Positions 1-53,080 of a DNA stretch of 53,080 bases are shown here, in pieces. This DNA comes from an uncultured Microcaldota archaeon (GTDB lineage Archaea > Micrarchaeota > Micrarchaeia > Anstonellales > Bilamarchaeaceae). The notes under the pieces were generated by a model. The model ran no database searches. It saw nothing but the letters and a program-made list of their open reading frames with translations, and was not told the DNA's origin. The stretch's first letter is position 1, and each line of letters begins with the position of its first letter. The position numbers were made by a program, and so were the translations under genes. Location: the NCBI GenBank assembly GCA_903828955.1, contig CAIKOA010000026.1, positions 1 to 53,080 of the forward strand. Reading direction: 5' to 3'.

Positions 1-25
1 ATATTAGAATTAGTGGTGGGTAAAT

Positions 26-178
26 ATGCCAGTTGAATATGGAGAATACAAGGGAAATAAGCTCATAAAGCTTCTGAGAAATGAGAACGACAAGTACCCG
101 TTCAGCTTTGGGAAGTCCAAGGCGAGGCTAATTGTCGAGAACTTCGATGAAATCAAGAAGTTCGCGGAAGAAGAATGA
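26..178 (+). CDS. Small conserved-looking hypothetical protein, 50 aa
   Basis: An intact 50-codon frame begins at the ATG at 26, five bases after a purine-rich GGTGGG (15-20) that resembles the GGTG Shine-Dalgarno used elsewhere in this window, and ends at TGA 176-178. The product is charged and soluble, starting MPVEYGEYKG and ending KKFAEEE, with no signal peptide, Cys or membrane segment. It resembles small uncharacterised archaeal/bacterial proteins that begin MPVEYGEYKG, but I cannot name a function. It lies upstream of a 212-base gap in which I see no other gene. The upstream gene is outside the window, so operon membership is unknown. Confidence 0.7.
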   Translation: MPVEYGEYKGNKLIKLLRNENDKYPFSFGKSKARLIVENFDEIKKFAEEE

Positions 179-390
179 AGCTTGGCTACTCTTGCATAAA
201 CCGATGGATTGGCTGCAAAGGCCAATTCAATTTTTCGTATTTCTAATTGCTCAGAGGAACGAATGGTTGGGGCAGCAGGAACTAATCTGAACTGCCTCAG
301 GAAAAAACCTTGGGGCGCTTTCGCTTTGCATAGGATAGGCAATGAGATGTAATAGACATTTTTATAAATTCTCTCACACATAATAGATTC

Positions 391-828
391 ATGGGAGAGG
401 GGCAGGCAACCTACCTGCAAAGGGTGGAAGTATACGATCTGATGGCTGAAGGCAGAAATTATGATATACTTTTAATGGGAACCAAGGCAATCCCGGGCCT
501 TGTTTCAATTCTCAAGAATGGGGAGGCCTGGAAGAAACCGATTGCAATAGAAATTCTGGAAAAAATAGACGGGCCTCAATCTATTAGGGCATTGAGGGTA
601 GCGGCCGAGGACGCGGACTGCGGGATAAGGCTGCTTGCAATGGATGCCATTGCAGAAAAGAAAGGGAAGGTTGCTGAAAAGGCAATTAAAGATATGAGGA
701 AGGACCCCTCCGGGCAGATAAGGGCGAAAGCAGAAACGCTTCTTTTGAGGAGAAAACTTGCGGCGGCTCCGCCAAAGAGGGAGAAGCCGATGGAAAAGAG
801 CGTAAGGAAAAAAGTTGTGAATTCCTAG
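391..828 (+). CDS. HEAT-repeat-like protein, 145 aa
   Basis: The protein is built of repeated amphipathic helix pairs with HEAT/armadillo-like spacing (for example the stretches around IPGLVSILKNGEAWKKPIA, SIRALRVAAEDADCGIRLLA and EKAIKDMRKDPSGQIRAKAE), followed by a basic, proline-containing tail from about residue 120. HEAT repeats are usually protein-protein scaffolds; the partner cannot be inferred. The ATG at 391 lies 27 bases after the centre of a TATA box TTTATAAA (about 360-367), so it is probably translated from a leaderless mRNA. It converges on and overlaps the end of sufU by four bases. There is no signal peptide, so it is likely cytoplasmic. The fold call is moderately sure; the function is unknown. 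Confidence 0.75.
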   Translation: MGEGQATYLQRVEVYDLMAEGRNYDILLMGTKAIPGLVSILKNGEAWKKPIAIEILEKIDGPQSIRALRVAAEDADCGIRLLAMDAIAEKKGKVAEKAIKDMRKDPSGQIRAKAETLLLRRKLAAAPPKREKPMEKSVRKKVVNS

Positions 829-1280
829 AGGCCCAGCTCAGCGTTGTGCTCGTCGCAGTGGCAGGAAATTCCTTTTTTCGGTTTTTGGTAATTCTTGTCC
901 GGCCCGTGCTCCTTGAACTTTTTGCAGGCTTCCTTTACTGTGCGGAGAGGGAAGAGGATGCAGCTAAGCCGGTGCGGATTGTCGCTCAAATCGTCCCCGA
1001 TTAATTGGAAGAGTTTTGGGTTGTCTATTGCCTCCACTTCTTCAAGAGTCATTCCTTTTATGAACTCGGTAACCTGCGAAGCCGAGGCGTTGCTGAATGC
1101 GCAGAATGCGCCTTCGTAAGATGCATCGACTATTCTTCCGTCCTTTATTTTCAGGAAAACGGTGAGCTTGTCCCCGCAGGTGTTCTGGCCCTCATGTGAA
1201 ATGTCCGCGTCTTCCATTTCGTGCCTGTTTAGGGGATTCTTGAAAAGCTCTATGAACTTTTTGTACCGATTTTCGCTCAT
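825..1280 (-). CDS. sufU: SufU/IscU-like Fe-S cluster scaffold or sulfur acceptor
   Basis: A 151-aa protein with the IscU/SufU pattern: Cys35 and Asp37 in NTCGDKLTVFL, Cys60 in GAFCAFSNAS, and Cys107 in RLSCILFPLRTV. These three cysteines and the aspartate bind Zn or the nascent cluster in the family, where the protein accepts persulfide sulfur from SufS. The C-terminus adds an unusual CHCDEHN (Cys140, Cys142), a possible extra metal or thiol site. Its ATG overlaps the sufS stop by four bases (ATGA), indicating translational coupling as the last gene of an lrp-sufS-sufU operon. SufU versus IscU cannot be settled from sequence alone, but pairing with a SufS-type desulfurase favours SufU. Confidence 0.9.
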   Translation of the reverse strand: MSENRYKKFIELFKNPLNRHEMEDADISHEGQNTCGDKLTVFLKIKDGRIVDASYEGAFCAFSNASASQVTEFIKGMTLEEVEAIDNPKLFQLIGDDLSDNPHRLSCILFPLRTVKEACKKFKEHGPDKNYQKPKKGISCHCDEHNAELGL

Positions 1281-2491
1281 GAAAGCATCCTCCGTATTTC
1301 TTCTATTCTTGGAATTAGAACGTCTATTTCTCCCTTTGTGTTGTAGAGGTAAAATGAAATGCGCGCGGAAGGGAGTATTTTCAGGAAATCGTGGATGGGC
1401 TGCGCGCAGTGGTGCCCGGAGCGGATTGCGATCCCATAGTCGTCAAGGAAGGAGGCGAGGTCTATCGAGGAGAGGCCCTTGATGTTGAAGGCGATTACTC
1501 CGACCCGTTTGTGCGCTTCCTGCGGGCCGTAGATTTCTATTCCTTCAATTCCCTGCAGTTTTTGAAAGGCGTATTCAATAAGCTCGACTTCGTGGGCGCG
1601 TATGTTTTCCATTCCGAGCTTGTTGAGGTAATCCACTGCTGCACCCATCGCGATTATTCCGGAAATGTGCGGGGTGCCTGCCTCGAATTTGTGGGGAATC
1701 TCGTTCCATTTGCAGCCTTCGACTTTTGCATCGATTACCATGTCGCCCCCATACATGAAAGGAGGCATCTCTTCAAGGAGTTCTTTTTTTCCGTAGAGGA
1801 CCCCGATTCCTGTGGGGCCTAGCATTTTGTGGCCGGTGAATGCGAAGAAGTCGCAATCCATTTTCTTTACATCAACAGGCATGTGGGGGATGGATTGTGA
1901 GCCATCTATGAGAATTTTTCCTCCGCCCTCATGCGCAATCTTCCCCATTTCTTCTACCGGGTTGATTGTGCCAAGCACATTTGAGGCGTGCACAATCGAG
2001 GTTATTTTGGAATTGGAAATTTTTGAGAATTCGGAATCCGGGATTTCGCCCTCTGTGTTTACATTCATTATTTCCAGTTTTGCTTTCTTTTTGCCTGCAA
2101 GCATCTGCCAGGGGATGAAATCCGAGTGGTGCTCCATTATGCTTGTGCAAATCCGGTCTCCTGCGGAAATATTTGCTTCCCCATAAGTGTAGGCAACGAG
2201 GTTGAGGGATTCGGTTGCATTTTTAGTGAAGATTATTTCTTCGGGCTCCGCGTTTATGAATTTGGCGACCTTCCTGCGGGCCTCTTCGTACATGTAGGTG
2301 GATTCCTCGGAGAGCTTGTGCACCCCCCGGTGCACGTTCGCATTGTGGTTCATGTAGTAGCCGGAAATCGCATTGATTACCTGGATGGGCTTTTGCGAAG
2401 TTGCGCCGTTATCCAGGTAAATGAGCGGGTGTCCGTTTATTTTCCTCTGGAGGATTGGGAAATCCTTCCGAATTTCTTCGACGTTGAACAT
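1277..2491 (-). CDS. sufS: SufS-type cysteine desulfurase
   Basis: A 404-aa PLP enzyme that removes sulfur from L-cysteine for Fe-S cluster assembly. Visible landmarks are LDNGATSQKP near residue 26, the cofactor-stacking His at 121-122 (MEHHSD), Asp196 (LIDGSQS), the PLP lysine Lys222 in FTGHKMLGPTG, and the persulfide Cys362 in RSGHHCAQP. The RSGHHC arrangement and length are typical of group II SufS/CsdA rather than NifS/IscS. The start at 2491 is preceded by GGTG with a five-base spacer and lies 31 bases after the lrp stop, so it is internal to an operon. It is translationally coupled to sufU. Identification is secure. Confidence 0.96.
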   Translation of the reverse strand: MFNVEEIRKDFPILQRKINGHPLIYLDNGATSQKPIQVINAISGYYMNHNANVHRGVHKLSEESTYMYEEARRKVAKFINAEPEEIIFTKNATESLNLVAYTYGEANISAGDRICTSIMEHHSDFIPWQMLAGKKKAKLEIMNVNTEGEIPDSEFSKISNSKITSIVHASNVLGTINPVEEMGKIAHEGGGKILIDGSQSIPHMPVDVKKMDCDFFAFTGHKMLGPTGIGVLYGKKELLEEMPPFMYGGDMVIDAKVEGCKWNEIPHKFEAGTPHISGIIAMGAAVDYLNKLGMENIRAHEVELIEYAFQKLQGIEGIEIYGPQEAHKRVGVIAFNIKGLSSIDLASFLDDYGIAIRSGHHCAQPIHDFLKILPSARISFYLYNTKGEIDVLIPRIEEIRRMLS

Positions 2492-2522
2492 TGTTTCACC
2501 GTATTTCAGTTCATTTTGTTTT

Positions 2523-2939
2523 TTATTTTATCTTTTCCACGAACGTGAGGGGGCAGAGCTCGTTCACGCCCTTTATCTTTCCTATGTGCTTTGTTACTTC
2601 CTTCACTATCCCGACCGGGCCGAGCACTTCCACCGCGAGCGAGTAGGGCCCGGTGATTGTGTAAACCGAGTTTACGAGCGGGGTGGATTTTATCGCTTCA
2701 ACTGTTTTGAGGTAGTTGTTCCGGCTTATGTTCAGGGCGAGAATTGCGCGCTCCCAGCCTATCCTTCTCTCGTTGAGGGAGACCGCGCTGCCGAGGATTA
2801 TGCCGTTGCGCTTCAATTTCTGGAGGCGCTTTCGCGCGGCCTGGACGCTCATCCCGGTGTGTTCGCCTATTTCCGAGAGCGATGGGCATCCGTTCTTCAG
2901 GAGAAGCTGGATTACCTTCAGGTCGGTTGAGTCAAGCAT
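2523..2939 (-). CDS. Lrp/AsnC-family transcriptional regulator
   Basis: A 138-aa protein with an N-terminal winged HTH (about residues 3-50, starting MLDSTDLKVIQLLLKNG, with recognition-helix region MSVQAARKRLQKLKRNGII) and a C-terminal RAM/AsnC ligand domain (about 60-135). It begins at ATG 2939, 26-27 bases downstream of a TATA-like TTTAAA, so the mRNA is probably leaderless. It is the first gene of an operon with sufS and sufU; the sufS start follows its stop by 31 bases. A perfect 8-bp inverted repeat covers its TATA box, suggesting autoregulation and perhaps control of the Fe-S genes. The effector (an amino acid such as cysteine would be logical) is not shown by the sequence. Confidence 0.92.
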   Translation of the reverse strand: MLDSTDLKVIQLLLKNGCPSLSEIGEHTGMSVQAARKRLQKLKRNGIILGSAVSLNERRIGWERAILALNISRNNYLKTVEAIKSTPLVNSVYTITGPYSLAVEVLGPVGIVKEVTKHIGKIKGVNELCPLTFVEKIK

Positions 2940-2947
2940 GGATAAAA

Positions 2948-2968
2948 TTTAAACCAAAAGGGTTTAAA
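2948..2968 (-). promoter_or_regulatory. TATA box and palindromic operator of the lrp-suf operon
   Basis: TTTAAACC (2948-2955), a five-base spacer AAAAG, and GGTTTAAA (2961-2968) form a perfect inverted repeat. The distal half contains TTTAAA centred 26-27 bases before the ATG of the Lrp-family gene, which is where a TATA box would sit for a leaderless transcript. Lrp-type dimers bind such palindromes, and binding here would block TBP. The structure is directly visible; autoregulation is inferred. Confidence 0.6.
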
Positions 2969-3053
2969 AAAGCAACTGCTTCCCGGGGTTGGGGTTTTGC
3001 CGCCTTTAGGATAAGTTTTTATAGGTCAAAGAAGTTATTTTTAAGGTGAAAAA

Positions 3054-3548
3054 ATGAATAAATTCATGGTAATGCTGGGTTTGCTCTTGGTTGTAGGGCT
3101 CTCTTTTGCGGGGATGCCAACCTGGACGCAGAGTGCGGAAGGAAGATATTCCTGCTCTTTTATCTATTCGGATAGTCTGTATGCGATTTCGAACGATATG
3201 GCTGGTGCGGAGAATCTCAGTTTGGCGGAATGCGACCGGAAGACTATGGATTATGATCTCTACGTCTATACGGAACCCTGGAATATGCTGCACAGCCTGC
3301 AGTGGATGCATGCTGCTGCAGGTTGTACTCCTGACAGCGTCGAAGACCCTGTTGCAGAGTTCAGGTCAGCAATGATTTCATATAACTCGGTAGCTGCAAA
3401 CTTCAAGATGCTGTTCAATCAATGCGCAAGGTCATATATGAATAAAGGAGGAAACCGGGCAGAACTCATTGATGCGCTAAATAGCGCAAGAGATTCATAC
3501 TCTGCATGCATTGCCCATGGGGATGCCTGCTGGCTTCCTACAGTGTAG
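3054..3548 (+). CDS. Secreted Cys-containing protein, 164 aa, unknown function
   Basis: The protein begins with a clear signal peptide (MNKFMVMLGLLLVVGLSFAG), probably cleaved around residues 19-20. The mature part has six cysteines (in YSCSF, AECDR, AAGCTP, NQCARS, SACIAHG and DACWLP), an even number that fits disulfide bonds outside the cell. It is rich in Tyr, Ser and Ala and mostly helical in the second half. The start is supported by AAGGTG five bases upstream and a TATA-like TTTTTATA about 35 bases upstream. I do not recognise the family. It stands alone, followed by a T-rich terminator. Confidence 0.75.
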   Translation: MNKFMVMLGLLLVVGLSFAGMPTWTQSAEGRYSCSFIYSDSLYAISNDMAGAENLSLAECDRKTMDYDLYVYTEPWNMLHSLQWMHAAAGCTPDSVEDPVAEFRSAMISYNSVAANFKMLFNQCARSYMNKGGNRAELIDALNSARDSYSACIAHGDACWLPTV

Positions 3549-3554
3549 GGATGA

Positions 3555-3580
3555 AGAGATCCCCCTCTCTTTTTTATTTT
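3555..3580 (+). terminator. Hairpin plus T-tract after the secreted-protein gene
   Basis: A short inverted repeat AGAG...CTCT separated by ATCCCC is followed directly by TCTTTTTTATTTT, seven bases after the stop codon at 3548. Archaeal transcription stops at T-rich tracts, so the T run is probably the active part. Confidence 0.6.
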
Positions 3581-3722
3581 CTAAAACCGATAGCATCTTT
3601 ACCCGATGAAAAAATGAGTGGGCGGTAAGCCGGAGCCATTCTTCTGGAACAATCTCTGGAAAAGTATTAGAGAACTAAGCAAAAACAGGAGAGAAATGAG
3701 GGCTAAAGGACGGGAATGCCCC

Positions 3723-3803
3723 TTTTAAATCTTTCTCATAGTATATTATTTCAACACTTATTAGAGTCCCGGATGGGGCGAGCCGGAGAATCCGGCGAAG
3801 GTG
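3723..3803 (+). promoter_or_regulatory. Promoter and structured leader of the rpl18e ribosomal-protein operon
   Basis: TTTTAAAT at 3723-3730 is a TATA box; transcription would start near 3753, leaving a leader of about 58 bases before the L18e ATG at 3811. The leader holds two overlapping, mutually exclusive stems: CCGGAT (3769-3774) with ATCCGG (3790-3795), and GCCGG (3782-3786) with CCGGC (3792-3796). The GGTG Shine-Dalgarno (3800-3803) follows at once. This could be an autoregulatory ribosomal-protein leader; that role is inferred. Confidence 0.5.
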
Positions 3804-3810
3804 TTTGAAG

Positions 3811-4158
3811 ATGAAAAGCGGAATAGAAAACAAGAGGCTACTGACGCTCATAGTCGAGCTCAAGAAGGCCGACAAGGACATCTGGAAAAGGGTTGCCTAC
3901 GAGCTCTCCAAGCCCACGAGGAGGAGGCCGGAGGTCAACCTGAGCAAGCTCGAGGAATACGGAACGGACGGGGAGACAATCCTTGTTCCGGGAAAGGTTC
4001 TCGGCTCCGGGTACCTCACGAAGAAGGTTAATGTAGCCGCATTTGCATACACTGAGAGCGCAAAATCTCTCATTGCAAAGAGCGGCGGGAAGATGATGGG
4101 GATAGCGGACCTCATGAAATCGAACCCGGACGGGAAGAACGTCCGCATTCTCGTTTAG
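3811..4158 (+). CDS. rpl18e: 50S ribosomal protein L18e
   Basis: A 115-aa archaeal/eukaryotic L18e (eL18) that binds 23S rRNA. Recognisable family segments include NKRLLTLIVELKK near the N-terminus, DIWKRVAYELSKPTRRRPEVN, the central VPGKVLGSGYLTKKV and the C-terminal GKNVRILV. The length matches the family. I choose ATG 3811 over the in-frame TTG at 3805 because a GGTG lies seven bases upstream. It is the first gene of a conserved archaeal cluster with L13, S9, RpoN and S2; its stop overlaps the L13 ribosome-binding site. A structured leader precedes it. Confidence 0.96.
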   Translation: MKSGIENKRLLTLIVELKKADKDIWKRVAYELSKPTRRRPEVNLSKLEEYGTDGETILVPGKVLGSGYLTKKVNVAAFAYTESAKSLIAKSGGKMMGIADLMKSNPDGKNVRILV

Positions 4159-4167
4159 GTGATTTGC

Positions 4168-4590
4168 ATGATAGTTGTTGACGCTGAAAACGCAAGGCTC
4201 GGGAGGGTTTCTGCATTCGTTGCAAAGAAGCTCCTCCAGGGCGAGGAAGTCCACATCATAAATGCGGAAAACGCAATCATCTCCGGAAATCCGGTGGATA
4301 CGATTGCAAAGTACCAGCACAGGAGGCAGCTCAGGTACAAGGGGGATCCGGAACGGAGCCCGTATTGGCCGAAAGTGCCCTATCTCTTTGTGAAGAGGCT
4401 GGTGAGAGGCATGCTCCCGCGCAAGAAACCAAGCGGAAGGGCGGCACACGACAGGCTTAGGGTGCACGTAGGGCGGCCCGGCAGTGTCTTGGGAGACGCA
4501 ATAAGGGTGCCGGGTGCGGACAAGGGGACGCTTACGAAGTACATAACGGTGAGCGAACTCTGCAAGTACCTCGGGTACAACAAAAGGTGA
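4168..4590 (+). CDS. rpl13: 50S ribosomal protein L13
   Basis: A 140-aa uL13, an early-assembling 23S rRNA binding protein. The N-terminal MIVVDAENARLGRVSAFVAK and the segment with NAENAIISGNP are typical, as are the basic YKGDPERSPYWPKVP and the conserved RGMLPRKKPSGR. ATG 4168 is preferred over GTG 4159 because GGTG lies six bases before it. The gene is nine bases from the L18e stop and six bases from the S9 start, so the cluster is tightly co-transcribed. Confidence 0.96.
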   Translation: MIVVDAENARLGRVSAFVAKKLLQGEEVHIINAENAIISGNPVDTIAKYQHRRQLRYKGDPERSPYWPKVPYLFVKRLVRGMLPRKKPSGRAAHDRLRVHVGRPGSVLGDAIRVPGADKGTLTKYITVSELCKYLGYNKR

Positions 4591-4596
4591 TGTTGA

Positions 4597-5283
4597 ATGG
4601 CAGAAGAGAAAAAAGAAATGAAGAAAGAATCAAGGCCGAAAGAGAAGCCAAAGGCGGGAAAACCGGCTGAGGCAAAGAAAGAAGCTCCGAAGGCGGCAGA
4701 AATTAAGCACGTTGCTCCGGTTGCAAAACCTGCGGCGGTTGTTCATGCGGCTCAGGCAAAGGCGCCAGTTCATGCTGCGCCTTCTCCAGTGCATGTTCCG
4801 GCGGCACACGTTGCTCCGGTTCATGCGCCTGCGGCTGCTCCGGCTGAGAAAGCTGAAAAGAAGCCGAAGAAGGCGCGGAAGAAGAAACTCCGCACCGAGC
4901 ACGCAAGGGGAAAACGGAAGGAATGCATTGCAAGGGCAACTGTGAAGGAAGGCTCTGGGAGGATCAGGGTAAACAGCATGCTTTCAACTGCAATCGGAAA
5001 CAGGTACTTCAGGGAAATCGTGGAGGAGCCGGTTGCGCTGCTTGGGCCCGATGGGCTTGCGGTGGATATTGAGGTTCATGTGCGCGGAGGCGGAACGATG
5101 GGGCAGGCGCAGGCCTGCAGAACCGCAATTGCACGCGCACTCGGGAAGTACTTCGGGGAGAAGGCACTCACCATATTCAAGGAGAGCGACGACTGGATCC
5201 TCAGGGAAGACTCAAGAAGGGTCGAACCGAAGAAGTACAAGGGGCCCAAGGCAAGGGCAAGGTTCCAGAAATCCTACAGGTGA
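4597..5283 (+). CDS. rps9: 30S ribosomal protein S9 with long Ala/Pro/Lys-rich N-terminal extension
   Basis: A 228-aa protein. The last about 125 residues are a normal archaeal uS9: GKRKECIARATVKEGSGRIR, the GGGTMGQAQACRTAIARAL segment, and the basic tail ending ARFQKSYR, which reaches the P-site tRNA in the family. Residues 1 to about 100 are an added low-complexity region, first Lys/Glu-rich, then many APVHA-type Ala-Pro-Val-His units, then a lysine cluster. Archaeal S9 is usually about 130-135 aa, so the extension is unusual. The frame is continuous and the start at 4597 has GGTG seven bases upstream, so the extension is probably translated. Its role is unknown; it is likely disordered. 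Confidence 0.95.
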   Translation: MAEEKKEMKKESRPKEKPKAGKPAEAKKEAPKAAEIKHVAPVAKPAAVVHAAQAKAPVHAAPSPVHVPAAHVAPVHAPAAAPAEKAEKKPKKARKKKLRTEHARGKRKECIARATVKEGSGRIRVNSMLSTAIGNRYFREIVEEPVALLGPDGLAVDIEVHVRGGGTMGQAQACRTAIARALGKYFGEKALTIFKESDDWILREDSRRVEPKKYKGPKARARFQKSYR

Positions 5284-5290
5284 ATGAAAA

Positions 5291-5485
5291 ATGGAATTTC
5301 CAGTAAGGTGCTTTACCTGCGGCGCGGTAATTGGCGACTTGTACGAAGAGTACAAGGCAGGGCTTGAAAGCAAGCCCGCCGCAAAGGTATTGGATGAAAT
5401 GGAAATAGAGCGGTACTGCTGCAGGAGGATGTTCCTGGGGCACGTAGAAGGCATGGAGGTAATCAAGAAGTATAGGACACTATAG
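5291..5485 (+). CDS. rpoN: DNA-directed RNA polymerase subunit N (Rpb10)
   Basis: A 64-aa zinc-binding core subunit of archaeal RNA polymerase, required for assembly of the D-L-N-P platform. The family motif is present: FPVRCFTCG with Cys7 and Cys10, and RYCCRRMFLGH with Cys43 and Cys44. The length matches the family. Its start has GGTG eight bases upstream, and it follows S9 by seven bases. In many archaea rpoN is next followed by rpoK and enolase; here a tRNA-Pro gene follows instead. Confidence 0.97.
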   Translation: MEFPVRCFTCGAVIGDLYEEYKAGLESKPAAKVLDEMEIERYCCRRMFLGHVEGMEVIKKYRTL

Positions 5486-5495
5486 ATGTGTTCAC

Positions 5496-5568
5496 GGGGC
5501 CGTGAGGTAACCTGGCATCCTGCGAGCTTGGGGTGCTCGTTATCTGTGTTCAAATCACAGCGGCCCCA
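5496..5568 (+). tRNA. tRNA-Pro (anticodon GGG)
   Basis: The acceptor stem GGGGCCG (5496-5502) pairs with CGGCCCC (5561-5567), with discriminator A5568. The anticodon stem-loop is CGAGC-TTGGGGT-GCTCG with anticodon GGG. The T arm carries TTCAAAT flanked by CTGTG/CACAG. The D arm has AGG/CCT. No intron or encoded CCA is seen. It lies between rpoN and rps2 on the same strand, so it may be processed from the ribosomal-protein transcript. Confidence 0.96.
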
Positions 5569-5588
5569 ATGTTGATAAGGTGAAGAAA

Positions 5589-6395
5589 ATGGAAAATGAA
5601 GAAAAACCTGCAGAAACAAAGTCCTCGTTCCTAATTCCACAGGAGAAATACCTGGAGACTGGAATACACATCGGCACGAGGTTCAAGACGATAGACATGA
5701 AGCCCTACATCTTCAAGATGAGGGACGACGGCCTGTTCATACTGGATCTACGGAAAATTGATGACCGGGTACGGACGGCGGCAAAAATCATGTCGAAGTA
5801 CAAGCCTGAAGACGTAGTTGTCGTGGCTTCGAGGCTTTATTCGGCAAATGCGGCGGAGAAATTCTGCGCGCTTACCGGGGTTACGCTTCTCCGAGGGAGA
5901 TTTGTGCCGGGAACTATGACGAACATAAAGCTGCCCGTATTCAGGGAGCCAAAACTCCTCATTGTCTGCGACCCGAAGGGAGAATGGGAAGCGATAAGGG
6001 AGGCTTCGATGACTGGAGTGCCGGTGATTGGGCTTTGCGATACGGACAACAATACTGCGTACGTTGACTGGGTGGTCCCTGCAAACAACAAGGGAAGGAA
6101 ATCCCTTGCAGCGATATTCTACCTCTTCACAAGGGAACTCCTGATGTCGCAGGGGAAAATCTCCTCCTATGACCAGTTTGAGTACAGGATAGACCACTTT
6201 GAGAGGTTTGAGGAAGGCCAGGTGCCGACCCTGAAAGAGAGGGTTGAGGCAGAGGCAGAGCCTGAAGCGGCTCCGAGCCCCCAGGACCTCATTGATGAGG
6301 AGCGGGCAAGGAAGGCGCTTGAAGGGGCAAAGGAGGAAGAGGCCTCCGCTGCTGAAGCTGCCTCGAAGAAAGAGAAAAAGAAGAAATCCGAATAG
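5589..6395 (+). CDS. rps2: 30S ribosomal protein S2
   Basis: A 268-aa uS2 of the small subunit platform. Family segments include YLETGIHIGTRFKTIDMKPYI, FILDLRKIDDRV, the VASRLYSANAAEKF region, RFVPGTMTNIKLP, GVPVIGLCDTDN and VVPANNKGRKSL. From about residue 225 it has an added acidic/basic tail (AEAEPEAAPS... ending KKEKKKKSE), longer than usual. ATG 5589 is chosen over GTG 5580 because AAGGTG lies six bases upstream. It ends the cluster and is followed by a strong T-rich terminator. Confidence 0.96.
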   Translation: MENEEKPAETKSSFLIPQEKYLETGIHIGTRFKTIDMKPYIFKMRDDGLFILDLRKIDDRVRTAAKIMSKYKPEDVVVVASRLYSANAAEKFCALTGVTLLRGRFVPGTMTNIKLPVFREPKLLIVCDPKGEWEAIREASMTGVPVIGLCDTDNNTAYVDWVVPANNKGRKSLAAIFYLFTRELLMSQGKISSYDQFEYRIDHFERFEEGQVPTLKERVEAEAEPEAAPSPQDLIDEERARKALEGAKEEEASAAEAASKKEKKKKSE

Positions 6396-6396
6396 A

Positions 6397-6436
6397 TTTC
6401 TTTTCTATTTTTATTTATTATTCTTGTTTTTTTATT
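6397..6436 (+). terminator. T-rich terminator after rps2
   Basis: Directly after the rps2 stop come several runs of thymines (TTTCTTTTC, TTTTTATTTATT, TTGTTTTTTTATT). Oligo-T runs are the archaeal termination signal. The next gene is convergent, so this probably ends the ribosomal-protein operon. Confidence 0.6.
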
Positions 6437-6446
6437 CCGGTCCTGC

Positions 6447-7625
6447 TTATCCGGATCCTGTTGTGAAGTATGCTTCGCAATTCTCCCTGGTGGTTTCTCC
6501 AACTATGTAGTTGCAAAAGCCCTTGTCATTAGCCCTCTTTGCAAGCTCCTGGAAGCATTTATCTTTCCATTCGGGAAGGCTGATTCCGCTGCATTCCTGG
6601 AGGCTGAGCTCGTGCGCGCCGAAGATCGTGCTTGAGAAGCAGATTTGCCTCATGTATTCGGTGCTCATCTCATTGCAGGCGGTTGCATCATCGTATGCGT
6701 AAGCGTACTCCCTGAAGCAGACTTCCCTGGAATTAGGAGCCTGGGTGTCGATATCGACACAGCCGCTCTTGTCACCGGTTGTAAGTGCATAATCAGTATA
6801 GCAGTTCCAGCGGTCCAGGACGAAGATTGGGTCGCAGAGCGCATCCTGGTGGTTCGCAATCGCGAAGTGGGTGAAACATAGGTAAGCTATATTGCTCTGG
6901 CTGTTTGATTGCAATACATTATAGCAGAAATCCGTATTGTTTGAGCCGACTGCGTATGTATAATAGCAGAGCTCCTGTGTAGAGCCTGAGAGGTTCAGGC
7001 AGCGGTCAGAATGCGCAAGCGCGCTCAGGCACCCTTCCATCTTTCCGGTGCTGTTTGTGAGCATCAGGCAAGCGCCCTGGTCCTGGAACTGGAATGCATA
7101 ATCCAGGGTGCAGTTCTCATCCTGGCAATAGGTGTAATTCTTGTATTCGAATGCGTAGCAGCGCGCCTTTTCCACGTATTCCGTTATGAAGGTGCACGGT
7201 GGGGAGAGGGTTTCTATGCAATCCTGCCCCTTTTGCCCGCTTATCAGGTCGCAGATTGAGATGTCTTTGAGTGCATATGCGTGATGGAGAAGGCAGCCTT
7301 CCCTCGTTGGCTGGTCAACTACCCCACGGCATGCTTCAAGAGAATCATTTGCTATTGGTATCCTGCATGAGTCCTGCTCCGCAGGGGCAAGTTTTAGGCA
7401 GTAAGACGGATCTTTGGTCGCAAGGGCCTGCGCTGCCCAGTCCTGGGCCGGTTCTGCGCCGGTTGCGTTTCCCGAAGTGTTTGGCTCCACTTGCGCGGAC
7501 CAGCTCCCGGTTTCTTCGATTATCGGGGCTTCCTTGCCTGGGGCCGGGCGCTCCTCCTTCCCAGGGCATCCGGCAAGGAGTAGGAATGAAACCGCAATCA
7601 ATAGCAAAGCAAAAATCTTTTTCAT
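6447..7625 (-). CDS. Lipoprotein with repeated Cys-pair motifs, 392 aa
   Basis: The start MKKIFALLLIAVSFLLLAGC contains a signal peptide and an LLAGC lipobox (Cys20), followed by a Pro/Glu/Thr-rich linker to about residue 60. The rest is roughly nine or ten degenerate units of about 30-40 residues, each with two cysteines about 10-16 apart, often preceded by Tyr-Ala and followed by Arg (for example DISICDLISGQKGQDC, TACNEMSTEYMRQIC). This suggests a disulfide-stapled alpha-hairpin solenoid outside the cell. ATG 7625 is chosen because it starts the signal peptide and sits about 27 bases after a TTTATA TATA box (leaderless). The family and function are unknown; peptide or protein binding is a guess. 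Confidence 0.8.
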   Translation of the reverse strand: MKKIFALLLIAVSFLLLAGCPGKEERPAPGKEAPIIEETGSWSAQVEPNTSGNATGAEPAQDWAAQALATKDPSYCLKLAPAEQDSCRIPIANDSLEACRGVVDQPTREGCLLHHAYALKDISICDLISGQKGQDCIETLSPPCTFITEYVEKARCYAFEYKNYTYCQDENCTLDYAFQFQDQGACLMLTNSTGKMEGCLSALAHSDRCLNLSGSTQELCYYTYAVGSNNTDFCYNVLQSNSQSNIAYLCFTHFAIANHQDALCDPIFVLDRWNCYTDYALTTGDKSGCVDIDTQAPNSREVCFREYAYAYDDATACNEMSTEYMRQICFSSTIFGAHELSLQECSGISLPEWKDKCFQELAKRANDKGFCNYIVGETTRENCEAYFTTGSG

Positions 7626-7720
7626 GAGGTGGAATTGGGAAGCAAGGAATATAAACATTTGGAAATGTTTCGATTTAAGTGGAAGAATGCGTAAAATTTT
7701 CTCTGACGAGAAATGATTGG

Positions 7721-7831
7721 TATATAAAACCTATCTGAAAGAACGTTCTGCTTGCTTTGCAGGCACGTGTGGGAGGTGAGATGGAGCTCTTAGGAGTTTA
7801 CCATCTCCTTCTCCTTCTATCTGTTTTTTAA
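7721..7831 (+). ncRNA. Promoter with a strong downstream hairpin and T-run: small RNA or leader
   Basis: TATATAAA at 7721-7728 is a good TATA box, giving a start near 7750. Downstream, GGAGG (7772-7776) and GAGATGG (7778-7784) pair with CCATCTC (7801-7807) and TCTCC (7810-7814), a stem of about 12 pairs with one small internal loop; the loop itself can form CTC/GAG. A T-rich stretch ending in TTTTTTAA (about 7824-7831) follows. It could be an independent small RNA of about 80 bases or the leader of the next membrane-protein gene. The hairpin is seen; its role is inferred. Confidence 0.35.
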
Positions 7832-7854
7832 ATTTGAACTCCGCAATGAAGGGC

Positions 7855-8403
7855 ATGGAAAATGTTTATGCGACACTGGAAAAAACGCAGTATGAGCTTG
7901 ATTCGAGAAGGGAAATGCTGGAACTGGCTGCCCTCTCTTTTCTTGCTTTTGCGATTCCTTTCCTATTTCCGGGGCCGCAGCTCTTAACTGGAATAATTGT
8001 GGATTCTTTTCTGGTTTTTGCCGCGTTTAGGGTTAGGGGCGCAAAGCTGCTCCCGGTGATTCTGCTTCCGAGCATCGGCGCGCTTGCAAACGGGTTCGTG
8101 TTTGGGCCGCTTACTATTTTCTTAATATACCTGATTCCGTTCATATGGGTGGGGAATTTCCTCTTCGTGTACGGAATAAAGCAGCTCGCCTTTGAGAAAG
8201 GAATGGGCTTCTGGAGCGCAGGAGCGGTTTCTGCATTGGTAAAATCGGCTGCGATTTTCATTCCTGCCTATCTTCTCTATGCCGGTGGAGTGCTGCCTGA
8301 AGCGATGCTACTCCCAATGGGAGTAATGCAGTTTGCGACTGCATCTGGAGGAGTTGCAATTGCCGGGATTGGAAAAGAAATGATTCTAAAGAGAAGGGGC
8401 TAA
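7855..8403 (+). CDS. Multi-pass membrane protein, about 182 aa
   Basis: After a charged N-terminal helix (MENVYATLEKTQYELDSRRE), the protein has about five or six hydrophobic segments: around AALSFLAFAIPFLFP, LLTGIIVDSFLVFAAF, LLPVILLPSIGALANGFVF, GPLTIFLIYLIPFIWVG, a segment with SALVKSAAIFIPAYLLY, and a final Gly/Ala-rich stretch. It ends in KEMILKRRG. The layout resembles small ECF-type S-component or ABC-2-like membrane proteins, but I cannot assign a family. Start options are ATG 7846 and ATG 7855; the latter is 26 bases after TTTAAA (7827-7832). It overlaps the convergent gene by four bases. Confidence 0.75.
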   Translation: MENVYATLEKTQYELDSRREMLELAALSFLAFAIPFLFPGPQLLTGIIVDSFLVFAAFRVRGAKLLPVILLPSIGALANGFVFGPLTIFLIYLIPFIWVGNFLFVYGIKQLAFEKGMGFWSAGAVSALVKSAAIFIPAYLLYAGGVLPEAMLLPMGVMQFATASGGVAIAGIGKEMILKRRG

Positions 8404-8735
8404 TCGCGAGGGCGCGTTGAACCTGCATTCGGAAAAAGAGGCTCGTCCTCTTCAGTTTCTTCTACTAGGTCTTCTCCAATTTCTTCGTGGAGACTCCCTG
8501 AAAGAAGCGGGTCCCTGCCTTTCAAGAGAGGCGGCTTTCCTTTTTCCCCGGGAACGCATGTCCACGAGCGAAAGGTCATTCCCCTCAGGTCTCCGCCGTC
8601 CCCTTCCTGGAGAAGCGGCGGGAATTCGGAAATCCTGCCCTTTGGGGGCTTTGCCGGGATTGCAACTGCTGGAACTGGGCCGCCAGAGCCCTTTCCCTCG
8701 TCCTTTTGCCTAGGAGCATTAGTTTGCCTGAGCAT
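8400..8735 (-). CDS. Low-complexity hypothetical protein, 111 aa
   Basis: This frame is supported mainly by its control signals: GGGTGG lies six bases before the ATG at 8735, and a TATA-like TTTATAAA lies at about 8772-8779. The product is rich in Gly, Pro, Lys and Glu (for example GKGSGGPVPAVAIPAKPPKG), with one Trp-Cys pair and an acidic C-terminal part, and looks disordered. No family is recognised. A 98-aa frame on the other strand covers much of the same DNA but has no ribosome-binding site or promoter. Whether this protein is made is uncertain. Confidence 0.5.
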   Translation of the reverse strand: MLRQTNAPRQKDEGKGSGGPVPAVAIPAKPPKGRISEFPPLLQEGDGGDLRGMTFRSWTCVPGEKGKPPLLKGRDPLLSGSLHEEIGEDLVEETEEDEPLFPNAGSTRPRD

Positions 8736-8797
8736 ATTGTTCCACCCAAAATTTCTTTATGTGGGTACAATTTTATAAATGGTAAATAAGGGCGGAA

Positions 8798-9913
8798 CTA
8801 GAGCTTTATTTTGTGGAAATAGAGCAGCTCCCGCGCCTTCTCCGAGCCAGGGCGGCCCAGGAGCTCCCGGTAGAGCATCTGCACGGTTGGGTTTTCCTGC
8901 GGGACGATTGCAATTGAGCGTTTTTTGTCTGCTGCAAGGCGCAGCCCTGCCGCCCTTGCCTTAAGAATTTCATCGTTCACTGGAAGGGGCTGGCCGGGGC
9001 CGCCAACGCAGCCGTATGGGCAGTTCATTACCTCTACGAAGTGGAATTTCCTCTCTCCGGACTCGATTTCCTTCAGGACTTTCTCGAAGTTCCCAAAGCC
9101 ATTTATGGAAACGACATTCAGGGTGTATTCGCCTATTTTCACCTGCCGCTCCTTTATGGGTTCGTTGGTGCGGAAGGATTCGGCTTCCTTCTTCACTTCG
9201 AGAATGTGCGCCATTGTAGTGAGAAGGGCTTCAACGAGGCCTCCGGTGACTCCGAAGCCTACTCCATCCTTTGAGGAGTTGGGAAGGAATTCTGAGAATT
9301 TCCCCTCATTCACCTTGCGCAGGTCCAGGCCCCTCTTCTTTGCCCACTGCGCAAGCTCGCGGGTTGTGACGACGTAATCAATATAGGTGGAGCCGTCGGA
9401 GAAGCGCTCAAGGCTTTCATATTTCTTGAGGACGCAGGGCATTATGCTCACGGAGATTATCTTCTCCTTGGGCTTGTTCAGTTTTTTGGAGAAATAATGC
9501 TTTATCACGCTGCCCGTAATCATGTGCGGGGAAGCGATCGGGGAGATGTGCTGGCAGACCTTCTGGTGTGCGCGGGAGCAATATAACCTCCAGCCGATGC
9601 AGCAGGAATTGAAAATCGGGAAGTAATTGTCGTCCTTGCGCTCGAGCGCGTTGAGGATTTCGTAAGCCTCCTCGTAGATGTTTATGTCAGCGCCAAGAGG
9701 AGTATCCACTACGTGCTTGAAGCCGAGCGCATTCAGGAGCCCGATTGTTTTGAATGTGAGGTCTTCTCCGGAGGGATAGCCGAATTCCTCGCCAATAGCG
9801 ACGCGCACTGCGGGGGCGATCTGCACAACCACGGTATTTTCTGGGTCTGCGAGCTCTTTTTCTAGCGCTGCGAAAAGCTCCTCGGGCTTATTGAGGTAAA
9901 TCTCTGTGGACAT
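8798..9913 (-). CDS. Minimal [FeFe]-hydrogenase catalytic subunit (H-cluster domain only)
   Basis: A 371-aa protein that consists of just the H-cluster domain. Motif L1 is FNSCCIGW (Cys104, Cys105), L2 is MPCVLKKYE (Cys160), L3 is EVMNCPYGCVGGPGQP (Cys298, Cys302). Other family marks are GADINIYEE (acidic proton-path residues), FGVTGGLVEALL and the C-terminal LYRELLGRPGS. All four [4Fe4S]-ligating cysteines and the proton-relay cysteine are present. There is no ferredoxin-type N-terminal domain and no accessory subunit or HydE/F/G maturase in the window. L1 deviates from the canonical TSCCPGW (Thr to Asn, Pro to Ile). Start ATG 9913 is preferred over TTG 9922; TACTTAAA at 9943-9950 is the likely TATA box. 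The reaction would be reversible H2 evolution, with an unknown electron carrier. Confidence 0.93.
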   Translation of the reverse strand: MSTEIYLNKPEELFAALEKELADPENTVVVQIAPAVRVAIGEEFGYPSGEDLTFKTIGLLNALGFKHVVDTPLGADINIYEEAYEILNALERKDDNYFPIFNSCCIGWRLYCSRAHQKVCQHISPIASPHMITGSVIKHYFSKKLNKPKEKIISVSIMPCVLKKYESLERFSDGSTYIDYVVTTRELAQWAKKRGLDLRKVNEGKFSEFLPNSSKDGVGFGVTGGLVEALLTTMAHILEVKKEAESFRTNEPIKERQVKIGEYTLNVVSINGFGNFEKVLKEIESGERKFHFVEVMNCPYGCVGGPGQPLPVNDEILKARAAGLRLAADKKRSIAIVPQENPTVQMLYRELLGRPGSEKARELLYFHKIKL

Positions 9914-9977
9914 TAAAATCAATTGGGTTATTCATAATAAAATACTTAAATAAGTGCTGCGGAGAGGGTGGAAAACG

Positions 9978-10035
9978 GTGATGGGGGGTTGCTGGGGGTG
10001 AAGCACTCTTTGTGGGCGCTCCCCCTGAGGGGCTC
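9978..10035 (+). repeat. Dispersed GC-rich intergenic repeat, copy A
   Basis: This 58-base segment (GTGATGGGGGGTTGCTGGGG..., ending CTGAGGGGCTC) is nearly the same as segments at 46135-46191 and 50575-50629. It lies between the divergent hydrogenase and EF-1alpha genes. The central part can form a GGG-CGCT-CCC hairpin. It contains no gene. Confidence 0.75.
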
Positions 10036-10041
10036 GCCGAG

Positions 10042-10146
10042 GATATATTTAAAAACATGTCTATAAATAACCTTTATGCTTACTTTTCGTGCGTCTGCAC
10101 GGACAAGATTAAGTATGTAGAATATATAATGTGAATATATAGGTGA
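10042..10146 (+). promoter_or_regulatory. Promoter and leader of EF-1alpha
   Basis: Two TATA-like sequences are present, ATATATTTAAAA (about 10043-10054) and CTATAAATA (about 10061-10069). The leader has a hairpin CGTGC (10088-10092), loop GTCT, GCACG (10097-10101), then an A/T-rich stretch and AGGTGA (10141-10146), the ribosome-binding site. The leader of 60-80 bases is long for this window, where many genes are leaderless. Confidence 0.5.
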
Positions 10147-10152
10147 ATGAAT

Positions 10153-11424
10153 ATGGCAGCAAAAGAGCACATGAACATTGTGTTTATCGGCCACGTCGAT
10201 GCAGGAAAATCGACGAGTGTCGGTAGGCTTCTCTACGAGACCGGGGCGCTCTCCGAGCAGACCCTCAGAAAGTATAAGGACGAGGCAGAGAAGTTGGGAA
10301 AGGCGACTTTCGAGTTTGCCTTCGAAATGGACACCCTCAAAGAGGAAAGGGAAAGGGGAGTTACCATCGATGTTTCGCACAAGAAGTTCACAACCGCCAA
10401 GTATGAGTACACGATTATTGATGCCCCTGGCCACAGGGACTTCGTAAAAAACATGATTACCGGTGCAAGCCAGGCGGATGCGGCAGTGCTGGTCATTTCC
10501 GTAAAGGACGGAATCCAGCCACAGACGAAAGAGCACGCGTTCCTAGTTAAAGTGCTGGGAATCAACCAGCTCGTGGTCCTTCTGAACAAGATGGATGCGG
10601 TCGGATACGACCAGAAGAAGTGCAACGAAGTGCAGGAAGAGGCAAAGAAGCTTCTCCTCGGAATGGGGTACAAGATAGAGAAATTGCACTTCATCCCGGC
10701 ATCAGGGTATGTGGGGGACAACCTTGCAAAAAGATCCCCGAACACGCCCTGGTATACCGGCCCGACACTCCTTGAAGTGCTCGACAAGATGGTCGTTCCT
10801 CCAAAACTCGTCGGAAAGCCGCTCAGGCTCCCGATTCAGGACGTCTTCACGATTACCGGGCACGGGACAGTGCCGGTCGGAAGGGTGGAGTGCGGAGTTC
10901 TTAAGACAAACATGAAGGTCGTGATTATGCCTTCAGGGGCACAGGGAGAAGTAAAGAAAATCGAGATGCACCACCAGGAAATGGCTGAGGCAGTGGCCGG
11001 TGACAACGTCGGATTCAACCTGAAGAATGTCGAAAAGAAGGACATCAAGAGGGGAGACGTGGTCGGCCCGGTGGAAAGCCCGCCAACAGTGGTGGATGAA
11101 TTCACCGCGCAGATAGTGGTTCTTAACCACCCGACCGCAATTTCGGTTGGATACACTCCGGTTCTCCACGTTCACACCGCGCAGTTCGCTGCAAAGGTGA
11201 TCGAGATAATCGAGAAGAAGGACCCGAAGACCGGCCAATCCGCAGGAAAGGTCGACTTCGTGAAGACCGGGGATGTTGCAGTCCTGAAGTTCAAGCCGCT
11301 CAAGCCGGTGGTTATGGAGAAGTTCTCCGAGTTCCCGCCGCTTGGAAGGTTTGCGATCAGGGACATGGGGCAGACGGTCGCAGCAGGAGTCGTGCTCGAC
11401 ATCGTCCCGAAGAAGATGCAATAA
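10153..11424 (+). CDS. tuf: Translation elongation factor 1-alpha (EF-Tu equivalent)
   Basis: A 423-aa GTPase that delivers aminoacyl-tRNA to the ribosome. G1 is [10 protein letters not shown]2 lies in the ERERGVTID region, G3 is DAPGHRDF, G4 is NKMD and G5 lies near IPASGY. Domains II and III follow ([21 protein letters not shown] and [19 protein letters not shown]). Length and motifs are typical of archaeal EF-1alpha. ATG 10153 is preferred over ATG 10147 because AGGTGA ends six bases before it. S10 follows after 43 bases, as in many archaea, with a T-rich stretch between. Confidence 0.97.
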
Positions 11425-11426
11425 TT

Positions 11427-11455
11427 TCTTCTTTCTTTTTTAACTTTTTTGAAGT
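11427..11455 (+). terminator. T-rich stretch between EF-1alpha and S10
   Basis: TTTCTTCTTTCTTTTTTAACTTTTTTG follows the EF-1alpha stop by a few bases. Archaeal polymerase can stop at such runs, so it may attenuate transcription into rps10 or end the EF-1alpha mRNA. Confidence 0.45.
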
Positions 11456-11467
11456 GAAAGTGGTTTG

Positions 11468-11773
11468 ATGACGAAGGCGAAAATAACACTCAAGGGAGAA
11501 TCTCCATCTGACCTGGATAAGGTCATTGTGCAGATAAAGGAACTTTCAAGGACCCTCAACATGAAGGTTATCGGGCCGATTCCCATGCCAAGGAAGAAAC
11601 TCGAGATAAGCCCGAGAAGGACCCCCTGCGGGGATGGCTCGGACACCTATGAGCACTGGGAAAAGAGGATTTCAAAGCGCCTCGTTGTCGTTGAAGGCGA
11701 CGAGAAGATGATCAGGCAGATCCTCAGGGTTAAGGTTCCGGACAGTGTCTTCGTTAAGATTTCCCTCGTCTGA
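11468..11773 (+). CDS. rps10: 30S ribosomal protein S10
   Basis: A 101-aa uS10 of the 30S head. Family segments include AKITLKGESPSDLDKV, the loop IGPIPMPRKKLEISPRRTP and the C-terminal PDSVFVKISLV. The length is normal. ATG 11468 is chosen over the preceding in-frame TTG. Adjacency to EF-1alpha is the usual archaeal arrangement. A tRNA-Thr gene follows 54 bases downstream. Confidence 0.96.
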   Translation: MTKAKITLKGESPSDLDKVIVQIKELSRTLNMKVIGPIPMPRKKLEISPRRTPCGDGSDTYEHWEKRISKRLVVVEGDEKMIRQILRVKVPDSVFVKISLV

Positions 11774-11827
11774 ATCCTTGCACGTGCGATTGGTTTAAAA
11801 ACAAGGCTTGCATTGTTTTTTCTTGTT

Positions 11828-11899
11828 GCCTCGGTAGCTCAGTGGCAGAGCGCGTGCTTGGTAAGCACGAGGCCGCGAGTTCGACTCTCGCCCGAGGCT
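11828..11899 (+). tRNA. tRNA-Thr (anticodon GGT)
   Basis: The acceptor GCCTCGG (11828-11834) pairs with CCGAGGC (11892-11898), with discriminator T11899. The D arm is GCTC..GAGC, the anticodon stem-loop is CGTGC-TTGGTAA-GCACG with anticodon GGT, and the T arm is GCGAG-TTCGACT-CTCGC. There is no intron and no encoded CCA. Confidence 0.97.
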
Positions 11900-12014
11900 T
11901 GAGTTTTGAGTTTGCTTTATTGATTTTTCTCTAGTAAAAGCCCGACCTAATCAATGCGGATTCCCGCTTGAGGTTCTCTTTGGATTCTGAATTCGCCACT
12001 CTTCTTATTTCTAA

Positions 12015-12194
12015 TCAGAGTGATGCATGGGAAACTATATATTTGGAAATTGCAGCACGCATCTCCATCCTGAAAGTGAGCATGTCCGAGGAGTCCGCCC
12101 TGCATTCCGGGATTTCCTTTATGAATCCGCTGAGTTTTCCGCCTTTTTCTGAGAAAGAAACCGTAAAGCCTTCGAACTTGAATTCGTTTTCCAT
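12015..12194 (-). CDS. HicB-like small protein, 59 aa
   Basis: A short frame starting at ATG 12194, three bases after the stop of the upstream 245-aa gene and preceded by GAGGTTGTGA, so probably co-transcribed and coupled. The product has the beta-beta-alpha pattern of HicB-like/UPF0150 proteins: a strand FTVSFSEKGG, a second strand KLSGFIKEIPEC, then the helix TFRMEMRAAISKYIVS. HicB proteins often serve as antitoxins, but no HicA-type toxin is adjacent, so a stand-alone or partner-switched role is possible. The fold call is tentative; the gene call is supported by spacing and by the continuous domain-like sequence. Confidence 0.6.
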   Translation of the reverse strand: MENEFKFEGFTVSFSEKGGKLSGFIKEIPECRADSSDMLTFRMEMRAAISKYIVSHASL

Positions 12195-12197
12195 TTT

Positions 12198-12935
12198 TCA
12201 CAACCTCTTTTTTGCCTCTTTGGGAACCTGGGCAGACCAGAGCTGATACAGAAAATTGTCGTTTAGGAGTATTACCGGCATCTCAAAGTAGTCGTATTGG
12301 GGCGGCAGGCGCACTTTCTTCTCTTCGGCTTTCTGCCGCAGGCGGTCAACCGTATCCATCCTGACCTTGAAGCCGTCTATGGAATCAAAGAACTTGTCCT
12401 CACTTTGGATTAGGAGTTCAGGTCTTCTGGAGAAAATCTGCTTTCCTATTGGCTCCCTGCCCCTGAACGTGTCCAATGCGCTCTCTGCGCGCGATTCAAG
12501 CTCTTCCCTTCCTATGCTTTTTTCAAGCCTGTGGATGGTGTTGCGGTCGGTGATTCCGAGCCTCTCGAGTTTGTCATGTAGCTGGCTGGAAGAGGCCATC
12601 GATGGAAAGCTCCTATGCGCGGACGGGCTTCTGCGGGAGATTTTTTTCCCTGTGGGCCTTCCAAGCTGCTGCTGAACTTCGAAATAGTGGAGGCGCTGGA
12701 TGTCCGCCATCATGGCCGTTGCCTGCGCAAGGTGCTTCCCTTCGGATTTCCTCTGGGCGAGCCAGAGGGAATAAAGTGCGGAAAGCTTTGTGTTGGAAGA
12801 AATTGTTTTTTCAGGATAAGCTGAAGAAAGGAGAGAAATTGCCCGGTAAGAGAGCCCGGGTGGCAGGGAGAGGATTGTTTTCTTTGAGAGGAGCCCACGG
12901 AATCCGCGAGGGAGGGATATTGAAGGCTTTTTCAT
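12198..12935 (-). CDS. Uncharacterised basic protein, 245 aa
   Basis: No family recognised. The protein is basic, with a Ser/Leu-rich N-terminus (MKKPSISLPRGFRGLL), a helical region around residues 50-90, a low-complexity Ser/Arg linker near residue 100-115, and a charged helical C-terminal half ending EFL-type hydrophobic segments and KEAKKRL. The segment ITDRNTIHRLEKSIGREEL could be a small HTH-like bundle. ATG 12935 lies about 27 bases after AAGTATTTAT on the minus strand (12957-12966), a leaderless promoter. It forms an operon with the HicB-like gene downstream. Confidence 0.65.
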   Translation of the reverse strand: MKKPSISLPRGFRGLLSKKTILSLPPGLSYRAISLLSSAYPEKTISSNTKLSALYSLWLAQRKSEGKHLAQATAMMADIQRLHYFEVQQQLGRPTGKKISRRSPSAHRSFPSMASSSQLHDKLERLGITDRNTIHRLEKSIGREELESRAESALDTFRGREPIGKQIFSRRPELLIQSEDKFFDSIDGFKVRMDTVDRLRQKAEEKKVRLPPQYDYFEMPVILLNDNFLYQLWSAQVPKEAKKRL

Positions 12936-12970
12936 GAATATATTTGGGGGGAGAAGAATAAATACTTAAC

Positions 12971-13501
12971 TTATTGTTGCAGGTGCAGGATGAGGTCGTG
13001 CCTGGCCTTCCAGCCGTCCTCTGAAGTAGTTGGCACGAATCCAAACTTCTTATAGCGCTCCCTGACCGCGCTGCATGGACAGGATGTAAGGATTTCGGTC
13101 GCCCCTTCCTTCCTTGCAAGGGATCTTGCAAAGGCGAGCGCAAGGCGCATGAGGCCGTATCCCTTGTTTTCTTCGGGGGGCTTGTCATATGAGATATAGT
13201 CCTCTGAGCCCTGCTTTATTGCGCTGATTATGATGGAATTTTCCTCAGGGAAAGCGATCAGGGTGATTTCCACCCTCATTTCCCCGGCCGCCCTTTCCCT
13301 GCTTGAAAGGGATATTTTGCAGATTTTTCCTTCTTCGAAAAGATCAATTTTGATGTCGAATTTCTCGCCAAGGCGGTTTGTGAGAAGCCGCGGGGAGTCG
13401 AAACCGAGCGTTTTTAGGTGTTTTTGGGTGAACCTGACGGTGGGTTGCCTGCGCGTATGGGCAGGGGCTTCAAATTCCCTTGTTTGAACCGCGTGGTCCA
13501 T
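12971..13501 (-). CDS. GNAT-family N-acetyltransferase-like protein, 176 aa
   Basis: The C-terminal half has a GNAT pattern: a strand with AFPEENSIIISAI, the acetyl-CoA loop/helix region NKGYGLMRLALAFARSLARKEG, and ILTSCPCSAVRERYKKFGFVP, which resembles the Asn/Ser-x-x-Ala-x-x-x-Tyr-x-x-x-Gly-Phe end of these enzymes. Residues 1-50 are a separate basic segment. The substrate is unknown. ATG 13501 follows a TATA-like TTTAAATACT at about 13524-13533 by 27 bases, so it is likely leaderless. Family assignment is moderately sure. Confidence 0.65.
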   Translation of the reverse strand: MDHAVQTREFEAPAHTRRQPTVRFTQKHLKTLGFDSPRLLTNRLGEKFDIKIDLFEEGKICKISLSSRERAAGEMRVEITLIAFPEENSIIISAIKQGSEDYISYDKPPEENKGYGLMRLALAFARSLARKEGATEILTSCPCSAVRERYKKFGFVPTTSEDGWKARHDLILHLQQ

Positions 13502-13661
13502 AGTAGTATTATGTGGTAAAGAGTATTTAAATGTGTTGTTTTGTGGAAAATGAGATTGTGGGCCAAATAAGGCGTAAGGAGATGTACGAAGAGTTGCAAA
13601 AGGATATTCAAAGTAATATTCGATAATCGGGGGGAATCAGGATTAACCTAAAACTGAAGGG

Positions 13662-13866
13662 TCACATTGAGTAGCAAACATTCCAGTATCACTTTCCCGC
13701 CGTTGGCGGGGTTTGCTACTCGATGTGAGGGGGGCGTCCCCCCTGCGGTTTGGAAAAGAAAGCCGGCAGGGTTCTCCCCTCAAAGAGGAGAACACCGCTG
13801 ACTTTTATATGGGGAAACAGCGGGCGTTGCGTACCGGATTAGAAATCCAGGAAGCGCCGCACGCTG
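13662..13866 (+). ncRNA. Candidate structured RNA with four successive hairpins
   Basis: The 511-base gap between 13502 and 14012 has no convincing gene but is densely folded. TCACATTGAGTAGCAAAC (13662-13679) pairs with 13711-13728 over 18 bases, with one T68-G722 pair that works only as G-U in a plus-strand RNA; inside it CCCGCC (13696-13701) pairs with GGCGGG (13705-13710). GGGGGG (13729-13734) pairs with CCCCCC (13738-13743). GTTCTC (about 13771) pairs with GAGAAC (about 13793). CAGCG-GGCGTT (13818-13828) pairs with the 13853-13866 arm, enclosing CC-GGATT/AATCC-GG (13834-13851). I do not find RNase P or SRP RNA signature sequences. Class and ends are unknown. Confidence 0.5.
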
Positions 13867-14012
13867 TTGCAGCATTCAGGGCATACTGCCCCATGATATT
13901 ATATATGTGGTAAAAGATTTATAAAGGTGTAGGTTAGCCGAGAGTAACATTGATTGAATGGGCATAAATGACGCTTTAAAAGACTTAACGAATAATTAGG
14001 AATGCGATCAGG

Positions 14013-14960
14013 ATGCAGGACAGCAAGGAAGAGAAGCCCCCAACTGCACCGGATGAGATTGTAAAGCTTTCAAAGTACAAAATCTCATCGGATGCCAACC
14101 CAAGGGAAATATTCTGGGCACTTGTGAAGGCATGCAATGAGGGGGAAAATCTGGAGGCTCTCGCGAAAAAGCACGCGGGGATACGCGAAGCGCTTGTAAA
14201 CATAGGGTGCAGCGTGCTTGAGGAGGATCCGAAGGCGTACAGAGTAAAGGTAACGAAGCTGAAGCTTGCGCACTGCATGTTCTCAATGATTGCCCTTGGA
14301 GGGTGGGGGGACGTGCTCGAGAGGGCGCTCTCGCACCTATATGAGAGGAAGAAGGGCCCGGATTTGAACATGCTTATGGCTTTTGGGGAGGGTTTTTCCA
14401 AGAACCGGGAGAAAGTAGGCCCCTGGCTGAAAGAGATAATAACCATGGACAGACCTTCGGAAGCAGTCCTTGCGTACATTGCGAATGCAGGAGACAGGGA
14501 AATGGTCTCGGAATTAAGGGGTGAATTGCTCAATATTGCAAGAACTGAGATAAATGAGCCCCAGACGTATTCAATGGAGTCGCTTTCGGTGCTGCTTCCG
14601 CAAGACAAGGAAGTGGTGAAATTGTTCCTGGACATGATGGATGACTGGGATTTGGAAACGAAGAAAATGACGCTGGAAACGCTCTGCGCAAAGGAAATTC
14701 CTGAGGCGGGGAAGAAGGCGGTTTCCCTTTATCCCTATGAGCAGGATGAGAAATTCAGGATAACGCTCGAGAGAATAGTGGATAAGAACTGGGAGGAATG
14801 CAAGCCGGAGTTCACTAAGCTGATGGGCTCCCTTGAAGGAAAGGAACTTGTGGAAGTCGCAACGCTTGCGAAAAAGATATATGGGAAAGCGGCGAAGAAG
14901 CTTGTTCCCAAGGAAATGGGCGCAGAGAAAAAGAAGGCGGTGGATGCCGCGTTGGATTGA
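14013..14960 (+). CDS. Alpha-helical (HEAT-like) protein, 315 aa, unknown function
   Basis: A soluble, wholly helical protein with no signal peptide. Repeated helix pairs such as KEVVKLFLDMMDDWDLETKK and MTLETLCAKEIPEAGKKAV suggest a degenerate HEAT-like solenoid, followed by a Lys/Ala-rich C-terminus. ATG 14013 is used; TTTAAA at 13975-13980 is the probable TATA box. Its stop lies five bases before the start of the KH-domain gene, making it the first gene of the Pno1-Top6B-Top6A operon. In other archaea a RIO kinase often sits here, but this protein shows no kinase motifs. Confidence 0.75.
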   Translation: MQDSKEEKPPTAPDEIVKLSKYKISSDANPREIFWALVKACNEGENLEALAKKHAGIREALVNIGCSVLEEDPKAYRVKVTKLKLAHCMFSMIALGGWGDVLERALSHLYERKKGPDLNMLMAFGEGFSKNREKVGPWLKEIITMDRPSEAVLAYIANAGDREMVSELRGELLNIARTEINEPQTYSMESLSVLLPQDKEVVKLFLDMMDDWDLETKKMTLETLCAKEIPEAGKKAVSLYPYEQDEKFRITLERIVDKNWEECKPEFTKLMGSLEGKELVEVATLAKKIYGKAAKKLVPKEMGAEKKKAVDAALD

Positions 14961-14965
14961 TTTTA

Positions 14966-15490
14966 ATGGAAATTATCAGGATTCCGAAGGAAAGGATGGG
15001 CGAGCTTCTTGGAAAAAACGGGAGCAACGCGAAGATGATTGAGAAGCACTACAATGTGAAAATAAGGATGGATGATGAAGGGGAGGTATTTATAGAGGGA
15101 AACGGGGGGGACACATTCTTTGCAAAGGACGTTGTGCAGGCGATAGGGAGGGGGTTCCCGATCGAGGATGCGGTGAAGCTTTTTAAAGATGATTATGCAT
15201 TTTATGCGGTGGACCTCAGGGAACACTTCTCCAGCGAGAACTCCCAGAAGAGGGTGAAGGGAAGGGTTATCGGGGAGAAAGGAAAAATAAAGAAAGAGAT
15301 TGAGGATGCGGCAGAGGCGAAAATTTCAGTGTACGGGCATACGATATCCATAATCGCGCCGCACGACAGCATAGAATACGCAAAGGAGGCAATCAGCAAG
15401 ATAATGGAGGGGGCTCCGCACACTACGGTGCTAAATTACCTTCACCGGGCAAGGGACCATCTGCTTGCTGCAAGGCTGAAAGGCGATTAG
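14966..15490 (+). CDS. KH-domain RNA-binding protein of the Pno1/Dim2/Krr1 family
   Basis: A 174-aa protein with two KH domains. The first has LLGKNGSNAKMIE (a GxxG loop variant near residue 15); the second has VIGEKGKIKKEIEDAAEAKI. The C-terminal TTVLNYLHRARDHLLAARLK is characteristic of archaeal Pno1/Krr1, which binds the 3' end region of 16S rRNA during small-subunit maturation. ATG 14966 is chosen over the upstream TTG 14957. It lies five bases after the preceding stop and 26 before top6B. Linkage of this gene to topoisomerase VI genes is common in archaea. Confidence 0.92.
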   Translation: MEIIRIPKERMGELLGKNGSNAKMIEKHYNVKIRMDDEGEVFIEGNGGDTFFAKDVVQAIGRGFPIEDAVKLFKDDYAFYAVDLREHFSSENSQKRVKGRVIGEKGKIKKEIEDAAEAKISVYGHTISIIAPHDSIEYAKEAISKIMEGAPHTTVLNYLHRARDHLLAARLKGD

Positions 15491-15516
15491 AAAGGAGAAG
15501 GCAGGGGGACGGGGAA

Positions 15517-17067
15517 ATGGATCATGATATATTCGGGGAATTCAGGGAGTATTCAGTGGCTGAATTCTTCAAGAAGAACAGGCAGATGCTCGGGTTTTCA
15601 GGGAAAGTCAGGTCGCTCACAACGATTGTGCACGAGTATGCGACAAACTCTCTGGATGCTTGTGATGAGGCAAGGATATTGCCGGAAATAGAAGTGTGGG
15701 TGGCTGAGGAAGGTGAGGAAAGGTATAGAGTAAAAGTGCGGGACAACGGGCCGGGGATTCCTGAGAAATTGCTTGCAAGCGCGCTTGCGACGATGCTTTC
15801 AGGCACGAAATTCAACAGGTATGTGCAGCAGAGGGGCCAGCAGGGAATCGGGGCCACCGGATGCACTATGTATGCGCTCATTACTACCGGGCAGCCGGTG
15901 AAGGTTGTTTCAAAACATAAAGGGACCGCGATAAAGTGCTCACTCGGGATAGATTTCAAGCAGAACCGGCCGATTGTTTCGGATTTAATCAAGGAGGATT
16001 GCTCCCCGGACGACCACGGGCTGGAAGTGGAGGGAACCTTCGCGGATGTGAAATATGAGAAGAGCGGGTATGGGGTTGGCGAGTACCTTAAACGTACTGC
16101 GATTGCAAACCCACACGCGACGATTATTTTCAACAGCCCGGAGGGCGAGAGGTTCACATATCCGCGCTCCATAGATGCGATTCCGAGGAAGGCAAGGGAG
16201 GTGCAGCCGCACCCGCTCGGAATAGGGCCAAATGATTTGCTGGACCTTACGAAAGGAAAATATGAATCCACAAAGCTTTCTTCATTCCTGCAGAATGAGT
16301 TTACCAGGGTGAGCCTGAATAAGGTGAAGGAATTGCAGGAGCTTGTCCCTGAAGTGGACTTCAACATGAAGCCTTCGGAACTTACCTGGGAGCAGGCGGA
16401 GAAGCTTGTGGCCGCCTTCAAGAAGGTGAAGTGGATTGCCCCGGAAACGGATTCGGTTGTGCCGATAAGCACATCGCAGATTGAGAAGTCCCTGCGGAAC
16501 ATACTGAATCCGGAAATAGTCTATGTTACGGAGAGGCCTCCGAAAATCTACAGGGGGGGGATTCCCTTTGTGGTGGAAGTGGGAATTGCTTACGGAGGCG
16601 ACGTGAATAAGGACAAGGAGGGGAAGCCGGCAAGCGGAGGGGTGGTGATGAGGTTCGCAAACCGGGCGCCGCTTCTCTTTGATGCGGGAGGCTGCGCGAT
16701 TACGCAGACCGTGAAGGATATTGATTGGAAGAGGTATGAACTGCGGAATTTTGATGATGAGCCGGTTGCGCTTCTTGTGCACGTGGTGAGCGTGCACGTT
16801 CCATATACTTCTGCAGGAAAGCAATCGATTTCTGCTGAGGACGACCTTGTGGATGAGATAAGGAATGCGGTGATGGAGGCGGGAAGGCAGGTGCAAAGGC
16901 ACCTCTCTGGAAAGAGGAAGGAGAAGGAGAAGGTTTCCAAGAAGGCCGCGATATTGCGTTATGTTAACCAGATAAGCGGGGACCTTTCAGAACTTGCAGA
17001 TGAAGTTAAGAAGAAGGAGAAGCTGCGGGCCAATCTTGAGAAAATGGTGCAGGAGAGGTTTGAGTGA
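15517..17067 (+). CDS. top6B: DNA topoisomerase VI subunit B
   Basis: A 516-aa ATPase subunit of type IIB topoisomerase. The GHKL motifs are clear: HEYATNSLDACDEA (motif N), RDNGPGIP, GQQGIGATGCTMYA for the ATP lid, and a transducer domain in the second half with TSAGKQSIS and the switch lysine region. Together with Top6A it makes a transient double-strand break and passes DNA to relax or decatenate. Its length is near the family norm. A GGGGGACGGGG tract precedes the ATG. Its stop overlaps the Top6A translation start region, so the two are coupled. Confidence 0.97.
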   Translation: MDHDIFGEFREYSVAEFFKKNRQMLGFSGKVRSLTTIVHEYATNSLDACDEARILPEIEVWVAEEGEERYRVKVRDNGPGIPEKLLASALATMLSGTKFNRYVQQRGQQGIGATGCTMYALITTGQPVKVVSKHKGTAIKCSLGIDFKQNRPIVSDLIKEDCSPDDHGLEVEGTFADVKYEKSGYGVGEYLKRTAIANPHATIIFNSPEGERFTYPRSIDAIPRKAREVQPHPLGIGPNDLLDLTKGKYESTKLSSFLQNEFTRVSLNKVKELQELVPEVDFNMKPSELTWEQAEKLVAAFKKVKWIAPETDSVVPISTSQIEKSLRNILNPEIVYVTERPPKIYRGGIPFVVEVGIAYGGDVNKDKEGKPASGGVVMRFANRAPLLFDAGGCAITQTVKDIDWKRYELRNFDDEPVALLVHVVSVHVPYTSAGKQSISAEDDLVDEIRNAVMEAGRQVQRHLSGKRKEKEKVSKKAAILRYVNQISGDLSELADEVKKKEKLRANLEKMVQERFE

Positions 17068-17072
17068 TTATT

Positions 17073-18170
17073 ATGGCAGAGAAAGAAACGCTCGAGAAGC
17101 TTACCGGCCTTGGGAAAACGATGGTCGAGCAGGTTGACAAAGGCAAGTCTCCCACTTTTGAGGCATCGCTCCGAAGCAAGGGAAATATTGAATTCGATAA
17201 GTCCGTTGGATTTCTTAGGCTTGGGGATAAGAAGGAGGAAAGGACATTCCTGAACGTTTCGCAGGCGCGCACCTTCATGCAGACGGTCGCGGTTGCGAAC
17301 AAGGCGAAGAAATTCCTCGCAGAGGATCTGCATACGAGCATCAGGGGCCTTTATTATCAATTGAAGTTCAGCCTGGGCGAAGACATTGATGAGAGCTTAT
17401 TTGAAGAGCAGAGCGAATCCAATGCGCTCGTTGAGGATTTGGAGGTTGCGCTCTCGGTGAAGAGGGAGGACCTGCACCTGACTACGGATAGAAAAGGAGT
17501 GGTTGCGGGGAACATGATTGTGAAGGATAATTTTGCAGGAGAGCAGACCGAAATCGACTGTGCGCAGCAGGGAAGGAGCGGATGGATGATTCCTAGCGAC
17601 GTGGACAATGGAATGGAATTTGTAGATATAAAGGCGAAATACGTACTCGTTGTGGAAAAGGATGCGCTCTGGCAGAGGCTGAACGAAGACCGGTTCTGGA
17701 AAAAGGACAATTGCATACTTATAACCCCCAAGGGGCAGGCTTCAAGGGGAACAAGGAGACTCATCCGGAGACTCGCGGACAAGGGGCTCCCGGTTTATGT
17801 ATTCACGGACTGCGATGCGTGGGGATGGTACATTTACTGGACCATCAAAACCGGAAGCATGAACCTTGCATACCTGGGAAGGGATTTCTCCATTCCGGAA
17901 GCGAAATTCCTCGGCGTGACAATGAGCGATATTGAGAAATTCCCGTTCCTTAAAAAGCTCACAATCAAGGCTAAAGAGATAGATATAAAAAGAGCCGAGG
18001 AAATGATTAGCTACCCCTGGATTAACATGCATCCAGAGTGGGTGAGCGAGCTCAATAAGGTCCTGAAAACGGGCCAAAAGATTGAGCAGGATGCCCTTCA
18101 AGGGGAAAGATTGACATTTGTAGGAGAGTATATAAGGCAAAAGATAAAGAACAAAGAGTGGTTGCCATGA
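17073..18170 (+). CDS. top6A: DNA topoisomerase VI subunit A (Spo11-like)
   Basis: A 365-aa DNA-cleaving subunit. The catalytic tyrosine is in TSIRGLYYQLKF (Tyr94/Tyr95, the second by analogy to Spo11), within the winged-helix 5Y-CAP domain; the TOPRIM metal site is Glu195 (LVVEKDAL) and Asp246/Asp248 (FTDCDAWG). ATG 17073 starts five bases after the Top6B stop; an in-frame ATT/ATC region upstream gives no better start. It ends with an ATGA overlap with the next gene. Identification is secure. Confidence 0.97.
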   Translation: MAEKETLEKLTGLGKTMVEQVDKGKSPTFEASLRSKGNIEFDKSVGFLRLGDKKEERTFLNVSQARTFMQTVAVANKAKKFLAEDLHTSIRGLYYQLKFSLGEDIDESLFEEQSESNALVEDLEVALSVKREDLHLTTDRKGVVAGNMIVKDNFAGEQTEIDCAQQGRSGWMIPSDVDNGMEFVDIKAKYVLVVEKDALWQRLNEDRFWKKDNCILITPKGQASRGTRRLIRRLADKGLPVYVFTDCDAWGWYIYWTIKTGSMNLAYLGRDFSIPEAKFLGVTMSDIEKFPFLKKLTIKAKEIDIKRAEEMISYPWINMHPEWVSELNKVLKTGQKIEQDALQGERLTFVGEYIRQKIKNKEWLP

Positions 18171-19495
18171 ACCTTCCCTCGCTTGCGCTTGTGCAGCAGC
18201 TCGAAGATGTCTTGCGCGATTCGCGCCCATTCAAGAGCACGAATATCCAGAAGCTGGAAGAGCTCAGGGACTCGATGATGGATGCTGGGTTCAATGCGCC
18301 TTTCAGCGGAATTTTGCAACGGACGATGAGCGAGGCAGAAGGGCTGGAAGAGGCGGAATGGGCGGATTTGAAAAAGCAGGTTTCGTATTTCCGGGATGTG
18401 GCGAATTTGAAGAAATACAGCCTTGCGCGCGTATCGGTTGCGCTCTCTGCGCACAGGCTTGCAGACCATTTTGTGAAGATGGGGTATGCGGATATAGTGG
18501 AGCATACGCCTTTGGATGGAAATCATATTGGGCTGCTCATGAATGCGGGGGCTGAAGGGATTCTTGCTTACAGAACTATCATGGACCGCTTTGAAATGAT
18601 GGCCGAGCCTTCAGGATGCTATGCGGTGAAAGTTAAGAGCAAGGGAGAAACCCACACGGTGAAGCTCGAGAGAAAGGAAAGAATTGATTACCAGGTTGCG
18701 CGCATGTTCGGGCTGGAAGCTGAAGTGCTCGAGATAAAGCCTGCGATAAAACGGAAGACGATAATTTCTTCAAAGGGGACAAGGGTTGCGCTGGTTGCCT
18801 CGGTCGTGGACTACGTTGTGAAGTCTGTTGAGGCGGAATTGGAAGATGAGGAGAAAACTCCGGGAAATGAGAAAGTCAGGAAATACAATGATTTCATGCG
18901 CGAGCATGGGCTGCGGCCGGATGTGCGCATCGACCAGGTTGATAATTTCCAGGAAATAAAGGATGCGCTAGTAAAGGAAGGCGTCCTTACAGTAAATGAA
19001 GACGGGAAGTATGTGATGGATAGGGGTCTTGCAGAGGGCATAAATGCGCGCAAGAAGGAGAGAAGGACGAAAGTGCTTGAGCGGAGCACGATGCTTGTGC
19101 TTGCGCCAATGCTGAGGTTCTACCTTACTACTCCGAGGGAAGCAAGGAAGAAGGAGAACCTTTACCCCGGGATGGCGGTGGTGCCAACACCCAGCCAGGC
19201 AAGGATTTTCACATTCATGAGCGAGGTTGACCCGGATCTTCCGGCAACCGCAATAATAAGGAAGAAGATGCAGCTTGAAGAGAGCGGGGTCAGGATGGAC
19301 AACCGCAAGATGGCTGCGGCAATCCTGCTCCAGGAAACTAAGAAAGGGGAGAAATGGGTTGCGGATTTCCTGAGGATGGATGAGGCGGAAGTGAAGGCTT
19401 CCGGATTATTACTAGGTTCAATTGGAGAAGGTGGTAGAGGTGCAGAATTCCTTAAACGAGTCAAGGGCAGTGGAACTGAAGGGAAAAAGGTCTGA
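18167..19495 (+). CDS. Uncharacterised protein downstream of Top6A, 442 aa
   Basis: No family recognised. A mostly helical, charged soluble protein with possible winged-helix-like elements (for example EIKDALVKEGVLTVNEDGKYVMDRG). A motif of interest is the segment KERIDYQVARMFGLEAEVLEIKP. The ATG at 18167 overlaps the Top6A stop (ATGA), so it is translated with topoisomerase VI; this suggests a role linked to DNA or chromosome handling, but that is inference only. Its 3' end overlaps the next frame by 56 bases or more. Confidence 0.8.
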   Translation: MNLPSLALVQQLEDVLRDSRPFKSTNIQKLEELRDSMMDAGFNAPFSGILQRTMSEAEGLEEAEWADLKKQVSYFRDVANLKKYSLARVSVALSAHRLADHFVKMGYADIVEHTPLDGNHIGLLMNAGAEGILAYRTIMDRFEMMAEPSGCYAVKVKSKGETHTVKLERKERIDYQVARMFGLEAEVLEIKPAIKRKTIISSKGTRVALVASVVDYVVKSVEAELEDEEKTPGNEKVRKYNDFMREHGLRPDVRIDQVDNFQEIKDALVKEGVLTVNEDGKYVMDRGLAEGINARKKERRTKVLERSTMLVLAPMLRFYLTTPREARKKENLYPGMAVVPTPSQARIFTFMSEVDPDLPATAIIRKKMQLEESGVRMDNRKMAAAILLQETKKGEKWVADFLRMDEAEVKASGLLLGSIGEGGRGAEFLKRVKGSGTEGKKV

Positions 19496-19877
19496 GATCT
19501 ATTCGTGCATCCAGGAAAACAAGGATGCAAATGAATTCTTCCTCAAGACGAAGCCAAACGTGATGATGTTCGCGATACTGCTTAACGAGACGAAGATAAA
19601 GCGGCTATACATAAGCGAGGGCATTTCCAGGACCATTCCGAAAAAGGTAATGGAGGGGCTTGGGAAGAGCGTAGAGGTAGTGGTGAAAACCTGCACCCGC
19701 GGAAGGCCTAGGAAATACGAGGAGAGCAAGGTTAAGGAGATTATCCAATCCGGAAAGAACAACCTTGAGCAGATGAAGGCGCTCGGGATGCCGCGCAGGA
19801 CATATTTCTACTGGAAGAGGAAATTGAAGGAGCATAACGGGAAAACCGGAGCCGGAGAGGAGCACGGGAATTCCTGA
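19440..19877 (+). CDS. Small HTH-type DNA-binding protein candidate, about 145 aa
   Basis: The N-terminal half is a mixed domain (KSEIYSCIQENKDANEFFL-like and the strand/helix MMFAILLNETKIKRLY). The C-terminal half has a basic GRPRKYEESKVKEII linker followed by a helix-turn-helix-like LEQMKALGMPRRTYFYWKRKL, similar to HTHs of resolvase or transposase type. The start is uncertain: TTG 19422, GTG 19431 or GTG 19440; the last has GGTGGTAGAG just upstream. It overlaps the end of the preceding gene, which is unusual but acceptable. It ends the Top6 operon and is followed by T-rich sequence at about 19895-19910. Confidence 0.65.
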   Translation: MQNSLNESRAVELKGKRSEIYSCIQENKDANEFFLKTKPNVMMFAILLNETKIKRLYISEGISRTIPKKVMEGLGKSVEVVVKTCTRGRPRKYEESKVKEIIQSGKNNLEQMKALGMPRRTYFYWKRKLKEHNGKTGAGEEHGNS

Positions 19878-19927
19878 GCTTTCCTTCCTATCTAATTTTA
19901 TCCTTTTTTATCTAAATTGCCTTATGT

Positions 19928-22306
19928 TTAGGGCGATTGCACCACTTGTATCTCCGGGTAGTTGGAAAGATAATCCCCCACGTTCTTGTCCCAGGATGCC
20001 TGGTTGTACTTGTCGCAGCCGTTCATGAGCGCCCTGTATTCTCCGAGAACGTTGTATGCATACGTGTTGGTGGGCTTCTTGCATTTGCTTACGTAATCTA
20101 TGAAATTGGTGACTCCGCAGCAACCATTATTGATTATGTGCCCTTTGGAATCGCAGCATGCCGTCCCAGGATTCTCTGAGCAGTAGGTCGCATTGATTTT
20201 CCTCTGCAATCCGAATTCACTTATCCAGGATTGCTCATTATTAGTGTAAGTGGAGAATCCGTTGTAGCGGTAGGCTGCTGCAAAAATCGTCAATACTCCT
20301 TTCATGTCCTGGTATTGCTCGCTCTCTTCCCCATATTTGGCCTTCAGGTCGGAAAGGCCCAGATCTGGCTCTTTTGAGCTGATTACTGTTTTTGCAGCAT
20401 CCAGATATTTGGCTAATATCGCGGTTCCGAGGCAGGCGTTGTGGTCCTCGCGGAACGGGTTGAAGGAGTCCCCTCCGCACCATTTTGCGTCGGCTTCGAA
20501 AGCGGGGACCTGGTAGTTTGGATTATCCCACATGGTGGCTGGGTACATATGGACCTGCATCAGTCCGATGGAGTGGAAAACCTTTCCAGGGGATGCGGTC
20601 TGGGGGCCGCAGACTCCCTCTGGGTCAGTAATTGTGTCTGGGAGATTCGGAAATTTGGATTTATCGACCTGGGAAATCTCGCAAGTATCCCCGCCCGGGC
20701 CCTGTACTTCGCTGTCCAGGCCAGTTTCTGACCAGGCGATTGCGCGCGTTAAAGCTGGGTCCATGTCCCGGATGTCTGCAAACATGTCCAGCATAGGGTG
20801 CATTTTGCATTGCAGTTTGCTTGGTGAACCGGGGGACGGAATTGTAGTGATTTCGTCCGGAATCTTGGTCAGGAGCTGGCCGCTGCAGCGGAAGAAGGTT
20901 TTTGCCGGCTCGATTTCCTGCCCCTGGAGGTCTTCAATGGTCGGGGAGGAGCCCATGCGGGAGCTTTCGAGCTGGTAGAGGTTGAAGTTATTCCCAAAAG
21001 AGCAATCCGTTCCAGGGTTTGAAGTGAAAACAATCGGCATTGCGCCCCGGTAGGTATAGTATTTCTGGCAGAGGGAAAACCAGTCGGTGTGCGAAGGATA
21101 GCGCACTCCGTCTACAGACATCATTCCGCAGTTTGTGCAGTTCAGGGGCCCATTGGTCAGCCCATAGAGGGAATAGGGCGCCATGCCGATAACGCCGGCC
21201 TGCACGAGGGCGGGCGAATACTTGAAAAGGTCGGAATACCCCTTTGTGACTTCGCCTTCAGACCATTTGCAGGTTCCTTGCGCCTCGCCTCCCGCATTCC
21301 AGTCCAGGTCAAAGAGGACATATGCCCAGAGGGTTGGCTTTGTGTGGTTAAGGAGTATGTACCTGGAATAATTGAGGGCGTCTTCGAGCGTCTCCGCGCT
21401 TGTGCAGCTTTTTGCGTAGTGGGAATTTACTCCGACCGCAACGAGGTCTATGCTCTGCGCAGCAGCGGGGTCGGAGAATATCTCGTCTATTGCCGCGTAA
21501 GATGGGCCATATCCGAGCGTCTCGTTGTAATAGAAACGCGGGGCGATTGCGATTAGGCATTTTGGGCAGTTCGCTTTCATCATTATTGCCTGCTCTTTTG
21601 CATCGGAAATCTGGGTCTCGTTCAGCGGGTCGAAATCCATCTCGGAAACAAGGATTACCGGGCCAGATTCCTTGAAAATGGCGGCAATCTGGCCTGCGCG
21701 GTTCGGGTTCATAGCCGCCCCTCCGCTATAGAGGACATATACCGGGATTGCGTTCTTGTCCAGGATGCAGCGCGCGCGGTCTTCCCTTGGGAGGGGGTAA
21801 TCATAGCCTTCCTTTGAGGCAAGCCATTTTACTGCCATGCGAAGCGAGTTGTTGCAATATGTCGTCGCATCTGCGAACTCTGCAAAATTCGAGCCCTGCC
21901 CAATCATGAAGAAATACGGGTGCATGTCCGGGGATGCCGAAAACCCTTCACTGAACTCGGTTTCCGTGCAGGAGCTGAATTTGCATTCCCCGCCTTCAAG
22001 CGTATAATCGAAAAACCTGGAGAGCAACTTATTGAAGAATGCGCTATTAGTCGGGGTGTTGTTCTTGCATACGAGGCAGGTGCATTCCCCGGTCCCGGTC
22101 GGGCATTGATTTGCAGCCAGCGTGTCTGCGCTGATTATGTTTCCTGATTTTGTCTCACCGCCCTCATTGCCGTAATATTGATTAAGCTGGGTGAGCTGGG
22201 TGCATCCGTTTAGGAAAATGAGGGAAGCTGCCAAAAGCAAAAGTGCAAATCCCGCAAAGCCGGAATCCCCCCGTGGAAATAAAAACGAAAATGGATTTTG
22301 TTTCAT
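19928..22306 (-). CDS. Lipoprotein with a lytic-transglycosylase (SLT)-like domain, 792 aa
   Basis: The N-terminus has a charged start, a hydrophobic stretch and an LNGC lipobox (Cys35), so it is an exported, probably lipid-anchored protein. Residues about 100-480 look like a TIM-barrel glycosidase-like region, with VILVSEMDFDPLNETQIS and LIAIAPRFYYNE strands and several Cys. Residues about 505-690 resemble an SLT/goose-lysozyme domain: catalytic-type Glu527 in RAIAWSETGLDS, SIGLMQVHMYPATMW (579-593), and AYRYNGF (678-684) in place of the usual AYNAG. A Cys-rich tail follows. The ATG overlaps the end of the 1816-aa gene by four bases, so they act together. The substrate is not clear, since most archaea lack murein. 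Confidence 0.8.
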   Translation of the reverse strand: MKQNPFSFLFPRGDSGFAGFALLLLAASLIFLNGCTQLTQLNQYYGNEGGETKSGNIISADTLAANQCPTGTGECTCLVCKNNTPTNSAFFNKLLSRFFDYTLEGGECKFSSCTETEFSEGFSASPDMHPYFFMIGQGSNFAEFADATTYCNNSLRMAVKWLASKEGYDYPLPREDRARCILDKNAIPVYVLYSGGAAMNPNRAGQIAAIFKESGPVILVSEMDFDPLNETQISDAKEQAIMMKANCPKCLIAIAPRFYYNETLGYGPSYAAIDEIFSDPAAAQSIDLVAVGVNSHYAKSCTSAETLEDALNYSRYILLNHTKPTLWAYVLFDLDWNAGGEAQGTCKWSEGEVTKGYSDLFKYSPALVQAGVIGMAPYSLYGLTNGPLNCTNCGMMSVDGVRYPSHTDWFSLCQKYYTYRGAMPIVFTSNPGTDCSFGNNFNLYQLESSRMGSSPTIEDLQGQEIEPAKTFFRCSGQLLTKIPDEITTIPSPGSPSKLQCKMHPMLDMFADIRDMDPALTRAIAWSETGLDSEVQGPGGDTCEISQVDKSKFPNLPDTITDPEGVCGPQTASPGKVFHSIGLMQVHMYPATMWDNPNYQVPAFEADAKWCGGDSFNPFREDHNACLGTAILAKYLDAAKTVISSKEPDLGLSDLKAKYGEESEQYQDMKGVLTIFAAAYRYNGFSTYTNNEQSWISEFGLQRKINATYCSENPGTACCDSKGHIINNGCCGVTNFIDYVSKCKKPTNTYAYNVLGEYRALMNGCDKYNQASWDKNVGDYLSNYPEIQVVQSP

Positions 22307-25300
22307 GCTTCCCTACCCCATCTTCTTGAACTGTTCTTCCATGTGTCCATGCCGTTCAAAACACCGTTCTTCTGCAGCTCATCCATAAGAAGGTTTCTCC
22401 GCAGGCCGTGCTGGCAGATGTGAGTCTGGTGGGAGGAAACTATGCTGTTGCAGTACTCGCAGCGCATTTTCTGGCTGCATGCGGGGCATACGCCGTCTGC
22501 AGGCATTGCGCTTCCGCAGGAGCAGTAGCGCAGTTCCGTCTTGAACCTGATCTTTTCCTTTGAGACCCGGTTTTCAAGGAACTGGAGCCCTCTCGCAACC
22601 CCATATGCCCCGTATACCCCTGTGCCGCGGTTGCTCCCATCATAGGTTGAAATTCCCTCCATAAACTCATGGGCATCCCCTGCAAGGCGCTTTGCGCGGT
22701 TTGCGTAAGTTACCGCCTTGTAGCCGAAGTAGGTTGCCGGGTTCAGGTACTGGTAAAGCCTGTTTTCAGGGAACCGGTATTGGCGCAGCTCGGCGTTGCG
22801 CTCAAGCATCATGCGGGTCGGGTCGATTTCGCGTTTTGCGATTCCGAGGTTGGCCTGTTTTTCTATGTACTGGTCGTGGCTGAAGTATGGCCTGAAGCGG
22901 GATTCATAGCGGAGGAAATTGGCTGCGCGCGGGTCCATCTGGAGGGTGTTGCTGAAATCAACGTAGCTCACCCCCGGGTTCGCATTGCCCCAGATCACGT
23001 TCACTCCTGCCTGGAAGGCCCACATGTCCTCTGGGGCCCTGACTACTCCGGTCATGATTTCGGTGCCTCCGTACTGCCTCTTAATCATGGGTCCGGACAT
23101 GTTCATGAGCGCGGCCCTCGCCCCCTGGGGGCTGACATAATATGGGTTGTGGAATGGCAGGCCTTCAAAATTCCACTCGTTTCCAATTATCTTTCCGTGG
23201 ATTCTTGCGCTTGGGATGAATGCGGTGAGTGGAGAAACAAGGCGGGAAAGGTTTCTCTTCAGGCTTGTGCTTGACGGGTCAAAGGAAGCATAGAACCAGT
23301 TTGTAAGGGATCTCCATGCATCCCTGTCCCTGGGAGTGCTCAGCACATATGGGTCCATTAGATTGCGCTGGAGGTCCAGTGTCAATGGGGGCTTTTCCGG
23401 AATTATGGCCGCATACTGCCGCTCTGCCTTGGCATGGGCTTCCGGATAGGACACCCCTGAATGCACAAGGTCCATTGCAAACCTGTTCACTTGATCCCCA
23501 TATTCCTTCATTTTGGCAGCATATTGGACGTTTGCCTGCTCGTTTTCCCTCGTGATGTAATTTCGGTCGTATTTGCTCGGATATCCGAATTTGGAGGTAA
23601 GGAATGTCCTGTATCCTCCTATGAACGGGGCGGCAAGCATCCAGTTGAACATCTGGGGCGTCATCTGGAGGTACTTGAATCCCTCGGTAAGGCGGTCCTT
23701 TGAATACCAGGGGGCGTTCATTCCCGGTGTGATCCACCTTTTGTAGAATGCCGGGCCAAAGGGCATTGCGGGCCCGTGGTGGAAGAAGGAGGAGAAGACG
23801 AAACTGTGGCCTATTGCAGAGCTGTTTCCCCTCGGGTCCCTTGTGATTGTTTCGTCCCAGACTGCATGGTATCTCCCGAAAGAGTCTGCAAGCGAATTGT
23901 ATGTCTTCATCGAAGCGCTATTCCTGTCATTGAAGTCCCCGAATTCCCCTGCAAGGAGCTTGCCTGCGAACTTTGCCCCGGTTTCCCGGTAATATTCTGA
24001 AACCAGGCTTGCTTCATATTCTGCCTTTGTTTGCTTTGCAAATGCGGAAAGGGCGAATTGCTCGAATTCCATGTTAAGCGGCTTGAAAGCCTGCCTCAGC
24101 CAGTTGCGGACGCCGCCGGTCTGCTCGAGAACTTCCCTGTTGCCCATCTCGCTCGTGAATGACTTGGCGCCCATGGGGGCGATCCTTATTCCGCCCTCAT
24201 ATGAGTTGAAATCGTTCATGTCATTTATTCTGTTGCCATAATTGTAGAAGAGGAGCGCCAACCTCATCTGGCGGTTGTCCTGCGGGCTTCCCCCATTTGC
24301 CCATGCCTTCAGCTCGCCTACGGCCGCCTCGCGGTCCTGCGCGCTCTGTGCATTGAGGTACCTCTGTGCAAGCACCCCCCCTCTTATCGAATCCCCGAAT
24401 CCGGTTCCGGCAAGGCGGCGGTCATTTTCGATTGAAATGCCCAGCTTGTCAAGGGCTTCCACCACTTTTGGATCTTCACGGGCGAGCCTGAGCAGCATTG
24501 AGGTATATGCCATCGCCTTCCTGGAATCCCTGGCTTCGGCCTTCGCAAGATCTGCAACGCTCCCGATAAATGAATCAACATCTGATCTTTTTGCATCTCC
24601 GCTTTTCAGGGAGAGTATTAAATTGTGGTAGCGCTTGAGCACTTCGTTGTTTGCAGGAGTGATGTCGTCAAACTCCCCGAGCATGTGCATCCTTTTCCTG
24701 AATAGCCCATCCGTAAGGTGCTTTTCAGGAACGAACTCCTTCCAAACTCCGTCCTGCTTTATGTATGCCATTGCATTTACGACGCGGTCGGCCTGCGCAA
24801 GCTTGAATGAGTTCTTTTGGGAAAATGGAACCCATGCGCCTTCCCGGAGGCGTATCCAGGAGTCCTCGCCCAGCTCCTTTAGGCCTATTGGCTTCTGTAT
24901 GAGTTTCTCAACTTCCCTGTCGCTGACCTCGAATTCCTTCTTGCCCTGCTTGCGCGCAAGGTATTCCTTGTATGCGCCAAGAATGTTGTGGAAATAATCA
25001 AATTCCCGCTGTGCCGAGAAATAGGCATTTGGGGCTTCCAGCTCCAGTATGCCTTTCATGCGCTCAAAAAGGTTGCGGGCGGTTACCTGCTTCAGGTAAA
25101 GGTCCATTGCGCGTTCCTGGGAGATCGGGGTCCCCCTCTCCAGGTTTTTCCTCATCAGCTCGGAGACTCCTGCCGGCAGCGTGTGCGAATAATTGACTTC
25201 CTTGTAGGACTGGTTTTCAACGCTGGTTCTGGCGCCGCCCATTGCCCCTCCCAGAGTTCTCCAGTGGGCCTTCATGTCCATGCGCCACGTCCCTTCTACG

Positions 25301-27753
25301 GGGCCGTGCTCAAAACCGTGGCCTGCCCCTTCAAGTGCGTCTTTGGCATATCTTTTGTTCGTGGCATAGAGGTTTCCCAAAAGGTCGGCCATTGAAGGGG
25401 CAACCCCTTTGAAAATACCCGGGTTTGCAAGTGAAATCAGCCACTCCCTTGCCCTCTCCATTACGAGTTTCACCTGTGGGGCGAGCCCCGCGGTATTCGG
25501 GTCCATGAGGCCCCAGCGTTCATTCACGATGCGAAGGAAGCAGTAGTTTGCGACGTCCATGAATGAGACTGGATTCTTTTCAGCCGGCTTGGCCCTCTCG
25601 AGCTCCTGGCGGTATTTGGAAAGGAAGTATGTGCTGAAGGTCTGGTCGAAAACGCGCATCTTTCCGGTGTCATCATAGTATACGTACTTAAGCTCGGGCC
25701 TTCCGGTCGTGAAGTAGAATTTATTTCCGGAAAGCACGGATGGGTCTATGCCCTGGTTCACCTTGAACTGCTCTTCCAGGTATTTCTGGAGGCGGATAAG
25801 GCGGTAAGAGTTCATGACTGCGTCCTGGTTGAGGTATTTGTCAGAGCCGGGGGCGGCCTGGTATCTGGAAGGGGCTTCTGTTTCTATCGCTTTCAGCATC
25901 GCTATTGCGTTGAGCACCCCTACGCGGTCGAACCGGACCTGTTCGCGCATCATCAGCTGCATGAGGAGTTCCGCCTTCGCATATTCGGTTATTTTCTGGG
26001 AGAGGATTTCACGCATCTGCTTCTCGATCCTCGCCAATTCCCCTGCGCGCATAGAAACAAACATCAGCTCGTTTGCGTTCTTTAGCCCGATTTGCATTAC
26101 CTGGTCCTCGTTAAGGTCAAGCTTTGCCCCGTATCCCTCCATGATTTTGCGCACGAGCCAGTTGAGGATGTCGTTCTTTGCTTCCTGCATCTTGCGCTTG
26201 AATAGCGCGTCTCCTTTCTCATAAATGTTGAATAGCGTAACGAGTTTCTTTTCCTCTTCCGAGAGGGCCACCCATCCCGCGAGCATTCCCGCTTTCCTGC
26301 CTTTTGCGCGCTCCGCGTCCACGGACATCTGGATGCGCTCCATCTCTTTTGCTCCTATTGCGGTGCGGGCAACCCCTCTCCCAAAGCTGGAATAAACTTT
26401 TCTCAATTGCTTTGTCGCGAAGAATGCTGATGCGTTAAATGCCCTGAAGTGGTCTCCGACTACCGGGAGCCTGCCCAGGCTGCCCTTGATCAGGTTCCCG
26501 AAACGTGCCGGCACCTGGCCGGTGGCTGAACCGAACGCCGCCTTATGCATTTCAAGGAGCATTCTCTGCTCGGAGTAATTGATTACCCTCTCGTCCAGCT
26601 TTTTCAGGCTGGCCAGGTCCGCGTTCTGGGATGCCTTAAAGGAAGAGATCAGGCCCCCCAACTCCCCCAGCATCTCTTCCTCCTCTTTTTTATCTCTATA
26701 GCCGCCTATTTTGAGTTTGAGTATTCTCCTCAATTCGTTCTCCCCTTGCCCGGAGATAAGCGCGCGCAGCGCAATCATCTTCATTGTATGCGAAGCGTTT
26801 GAATCAAGAATCATTGCAAGAAGGCGGGCGTTGAAGCCCGTGCTTGAGCGGTAGAATTTCGTCAGCTCGTGGAAGGTCGTTTCTGAGGATTTTTCGGCTT
26901 CACTGACCATTCTGTCTGCGGCGCGCTGCATCCTTGTGATTCCGGTTCCCATGTTGATTCCGCTGTAGGATATGGATTTTGCCTTGGGCAGGAGAGGAGT
27001 CGTTATGTCTAGAAGGGACAACGGGCTCCTTCCGGAAAAGAACATTGAGGCGAGCAAAAGCCCGCCGAGGATTATTGAAATAAAACAGGTGGGCGCAGGA
27101 AGCGTGGAGAGGTTGTCCCTGAGTATCTGCGACATCTTGGAAATCGAATCGGTTTTTTCCCCGCAGATGTAGGCCTGCGCCGTTGATGGTTTTGCCTGCT
27201 GGCAGATGTCTGAGCCCGGATTATCCGGATCGCAGAAGGAGGCATAGACCATGTTGCAGGAATTCTTGTAAACGTCTTCTGGAATTGTGCAGTTTGCAAC
27301 CCCGTTTGCATCGGTGAATCTTGGGTAGCAATTGTCAATTTCCTCGAGCTTGGAGACCGTTTTTGCCTGCGCCGTGTCGTAGGTGGTGTTGTAGTAATAG
27401 AAGTAAATCTCTGCATTCTCAAGATGGATTATGTTTGTTTTTGCTTTTGCAAAAAGGCTGTCCAGGTCCAGGTTCTCGGCTTTAAGCACATCATAGGAAT
27501 CTACTGTGTGCCCTTCCTCTGCGGAATTGTAAACTTCCTGGAGGGTGCCCAGGTCCTCATGCTGGACATCTATTGTGGTATTGAAGAGGGTGAGGTTTGC
27601 ATAAAGGGTGTATCCTTGGATATTTAGCCGGAGGTCGGTTGCGCGGCATGTGTCGCAGGTGGAGATGAAGCCGGCTGCGAAAGCCGCGGAGATGCAGAGG
27701 AGCATGGCTAAAAATAGGAACCACGTATTCCTGCTTTTTGCAACTGCCGCCAT
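22303..27753 (-). CDS. Giant envelope protein: signal peptide, exposed Cys-rich domain, membrane segment, large helical region, zinc ribbons (1816 aa)
   Basis: Residues 1-27 are a signal peptide; 29-220 form an exported domain with eight cysteines (Cys33, 36, 142, 155, 166, 174, 184, 197) and several N-x-S/T sites; 221-241 is a membrane segment. About 1500 mainly helical, presumably cytoplasmic residues follow. The end, about 1744-1781, has CSC, CPAC, CEYC and a His/Cys pair, suggesting zinc ribbons. I see no ATPase or other catalytic motif. ATG 27753 lies about 30 bases after TTTAAA (27781-27786). It overlaps the SLT lipoprotein gene (ATGA), implying one membrane-spanning apparatus, perhaps for secretion, attachment or conjugation. 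The family is not recognised. Confidence 0.85.
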   Translation of the reverse strand: MAAVAKSRNTWFLFLAMLLCISAAFAAGFISTCDTCRATDLRLNIQGYTLYANLTLFNTTIDVQHEDLGTLQEVYNSAEEGHTVDSYDVLKAENLDLDSLFAKAKTNIIHLENAEIYFYYYNTTYDTAQAKTVSKLEEIDNCYPRFTDANGVANCTIPEDVYKNSCNMVYASFCDPDNPGSDICQQAKPSTAQAYICGEKTDSISKMSQILRDNLSTLPAPTCFISIILGGLLLASMFFSGRSPLSLLDITTPLLPKAKSISYSGINMGTGITRMQRAADRMVSEAEKSSETTFHELTKFYRSSTGFNARLLAMILDSNASHTMKMIALRALISGQGENELRRILKLKIGGYRDKKEEEEMLGELGGLISSFKASQNADLASLKKLDERVINYSEQRMLLEMHKAAFGSATGQVPARFGNLIKGSLGRLPVVGDHFRAFNASAFFATKQLRKVYSSFGRGVARTAIGAKEMERIQMSVDAERAKGRKAGMLAGWVALSEEEKKLVTLFNIYEKGDALFKRKMQEAKNDILNWLVRKIMEGYGAKLDLNEDQVMQIGLKNANELMFVSMRAGELARIEKQMREILSQKITEYAKAELLMQLMMREQVRFDRVGVLNAIAMLKAIETEAPSRYQAAPGSDKYLNQDAVMNSYRLIRLQKYLEEQFKVNQGIDPSVLSGNKFYFTTGRPELKYVYYDDTGKMRVFDQTFSTYFLSKYRQELERAKPAEKNPVSFMDVANYCFLRIVNERWGLMDPNTAGLAPQVKLVMERAREWLISLANPGIFKGVAPSMADLLGNLYATNKRYAKDALEGAGHGFEHGPVEGTWRMDMKAHWRTLGGAMGGARTSVENQSYKEVNYSHTLPAGVSELMRKNLERGTPISQERAMDLYLKQVTARNLFERMKGILELEAPNAYFSAQREFDYFHNILGAYKEYLARKQGKKEFEVSDREVEKLIQKPIGLKELGEDSWIRLREGAWVPFSQKNSFKLAQADRVVNAMAYIKQDGVWKEFVPEKHLTDGLFRKRMHMLGEFDDITPANNEVLKRYHNLILSLKSGDAKRSDVDSFIGSVADLAKAEARDSRKAMAYTSMLLRLAREDPKVVEALDKLGISIENDRRLAGTGFGDSIRGGVLAQRYLNAQSAQDREAAVGELKAWANGGSPQDNRQMRLALLFYNYGNRINDMNDFNSYEGGIRIAPMGAKSFTSEMGNREVLEQTGGVRNWLRQAFKPLNMEFEQFALSAFAKQTKAEYEASLVSEYYRETGAKFAGKLLAGEFGDFNDRNSASMKTYNSLADSFGRYHAVWDETITRDPRGNSSAIGHSFVFSSFFHHGPAMPFGPAFYKRWITPGMNAPWYSKDRLTEGFKYLQMTPQMFNWMLAAPFIGGYRTFLTSKFGYPSKYDRNYITRENEQANVQYAAKMKEYGDQVNRFAMDLVHSGVSYPEAHAKAERQYAAIIPEKPPLTLDLQRNLMDPYVLSTPRDRDAWRSLTNWFYASFDPSSTSLKRNLSRLVSPLTAFIPSARIHGKIIGNEWNFEGLPFHNPYYVSPQGARAALMNMSGPMIKRQYGGTEIMTGVVRAPEDMWAFQAGVNVIWGNANPGVSYVDFSNTLQMDPRAANFLRYESRFRPYFSHDQYIEKQANLGIAKREIDPTRMMLERNAELRQYRFPENRLYQYLNPATYFGYKAVTYANRAKRLAGDAHEFMEGISTYDGSNRGTGVYGAYGVARGLQFLENRVSKEKIRFKTELRYCSCGSAMPADGVCPACSQKMRCEYCNSIVSSHQTHICQHGLRRNLLMDELQKNGVLNGMDTWKNSSRRWGREA

Positions 27754-27931
27754 AATATATTATTCTTACCCCTAACCTATTTAAATAGCATAGCCAAGAT
27801 GCGCGCGTGCGCGCGTTCAGAAAATGGCATCGGGGATTGGGTTGGCTTCCCGGCCTAAATTAGAAATCCCGAATGGCGGTTTGGAGTTTATCCCCAAAGG
27901 GAATAAAAATGCGCATTTGCCTATTGGGAAT

Positions 27932-29011
27932 TCAGCGGGTTATCTTCATTTCCCGGAGGCTTTCCAGGTATTGGGGGTGCTGCTGGAAATAGTCCCTTGA
28001 GGGCTTCAATGCTTCGCAAAGGCCGCGGGCAACCGCTGCCTTGAGGTCCATGGGGTGGAGCTTTCCTTCGGAAAAGATTTTTTTGAGCTCTGTTGCATCG
28101 GCGATCTCAAGGTCCCCTCCGAATTTTGCCGGGCGTTCTATCTTCATTTTAGAGTCGCGCAGAAGAAGGTATTCCGCATATTCCACCATTGGATTGCCCT
28201 CTATGCTTTTCTCGGGGCAGTAGGCCTTCTTTATTTTTGAGTTTATCTCCTCTTCGGAATCGTGGATGAAGATTGCGCTTCCCGGGATGCTTTTGCTCAT
28301 CTTTGCTTCGAGCATCGCATCCTCTTTCTGCTCTGTGGAGGCATTGGGGTCCATGCGCTTAGCCCCCTGCAATCCGGCAAGAAGGTGGCTGTGCACCGCT
28401 ACGAATTGTTTTTTGTATGTGTGGGAAAGCTCGCGGGCGAGCATGTGCACTTTCCTTTGATCCATCCCTGCGTGCGCAATCTGAACATCAAGAAGGAAGA
28501 TGTCTGCGGCCTGCATTGCCGGGTAGAAAACTACTGCGGAAGAAGTTGCATCGCTCTCTTTCCTTCCCATGATTGTGATGCAGCGGAGCATGCGCTTAAG
28601 GGTGGTGTCCTTTGCAATCGTGAGAACCTCCTTCCAGTATTCGTTGTTGTAAAGGCTGCTCGCAAGCACAAAGTCCGCTTTTCCCTCTTCGAGCCCGAGC
28701 GAGATGAATGCGTGCTTGAAATAGCCTTCTGCGACGGAACGGATGTTTTCGATGTCTCCGCCCAGTTTTCCATTTATGTAGGAGTGGTAATCGGCAAGGA
28801 AAATGGTGGGCTTTATTCCGGCTTTTATGAAGTCTTGTATTTTTAGGACTGTTGAGAGGCCGGTGCCGAGGTGGACCATTCCGGAGATTTCAAAACCGAT
28901 ATAGTGCCTCGGGTGCGCATAGTTCTGGAAGATTGTGCGCAAATCCTCTTCAGTAACGAGTTCTTCTGTTGGAGTCCTTTTCACGAGCTCTATTTTGCTT
29001 TCAATGTCCAT
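27932..29011 (-). CDS. tyrS: Tyrosyl-tRNA synthetase (archaeal type)
   Basis: A 359-aa class I synthetase that charges tRNA-Tyr. The HIGH-like element is HLGTG (residues 47-51) and the KMSKS loop is AKMSKS (residues 236-241). The Tyr-binding segment YPAMQAADIFLLDVQIAHAGMDQRKVH is visible in parts, with the conserved Gly-Met-Asp-Gln-Arg. Length fits the short archaeal/eukaryotic form without a C-terminal S4 domain. It starts four bases after the stop of the DUF2070 gene, so the two form an operon. Confidence 0.96.
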   Translation of the reverse strand: MDIESKIELVKRTPTEELVTEEDLRTIFQNYAHPRHYIGFEISGMVHLGTGLSTVLKIQDFIKAGIKPTIFLADYHSYINGKLGGDIENIRSVAEGYFKHAFISLGLEEGKADFVLASSLYNNEYWKEVLTIAKDTTLKRMLRCITIMGRKESDATSSAVVFYPAMQAADIFLLDVQIAHAGMDQRKVHMLARELSHTYKKQFVAVHSHLLAGLQGAKRMDPNASTEQKEDAMLEAKMSKSIPGSAIFIHDSEEEINSKIKKAYCPEKSIEGNPMVEYAEYLLLRDSKMKIERPAKFGGDLEIADATELKKIFSEGKLHPMDLKAAVARGLCEALKPSRDYFQQHPQYLESLREMKITR

Positions 29012-29015
29012 TCAA

Positions 29016-30779
29016 TCAACCTAAGCGGTACATTATCCAGAGTATAGCCATTATGCCTGAAATGATTATAATGGGTGCTGCAACCTTGGAAATCGCAACA
29101 ATTGAGTTTATGGTGGAGATTATTTCGATTGCCTGCTTTGCGCCAAGCACGCGCAGCGAGATTCTCCTTTTTTCTCCGTGGAAAGAGGCTTCCTTCATGT
29201 CTTCGTAGGCGTTCTTTACGAGGGCGCGCACCTGCTCGGCTGCGATTTCGTTTTCTTCGAGCGGGTTGGAGACTCCGCGCACTGCGTTTACTTTGTGGGT
29301 ATCGGTTGTGTAGATTGCGGCGACCGCATCGCCCCATTTGTGTTCGCGGAAAACCGAAGTTGCCTTCTCCATCAATCTTTCGCGGAATTTGGGGGTGATT
29401 CCGTTGGAATCGACCAGGATGATTATGTAGTGGGGGTCGGTTCCGATGACCGCGACCTTTATGCCTGCGGGGCCGACCATCGGCATGTCGCTTCCTCCAA
29501 ATGCAAAGCCAACCTTTAATTTTTTCTCCTTTCCTTTTTGGGAAAGCGCGGATTCGGCCGCATCTAGGTAATCGTAGCCCATCTTTGTGCCGGGCTCCAC
29601 ATATTCGATTTCGCCTATTTCGGAATTGTGCTGGTCAACAATTGTTGCGGAGGGGATTTTCTTTTCTGCGTAGTGCATGATGGCCATTCCCATTCCAAGC
29701 GAAATGTCTTCGGTGGTTTTGGGTGCGCGGGTAAAACCTATGAATGCGTTTTCTCCATTGAAGACTATCGCTTCTGCTTTTGCATCCTTTGTTTTGGATT
29801 CGAGCAATGCTGCCTTTGCATCTTTCGGTTTTGCAGAGGAAATTATTTGCGAGCAGGGGCCAACAATGTTCTCAAGCTCGCTGGAAGAGACCGGGTTCAG
29901 GTCGTGGGTTGCGGTGCCGTGGAAAACCAGCGAGTGGGTTTTGTTTCTTTTTTCCAGTTCCTGCGAAATAAGATAGGAGAAGTTGCTTCCGCCTAAATTC
30001 CCGAACGGGCCGTAGTGGACTGCGGGGATTACGAATGCGTAGTCTCCGTCCTTTCTGCGGAAAAGGAATACGGAGAGGTAGGTTTCAACGGTCTCGCCTA
30101 CTTTGCGGAATGCCTCCTCCATGTCTTTTTTCCCGTAAAACCACTGGGAGAAGAACATGGAGACCGCATCCGTGGAGGCGACTCCGAAAGTGCGCTTCAT
30201 GGGCGCATTTATCAGCATAAAGAAGATATAGAGGGCTCCAAGGAGAACGAAGGAAGCGATGTAGAATTTAAGGAGGATGTTCATGGGGTCCCCCTGGATT
30301 GGAAGGAGGCCGTTCGTGATTAGGAACATCGCATTAATGAGCAGCTGGAGGATTGCGAATACAAGGGAGCGCCATTTGTGAACGAATACTATTCTTGCTA
30401 TTATGTACCAGAGTATGAATACTATGGCGGCCCCTATGAAAACCACTTCTCCATGGATGGGGATTGAGAAGATCGGGAGCGCGAGGGTGATTGCGTAGGT
30501 AATCGCGTAAATGAATGAGCCGATTAAGGCGGTTGCGGCAATGCGTTTTGAAGGGACTCTGGGCATCATCGCTTTTCCAAGTATTATTGTGAGGAAGCCG
30601 GGGATTGCGAGCACGAAAATGCCTGTGAAGAGGGTTTCCACTACCGAAATCCCGCTTAGAACGGCCATTGCAAAACCGAAGGCTATTGAGAGCAGGAATA
30701 GCACTACGAGAAGCACGGAAGTGCGCGGCAGGGCCACAAAGTATTTTGTGAGGGACACTGCCTTGTCTATGTTGCTCAT
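29016..30779 (-). CDS. DUF2070-family membrane protein
   Basis: A 587-aa archaeal protein with about seven hydrophobic N-terminal segments (to about residue 210), a soluble middle and C-terminal domain (about 220-540), and a final membrane segment (AAPIIIISGIMAILWIMY). The soluble part has the recognisable segments AVHYGPFGNLGGSNFSYLI, HGTATHDLNPVSS, NSEIG and YTTDTHKVNAV, typical of DUF2070, whose function is unknown; the His/Asp residues suggest a metal- or substrate-binding site. It precedes tyrS with four bases between. ATG 30779 is the natural start. Confidence 0.88.
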   Translation of the reverse strand: MSNIDKAVSLTKYFVALPRTSVLLVVLFLLSIAFGFAMAVLSGISVVETLFTGIFVLAIPGFLTIILGKAMMPRVPSKRIAATALIGSFIYAITYAITLALPIFSIPIHGEVVFIGAAIVFILWYIIARIVFVHKWRSLVFAILQLLINAMFLITNGLLPIQGDPMNILLKFYIASFVLLGALYIFFMLINAPMKRTFGVASTDAVSMFFSQWFYGKKDMEEAFRKVGETVETYLSVFLFRRKDGDYAFVIPAVHYGPFGNLGGSNFSYLISQELEKRNKTHSLVFHGTATHDLNPVSSSELENIVGPCSQIISSAKPKDAKAALLESKTKDAKAEAIVFNGENAFIGFTRAPKTTEDISLGMGMAIMHYAEKKIPSATIVDQHNSEIGEIEYVEPGTKMGYDYLDAAESALSQKGKEKKLKVGFAFGGSDMPMVGPAGIKVAVIGTDPHYIIILVDSNGITPKFRERLMEKATSVFREHKWGDAVAAIYTTDTHKVNAVRGVSNPLEENEIAAEQVRALVKNAYEDMKEASFHGEKRRISLRVLGAKQAIEIISTINSIVAISKVAAPIIIISGIMAILWIMYRLG

Positions 30780-30859
30780 GGGTAGACCTCTCCTTTTTGG
30801 ATTTAAAAAGACTTTCCCTCAGAATATATTTAAATAAACCAGATGGTGAGATGCAAGTT

Positions 30860-31486
30860 ATGAAACTACTATGCCCTTCCTGCGGTGTGAGCAATGAGGA
30901 AGTGAGGTTTTCGGGGCCGTTTTGCGTGAAGTGCAAGCCGGTGCACATAGACCTACCTAAGAAGGTCGAGTACCAGCGGTGCTCAAGATGCGGAAGGGTG
31001 CGCTTAAAGGGGAACTGGATAGAATGGAACGAGGCAAAGGTTGAGGGGGACGTCGCGGCGAAATTCAAGGGGGAATTCCTGCGCGCAACGTATTCGCTTC
31101 CGGACCAGGAGGCGACTTTCTTCGTGGGGGACAAGAGGGAGATGTATCCGTTGAAGATGCAGGTCCCTGTGGCTATCCTCAAGGTGATATGCCAGCAGTG
31201 TTCCAGGCAGAGTTCAGGGTATTTTGAGGCGATAATACAGCTGCGTGGAAAACCCTCTTCAATCAAGAGGTTTACGAGGCTTTTCAAGAAAATACTCGCA
31301 AAGAAGACCTTCCTTTCCAAGGAAGAGGAGAAAAAGGAGGGGGTTGACCTATATGTTGGCAACTCAAGGGAGGTTGTCGCCCTTCTTTCCGAACTGGGAA
31401 TGCGCGCGCAGATAAGCAGGAAGCTTGCGGGCCAGAGGCAGGGGAAGAGGCTGTACCGGACCACCTTTCTCCTCAGGTTTCAATAA
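30860..31486 (+). CDS. nmd3: NMD3-family protein (large ribosomal subunit export/assembly factor homologue)
   Basis: A 208-aa protein. The N-terminal zinc cluster is clear: CPSCG and FCVKC (Cys5, 8, 22, 25), then QRCSRCGR, and ICQQCSRQSS farther on. This is the NMD3 N-terminal domain, which in eukaryotes binds the 60S subunit; archaeal homologues lack the export signals. I chose ATG 30860 because TTTAAA (30829-30834) lies 28 bases upstream; GGTGAG at 30845 is an alternative ribosome-binding site for it. An ATG at 30851 in frame is less suitable. The gene is divergent from the DUF2070 gene and converges with the giant surface gene. Confidence 0.88.
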   Translation: MKLLCPSCGVSNEEVRFSGPFCVKCKPVHIDLPKKVEYQRCSRCGRVRLKGNWIEWNEAKVEGDVAAKFKGEFLRATYSLPDQEATFFVGDKREMYPLKMQVPVAILKVICQQCSRQSSGYFEAIIQLRGKPSSIKRFTRLFKKILAKKTFLSKEEEKKEGVDLYVGNSREVVALLSELGMRAQISRKLAGQRQGKRLYRTTFLLRFQ

Positions 31487-31499
31487 AAATTAAAGGAGG

Positions 31500-34400
31500 C
31501 TATTCGATTGCTTCTCCTTTTGTAGGCTTGTGCTTCCTTTTGAAAAATACGTAGGTAATCAGGACCAGCACCACTACGACTCCTCCGCCAATGGCATAAA
31601 CTATTGCGTCTGAGGATGTGGAAACGGGCTTTTGCTGCCCAACCTCTTCTACAAGGGGGACGTTTGTTTGGACTACTTCGACTGGCTTTGGCGTTTCCGG
31701 GACTACGAGGGGCGGCTTTTTCTCTGGCTCTACCGGGACTTCTGAGATTGGCTTTTGTTCTGGCCAGGGCGGCTTTTCCACCGGCTTCTCTTTGCACTTG
31801 AAGGAATCGCAGATCAGCCCTTCCCGGCAATCGGAATCATTCCAGCATTCCGGAGGGACGCATACGTAATTTACACACGTGAAGCCCTTTGCGCAATCAG
31901 AATCCTCAAGGCACTCTGGATGCATGCATACGCAGGAATCGCAATAATAACCCTCGCCGTATTGGGTGCAATCGGAATCCTGTGCGCACATCCCAGGAAG
32001 TATCTCGCACTTGTTGCTCCTGCAGGTGTAGCATTCCTTGCAGTCGTAGCTGGTGATACACTCGAACTTTTCGTGCGGTTCGTGTTCTTCGTGGTAGGGC
32101 GACTGGACGTTTATGGTCACTGAGCCGGAATCGGTTGCATTCTCCCCATTGGGCGGAACTCCGGTTGCAACCGCATTGTTGGTCTTGTCCCCTCCGGAAG
32201 CTATGGAAATATTGTAGGTTATTTCAAAGTACTCCCCTGGCTGGAGAATCCCTATTGAATTCCAGTAGAGCTCCTGGCCAACTACGGAGTCCGGAGCAGG
32301 GATTGCTGCAAGGAAAGAGACTCCTGCTGGCAGAACGTCCCTTGCGAATGTGGTGAGATTTATTTCCCCGCTGTTTGTGATGTTGAGTATGAAGGTTATG
32401 TTGTCTCCTATTACTGCGGAATAGTTGGAAGCGGTCTTTACGATGTTTATTGCAGAGGAGTTTACCCCTACGGTTGCATTGCCCGAAGCGAACACATCTT
32501 TTCCGTTTGGCGGGGTTCCCTGCGCATTGACCGTGTTGGTGTAGGCGCCGCTGGAGGTTCCTTCATCCACGCTTGCATTTAGGAGTATTGTTATTGAGCT
32601 TCCGGAAGAGAGCGGGCCCACGTTGCCCCAGATTACGTCCTGGCCTGAGAGATAGTATCCTGAAGTATTGGTTGAGTTGAAGGTAAAGCCTGTGGGCAGA
32701 GTATCGGTTATTTCAAGCGGGTTGAGAGTTATGTTTCCGGTGTTGGTTGCAACTATGTAGTATTGGACTATTCCTCCCTGGGATGGCGGGAATGGGGTAA
32801 TGTCGATTTTGAGGATGGATACGTTTGCATAATGGACGTCCACGTTCTCCGAATCCTCCGAGAAAACGCTGTTTCCGTTTGGCGGGGTTCCGGTTGCATT
32901 TACATAGTTTGTGAGGGTTACGATCGGGTTGAGTTCGCTCACTGCCCCTAGGTCAACGGTTGCGTTTATGTAGATGAATTCGGTTTGGCCCGGGCTGAGG
33001 GCGAAATTCCACTGGTAAGCCCTTGGCGGCATTGTTGAATTGTATGCGGGGTAAATGCCGGAAATTGTGAGGTTTTCCGGCATATTGTCCCAAACAGAGG
33101 TATCCAGGGTTACGTTCCCGCTGTTGGTTATGTTTATCCTAAACCTTACCTGCCCCCCTGGGCTTGGCTCTGCGATTGCCTGGTTTATTTTTATTACGGA
33201 GATGTTTGCGCACTTAACGACTACATTTTTGGAATCAGATGCCGTTGCGTTCTCTCCATTCGGAGGCTGGCCTTCTACGTTTATGTTGTTGGTGAGGGTT
33301 ACCGTGCATTGTGTTGCGGTTGCGGAATCGTTAACCGTTGCATTCAGGAGGATTATTATTGTTTCTCCGGGGTTTATGGGCCCGATATCATTCCAAGTGA
33401 GTGTTCCTCCTGCAATTATGGGGGTCCAGTTTGCATTGAAATAATCGAGCCCCGGTGGAAGAGTATCAACAAGGGTTACCGGGCTGAGGGTTACGTTTCC
33501 TGTATTAGTGATATTAAGCTGGAAATTTACCATTCCCCCTGGGCTTGGCTGCGCTGCGGTCTGGTCCAGCTTTATGACCGCATTCGCAAGGCAGACTGGC
33601 ACGATTAGGCTTGTTGTTGCGGTGACGTTGTCTCCGTTCGGAGGAATGCCCAGGACATTGAGGCTGTTAGTCGTGTTCTGGCATTGGCTTGGATAATTCC
33701 TTACGGTGGCATTTAAGTAGAGCTGCCTGGTTTGCCCTGGGGTTACTCCTGTAAGGGTCCAGACAACGTTCTGTAGTGTCGAGATGCCGCTATCGCTTGA
33801 AGAATTATATTTCAGTGCATTATCCAGTGTATCATTGACCGTGATGTTCAGTGAGACATTTCCTGTATTGGTAACGTTGATGAGGTACTGCACCATGCCT
33901 CCCTGGGATGCTATCTGAGCTGTAAGGTTGACTTTTACTGTGGAGGCGTTTGCATAATAGATTGTAACGTTTGCGGTGCTCTCTTCAAAAACCGGCGCGC
34001 TTACGGCTGAGGTGCCTGTCGCGTTTGCATAGTTGGGAAGGGTCACGATTGGGTTTGCGGAATCCACTGCCCCCGGATTAACGGTTGCGTTAAGGTAGAT
34101 TGCCCGTGTTTCCCCTGGGCTGAGGGAAAGCGCCCAGCTGTATCTTCTTGGGGGAACTGTGGAATCGTAGGGGGGGTAGGAATTCGAGAAGGTGAGGTTC
34201 TCTGGAAGAACATCCCAAACTTCTGTATTAAGGGTTATGTTGCCTGTATTGGTTGCGGTTATGTTAAACTGAACTGTCCCTCCGGGGCTTGGCTGCTGCG
34301 CGGTCTGGTTGAGCTTGAGGACCGAAACATTTGTGGTGTATTCCAGGATTGCGAATGTGCTAAACGAATCCAGGTTGGAAACGTTAAGGGTGTTCTGCGC

Positions 34401-36026
34401 AGCATAGAGTTGCTGGCCAGGCACATAGGACCAGCCGCTTGCATTGTATTTAACAAGCTTGAACAGGTCCTCGTTGTAGCCTCCAAGTTCTGAATCAGCC
34501 CAGGTCCATGTGATGGAATCGATGCTGGCCGAACCGGAAACAATGGAGATATCGATGTATTTTCCCCGGAATGAGGTTGCCTGGCCCGGGAGGGCTGAGG
34601 GGTTGGCGGCCCATTTTATTATGTAGTCGTTGCCGGCCGCCAGGGTATCTGTTATGTTGAGAGAAGTGTAATTGGCCATGTTGCCATAGGGGTTGTCTAT
34701 GGTGAGGTTGTTGGCGTAGAATATGCGGGGGGTGGAGTCGGTGGATGCGCGGAATTCGCCGAGGGTGTTGTTGTAGGCATGGCAGTCGGTCAGGTTGGCG
34801 GCGTCGGAGCTGTAAATGTAGAAACCATACTGGGAGTTGTTGTAGGCGGAGTTGTTGGTAAGGTTGACGTAGTCGGAAGTGCCTAGGTAGAAGCCGTCTT
34901 GCGAGTTGTTGTAGGCGGTGTTGTTGGTAAGGTTGTTGTAGGCGGAGTATATGAGATCGATGCCGTAGTAGTTGTTGTGGACCGTGTTATTGGAGAGGAT
35001 ATTGTTGGAACCATAGAGGAAGATCCCGTTGACGTCGTTATAGGCCGTGTTGCCGGTGATGTTGTTGTAATCGGAATAGTAAGCAATGAAGAAGCCGTCC
35101 CCGCTGTTGTTGTAGGCGCTGTTGTTGATGATGTTGTTGTAGTTGGAGCTCAGGCTGAAGCCGACGTTGGTGTTGTTGTAGGCGGTGTTGTTGATGAGGT
35201 TGTTGTAGTTGGAGCTGTACATTAGGGAGAATCCGTAGACGTTTTGCCAGGCGCTGTTGCTGGTGAGGTTATTGTTGGAACAGACCGACATATAGAAGCC
35301 GGTGCCTGAGTTGTTGAAGGCGCTGTTGTTTGTGAAGGTGTTGTAGTTCGAAGTGTAGAGATTGAAACCCTGGTTGTTGTTCCAGGCGCTGTTGTTGGTG
35401 AGGATATTGTAGTTGGAGGAGTATTCTAGATCGAAGCCATCTGTGTTGCTGTTGGAGGCGGTGTTATTTGCGAGTAAGTTGTTGGAGGAGGAGTATAGTT
35501 CGAAGCCCATGGCGGAGTTGGAGGCGCTGTTATTGAAGACCGTGTTGTTGTCTGAGCTCCATGAAAAGACGAAGCCGTCCCAGGCGTTGTTGTAGGCGGT
35601 GTTATTGAAGACCGTATTGTTGGAGGAAGATTGTATTTGGAAGCCAACGAGGTTGTTGGAGGCGTTGTTGTTGGTGAGGGTGTTGTTGTTGGAATAAATG
35701 TATAATACAAAACCCACGAAGTTATTGTAAGCGGTGTTGTTGGTGAGGGTGTTGTTGTTGGAAGAATACTCCAGGTAAAAACCGTAGTTGCTGGTGTTGC
35801 AGTATGCAGTGTTGTTCGTGAGGATGTTATCAGATGAGGAGTATAGATCAAAGCATTTGGTGCTGTTGGAGGCGGTGTTGTTGGTAAGGTTGTTGTGGTT
35901 GGAATTGAGAATGTAGAAAGCATCGTTGGTGTTGCCGCAGGCGGTTGAGTTGCTCACCATGCTTTCCCCTGAGTTGTCCATCTCCAGCCCGCGGCCTCCG
36001 TTGCCGCAGAAGGTGGAGGCGTCCAC
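31500..36026 (-). CDS. Giant surface protein, C-terminal part (beta-helix, DUF11-like repeats, Cys-rich stalk, membrane anchor)
   Basis: This 1508-codon frame is the downstream part of the gene that begins at 42093; in truth its reading frame extends upstream to about 36088. It starts within beta-helix repeats (units of about 23-24 residues such as NNLTNNTAYNN), then a carbohydrate-binding-like domain (to about residue 600). Six DUF11-like repeats follow, each opening with a motif like VLKLNQTAQQPSPGG or VNITNTGNV. Next are a Cys-rich EGF-like stalk (CITSYDCKECYTC..., DCAKGFTC), a Pro-rich linker and the membrane segment IVYAIGGGVVVVLVLITYVFF with a basic tail. The protein would be anchored by its C-terminus and face outward. 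The internal ATG at 36026 is probably not a real start. Confidence 0.85.
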   Translation of the reverse strand: MDASTFCGNGGRGLEMDNSGESMVSNSTACGNTNDAFYILNSNHNNLTNNTASNSTKCFDLYSSSDNILTNNTAYCNTSNYGFYLEYSSNNNTLTNNTAYNNFVGFVLYIYSNNNTLTNNNASNNLVGFQIQSSSNNTVFNNTAYNNAWDGFVFSWSSDNNTVFNNSASNSAMGFELYSSSNNLLANNTASNSNTDGFDLEYSSNYNILTNNSAWNNNQGFNLYTSNYNTFTNNSAFNNSGTGFYMSVCSNNNLTSNSAWQNVYGFSLMYSSNYNNLINNTAYNNTNVGFSLSSNYNNIINNSAYNNSGDGFFIAYYSDYNNITGNTAYNDVNGIFLYGSNNILSNNTVHNNYYGIDLIYSAYNNLTNNTAYNNSQDGFYLGTSDYVNLTNNSAYNNSQYGFYIYSSDAANLTDCHAYNNTLGEFRASTDSTPRIFYANNLTIDNPYGNMANYTSLNITDTLAAGNDYIIKWAANPSALPGQATSFRGKYIDISIVSGSASIDSITWTWADSELGGYNEDLFKLVKYNASGWSYVPGQQLYAAQNTLNVSNLDSFSTFAILEYTTNVSVLKLNQTAQQPSPGGTVQFNITATNTGNITLNTEVWDVLPENLTFSNSYPPYDSTVPPRRYSWALSLSPGETRAIYLNATVNPGAVDSANPIVTLPNYANATGTSAVSAPVFEESTANVTIYYANASTVKVNLTAQIASQGGMVQYLINVTNTGNVSLNITVNDTLDNALKYNSSSDSGISTLQNVVWTLTGVTPGQTRQLYLNATVRNYPSQCQNTTNSLNVLGIPPNGDNVTATTSLIVPVCLANAVIKLDQTAAQPSPGGMVNFQLNITNTGNVTLSPVTLVDTLPPGLDYFNANWTPIIAGGTLTWNDIGPINPGETIIILLNATVNDSATATQCTVTLTNNINVEGQPPNGENATASDSKNVVVKCANISVIKINQAIAEPSPGGQVRFRINITNSGNVTLDTSVWDNMPENLTISGIYPAYNSTMPPRAYQWNFALSPGQTEFIYINATVDLGAVSELNPIVTLTNYVNATGTPPNGNSVFSEDSENVDVHYANVSILKIDITPFPPSQGGIVQYYIVATNTGNITLNPLEITDTLPTGFTFNSTNTSGYYLSGQDVIWGNVGPLSSGSSITILLNASVDEGTSSGAYTNTVNAQGTPPNGKDVFASGNATVGVNSSAINIVKTASNYSAVIGDNITFILNITNSGEINLTTFARDVLPAGVSFLAAIPAPDSVVGQELYWNSIGILQPGEYFEITYNISIASGGDKTNNAVATGVPPNGENATDSGSVTINVQSPYHEEHEPHEKFECITSYDCKECYTCRSNKCEILPGMCAQDSDCTQYGEGYYCDSCVCMHPECLEDSDCAKGFTCVNYVCVPPECWNDSDCREGLICDSFKCKEKPVEKPPWPEQKPISEVPVEPEKKPPLVVPETPKPVEVVQTNVPLVEEVGQQKPVSTSSDAIVYAIGGGVVVVLVLITYVFFKRKHKPTKGEAIE

Positions 36027-36570
36027 AATCGTTCTCGGAGAATTCCACAGCGTGAAGCCAGCTCCTATGTTGCCGGTGGCGTTGTTGCCCCCTGAAAATG
36101 CTGTTGGGCGCCTTGTTCAGGCGGAAGCCATCTTCTGTATTGCTGTAGGCGGTGTTGTTGATAAGGTTTTGATAGCTGGCTAGACGGATCCTGAATCCTA
36201 AGGCACCGTTGTCATGGGCAGTGTTGTTGATGAAATTGGAAGGGGAAGAATCCGAGAAGAAGCCGTCCCCTCCGTTGTCATGGGCGGTGTTGTCGGTGAG
36301 GTTGTTGTAGTTCGAATTGCTTTCCAGGTCGAAGCCATTGTTTGTATTGCTGTAGGCGGTGTTGTTGGCCAAGAGGTTGTAGGATGAAGTGAAGGTAATT
36401 ATTACCCCGCTGTCTCCGTTGCCATCGAGAATGGAATCCGTTATGTTGTTGCTGTTGCTGTAGCCCATCGCTATCCCGGCTGCAGTGCCGCCGTACGCAG
36501 TCAGGTTAGCCAGGAGATTGTAGTGCGAAAAGGCAATCTCGAAGCCGTAGCGGCCATTTACCGCTGAGGC
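34730..36570 (-). repeat. Beta-helix-coding repeat array (third module of the surface protein)
   Basis: DNA units of about 69-72 bases recur, each containing a close match to GTTGTTGTAGGCGG(T)GTTGTT on the plus strand, encoding one beta-helix turn (NNTAYNN). The units are degenerate, lie in one open frame (except the shift at 36.09 kb) and have no unique spacers. Confidence 0.75.
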
Positions 36571-39500
36571 ATTGGCCACCAGGCTGTTCTCTGCGCGGTT
36601 AAGGTAGACTCCTGCACTGGTGTATCCGTCGATTGAAGGGCAGTTGCGTACGGTAACATTCGTTAATGGGGAACCTGCGGACCCGTTTATGTAGATCCCC
36701 ACTGCGAGATCCGTTCCGTTGTTGGTTATGTTGAAGCCGTTGCAGTCGAAGAGGACATCGGAAGCGGAGATTACCACGCAGGCATAGTTCGCATCTGCGG
36801 CATCCGGGAAGATTGCATTGGGCGCGCCGGTATAGTTGTTTCCCATCATGTAGTCCCCCTGCGTAGAGATTGCGAGGCAGTTCGTGATTGTGCTGTTCTG
36901 GAGAATGCCATACTCGCTTGCGGGGCTCATGTTGTAGAGCGTGAGGGTGTTTGCGGTTGTGTTGGGGGTGCTGTTGAGCGCGCCCGCGCCCCAGCCCGAG
37001 GCGTTGTATTTCCAGAGCTCGAATTTGGATGGGGTATAACCTCCTAATTCGGAGCTGCTCCATGACCAGGTTATTTTGTCTATTGAGCTCTGCACGGTCG
37101 CGGTTGCGAGCATGCTGATGTTCACGAACTTGTTCCTGAAACTTATCCTGTCCGTTGGCATTCCTGAGGAGTTCCTGGTCCAGTTGATTGAATATGCCTC
37201 TCCTGAAGCAAGAGAATCCACTGCGGAGACGTTGGTGTAGTTCTCGTAGGTTCCGGAGGGGTTCAGGAAATATGAGGTCGTCATGTTGTAATTAGAAGGC
37301 CCAACTGCAGCGAAATCGTATCCGTTGTTGTACATCAAGGAGGAGATTATGGAAATGTTGCTGCTGCCCCACAGGCCGAGCCCCATAAACGAATTATTGT
37401 AGAATCGGATGCCGTTTAAGAGGACTCCGTTGCTTTTCCAGAAAAACGCCCCAATGCCTACGGGAATGGGGAGGAGGGGAAGGCTAGTCACATTGTTGTT
37501 GTAGGCGTTGCAGCCGGTGAAGCTGGTTCCGTTGGAGTAGACCGCGGCGAACCCTATGGCGTTGCCGCTTGCATTGGAGCTTTCCACCAGCGTATTTTCA
37601 CTGCTTACGGCCCAGAAGCCTCCAAGATTGTTATTGGAAGTGGAGTTGGCAACGCGGGTTCCGTTGGAAATGATGGCGACGAAGCCGTTGTTGTTGAGGG
37701 TGTTAGAGCCGAGTATAGTAACGTTTGTGAATGAGGCTCCATTGCCGTTGCAGACGCCGATTCCGGAATACACTCCGTTGCTTACCGCGCCGCTTCCGTT
37801 GATGTAGAGGATCAGCCTTCCCCCGGAACCGGTAAGATTGGTTACAATGTTGTTGCAGACATAGGGGGGCAGGTTAATCCCTGAAATGATGAAGCCGTAG
37901 TTCAGCCAGATGTCGCCGCCCACCACGAAGTCTAAAAAGGTGCTTTCTTCTGCGACATTGTCAATTATTGAGTTTCCAGCTCCGGTTACCGGGAGGACGT
38001 TTATGCCGAGGTAGTTCCCGTATGCGGTGTTGTTGGCAAGGAGGTTGCCGTCCCCTTCTATGTAGTAGCCGTTGTTGCTGCTGTTGGCGTGGTTGTGGGC
38101 AAGGGTATTGTTGTAATCGCCTATCTCAAATGCGCCTCCGGTGATTTCGACAAGGTCGCAGTCGTAGGCGGTGTTGTTCTCAAAGATGTTCCAGTTTCCG
38201 TTTGTGCGGATGCAGGAGTCGCCTGTGGAAAAGACGGTGTTGTTTGTGAAGTTGTTGTGGTTTCCGCTGAAATAGATTCCGTAATTGTTCTGAGAGTAAG
38301 ATATAACATTATTTATGAGCTGGTTATAATCCCCGCCATTTTCCAAAATGGACGGATCGCCGCCCAGCAAGCCGTCATTAACAATATTGGTTATGTTATT
38401 TCCCATGAAAATGTTGTTGTTGGCCAGTGTGGCGTAGATGCCTTCGGCAGTGTCATGGATGGTGTTTCCGGTAATGTTGTTTCCTGAGCATGTGTCTATA
38501 GATATTCCTGTTCCCGAGCCGGAGTTGCTGTATAAAGTGTTATTGGAAATGGAGTTGTTGTCTGAGGTGGATTCCAGCTCGATGCCGAAGGGGCTGTTAT
38601 AAGCGGTGCTGTTGGCAATCCTGTTGCCCGCGCTGTTCTCTAACGTAAAGCCGCCCTGGGCACTCCCACTTGCTGTGGAGTTCCTGATAGTTGCGTTTCT
38701 TGCGTAATACAAATAAATGCCTGAATCAGAGCTGTTAATCGAGGTCGTGTTGGAAATTATGATGTTGCCGGCTTCATTGGAAGGGAGGCCGGATACGCCA
38801 ACCCCGTAGGTATAATTCAAAACCGAGGGGCAGTTCTTTATGGTTGCATTGTTTGCGCTGGAGTTGGCAAAAATCCCATACGCATCCGCCGTGCCGTTGT
38901 TGGTTATTGTGTGGCCATTGCAGTCAAAGGTGACGTTTTCCGCCGCAATCACTACACAGGCCTTTGAAGAGGTTGACGAAGCGTCGTTCGGCGCTCCTGC
39001 ATAATTATATAGTTGGGTATAAGCCCCTGGAGAGGTTATCACCGGGCACTCCCCACTAACATTTACGAGGATTCCATAGATGCTGGCGGGGTTCGTGTTG
39101 TAGAGCGTGAGGGTGTTTGCGGTTGTGTTTGGCGTGCTGTTGAGCGCGGCCGCGCCCCAGCCTGAGGCGCCGTACTTCCAGAGCTCGAACTTGGATTCGG
39201 TGTAGGTTCCGCTGACCTCAGACTGGTCCCAGTGCCAGGTTATTGAATCTATGGAGGGAGTGCCGCTGAGGTTGGAAATGTTAACGAATTTCTGGGCGAA
39301 TGATATGTATCCGGCTGGAAGCGAGAAAGAGATCCTGCTCCAGTTTATGCTGTAGGCGCTGTTTGCATTCATTATGTCGCTGATGTCAAGGCTCGTGTAG
39401 TTCGTGTAATTCCCTGCAGGGTTGTCTACTGAGAGGTTGGTGAAATAGACGGTCCTTGGGGTGGTATCGGTAGTGAGGTAGACCGCGCCTACGGCGTTAT

Positions 39501-42093
39501 TGTAAACGTGGGTGTTGGTAAGATTCGTGCTGTTGGAGCTGGAGATGTAAATGCCGTATTGGGTGTTGTTGTATGCCGTGTTGTTGATGAGATTGTTGGT
39601 GTCGGAGCTGGAGTCCAGATAGAAGCCGTATTGGGTGTTGTTGGAGGCGACATTGTTGGTAAGGTTGTTGTTGGAACTGGAGTAGAGGCCGATGCCGTAC
39701 TTTGAGTTGTTGTAAGCGGTGTTGTTGATGATATTGTTGTAATTGGAGCTGGAGAAGAGATAGAAGCCGGCGTATGAGTTGTTGTAGGCGGTGTTGCTGG
39801 TGAGGTTGTTGTTTGAGTTGGAGGTAAGGTAGAAGCCGACGTTGGTGTTGTTGTAGGCGGTATTGTTGGTGAGGGTGTTGTAATTGGAGCTGGAGTCGAG
39901 GCGGAAGCCGCCGTTGGAGTTGTTGTAGGCTGTGTTGCTGGTGAGGTTGTTGTTTGAGCTGGAGGAGAAGTAGAAGCCGTACTCTGAGTTGTTGTAGGCG
40001 GTGTTGGTGGTGAAGTTGTTGTTTGGGCCGGAGGAGATGTAGAAGCCGTACTGGTTTTTGTAGGCGGTGTTGCTGGTGAAGTTGTTGTTGGAGGTGGCGC
40101 TGACGTAGAGGTAGAAGCCGTACTGGGAGTTGTTGTAGGCACTGTTGTTGGTGAAGTTGTTGTTGGGGCTGGACCTGAGGTAGAAGCCATGGACGGAGTT
40201 GTTGGAGGCGTTGTTGTTGGTGAGGGTGTTGAAGGAAGAGAAGTAGAGGTAGAAGCCGTACTGGGAATTGGTGGCGGTGTTGTTGGTCAGGTTGTTATTG
40301 GAGCTGTGGAGGTAGAAGCCGTACCTTGTGTTGTTGTAGGCGCTGTTGTTGGTGAAGTTGTTATTGAAGCCGGATTCAATGTAGAAGCCGGTGTCGGAGT
40401 TGTTGTAGGCGGTATTGTTGATGAAGGTGTTGGAGGCGGGGTTTGTGTAGAGGTAGAAGCCGTACACCGAGTTGTTGTAGGCGGAGTTGCTGGTGAGGGT
40501 GTTGTTGTTGGAGTTGGTATCCAACTGAAAGCCGGAGTAGGAGTTGTTGTATGCTGTGTTGCGGGTGATGTTATTGTAGTTGGACCCCCAGTAGATATAG
40601 AAGCCTTGTACGTTATTGTAGGCGGTATTGTTGGTTAGGGTGTTGTTGGAGGCAATATTAAGGAAGAAGCCGTACTGGTTGTTGTAGGCGGAGTTGTTGG
40701 TAATGGTGTTGTTGTTGGAGTTGGGGGGTGAGAGAGAGGCGGGGGAAAAGAGAAAGCCGGCGTAGGAGTTGTTGTAGGCGGAGTTGTTGAAAAGGTTGTT
40801 GTTAGAGCTGTTCCAAAAGAGGAAGCCGTTGATGGAATTGTTGTAGGCGGTATTGTTGGTGAAGGTGTTGTTGTTAGAATTGGTGGCAAGGCAGAAGCCG
40901 GAGTCAGAGTTGTTGTAGGCGGTGTTGTTGGTGAAGGCGTTGTAGTTGGAGGTGGAGGTGAGGTAGAAGCCGTACTTTGAGTTGTTGTAGGCGATGTTGT
41001 TGGTAAGGACGCTATTGTTGGAGCTGGTGAAGTAGATGCCGGAGAAGGTGCCGGTTCCGCCGTTGTTGTATGCGGTGTTGTTGGTGAGGCGGTTATAGTT
41101 GGATGAGCCTATGTAAAAGCCATACTGAGTATTTTTGTATGCGGTGTTGTTGGTGAGGGTGTTGTTGTTGGAGCTAGAGCCGAGGTTGAAGCCGTTTGCG
41201 GAGTTGTTGGAGGCGTTGTTTGAGGTAAGGTTGTTGTTGGAGCTGGAGGAGAGGGCGAAGCCGAACGAGTTGTTGTAGGCGGTATTGTTGGTGAGGGCGC
41301 TATTGTTGGATGAGCCTATGTAAAAGCCATACTGGGTATTGTTGTACGCCGTGTTGCTGTCCAATGTGCTGTTGGTAGCCCTGTCATAGAGCGCGAACCC
41401 GTATCTTGCACTGAATGCCATTGTGTTGGCGAGGAACGTGTTGTTGTTGCTGAGTTCCACATGGAAACCGTCCCCGGTGCCCGTGGTATTGATGGCGGCA
41501 TTGCTCACAAAAGCGGTGTCGTTTGTATTGTTGACGTTAAATCCGTAGATCGTGCTGTTGATGGCATTATTTCCGCTGATGTTGGCGAGCCTGGAAACGA
41601 TTACGTAGAAACCATTTCCAGTAGTATTGTATGCGGTGTTGTTGGTGAAATTGCTAAGTGCGGTGTTATTTATGAAAAAGCCGTGTAATCTGCTCCCGGT
41701 GGAAGTGACATTCTGTATTACACTGAGATTGGCGTACTGGATAACAACGCCATTACTGTAATTGAATATCATTGGGCAGTTTTTGATTGTGATGTTTGTA
41801 AGCGGAGACGTTGCCGAGCCGTTCACTGCGATGCCCGCAGTTTGAGAGCCGTTGCCAGAGATATTGAAACCATTGCAATCAAATGCCACGTTGGACGAAT
41901 TAATGCGTATGCATGCATAGCTTATGTTGGAAATCCCGGTAACTGCTGAACCTGTGCCGTTTATGCTCTGGTTAAGCACATAACTGCCCGGAGAAGAGAT
42001 ATTCGCACAGGTGGAAACATCCGTTGCGGCAAATGAGAATCCTGCCAGTATTGCAAAGATAAGGATTAAACTCAATAATGGCTTGGATTCCAT
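35848..42093 (-). CDS. Giant surface protein, N-terminal part (signal peptide and beta-helix modules)
   Basis: A signal peptide (MESKPLLSLILIFAILAGFS, cut near FAA-T) leads into at least three modules. Each begins with a motif like CANISSPGSYVL followed by FDCNGFNI, then many 23-24-residue NosD/CASH-type beta-helix turns (consensus SNNNTLTNNTAYNNS.YGFYL), and closes with a domain containing FELWKYNASGWGA. The Asn-Asn-Thr/Ser units create dozens of potential N-glycosylation sites. The frame is correct to about 36098; after that the translation turns into Gln/Arg/His-rich nonsense (RQHRSWLHAV) while the neighbouring frame resumes the repeats. The joined protein is about 3530 aa. Likely an adhesin or cell-surface sheath protein. 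Confidence 0.85.
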   Translation of the reverse strand: MESKPLLSLILIFAILAGFSFAATDVSTCANISSPGSYVLNQSINGTGSAVTGISNISYACIRINSSNVAFDCNGFNISGNGSQTAGIAVNGSATSPLTNITIKNCPMIFNYSNGVVIQYANLSVIQNVTSTGSRLHGFFINNTALSNFTNNTAYNTTGNGFYVIVSRLANISGNNAINSTIYGFNVNNTNDTAFVSNAAINTTGTGDGFHVELSNNNTFLANTMAFSARYGFALYDRATNSTLDSNTAYNNTQYGFYIGSSNNSALTNNTAYNNSFGFALSSSSNNNLTSNNASNNSANGFNLGSSSNNNTLTNNTAYKNTQYGFYIGSSNYNRLTNNTAYNNGGTGTFSGIYFTSSNNSVLTNNIAYNNSKYGFYLTSTSNYNAFTNNTAYNNSDSGFCLATNSNNNTFTNNTAYNNSINGFLFWNSSNNNLFNNSAYNNSYAGFLFSPASLSPPNSNNNTITNNSAYNNQYGFFLNIASNNTLTNNTAYNNVQGFYIYWGSNYNNITRNTAYNNSYSGFQLDTNSNNNTLTSNSAYNNSVYGFYLYTNPASNTFINNTAYNNSDTGFYIESGFNNNFTNNSAYNNTRYGFYLHSSNNNLTNNTATNSQYGFYLYFSSFNTLTNNNASNNSVHGFYLRSSPNNNFTNNSAYNNSQYGFYLYVSATSNNNFTSNTAYKNQYGFYISSGPNNNFTTNTAYNNSEYGFYFSSSSNNNLTSNTAYNNSNGGFRLDSSSNYNTLTNNTAYNNTNVGFYLTSNSNNNLTSNTAYNNSYAGFYLFSSSNYNNIINNTAYNNSKYGIGLYSSSNNNLTNNVASNNTQYGFYLDSSSDTNNLINNTAYNNTQYGIYISSSNSTNLTNTHVYNNAVGAVYLTTDTTPRTVYFTNLSVDNPAGNYTNYTSLDISDIMNANSAYSINWSRISFSLPAGYISFAQKFVNISNLSGTPSIDSITWHWDQSEVSGTYTESKFELWKYGASGWGAAALNSTPNTTANTLTLYNTNPASIYGILVNVSGECPVITSPGAYTQLYNYAGAPNDASSTSSKACVVIAAENVTFDCNGHTITNNGTADAYGIFANSSANNATIKNCPSVLNYTYGVGVSGLPSNEAGNIIISNTTSINSSDSGIYLYYARNATIRNSTASGSAQGGFTLENSAGNRIANSTAYNSPFGIELESTSDNNSISNNTLYSNSGSGTGISIDTCSGNNITGNTIHDTAEGIYATLANNNIFMGNNITNIVNDGLLGGDPSILENGGDYNQLINNVISYSQNNYGIYFSGNHNNFTNNTVFSTGDSCIRTNGNWNIFENNTAYDCDLVEITGGAFEIGDYNNTLAHNHANSSNNGYYIEGDGNLLANNTAYGNYLGINVLPVTGAGNSIIDNVAEESTFLDFVVGGDIWLNYGFIISGINLPPYVCNNIVTNLTGSGGRLILYINGSGAVSNGVYSGIGVCNGNGASFTNVTILGSNTLNNNGFVAIISNGTRVANSTSNNNLGGFWAVSSENTLVESSNASGNAIGFAAVYSNGTSFTGCNAYNNNVTSLPLLPIPVGIGAFFWKSNGVLLNGIRFYNNSFMGLGLWGSSNISIISSLMYNNGYDFAAVGPSNYNMTTSYFLNPSGTYENYTNVSAVDSLASGEAYSINWTRNSSGMPTDRISFRNKFVNISMLATATVQSSIDKITWSWSSSELGGYTPSKFELWKYNASGWGAGALNSTPNTTANTLTLYNMSPASEYGILQNSTITNCLAISTQGDYMMGNNYTGAPNAIFPDAADANYACVVISASDVLFDCNGFNITNNGTDLAVGIYINGSAGSPLTNVTVRNCPSIDGYTSAGVYLNRAENSLVANASAVNGRYGFEIAFSHYNLLANLTAYGGTAAGIAMGYSNSNNITDSILDGNGDSGVIITFTSSYNLLANNTAYSNTNNGFDLESNSNYNNLTDNTAHDNGGDGFFSDSSPSNFINNTAHDNGALGFRIRLASYQNLINNTAYSNTEDGFRLNKAPNSIFRGQQRHRQHRSWLHAVEFSENDCGRLHLLRQRRPRAGDGQLRGKHGEQLNRLRQHQRCFLHSQFQPQQPYQQHRLQQHQML
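36088..36098 (-). other. Apparent +1 frameshift at homopolymers in the giant surface gene
   Basis: On the minus strand the run reads ATTTTCAGGGGGCAAC. Before it the frame encodes LNKAPNSIF; after it the beta-helix continues (GNNATGN, then GFTLWNSPRT) only in the other frame. Removing one G from the five-G run, or one T from the four-T run, restores a single frame. This could be a sequencing error, a natural phase-variable site, a real mutation or programmed slippage. Confidence 0.8.
39500..41690 (-). repeat. Beta-helix-coding repeat array (first module of the surface protein)
   Basis: About 30 tandem units of 69-72 bases share a core such as GAGTTGTTGTAGGCGGTGTTG on alternating registers (16-20 conserved bases), each coding for a turn like LTNNTAYNNS.YGFYL. 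Similarity between neighbouring units suggests growth by recombination. This is protein-coding repetition, not a CRISPR. Confidence 0.8.
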
Positions 42094-42144
42094 CGTATTA
42101 ATTTGAACGTAAGAATATAAAATATAAGCATCTAGTGCAAAAAA

Positions 42145-43122
42145 TCAGTTTTTGCCACTTTTCAGGAGCCGGATCGCTTCTTCTACCCCAATAAGGTTTA
42201 TGAGCATCGTCTTGAAGCGGGCAACAAGCATGAAGGCGGTTGCCTGGGCTGCGCCTATTCCGAAGAGGGAGAGGACCAGGACTCCGCCTGTTTCGCTAAA
42301 TCCCATTCCGGCGAGGGTTGGGGTGGGCACGAATTCCAGAATGGTTACTAATGGCTGGAGGAAGAAATAGAAAAGGGGCTCGGGGTATGCCCATTGGATC
42401 GTCATTTCTACGGATTTTGCAACCGCAAACCAGGAGAGCGCCTTTAGCGTCCATGTGCACATCAGAAGCAGAAGGAGCTGGGGGGTTTTCTTTATTATTA
42501 CGTGCGAGTGCTGCTGGGTGTTTTTGAAGATTTCGTATATGCTCCCAAAAAGAGGCCATTTTTCAGAGAAGGAAAAGAGCTTAAGAAAGCGCTTTGAGAA
42601 GAGGAGCGCAACCATAACTGCGAGAACTACCGCGAGCCCGAATACTCCCAGGAACATTATCCAGCCATCCTTGATCATTGCATAATTCAGGAGGTAGAGG
42701 AGGGCGATTCCTCCGACTATTATCTTGAACATGAAATCGTAGGCCTGGGGGCCGAGGATTGCGACCATTGCTTTTTCGTAGGGAACTCCGTAGTTCTTGT
42801 TCATCACCACTGCTGCGCCTAGGTAACCGCTGCGCGCAGGAGTTATGTCTGCAAGCAGCATTCCTGTGAAATGGGTTTTTGCAAGGCCTATCCAGGAGAT
42901 TTTTGCCTTCATTTCGTCAAGGAGGATTTTCATCCGGACGACCATGCATGCGTACATTCCGAGAAGCAGAAGTATGGCGATGAGGAGCCAGCCCAAATTG
43001 ATTGTTGAGAGTATTTTCAGGAAATCCTCGATTCCCGCATAGTAGAGGAGCGCTGCGATTATTACGATTGATATTATGAGATTGATGATGATTGAATATT
43101 TATTTGTGATTAGATTCTTCAA
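42145..43122 (-). CDS. Flippase-like/lysylphosphatidylglycerol-synthase-type membrane protein (UPF0104)
   Basis: A 325-aa protein with about eight membrane segments, including YSIIINLIISIVIIAALLYYAG near the start and IMFLGVFGLAVVLAVMVALLF in the middle. Family features are ADITPARSGYLGAA, which matches the conserved TPAR(x)G-type element, LFYFFLQPLVTILEFVPTP and GMGFSETGGVLVLSLFG. Members flip or transfer lipid-linked groups; in archaea some sit beside glycosylation genes. It lies 51 bases after the giant surface gene start, so it reads toward it and might share its transcript or serve its glycosylation (inference). Confidence 0.88.
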   Translation of the reverse strand: MKNLITNKYSIIINLIISIVIIAALLYYAGIEDFLKILSTINLGWLLIAILLLLGMYACMVVRMKILLDEMKAKISWIGLAKTHFTGMLLADITPARSGYLGAAVVMNKNYGVPYEKAMVAILGPQAYDFMFKIIVGGIALLYLLNYAMIKDGWIMFLGVFGLAVVLAVMVALLFSKRFLKLFSFSEKWPLFGSIYEIFKNTQQHSHVIIKKTPQLLLLLMCTWTLKALSWFAVAKSVEMTIQWAYPEPLFYFFLQPLVTILEFVPTPTLAGMGFSETGGVLVLSLFGIGAAQATAFMLVARFKTMLINLIGVEEAIRLLKSGKN

Positions 43123-43166
43123 GAAAAACTACCCGTGTGTAGGTTCTATTGGACTGTTTTTAATGG

Positions 43167-44033
43167 TTAGTACCCGACCGAGAGCGGGACTCCGTATGCG
43201 TTCTCGATTGCCTCGCGCATTGACCTCTCATGGGAATCTTCTGCCCAGCTTACTTTGCCCTGGAGCCTGGCAATGAGAAGCATTTGGGATACTTTATTGT
43301 GTGCGCTTCCGATTTCAAAGGCGAAATTCCCAATCTCTCTCGCGATAATGGAATTCCAGAATTCAAGGTGCCCAATTTCCAGAATTTCCCCTCCGGAAAT
43401 TGTAGGGACATAGGATGCATTCCAGAGCGGCGGGGCCAGGGTTATGTTGTTTTCCAAAAGAAGGCGGGCGTACGTAGGTATCCGGTCGCCGTCTTCTGCA
43501 AACGATGCGAAGCCCTCAACCGCGCTCTTCGGGTAGCCAAGGGCAAGCCCCTGGGCGCGGAAATCCTCTTCTGAAAGTTTTCCTTGCTTTGCTTTTACTG
43601 AAAGCAAATAATCCAGCTGCTCTAGGAGTCTGGGGTCCCGGGAAAGAATCAACTCGCTGGAGCCTTCGGTTGGCTCGGAAACTTTTGCATAGATGGGGGC
43701 ATATTTTTTAATGTGCAATCTGGTTATGGTTAGGAATTGGGATTGCGGGCCCCTGTAGAGAATTGTGCTTGCGGGTTTTTCACTGGAAATGGTCAGGAAA
43801 AAGTCAAAGGCATCGGATACGCGGCAGAAGCGGAACGGGAAGCCGGAATTCTGCTGGCCCATTAGCATCAGGAATTCCTTCTGCAGAAGGGCTCTTTGCG
43901 TGCTCAAGGCGTGGCTTTGGAGCCCGAGCTCCCTGCCCACCCTAATGCTTTCGGCTTCCACATCGCGTGCGCTGAAGGGGCGGAGGACGGCTCCTTTGTT
44001 TTCGAAAACCTTGTTTGAAACTAATATTTGCAA
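43167..44033 (-). CDS. Uncharacterised protein, about 288 aa
   Basis: No family recognised. The protein is soluble and mixed alpha/beta, with no signal peptide. Segments such as RPFSARDVEAESIRVGREL and DPRLLEQLDYLLSVKAKQGKLSEEDFRA are helical; the region ILEIGHLEFWNSIIAREIGNF suggests a compact C-terminal domain. A frame extends back to ATG 44135, but the extra 34 residues are encoded by AT-rich promoter-like DNA. I prefer TTG 44033, which has AGAGG seven bases upstream and a possible TATA box near 44086. The start is uncertain. Confidence 0.65.
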   Translation of the reverse strand: MQILVSNKVFENKGAVLRPFSARDVEAESIRVGRELGLQSHALSTQRALLQKEFLMLMGQQNSGFPFRFCRVSDAFDFFLTISSEKPASTILYRGPQSQFLTITRLHIKKYAPIYAKVSEPTEGSSELILSRDPRLLEQLDYLLSVKAKQGKLSEEDFRAQGLALGYPKSAVEGFASFAEDGDRIPTYARLLLENNITLAPPLWNASYVPTISGGEILEIGHLEFWNSIIAREIGNFAFEIGSAHNKVSQMLLIARLQGKVSWAEDSHERSMREAIENAYGVPLSVGY

Positions 44034-44197
44034 TGAAAAACCTCTTTGCAAAGGCAGGGCGCACAAAATCCCGCAATTGGTGCTATTTTTATGAATATAA
44101 GTGATATTTATAGGTTTAGGTCCCTTGGGAGGCAAGCCGACCTATCCGACTTCTTTTTCCACACTTGTGCATTAGGTTGTGCTGTTTCCGATTTTAC

Positions 44198-44905
44198 CTA
44201 CCAAACGAAAGGAATGAGCCGGTATCTGGTCTTTTTCGCGTATTCCTTATATCCCTTTAACTCTCTCTGCAGCATTTCGTCCTCAAAGTGGGTGCGGAAT
44301 ATGAAGGCGGCGGCAAGCAGCAGCGCGGGAACCAGGCCATAAAGGGAACCCAGGCCAAGAGGCGTTGCGGCATAAAGCACGATCATTCCGGCATAGCCAG
44401 GATGGCGGATAATGGCGTAAGGCCCTGTTGAAACAACAGTGTGCCCCCTTTCTTTCTGGATGCGGACAGAGCCTTCAAAGAACTTGTTTGAGACAAGCGC
44501 CCATGATGTAAAGCTCCAGCCCGCAACGAACAGGAGAATGCCTGCAAGATAATACCCGAACCCTAAAGCAGAAGCCTGAAAATGCACATCAATGCCGCAT
44601 ACGATAGGAATCGCCAACAGAAACAGCATGTAGAGCACAGCGTATATCTTGTCCCACCATTTCATTTCGCCCTTGATGATTTCGCTTCTCGCCTCTATGA
44701 CCTCCGGATTATACTTCAGGAAGATCACCATGTTTAGGGCAAGCGACACAAAATAAAGCCCGAAGAAGAGCCATGCCAGTGGAAGATCGAGCCTTCCTGC
44801 GAAGAAAAAGAACAGCGCCATCATGAGAACGAGGCTGAAGAGGACCTGTGCCCCGCGTTTTGCAGCCGCCTTCCAGAATGATGAATCTTTCCAATCCATA
44901 CTCAT
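44198..44905 (-). CDS. Isoprenylcysteine carboxyl methyltransferase/phospholipid methyltransferase-like membrane protein
   Basis: A 235-aa protein with about five membrane segments. The C-terminal ICMT/PEMT signature is present: TGPYAIIRHPGYAGMIVLY (His-Pro-Gly-Tyr for SAM binding), and RTHFEDEMLQRELKGYKEYAKKTRYRLIPF, with the conserved Glu-Asp-Glu and basic tail. Such enzymes methylate lipids, isoprenoid or prenyl-cysteine groups using SAM; here the substrate is unknown. An archaeal lipid or quinone-like target is possible. The start at 44905 (MSMDWKD) may alternatively be two codons later. Confidence 0.85.
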   Translation of the reverse strand: MSMDWKDSSFWKAAAKRGAQVLFSLVLMMALFFFFAGRLDLPLAWLFFGLYFVSLALNMVIFLKYNPEVIEARSEIIKGEMKWWDKIYAVLYMLFLLAIPIVCGIDVHFQASALGFGYYLAGILLFVAGWSFTSWALVSNKFFEGSVRIQKERGHTVVSTGPYAIIRHPGYAGMIVLYAATPLGLGSLYGLVPALLLAAAFIFRTHFEDEMLQRELKGYKEYAKKTRYRLIPFVW

Positions 44906-44982
44906 GTTTTAACCATGGATAAGAAGATTTAAAATCAGGCACCTAACGTCATAATAATGCCCAAACCGGATTAGAAAATTAG

Positions 44983-45054
44983 GGCCACGGCCGAGATTTG
45001 AACTCGGGCTTGGGGATCCACAGTCCCCTGTGCTCCCACTACACAACCGTGGCC
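44983..45054 (-). tRNA. tRNA-His (anticodon GTG)
   Basis: On the minus strand, GGCCACGG (45054-45047) pairs with CCGTGGCC (44990-44983), an 8-pair acceptor that includes the G-1 and C73 unique to tRNA-His. The anticodon stem-loop is GGGGA-CTGTGGA-TCCCC with anticodon GTG, and the T arm is CCGAG-TTCAAAT-CTCGG. There is no intron and no encoded CCA. Confidence 0.97.
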
Positions 45055-45117
45055 ATGGGCCTTTTGCTAGTAATAGCAAAAGGAGAGTATATTGAGGCAG
45101 GGTAGAATATAAAAAGA

Positions 45118-46077
45118 TTAGGATTTGGCTTCGGGAGCCAGGATTTCCATCTCAGGAAGGGTTTGCGCGGGAAGAGCACCTGAAAGAGAGGTGCGGATTC
45201 CTTTTTTGGAAAGAACGCGCGCTAGGTGCGCGCCATCTCCGTGAACGAAGGTAACTTCCTTCGGGTTTACCTGCTCCACGTATTCGAGAATGTCTGCGAA
45301 ATCAGCGTGGTCGCTGAGGGGGAAACCTTCGTGCGCGCTGTGCCTGTATCTGAGTACCCAGCCGGAGACGAATGCGGAATAAGCTTTGCGCGAGAATGCG
45401 CTCCCTAGCTTGGAAGCGAAGGTTTTCCTTGCGAGTTTTGGGGGGACTATTGAGACGAACGGGCCGCGCATTACTTCTTCTGCTTCTTCGGTTCCGACCA
45501 CTACCCTGTCGAGTTTTATTCCGTTTTTCTCGTAAACGCGGTTGAAATGCTCGGAATGAGGAGTAACTACCGGAGTGATTTTGCAGTATTCGTTCAGGGT
45601 TTTGATGAGCTCCTGGGTTTTTCCAAGGTTATATGCGCCAAGGAGAAGGATTGAATCATTGTGGGAATTCACCCATTTTGCAATTTCCGAGTAGGTTTCT
45701 TCCGGGGATGGGAATGAAAAGGAAGGGTCTCCATAAGTGCATTCAATTATGAGTTTTTCCGCTTCCTTGGGTTCTGCTCCCTTGGAAAAGATGCCTTCCT
45801 TTAGGCGGAAATCCCCGGTGTAGAGCGCGCTCCCTCCGTCTGTTTCTGCCCAGAGCTGCCGGGATCCGAGAATGTGGCCTGCATCGAGCAATTGGATTCC
45901 TGGGCGGGTTGAAAGGGATGCGGAAAGGGAAGCGAGTTCAATTGTTTCCTTGCTTGCAATAATGTGCGTGGACTTCTTTACTCCGTTCAGGTGGTCTCCG
46001 TGCGCGTGCGAAAGGAACGGGAGGTCGCAGTTGCCGCAGTCTAAGCCGATGGCTTTGCCGCGGATTGGGAGGTTCAT
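45118..46077 (-). CDS. MBL-fold (beta-CASP-like/SNM1-type) exonuclease-like metallohydrolase
   Basis: A 319-aa protein with the metal-binding motifs SHAHGDHLNG (motif 2), LLDAGHILGSRQL (motif 3), YTGDFRL (motif 4), SDHADFADILEYV and VHGDGAHL (C-terminal His). This layout is that of the archaeal 'exonuclease of the beta-lactamase fold' group, related to SNM1 and mRNA 3' processing nucleases. The substrate is nucleic acid, probably. ATG 46077 is chosen since an AAGTATTTAT promoter lies 27 bases upstream (46101-46110, minus strand). A longer frame up to 46164 runs into the dispersed repeat and is rejected. Confidence 0.85.
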   Translation of the reverse strand: MNLPIRGKAIGLDCGNCDLPFLSHAHGDHLNGVKKSTHIIASKETIELASLSASLSTRPGIQLLDAGHILGSRQLWAETDGGSALYTGDFRLKEGIFSKGAEPKEAEKLIIECTYGDPSFSFPSPEETYSEIAKWVNSHNDSILLLGAYNLGKTQELIKTLNEYCKITPVVTPHSEHFNRVYEKNGIKLDRVVVGTEEAEEVMRGPFVSIVPPKLARKTFASKLGSAFSRKAYSAFVSGWVLRYRHSAHEGFPLSDHADFADILEYVEQVNPKEVTFVHGDGAHLARVLSKKGIRTSLSGALPAQTLPEMEILAPEAKS

Positions 46078-46134
46078 ATGCCTAGCATAACATAAAAGAA
46101 ATAAATACTTATCAGAATGATTGGCTAAGAACAA

Positions 46135-46191
46135 GTGATGGGGGGTTGCTGGGGGTGAAGCCACTTAGGGGGCGCTCCCCCTGAGGGGCTC
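46135..46191 (+). repeat. Dispersed GC-rich intergenic repeat, copy B
   Basis: GTGATGGGGGGTTGCTGGGG at 46135 begins a 57-base copy ending CTGAGGGGCTCC. AGGGGG (46167-46172), loop CGCT, CCCCCT (46177-46182) forms a 6-pair hairpin. It lies just upstream of the promoter of the MBL-fold gene, in the same orientation relative to the gene as copies A and C. Confidence 0.8.
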
Positions 46192-46247
46192 CATATAAGT
46201 AATATAAGGGTTTCCCACTGCTGGAATTTTCAGACGTAAAAAACGGA

Positions 46248-46943
46248 TTATTCCTCTCCGGATTCCCGTTCATTTTCTGATTCGGGATCCTCTTCCTTCG
46301 GCTCAAATGGAATGGTGAACGCGCGGCGGATTGCGGAGGCTTTTTTCTTTCCGAGCCCTTCAACTTCAAGCAGTTCTTTTTCGCTTGCTTTTGCGATATT
46401 TTCAACCGTTCCGAAATGCATCAGGAGGGAGATTGCCATTTTCGGGCCCACCATCGGGAGCATTTCAATTATTGCCTGCTGGTTCTGGGAAAGAGTTCTC
46501 CCTTTCGGCCTGCCGGAGATGCGGAGCGTTCTTTTCTCGGCGATCTGCTCGTGCCTTGCGATTGCGAAAACTAATTCTGCGGTGGATTCGGGAGAGCGCG
46601 TGAAGAAAATTGCCGCGCCATAATCGGTAATTACGGAAGCGTATGCGCCAAGAAGGGAGGCCTTCTGGAGAATTCCTGCGCTCTCGCTCCCTTCAACTAC
46701 AAGTATTACGCGGGAGTAAGTTTCGAAAAGGCGCGAGAGCTGCTCAAAGAGCCTTCCATCGATTACTGAGGATTCGAAATCAGAGCGGGTTTTCCGCTCT
46801 ACAACTGCGCGGTCTGAGCAGACGAAATCGCCAACTGGAAGGGTGCAAACTTGCGTTTGTGCGCCCATCGCTTTCAGCGCTTGCGAAAAGAAATTGTCTT
46901 CCCGGGAATCAACTGCGATCGCAGGAGCCCCTGCTTCGGGCAT
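46248..46943 (-). CDS. XPF/ERCC4-type structure-specific endonuclease with HhH domain
   Basis: A 231-aa short-form archaeal XPF nuclease. The catalytic motif is VERKTRSD (Glu49, Arg50, Lys51, Asp55), with additional VDSRED (Asp12, Glu15) and GDFV (Asp39). The C-terminal tandem helix-hairpin-helix has MLPMVGPKMAISLLMHFG and LLEVEGLGKKKASAIR. There is no N-terminal SF2 helicase, so it is like the stand-alone Crenarchaeal XPF and probably needs PCNA or a partner. It cuts branched DNA, such as flaps and stalled forks. ATG 46943 overlaps the stop of the PIN-like gene (TGATG). Confidence 0.92.
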   Translation of the reverse strand: MPEAGAPAIAVDSREDNFFSQALKAMGAQTQVCTLPVGDFVCSDRAVVERKTRSDFESSVIDGRLFEQLSRLFETYSRVILVVEGSESAGILQKASLLGAYASVITDYGAAIFFTRSPESTAELVFAIARHEQIAEKRTLRISGRPKGRTLSQNQQAIIEMLPMVGPKMAISLLMHFGTVENIAKASEKELLEVEGLGKKKASAIRRAFTIPFEPKEEDPESENERESGEE

Positions 46944-47623
46944 CAGAGTCTCCCCACATATTCTTCGATTTCCTTGAAGCTGATTGCGCACCCGGCGTAT
47001 TTGAGCTTGTAAAGGCCGGCCTCAGTGGCCTGTTTCTTGAGGTCATCGAAGTGGTCGAAGAACCCTTTTTCGTAGCCAAGGAATGCGACTTCGGTGCTGC
47101 GGATTACTTCCATTCCGCGCACAAGGTCTGCAAGCTGCGCAAGGCTCTGGCGGTTCACCATTATTGAAGTGCGGAATTCGTCCTGGAGGTGCTGTGTCAA
47201 TGAGGTTGGGTCGTCAATCAGGATGCGGGTGGTGCGCTCATCTATTAGAATTGAATTGACTTCGAGTTTTCTTGCAAGTGCAATCATTTCGGTTTCCCCG
47301 AGGTGCATCAGAGTTATTGGGGAGCCGTGCGCATAGAACACTTTGTTTGCAGTATCCATTATTTTTTTTGTTTCCGCGGAAACGTCCTGGTCAACCACTT
47401 CGACTACTTTGTCATTTATCATTTCCTTTATGCGGATTGCGGAGAAGCAGTATTCCTTTGTGGCAAGGGAAAGGGGCGTGTCCACCGTTTCCCTCTGCAC
47501 CGAGCGCGGGATTAATGTGCGCACTCCGTATTTGTCCTTGAAGAAGTAAAGGAGGCCTTCGAGGCAGGAGCCCGTGAGGGAAATGAGCGTGCTTGAATCG
47601 CAGAGGAGATATTTGTCTTTCAT
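46943..47623 (-). CDS. PIN-domain-like protein, about 226 aa
   Basis: The N-terminus has the PIN-type start KYLLCDSSTLISLTG (Asp), a mid-domain LGETEMIALARKLEVNSILIDERTTRIL with Glu and Asp at the expected spacing, so a metal-dependent RNase fold is likely. The last about 70 residues are a helical extension with EVAFLGYEKGFFDHFDDLKKQ. ATG 47623 is used because GGTG lies seven bases upstream; ATG 47629 overlaps the preceding stop. It lies between an HTH-like gene and the XPF nuclease in a tight operon. It is not a simple toxin: no antitoxin-like gene of usual size is next to it. Confidence 0.75.
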   Translation of the reverse strand: MKDKYLLCDSSTLISLTGSCLEGLLYFFKDKYGVRTLIPRSVQRETVDTPLSLATKEYCFSAIRIKEMINDKVVEVVDQDVSAETKKIMDTANKVFYAHGSPITLMHLGETEMIALARKLEVNSILIDERTTRILIDDPTSLTQHLQDEFRTSIMVNRQSLAQLADLVRGMEVIRSTEVAFLGYEKGFFDHFDDLKKQATEAGLYKLKYAGCAISFKEIEEYVGRL

Positions 47624-47625
47624 TT

Positions 47626-48177
47626 TCATTCACCCAGGAGCATTCTTCTTGCTTTTTTTATCCGTGAATCGAGAGGAATCTTGTCGCTGAGGCGGTCGAA
47701 CATCATCGTTTTCCCTGCGTAGTCCATGATTTCCTGCTTTTCAACGCCGGTCATTTCAGAAGCTGCGGAAAGGGAAATCCCCTGTGCATAGAGGATTGCC
47801 GCAGTTTTCAGTTTTCCCTTATCGATCATTCCCTTTATGAAGCGGGAATCCGCGCTATCTAAGGCCTGTATTGCGTCCCCGAGGGAATCCAGGTATTTTG
47901 CAAGCGCCTCCGGGTCTTTCTTTTCTGCGGTTGAAACGAGCCCGTCAAGCTTTGCCTCGATCATCTTTACTGCGTCTGCGTGCTCTTTCCCGAAAAAGCG
48001 GGGCTTGGAAAGCATTTTTGCAAGCACATACGAATAAACCGCAAGCATGAAATTCTGCTTTGAAAAATTCAGGGCGGTTTCCGCCTGTATTTTGTCGTTT
48101 GTCTTGCGCATCTTGCGCATGTTCCTTGCCTTGAACGCATCACGCATGTCGTGGGCGATTGCTACCGGGTCGAGCAT
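47626..48177 (-). CDS. Helical protein with a C-terminal HTH-like region, 183 aa
   Basis: First gene of the HTH-PIN-XPF operon. Residues 1-100 are charged helices (RDAFKARNMRKMRKTNDKIQ); residues about 120-170 include MIDKGKLKTAAILYAQGISLSAASEMTGVEKQEIMDYAG, read as a helix-turn-helix, followed by a basic end (SRIKKARRMLLGE). Similar proteins occur next to PIN-like genes in archaea, but the role is unknown. ATG 48177 is 27 bases after ATAAATACTTAA, a leaderless promoter (about 48199-48209). The stop overlaps ATG 47629. Confidence 0.75.
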   Translation of the reverse strand: MLDPVAIAHDMRDAFKARNMRKMRKTNDKIQAETALNFSKQNFMLAVYSYVLAKMLSKPRFFGKEHADAVKMIEAKLDGLVSTAEKKDPEALAKYLDSLGDAIQALDSADSRFIKGMIDKGKLKTAAILYAQGISLSAASEMTGVEKQEIMDYAGKTMMFDRLSDKIPLDSRIKKARRMLLGE

Positions 48178-48283
48178 GCGCCCCTTTTTGCGGGCAACTA
48201 ATAAATACTTAACTTATACGGGGATTTGGAATGGGCCGGCGCGGCATCGATATGCATATATCACGTAATTATCGCGCAGGTGC

Positions 48284-48364
48284 CATGAGGGGATTTTGAG
48301 CGGTTCACGACGGAAGCGTGCTTTCCGCGTGAATCTGCTTTGCGGTTATCATGCCCCAATCATG
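48284..48364 (+). ncRNA. Candidate structured small RNA with its own promoter
   Basis: An outer stem CATGAGGGG (48284-48292) pairs with CCCC (48354-48357), bulge AA, TCATG (48360-48364). The inner hairpin has GGTTCACG (48302-48309) pairing with CGTGAATC (48328-48335), including a G-T that is a G-U pair only in plus-strand RNA, then CGGAA (48311-48315) pairing with TTCCG (48323-48327), with AGC/GCT below. TATGCATATAT (about 48251-48261) lies 27 bases before the predicted start. The arrangement resembles a single-hairpin H/ACA-like guide, but the downstream ACA is not convincing. It lies between divergent genes. Confidence 0.5.
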
Positions 48365-48438
48365 ACTAAAGGGAGTTAAAAAACGCAAAAATCTCTCTCG
48401 GAGCGAACATAGCTTTAAAAATGTATCATGATTATGTC

Positions 48439-48924
48439 ATGACAGTTGCGCAACATTTGCGCAATGAAAGACACCCACAGAGGCAAGCGAACATGCTTGA
48501 GGAAGATACGAAGGCAAGATTTAAAAACGTACCAGCGCCGTACCTGACGCACGAGATAGAGACAGATTTGAAGGCGAACCTCGAGAAGTTCAGAGACCCG
48601 GTGGTCTTGGCGGAAATCGCCTACAGACTGCTGGAAGAGCGGGAAAACACGAATAGGATCCTGAAGAACGTTCTGGCGCGGATGGACAAGCTGGAGGCTG
48701 GCAGGGAAGCAGGCGAACCTCCCCAAGGTATGCTTCTCCCTGAAATCGACCAAAAAATCATGGATTTTGTTGGCAAGTCCGGCAAAGCCACTGCCCAGGA
48801 TGTTCAGATGGAATTCGGGTACCGCGGAAGCAACGCGGCAAGTTCCCGCCTGAACAGGCTTGCGGAAATGGGTATCTTGGATAAAAGACAGGTTGGAAGA
48901 AAAGTTTTCTTCCTCTTGCGCTAA
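48439..48924 (+). CDS. Winged-helix-domain protein, 161 aa
   Basis: The first about 90 residues are charged helices, including EIAYRLLEERENTNRILKNV, which could be a coiled coil. The last about 65 residues form a winged helix: LPEIDQKIMDFVGKSGKATAQDVQ, then YRGSNAASSRLNRLAEMGIL, and the wing DKRQVGRKVFFLL. A transcription regulator is likely. ATG 48439 is used because TTTAAA (48413-48418) lies 24-27 bases upstream; ATG 48421 would overlap the promoter. It stands alone on the plus strand, followed by a GNRA-type hairpin. Confidence 0.8.
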   Translation: MTVAQHLRNERHPQRQANMLEEDTKARFKNVPAPYLTHEIETDLKANLEKFRDPVVLAEIAYRLLEERENTNRILKNVLARMDKLEAGREAGEPPQGMLLPEIDQKIMDFVGKSGKATAQDVQMEFGYRGSNAASSRLNRLAEMGILDKRQVGRKVFFLLR

Positions 48925-48926
48925 TT

Positions 48927-48940
48927 CCCGCGAAAGCGGG
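48927..48940 (+). terminator. GAAA-loop hairpin after the winged-helix gene
   Basis: CCCGC (48927-48931), loop GAAA (48932-48935), GCGGG (48936-48940) forms a perfect stem three bases after the stop codon. A GNRA tetraloop suggests an RNA role, such as 3' end protection; a termination T-run is not visible. Confidence 0.45.
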
Positions 48941-49122
48941 GTTAAATAGCGTGAGGCGACCGGAGCAGGGCTGCTCACCTCCCACCCACACAAGTTTGTA
49001 TGCCCTCTCCTCCCTCCGCTTTATACTCTTTTAGAAATAGTTATGCACCGATTGATATCGGCATTCTGTTTTTCTTTTGCGTCCTGCCAGACTTTTCTTT
49101 TTACAAAAAGAAAGGGGTGGCA

Positions 49123-50541
49123 CTACGCGGTTTCCGCGCCTTTTTTCGCCCGGGCTCCGTAATCCGCCATTCCCGCGCTCCAGATGTTTCCGTATTTTTC
49201 CTCAAGCTGCTCTTCCGCGCTCTTGGATTGCTTTATTGCGAGCTGGATATGCGTGGGCTCTATTAAGGATGCCTCTTCAACCGAAGCGAAATCCCCTGCG
49301 AGGCGGATTATTCCGCTAAGTGTGCGCAGGCGGAGCGTGAGGCCGCTCTTGTTTTCGGTGGATTTGCATATTTTCCTGGATTCTTCGATTATCAGGTCTA
49401 CTGCTTTTTTGGAAGCGTGCGGAATTCTCGCGTCGTTCTGGATTTCCTGGGCAACAAAGGAAGCCATTTTCTCCTGGTTTTCCGGTGTGTCCTCTATGTA
49501 TGTGTTCAGGACAATTTCGTAGCCGCTGCCCCGTATTCTGGAACGGAGAGCAGGCGAAAGCGAGGGAAGGTCGTTTATGTTCATTGCGCCAACCAAAATG
49601 AAGTCGCAGGGGACGTTTTCAACGCGCACGATTGAGCCTGCGCTGTTTGGATTTCTTCCGGTGATTGGGAATTTTTTCTCCTGCATTGCGGTAAGGAGGA
49701 ATTTCTGCGAATCCCCCAGAGTGGTCATTTCGTCTATGTAGAGGACGCCTTCGTGGGATTCGTGGAGAGCCCCTGCAACCACGCGTTGATAAGCGGGAGT
49801 GCCTATTTCCGGATGGCTTCCATACGGGTCATGGCGCACGTCTCCGAGCAATTCGGTCTCGTTGTTGCCGACAACCTGCACAAAAGTGGAGCGGGTGAGA
49901 GGCACGATTATCTTGCGGAGCTTTTTTGCCTCTGCGGCTTTTCTTTTCTTCAGGTCTTCAACGGTGAGCACGATTATTCCGTCGGTTTCCGTGCGTTCGT
50001 ACAGGAGGGTTTCCTGCTTTCCGTCCTCGCCCAGGCGGGTTGCCTGCACTGCAATCCCTTCCTTTTTATTCTGCTGATTCGGGACGAGGTTTCCAAAGGG
50101 AGCGGTTCCCCGGTCCGCTTTGTCTGCGCCGCAGGAAGGGCAATAGAGAAGGCGGGGAGTAGAGAGCTCTCCGCACCTGCGGCAGCGGAAGCCCAGTTTT
50201 TCAGCAACGAATTCCGGGACTTCATAGGGGTGAAGGGGCGTTCCGAAGGATTTTTCCTCCTGGAATTCCCTTTTCAGCATTTCGAAATTTCGGATTGAAA
50301 GAACGGGGCGCTCAGGGCGCTCCGGGTTATGCAGAACGGAAACCTCAAGTGTGGGCGGCGGGAGGATGGAAGCTATTGCGCGGGCAATCATGCTCTTTCC
50401 TGTGCCGGGGGCTCCAACGAGGAGAAGGTGCCGCTTCTGCTTTGCGACAATCCGGGAAATCCTGACGGCCTCATCCTGCCCGATTACCCTCTCTAGGGGG
50501 TTTTTTGGGATGCGTATGTCGGCCGTCGTCTCAAAATCCAT
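49123..50541 (-). CDS. LonB-like AAA+ ATPase with zinc ribbon insert and no protease domain
   Basis: A 472-aa protein. Walker A is GAPGTGKS (43-50), Walker B GVLYIDEM (265-272), followed by the LonB-type LLGDVRHDPYGSHPEIGTPAYQRV segment (231-254) and sensor/arginine residues in LSPALRSRIRG. Between the motifs, where archaeal LonB has membrane segments, lies a zinc ribbon (Cys120, Cys123, Cys134, Cys137). The C-terminus ends in a helical domain (AAA lid) at residue 472, without the Lon serine-lysine protease domain. It therefore probably remodels proteins or complexes rather than degrading them. ATG 50541 lies 27 bases after the ATATACTTAT-type promoter inside the repeat region. Confidence 0.88.
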   Translation of the reverse strand: MDFETTADIRIPKNPLERVIGQDEAVRISRIVAKQKRHLLLVGAPGTGKSMIARAIASILPPPTLEVSVLHNPERPERPVLSIRNFEMLKREFQEEKSFGTPLHPYEVPEFVAEKLGFRCRRCGELSTPRLLYCPSCGADKADRGTAPFGNLVPNQQNKKEGIAVQATRLGEDGKQETLLYERTETDGIIVLTVEDLKKRKAAEAKKLRKIIVPLTRSTFVQVVGNNETELLGDVRHDPYGSHPEIGTPAYQRVVAGALHESHEGVLYIDEMTTLGDSQKFLLTAMQEKKFPITGRNPNSAGSIVRVENVPCDFILVGAMNINDLPSLSPALRSRIRGSGYEIVLNTYIEDTPENQEKMASFVAQEIQNDARIPHASKKAVDLIIEESRKICKSTENKSGLTLRLRTLSGIIRLAGDFASVEEASLIEPTHIQLAIKQSKSAEEQLEEKYGNIWSAGMADYGARAKKGAETA

Positions 50542-50554
50542 GCCCTATTATACT

Positions 50555-50668
50555 CTTGATAAAAATATATACTTATGGGGGGTTGCTTGGGCTGAAGCAC
50601 TTTAGGGGGCGCTCCCCCTGAAGGGCTCCTTGATAAAAATATATACTTATGGGGGGTTGCTTGGGGAA
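50555..50668 (+). repeat. Dispersed repeat copy C with a tandem partial copy D
   Basis: A 37-base direct repeat, CTTGATAAAAATATATACTT..., occurs at 50555-50591 and 50629-50665, period 74. Copy C (50575-50629) is a full GC-rich element with ATGGGGGGTTGCTTGG, the AGGGGG-CGCT-CCCCCT hairpin and CTGAAGGGCTCC. Copy D (50649-50668) is partial. The tandem also duplicates the promoter TATA region of the AAA+ gene. A further trace lies at 50755-50780. Confidence 0.8.
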
Positions 50669-50727
50669 TGAAGTAAAGTAATTGCGAAGCGTTCTGAGGA
50701 GGTAAGAAAATCGCGGGGGGTAGGTTC

Positions 50728-50757
50728 CACCAGGAGGGGGACCTCCCCCGCCTGGTG
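50728..50757. other. Very stable 12-pair hairpin in the repeat region
   Basis: CACCAGG (50728-50734), A, GGGGG (50736-50740), loop ACCT, CCCCC (50745-50749), G, CCTGGTG (50751-50757) forms a long stem with one A-G mismatch. It may be a terminator or part of a mobile element; it contains no gene. Confidence 0.55.
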
Positions 50758-50784
50758 AGGGGGGTTGCTTGGGGGAGAAGAACA

Positions 50785-51423
50785 TTACTGCTTTAGGGAA
50801 AGGATTTCGCGGAGCAGGTCCTCGGAAGGCCTGGGGCCGGTGAATTCCAGCTTGTCATTGATTACCGTTTTAGGGACGCCACTCACGTTGAACCTTGCGG
50901 AAAGATCGCGAAAAACGTCGGTATCCACCATCTGCGCGCTTATCTTCGGGTTAAGAAGGGAAAAGTCGTGGGCGACCTTCAATGCCTGCGGGCAGTGCGG
51001 GCAGGTCTGGGAAACGAAAATGCGCAGCTTTAGCGGGAAATCGATTGCTTTTATCTTTTTCTCCATATCCCCTGAGATAGGGATCTTTCCTTTTGAGGCT
51101 TCTATTATGTCGTCAAGCAGGATTGGGAAGAGATGCCCGCCGGGAAAACCGTAAAAGGTCGCGGTCCCCCCTGTCTTTTCCGAGAAGATGACAAGCGAAG
51201 GCGCGACTTCAACCCAGTATTTGTCACGCTCTTTGGAGTAAATTGAGTATTTTTCAAAGGAGAGTTTTTTGTGGAAAGATGCGATCTCTTCGAATGTTTT
51301 CGCGTATTCCTCGCACATTCCGCACTCTTCTTTTTCACCAAAAACCCTGAAAACCACTGCGCCATCCCCCATCTCCTTTGCGAATCTTTTCTTTATTTCT
51401 GAGGCAAGCTGGGCGTCAATCAT
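50785..51423 (-). CDS. Glutaredoxin-like protein disulfide oxidoreductase (PDO)
   Basis: A 212-aa protein made of two thioredoxin folds. The first active site is CGMC (Cys34, Cys37), the second is CPHC (Cys141, Cys144); cis-proline sites are AP75S and GVPKT. Archaeal PDOs form or reduce disulfides in the cytoplasm, fed by thioredoxin-reductase-like enzymes. Its presence fits the many Cys-rich proteins in this window. ATG 51423 is the natural start. Confidence 0.92.
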   Translation of the reverse strand: MIDAQLASEIKKRFAKEMGDGAVVFRVFGEKEECGMCEEYAKTFEEIASFHKKLSFEKYSIYSKERDKYWVEVAPSLVIFSEKTGGTATFYGFPGGHLFPILLDDIIEASKGKIPISGDMEKKIKAIDFPLKLRIFVSQTCPHCPQALKVAHDFSLLNPKISAQMVDTDVFRDLSARFNVSGVPKTVINDKLEFTGPRPSEDLLREILSLKQ

Positions 51424-51476
51424 GGGTTTGATTTAGGGAGTTTGGGTTAAAAAGCATATCTGGAAAGATATCTGCG

Positions 51477-52649
51477 ATGCTGCGGAGAATTGGGGCGCTG
51501 AATTTCATAGAGCAATTCAAATACGGGGCGCTTACGCTTGCGCTTCCATTATACCTCATCAGCAAGGGTGTCGCTGTCGGGGACATTGGGCTCGTGCTTT
51601 CGCTCATGCCGCTCGCATTCGTATTGATAAGGCTGGTTTCCTCGGTTTTTGCGGATGTGGTCGGGGTAAAGGTATTTTTCATTTTCAGCATGGCGCTCCA
51701 GTCATTGACGAGCCTGATTTATGCATATGCGGCGCTTCCGATACAGTTTGCAATCGGGAAAATATCCGAGGGCGCGAGCGAGGCGTCCTTCTGGGCCGTG
51801 GACAGGACCGCGATAATAGCCCGCGCGCCTGAAAAGAAATACCTCAGCATCATGGGCAGCGTGAGGGAATTCGGCGGCGCGGCAGGGATTCTCTGGGCAG
51901 GCCTGCTAATTTCATACTCCTCGTTTGGATTGCTATTCTGGGTCATATTGGCCCTCGGAATTGTGGGGATCCTGGTTGCATCAACCGTAATGAACCGCGG
52001 GGCTTCCATGAAGCACCCTGACTGGGGGACGCTCTTCCGCGTAAAACGGAAAGAGGCGAATTTCTGGGACGTTTCCATCGCGACGATCCTGGTTAATGTC
52101 TCATACCTTATTGTTTTCACTTTCCTGCTCCCGGTTGTCCTGGATGGGATGGGGATGAGCTACATCCATATTGCAATGCTGCTTGCAGGGTTCTACATGT
52201 GCGTAGGGGTGGGCCTTATTGTCGCGGTCAAAATGAACCTTGATGAGAACAGGCTGCTGTTTTTCCAGCTGATTTCAATACCCTTCATAGCGATGCTCCC
52301 GTATATGGGGGGATTCTTCATCTATGCGCTGCTCCTTGCTGGGTTCGGGTATGGGGTGTGCATAGCGCTGAATGAGGCAATGATCGGGTACATCGCAGAG
52401 GACGGGAGGGGCATTTCGAGCAGGATTTCTGTCTTGATTGCGCCGATGAATTTCTGCACTTTCCTGGCATTTGCGATTGGCGGGTTCGCCCTTGGAATGC
52501 TCGGGCCGGAGGCGCTTTTTGCCGTTGCCGGCGCGCTGGTTTTCGGGTATGTGCTGCTTAGCAAGAAGATAATGGATGAACTGGACAGGAACACCAGGAT
52601 TATGGAGTATCACCCGCACAGGAGAAGAGAAGCCCTAGCAAAAGCATGA
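51477..52649 (+). CDS. Major facilitator superfamily transporter
   Basis: A 390-aa protein with about 11-12 hydrophobic segments and a central hydrophilic loop near residue 175 (NRGASMKHPDWGTLF). Segments such as GDIGLVLSLMPLAFVLIRLVSSVFADVVG (loop 2-3 region), RAPEKKYLSIMGSVREFGGA and LLLAGFGYGVCIALNEAMIGY are typical of MFS. The substrate cannot be predicted. ATG 51477 is used. The 3' end overlaps the convergent small secreted-protein gene by 50 bases. Confidence 0.9.
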   Translation: MLRRIGALNFIEQFKYGALTLALPLYLISKGVAVGDIGLVLSLMPLAFVLIRLVSSVFADVVGVKVFFIFSMALQSLTSLIYAYAALPIQFAIGKISEGASEASFWAVDRTAIIARAPEKKYLSIMGSVREFGGAAGILWAGLLISYSSFGLLFWVILALGIVGILVASTVMNRGASMKHPDWGTLFRVKRKEANFWDVSIATILVNVSYLIVFTFLLPVVLDGMGMSYIHIAMLLAGFYMCVGVGLIVAVKMNLDENRLLFFQLISIPFIAMLPYMGGFFIYALLLAGFGYGVCIALNEAMIGYIAEDGRGISSRISVLIAPMNFCTFLAFAIGGFALGMLGPEALFAVAGALVFGYVLLSKKIMDELDRNTRIMEYHPHRRREALAKA

Positions 52650-52917
52650 ATATCGGGCCGAAGCAGGACATGTTGTGGACTAATCCGTCGTTTTGTATGC
52701 AGAAGTCGTTCATCTGCTGGCATACTGTGAGCTCCTGCGAGTATTTGGTCTCGTCAAATTTTTGCCCTTTTACGCAGTAATTGTTCTCGTTAAAATCCCC
52801 GCCTGACTGGGTGCATGATTCTTTTAGGCACTTTTCGTTTGAGGCAGGGCACTCCGCTCCGGTCGTTGGGAATGCGAGCGAGAATGCTATCAGCAAAAGG
52901 AATGCTTGCTTGAGCAT
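52600..52917 (-). CDS. Small secreted or membrane-tethered Cys-rich protein, 105 aa
   Basis: A signal peptide (MLKQAFLLLIAFSLAFPTTG, cut near residue 20) is followed by a domain with seven cysteines (in AECPAS, EKCLKESC, NNYCVKG, TVCQQMNDFC and MSCFG) and a C-terminal hydrophobic segment (IFMLLLGLLFSCAG). It is likely exported and anchored. ATG 52917 lies about 26 bases after a T-rich TATA-like stretch (52936-52946). Function unknown. It shares 50 bases with the end of the MFS gene on the other strand. Confidence 0.7.
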   Translation of the reverse strand: MLKQAFLLLIAFSLAFPTTGAECPASNEKCLKESCTQSGGDFNENNYCVKGQKFDETKYSQELTVCQQMNDFCIQNDGLVHNMSCFGPIFMLLLGLLFSCAGDTP

Positions 52918-52952
52918 GCGCCCTTTTGGAAGGGGAAAAATAAAAACTCTAT

Positions 52953-52972
52953 CCCCGCCCTAAAGGGCGGGG
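52953..52972 (-). terminator. Intrinsic-like terminator of the partial right-edge gene
   Basis: CCCCGCCC (52953-52960), loop TAAA, GGGCGGGG (52965-52972) is a perfect 8-pair stem. On the minus strand a T-rich run (GAGTTTTTATTTTT) follows it and also forms the promoter of the next gene. On the plus strand TTTTT follows as well, so it could work both ways. Confidence 0.7.
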
Positions 52973-52984
52973 TTTTTGGCTCGT

Positions 52985-53080
52985 TTAGAAAAACCCTGCT
53001 AAGTTGAGTTGCGCCGGCTCGTCCCTAACCTGCCGGATTGTTTCGTGGAGTTTTTCGAACTGCTGGTTCTCGATGTAGCC
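52985..53080 (-). CDS. C-terminal end of a protein with a PCNA-binding-like motif (partial)
   Basis: Only the last 31 codons lie in the window, running into the right edge; the stop is at 52985-52987. The sequence begins GYIENQQFEKLHETIRQV and ends QLNLAGFF. The end matches the PIP-box consensus Q-x-x-L-x-x-F-F exactly at the C-terminus, as in PCNA clients such as flap endonuclease, RFC or polymerases. Upstream is a helix. The protein's identity cannot be seen here. Confidence 0.7.
   Translation of the reverse strand, partial: GYIENQQFEKLHETIRQVRDEPAQLNLAGFF

Follow-up and report, generated by a model that had tools for sequence, protein, structure and literature searches.

A lineage of DPANN archaea retains, as a whole, what its sequence marks as a catalytic-type [FeFe]-hydrogenase, HydA, without the maturases HydE, HydF and HydG, and carries in their stead F2, a membrane protein that likely has the fold of an S-component of ECF transporters. 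The three maturases are held to be necessary for natural [FeFe]-hydrogenases. It is the combination of HydA and F2 without HydEFG that is new here as a system; the enzyme by itself is a further member of the minimal hydrogenases already known from DPANN archaea. The two genes lie in a stretch of 53,080 nucleotides, referred to below as the window, and their coordinates are collected in Table 1.

Table 1. Features of the window considered in the text, with the basis for each assignment.
Feature	Position	Strand	Description	Basis
hydA	8798..9913	(-)	predicted 371-aa H-domain-only (M1) group-A [FeFe]-hydrogenase	PF02906, PF02256, fold match, orthologues in 6/6 genus genomes
L1 motif NSCCIGW	9590..9610	(-)	residues 102-108; C104, C105	translation and alignment
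L2 motif MPCVLKK	9422..9442	(-)	residues 158-164; M158, C160, K163	invariant in 22 homologues
L3 motif EVMNCPYGCVGGPGQP	8987..9034	(-)	residues 294-309; M296, C298, C302	invariant in 22 homologues
F2	7834..8403	(+)	predicted six-helix membrane protein, convergent with hydA	co-occurrence, AlphaFold, Foldseek

The minimal hydrogenase

The reading frame of hydA is intact, running on the minus strand from an ATG at 9913 to a stop at 8798. A preliminary description, made from the letters of the window, had called its product a minimal archaeal [FeFe]-hydrogenase, likely one of those of DPANN, with no ferredoxin-type domain, and on both counts the description stands. A Pfam search of the 371-aa protein matched only Fe_hyd_lg_C (PF02906, E 4.7e-72) and Fe_hyd_SSU (PF02256, E 3.8e-10), with no accessory or ferredoxin-type domain. 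The best NCBIfam models are those for group A6 and group A (E 1e-81 to 1e-96), the lack of F-domains keeping the scores under the full-length cut-offs. The AlphaFold model (pLDDT 89.6, pTM 0.90) superposes on T. kivui HydA1 (TM 0.89) and CpI (TM 0.88), which are, with CbA5H, its top Foldseek matches.

The protein had also been credited with all the H-cluster cysteines in motifs L1, L2 and L3. The four cubane and bridging cysteines are indeed found (C105, C160, C298 and C302), as are the residues of the [2Fe] pocket and proton path: C104, M158, K163, M296 and the equivalents of CpI E279 and E282. C104 is the counterpart of CpI C299, the proton-transfer cysteine, and C105 that of C300, a cubane ligand; M158, C160 and K163 correspond to CpI M353, C355 and K358, and M296, C298 and C302 to CpI M497, C499 and C503. 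The H-cluster cysteines and C104, M158, K163 and M296 are invariant or nearly so in an alignment of 22 homologues, while the equivalent of CpI S319 is present in this HydA and variable among its relatives.

In a tree of 67 H-domains, which included TkHydA1, DdHyd and two Firmicute HydAs and left out Nar1 itself, the minimal HydAs of the order make up one lineage (20 rows, SH-aLRT 85) that adjoins the catalytic group-A enzymes and is distant from the HydS-like proteins of CPR. A Nar1/IOP1 identity is ruled out by the residues, the group-A scores and the fold match to CpI, the tree being one without Nar1, and a sensory HydS identity is ruled out by the residues and the position in the tree. Judged by these characters, HydA is a real catalytic-type group-A [FeFe]-hydrogenase of a Micrarchaeota-type DPANN archaeon, the contigs of its congeners bearing the label Candidatus Micrarchaeota. 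Orthologues with 73-75% identity occur in five of five congeneric genomes. Within the genus, dN/dS is about 0.04-0.11, with dS near saturation, and the gene is, so far as substitutions indicate, kept under purifying selection.

Maturases in the genome, the genus and the relatives

The preliminary description had remarked that no HydE, HydF or HydG lies in the window, and the absence in fact reaches the whole genome and all five congeners. All of the genomes compared are metagenome-assembled drafts, 71-100% complete (the source genome, of 1.22 Mb, is 95.6% complete), and one might suppose that the maturases exist and escaped detection, either because the assemblies have gaps or because the sequences are extremely diverged. 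I consider this highly improbable. Profile searches found no match to HydG or HydE in the source genome or the five congeners, nor any in the source genome even at E 1e-3, and for HydF they returned in the six genomes only generic GTPases, at 24-45 bits where the cut-off is 325. The same searches succeeded in two relatives, G027 and G038, and in several other DPANN genomes, and the joint chance that all six genomes of the genus miss one locus through incompleteness is about 8e-7. The agreement of the six and the finds in other relatives rule out an assembly gap as the cause. A cell without these three proteins would be unable to produce the [2Fe] half of its H-cluster.

G027 and G038 are the only two of the 22 HydA-bearing relatives to possess HydEFG. 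The HydA of G038 is a 555-aa multi-domain enzyme from another branch. That of G027 is nested in the tree among those of congeners with F2 and without maturases; in this genome, which is 88% complete, hydG, hydE and hydF lie in that order on one contig and F2 was undetected. Contamination as the origin of the three genes is ruled out by the native-looking tetranucleotide profile of their contig, which correlates with its own genome at r 0.80, with congeners at 0.71-0.79 and with a Firmicute at 0.09.

The missing maturases could also mean that HydA gets no [2Fe] unit at all and, with its [4Fe-4S] cluster alone, has a task such as electron transfer or sensing, and the loss of the equivalents of C299 and M353 in some CPR relatives speaks for the same reading. 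It seems to me quite improbable, given that C104, M158, K163 and M296, residues relevant to the [2Fe] unit and not to the cubane, have been kept by deeply diverged members that have no maturases. That the pocket residues stay invariant without maturases, at the dN/dS given above, argues that the [2Fe] site is still in use.

Some observations on [NiFe]-hydrogenases may be recorded separately. None was found in the source genome. Among the 59 relatives (G000-G058), the two types of hydrogenase exclude each other, PF00374 occurring in 0 of 22 with HydA and 25 of 37 others (p 6e-8). Certain relatives that have neither an [FeFe]-hydrogenase nor HydF possess HydG together with a HydE that bears a fused HypC domain (PF01455) at its N-terminus. 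Loci for HydG and HypC-HydE are L228:8388-16225 (G072), L074:8186-10800 (G032) and L075:7142-9872 (G011). A [NiFe]-hydrogenase is present in 9 of the 10 relatives with HydG and without HydA, an excess over other HydA-less relatives that is not significant (p 0.12). In G072, a HydS-like PF02906 protein stands beside F2, and the HydG/HypC-HydE pair adjoins genes for the small and large subunits of a [NiFe]-hydrogenase. There are hints here that a [NiFe]-hydrogenase may owe its Fe(CO)(CN) unit to HydG and HydE.

F2 and its association with the hydrogenase

The one claim of the preliminary description that fell is that the enzyme is stand-alone, with no partner genes nearby. About 0.4 kb from hydA, on the opposite strand, lies F2, which is conserved and follows the hydrogenase in DPANN and CPR alike. 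Its reading frame opens with a TTG at 7834, and the first ATG is at 7846 and another at 7855. In 13 relatives, from several genera, F2 is close to HydA in surroundings that are otherwise different.

A profile search of the 59 relatives found F2 and HydA together in 20, HydA only in 2, F2 only in 1 and neither in 36 (p 1.7e-12), or, counted by genus, 11/1/1/16 (p 4e-6); these p-values ignore shared ancestry, and a 24-bit fragment of F2 in G050 was left out of the counts. Of the 21 related genomes whose HydA is minimal, 20 have F2, as does 1 of the 37 without HydA. Scanned with F2, GTDB yielded 77 loci, almost all of which bear a DPANN or CPR label. A homologue of [FeFe]-hydrogenase lies within about 6 kb at 51 of the 77, many of the contigs ending early, and a PF02906 protein is present in all 50 of the F2 genomes sampled from the scan. 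The neighbor of F2 may be a minimal HydA, a HydC-HydB-HydA-type operon (with NuoE/NuoF-like neighbors) or a HydS-like CPR protein of about 260 aa, which keeps the four cubane cysteines and the equivalent of K358 and has lost those of C299 and M353. Since F2 occurs beside minimal, HydABC-like and HydS-like forms, the element they share is the H-domain. The association of F2 with HydA across lineages is well shown.

Other features of these neighborhoods are noted for completeness. At a series of loci from CPR genomes and from one unclassified archaeon (L112, L117, L120, L122, L134, L136-L139, L142, L144-L147, L151 and L154), the protein that comes directly after F2 is only about 260-285 aa long, shorter than the minimal hydrogenase in the window, and bears HydS-like motifs (SPC, GPCxxKK, CxxGC). 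The Firmicute loci L143 and L153 (Peptococcaceae CEB3 and Acididesulfobacillus) have no hydrogenase within 6 kb of F2, which sits in a different conserved neighborhood; each genome has F2, HydF, HydG and two PF02906 proteins. In the window itself, a lipoprotein-like Cys-rich protein with the lipobox LLLAGC (6447-7658, minus strand) is kept in the genus between an rps2-like gene and F2.

F2 and the maturases tend to avoid each other. Among the 22 HydA-bearing relatives, F2 and HydF coexist in none (20 with F2 only, 2 with HydF only; p 0.004). Of the 50 sampled F2 genomes, 7 have HydF and 8 have HydG, and both are missing from 42 of the 48 that are small DPANN or CPR genomes, a count given without completeness figures. 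F2 was found together with HydF and HydG in five DPANN genomes (G062, G067, G068, G074 and G075) and in the two Firmicutes. These seven, all outside the order, refute a strict one-for-one swap of HydEFG by F2 as a general rule and make of the relation a strong tendency, no law.

The sequence of F2 has no significant match in Pfam, NCBIfam or the sequences of PDB, which rules out membership in a known family, those of S-components included, and the F2 family appears to be undescribed. An AlphaFold model built from 68 sequences (pLDDT 95.9, pTM 0.90) was compared with PDB by Foldseek. Ranked first was 5edl, of YkoE type, and second TmRibU (probability 1.00, TM 0.58/0.61); the top ten also hold BtuM and two entries of ThiT (TM 0.55), and every one of these is an ECF-type S-component. 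Probability and TM-score favor the fold of an ECF-transporter S-component for F2, but the E-values (0.1-1.2) are weak, which leaves the assignment likely, short of proof. The invariant residues include Q49, Y99, N108, K137, Q166 and T169 (numbered by the reading frame), and none in the alignment is Asp, Glu, His or Cys. A proton channel or a metal-binding subunit is rejected on the lack of any invariant acidic, His or Cys residue, and the pattern fits a protein whose ligand is polar or anionic. An EcfT-like gene is present in 10 of the 20 relatives that have F2 and HydA; in the source genome its neighbors are an ABC ATPase and a further S-component-like protein. Solitary S-components exist.

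Proposed salvage of the cofactor and comparison with known systems

I suggest, tentatively and with somewhat less than even confidence in the explanation as a whole, that F2 is an importer of the [2Fe] cofactor or of one of its late precursors and that HydA disposes of the electrons of fermentation. Neighboring or host cells would release the [2Fe] subcluster or late precursor, F2 would bind it and bring it in, and the imported cofactor would insert into apo-HydA already holding its [4Fe-4S] cluster. It is possible, if doubtful, that F2 is the first known transporter of the organometallic cofactor of [FeFe]-hydrogenases and that DPANN and CPR lost HydEFG and use F2 to take the [2Fe] subcluster, or a late precursor, from their neighbors. 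What I infer here is the substrate of F2, which way it is carried, where the cofactor comes from and how the electrons travel. In favor of salvage are the absence of HydEFG, the invariant pocket, the co-occurrence of F2 and HydA, the pattern in G027, the S-component-like model and a precedent for feeding: synthetic [2Fe] given to maturase-less E. coli activated apo-CrHydA1 in the cytoplasm (PMC9400101). Against it are the patchy EcfT, the genomes with F2, HydF and HydG, the weak Foldseek E-values and the incompleteness of G027. The HydS-like partners of F2 in CPR may be non-catalytic, which also counts against it, and no documentation of a free [2Fe] pool in nature was found in the literature searched.

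The same facts can be read otherwise. F2 might import another micronutrient, or anchor or partner HydA, with maturation by some in-house route, and this would sit easily with the seven genomes that have HydF and HydG besides F2, with the different hydrogenase types that F2 accompanies, with the inconstancy of EcfT and with the many different vitamins that S-components bind as a class. I think it unlikely all the same. A subunit would hardly be encoded on a separate contig, as F2 is from hydA in genus g9, nor, as in many loci, divergently or convergently to the hydrogenase gene and not co-transcribed with it; F2 lacks the invariant acidic, His or Cys residues that ion or redox work would call for; no candidate for an alternative maturase was met, albeit without a systematic search; and a minimal HydA has no flavin partner to account for an uptake of riboflavin. 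Another reading starts from the fact that DPANN and CPR are mostly episymbionts: the host would hand HydA its cofactor by cell-cell contact, through host HydF for example, the role of F2 being unrelated to this and yet linked to H2. The missing maturases suit that reading, but it leaves unexplained how closely F2 tracks the H-domain and is improbable.

Pyruvate:ferredoxin oxidoreductase and a small ferredoxin are the probable source of the electrons for HydA. A whole-genome search for a ferredoxin, which the preliminary description had looked to for the electron donor, was rewarded with a separate 64-aa 2[4Fe-4S] ferredoxin, away from hydA, and a gene for a TPP enzyme that resembles the pyruvate:ferredoxin oxidoreductase beta subunit; a 2[4Fe-4S] delta-like protein lies near the latter gene. 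Electrons would pass from pyruvate through the oxidoreductase and the small 2[4Fe-4S] ferredoxin to HydA, and leave as H2.

If F2 does import the [2Fe] unit or a precursor, then the H-cluster would count as a shareable micronutrient, a shared "vitamin", the running of hydrogenases by episymbionts would be explained, and biotechnology would gain a route for cofactor uptake. The activation of maturase-less hydrogenases now lends itself to a test with two genes in E. coli.

Minimal (M1) [FeFe]-hydrogenases of DPANN archaea were reportedly described by Greening et al. in 2024 (Cell 187:3357). HydA is like them in consisting of the H-domain only and in its DPANN host; beside them, as they are represented in a paper citing that work, the absence of HydEFG and a membrane partner are documented here. 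The citing paper notes the recent detection of M1-type [FeFe]-hydrogenases in archaea (PMC12645427). Setting Greening et al. aside, the literature searched gave no account of maturase-less DPANN hydrogenases or of any that joins an [FeFe]-hydrogenase to an ECF S-component.

With the group-A enzymes (CpI, DdHydAB, T. kivui HydA1 and CrHydA1) HydA shares the fold (TM 0.88-0.90), all the ligands of the H-cluster and the proton-transfer cysteine. It differs from them in having no F-domains, in reading NSCC for TSCC and GGPGQP for GGGGQP, and in a host genome with F2 and without HydEFG. F2 is like the ECF S-components (RibU, ThiT, YkoE and BtuM, the last specific for cobalamin) in its six predicted helices, its length of about 180 aa and, by Foldseek, its overall fold, and unlike them in having no detected sequence similarity, in a gene tied to [FeFe]-hydrogenase and in the inconsistent presence of EcfT. 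The presumed outcome is the same as that of HydEFG maturation, a [2Fe] unit supplied to apo-HydA, but here it would be reached without HydE, HydF and HydG, by uptake in place of synthesis.
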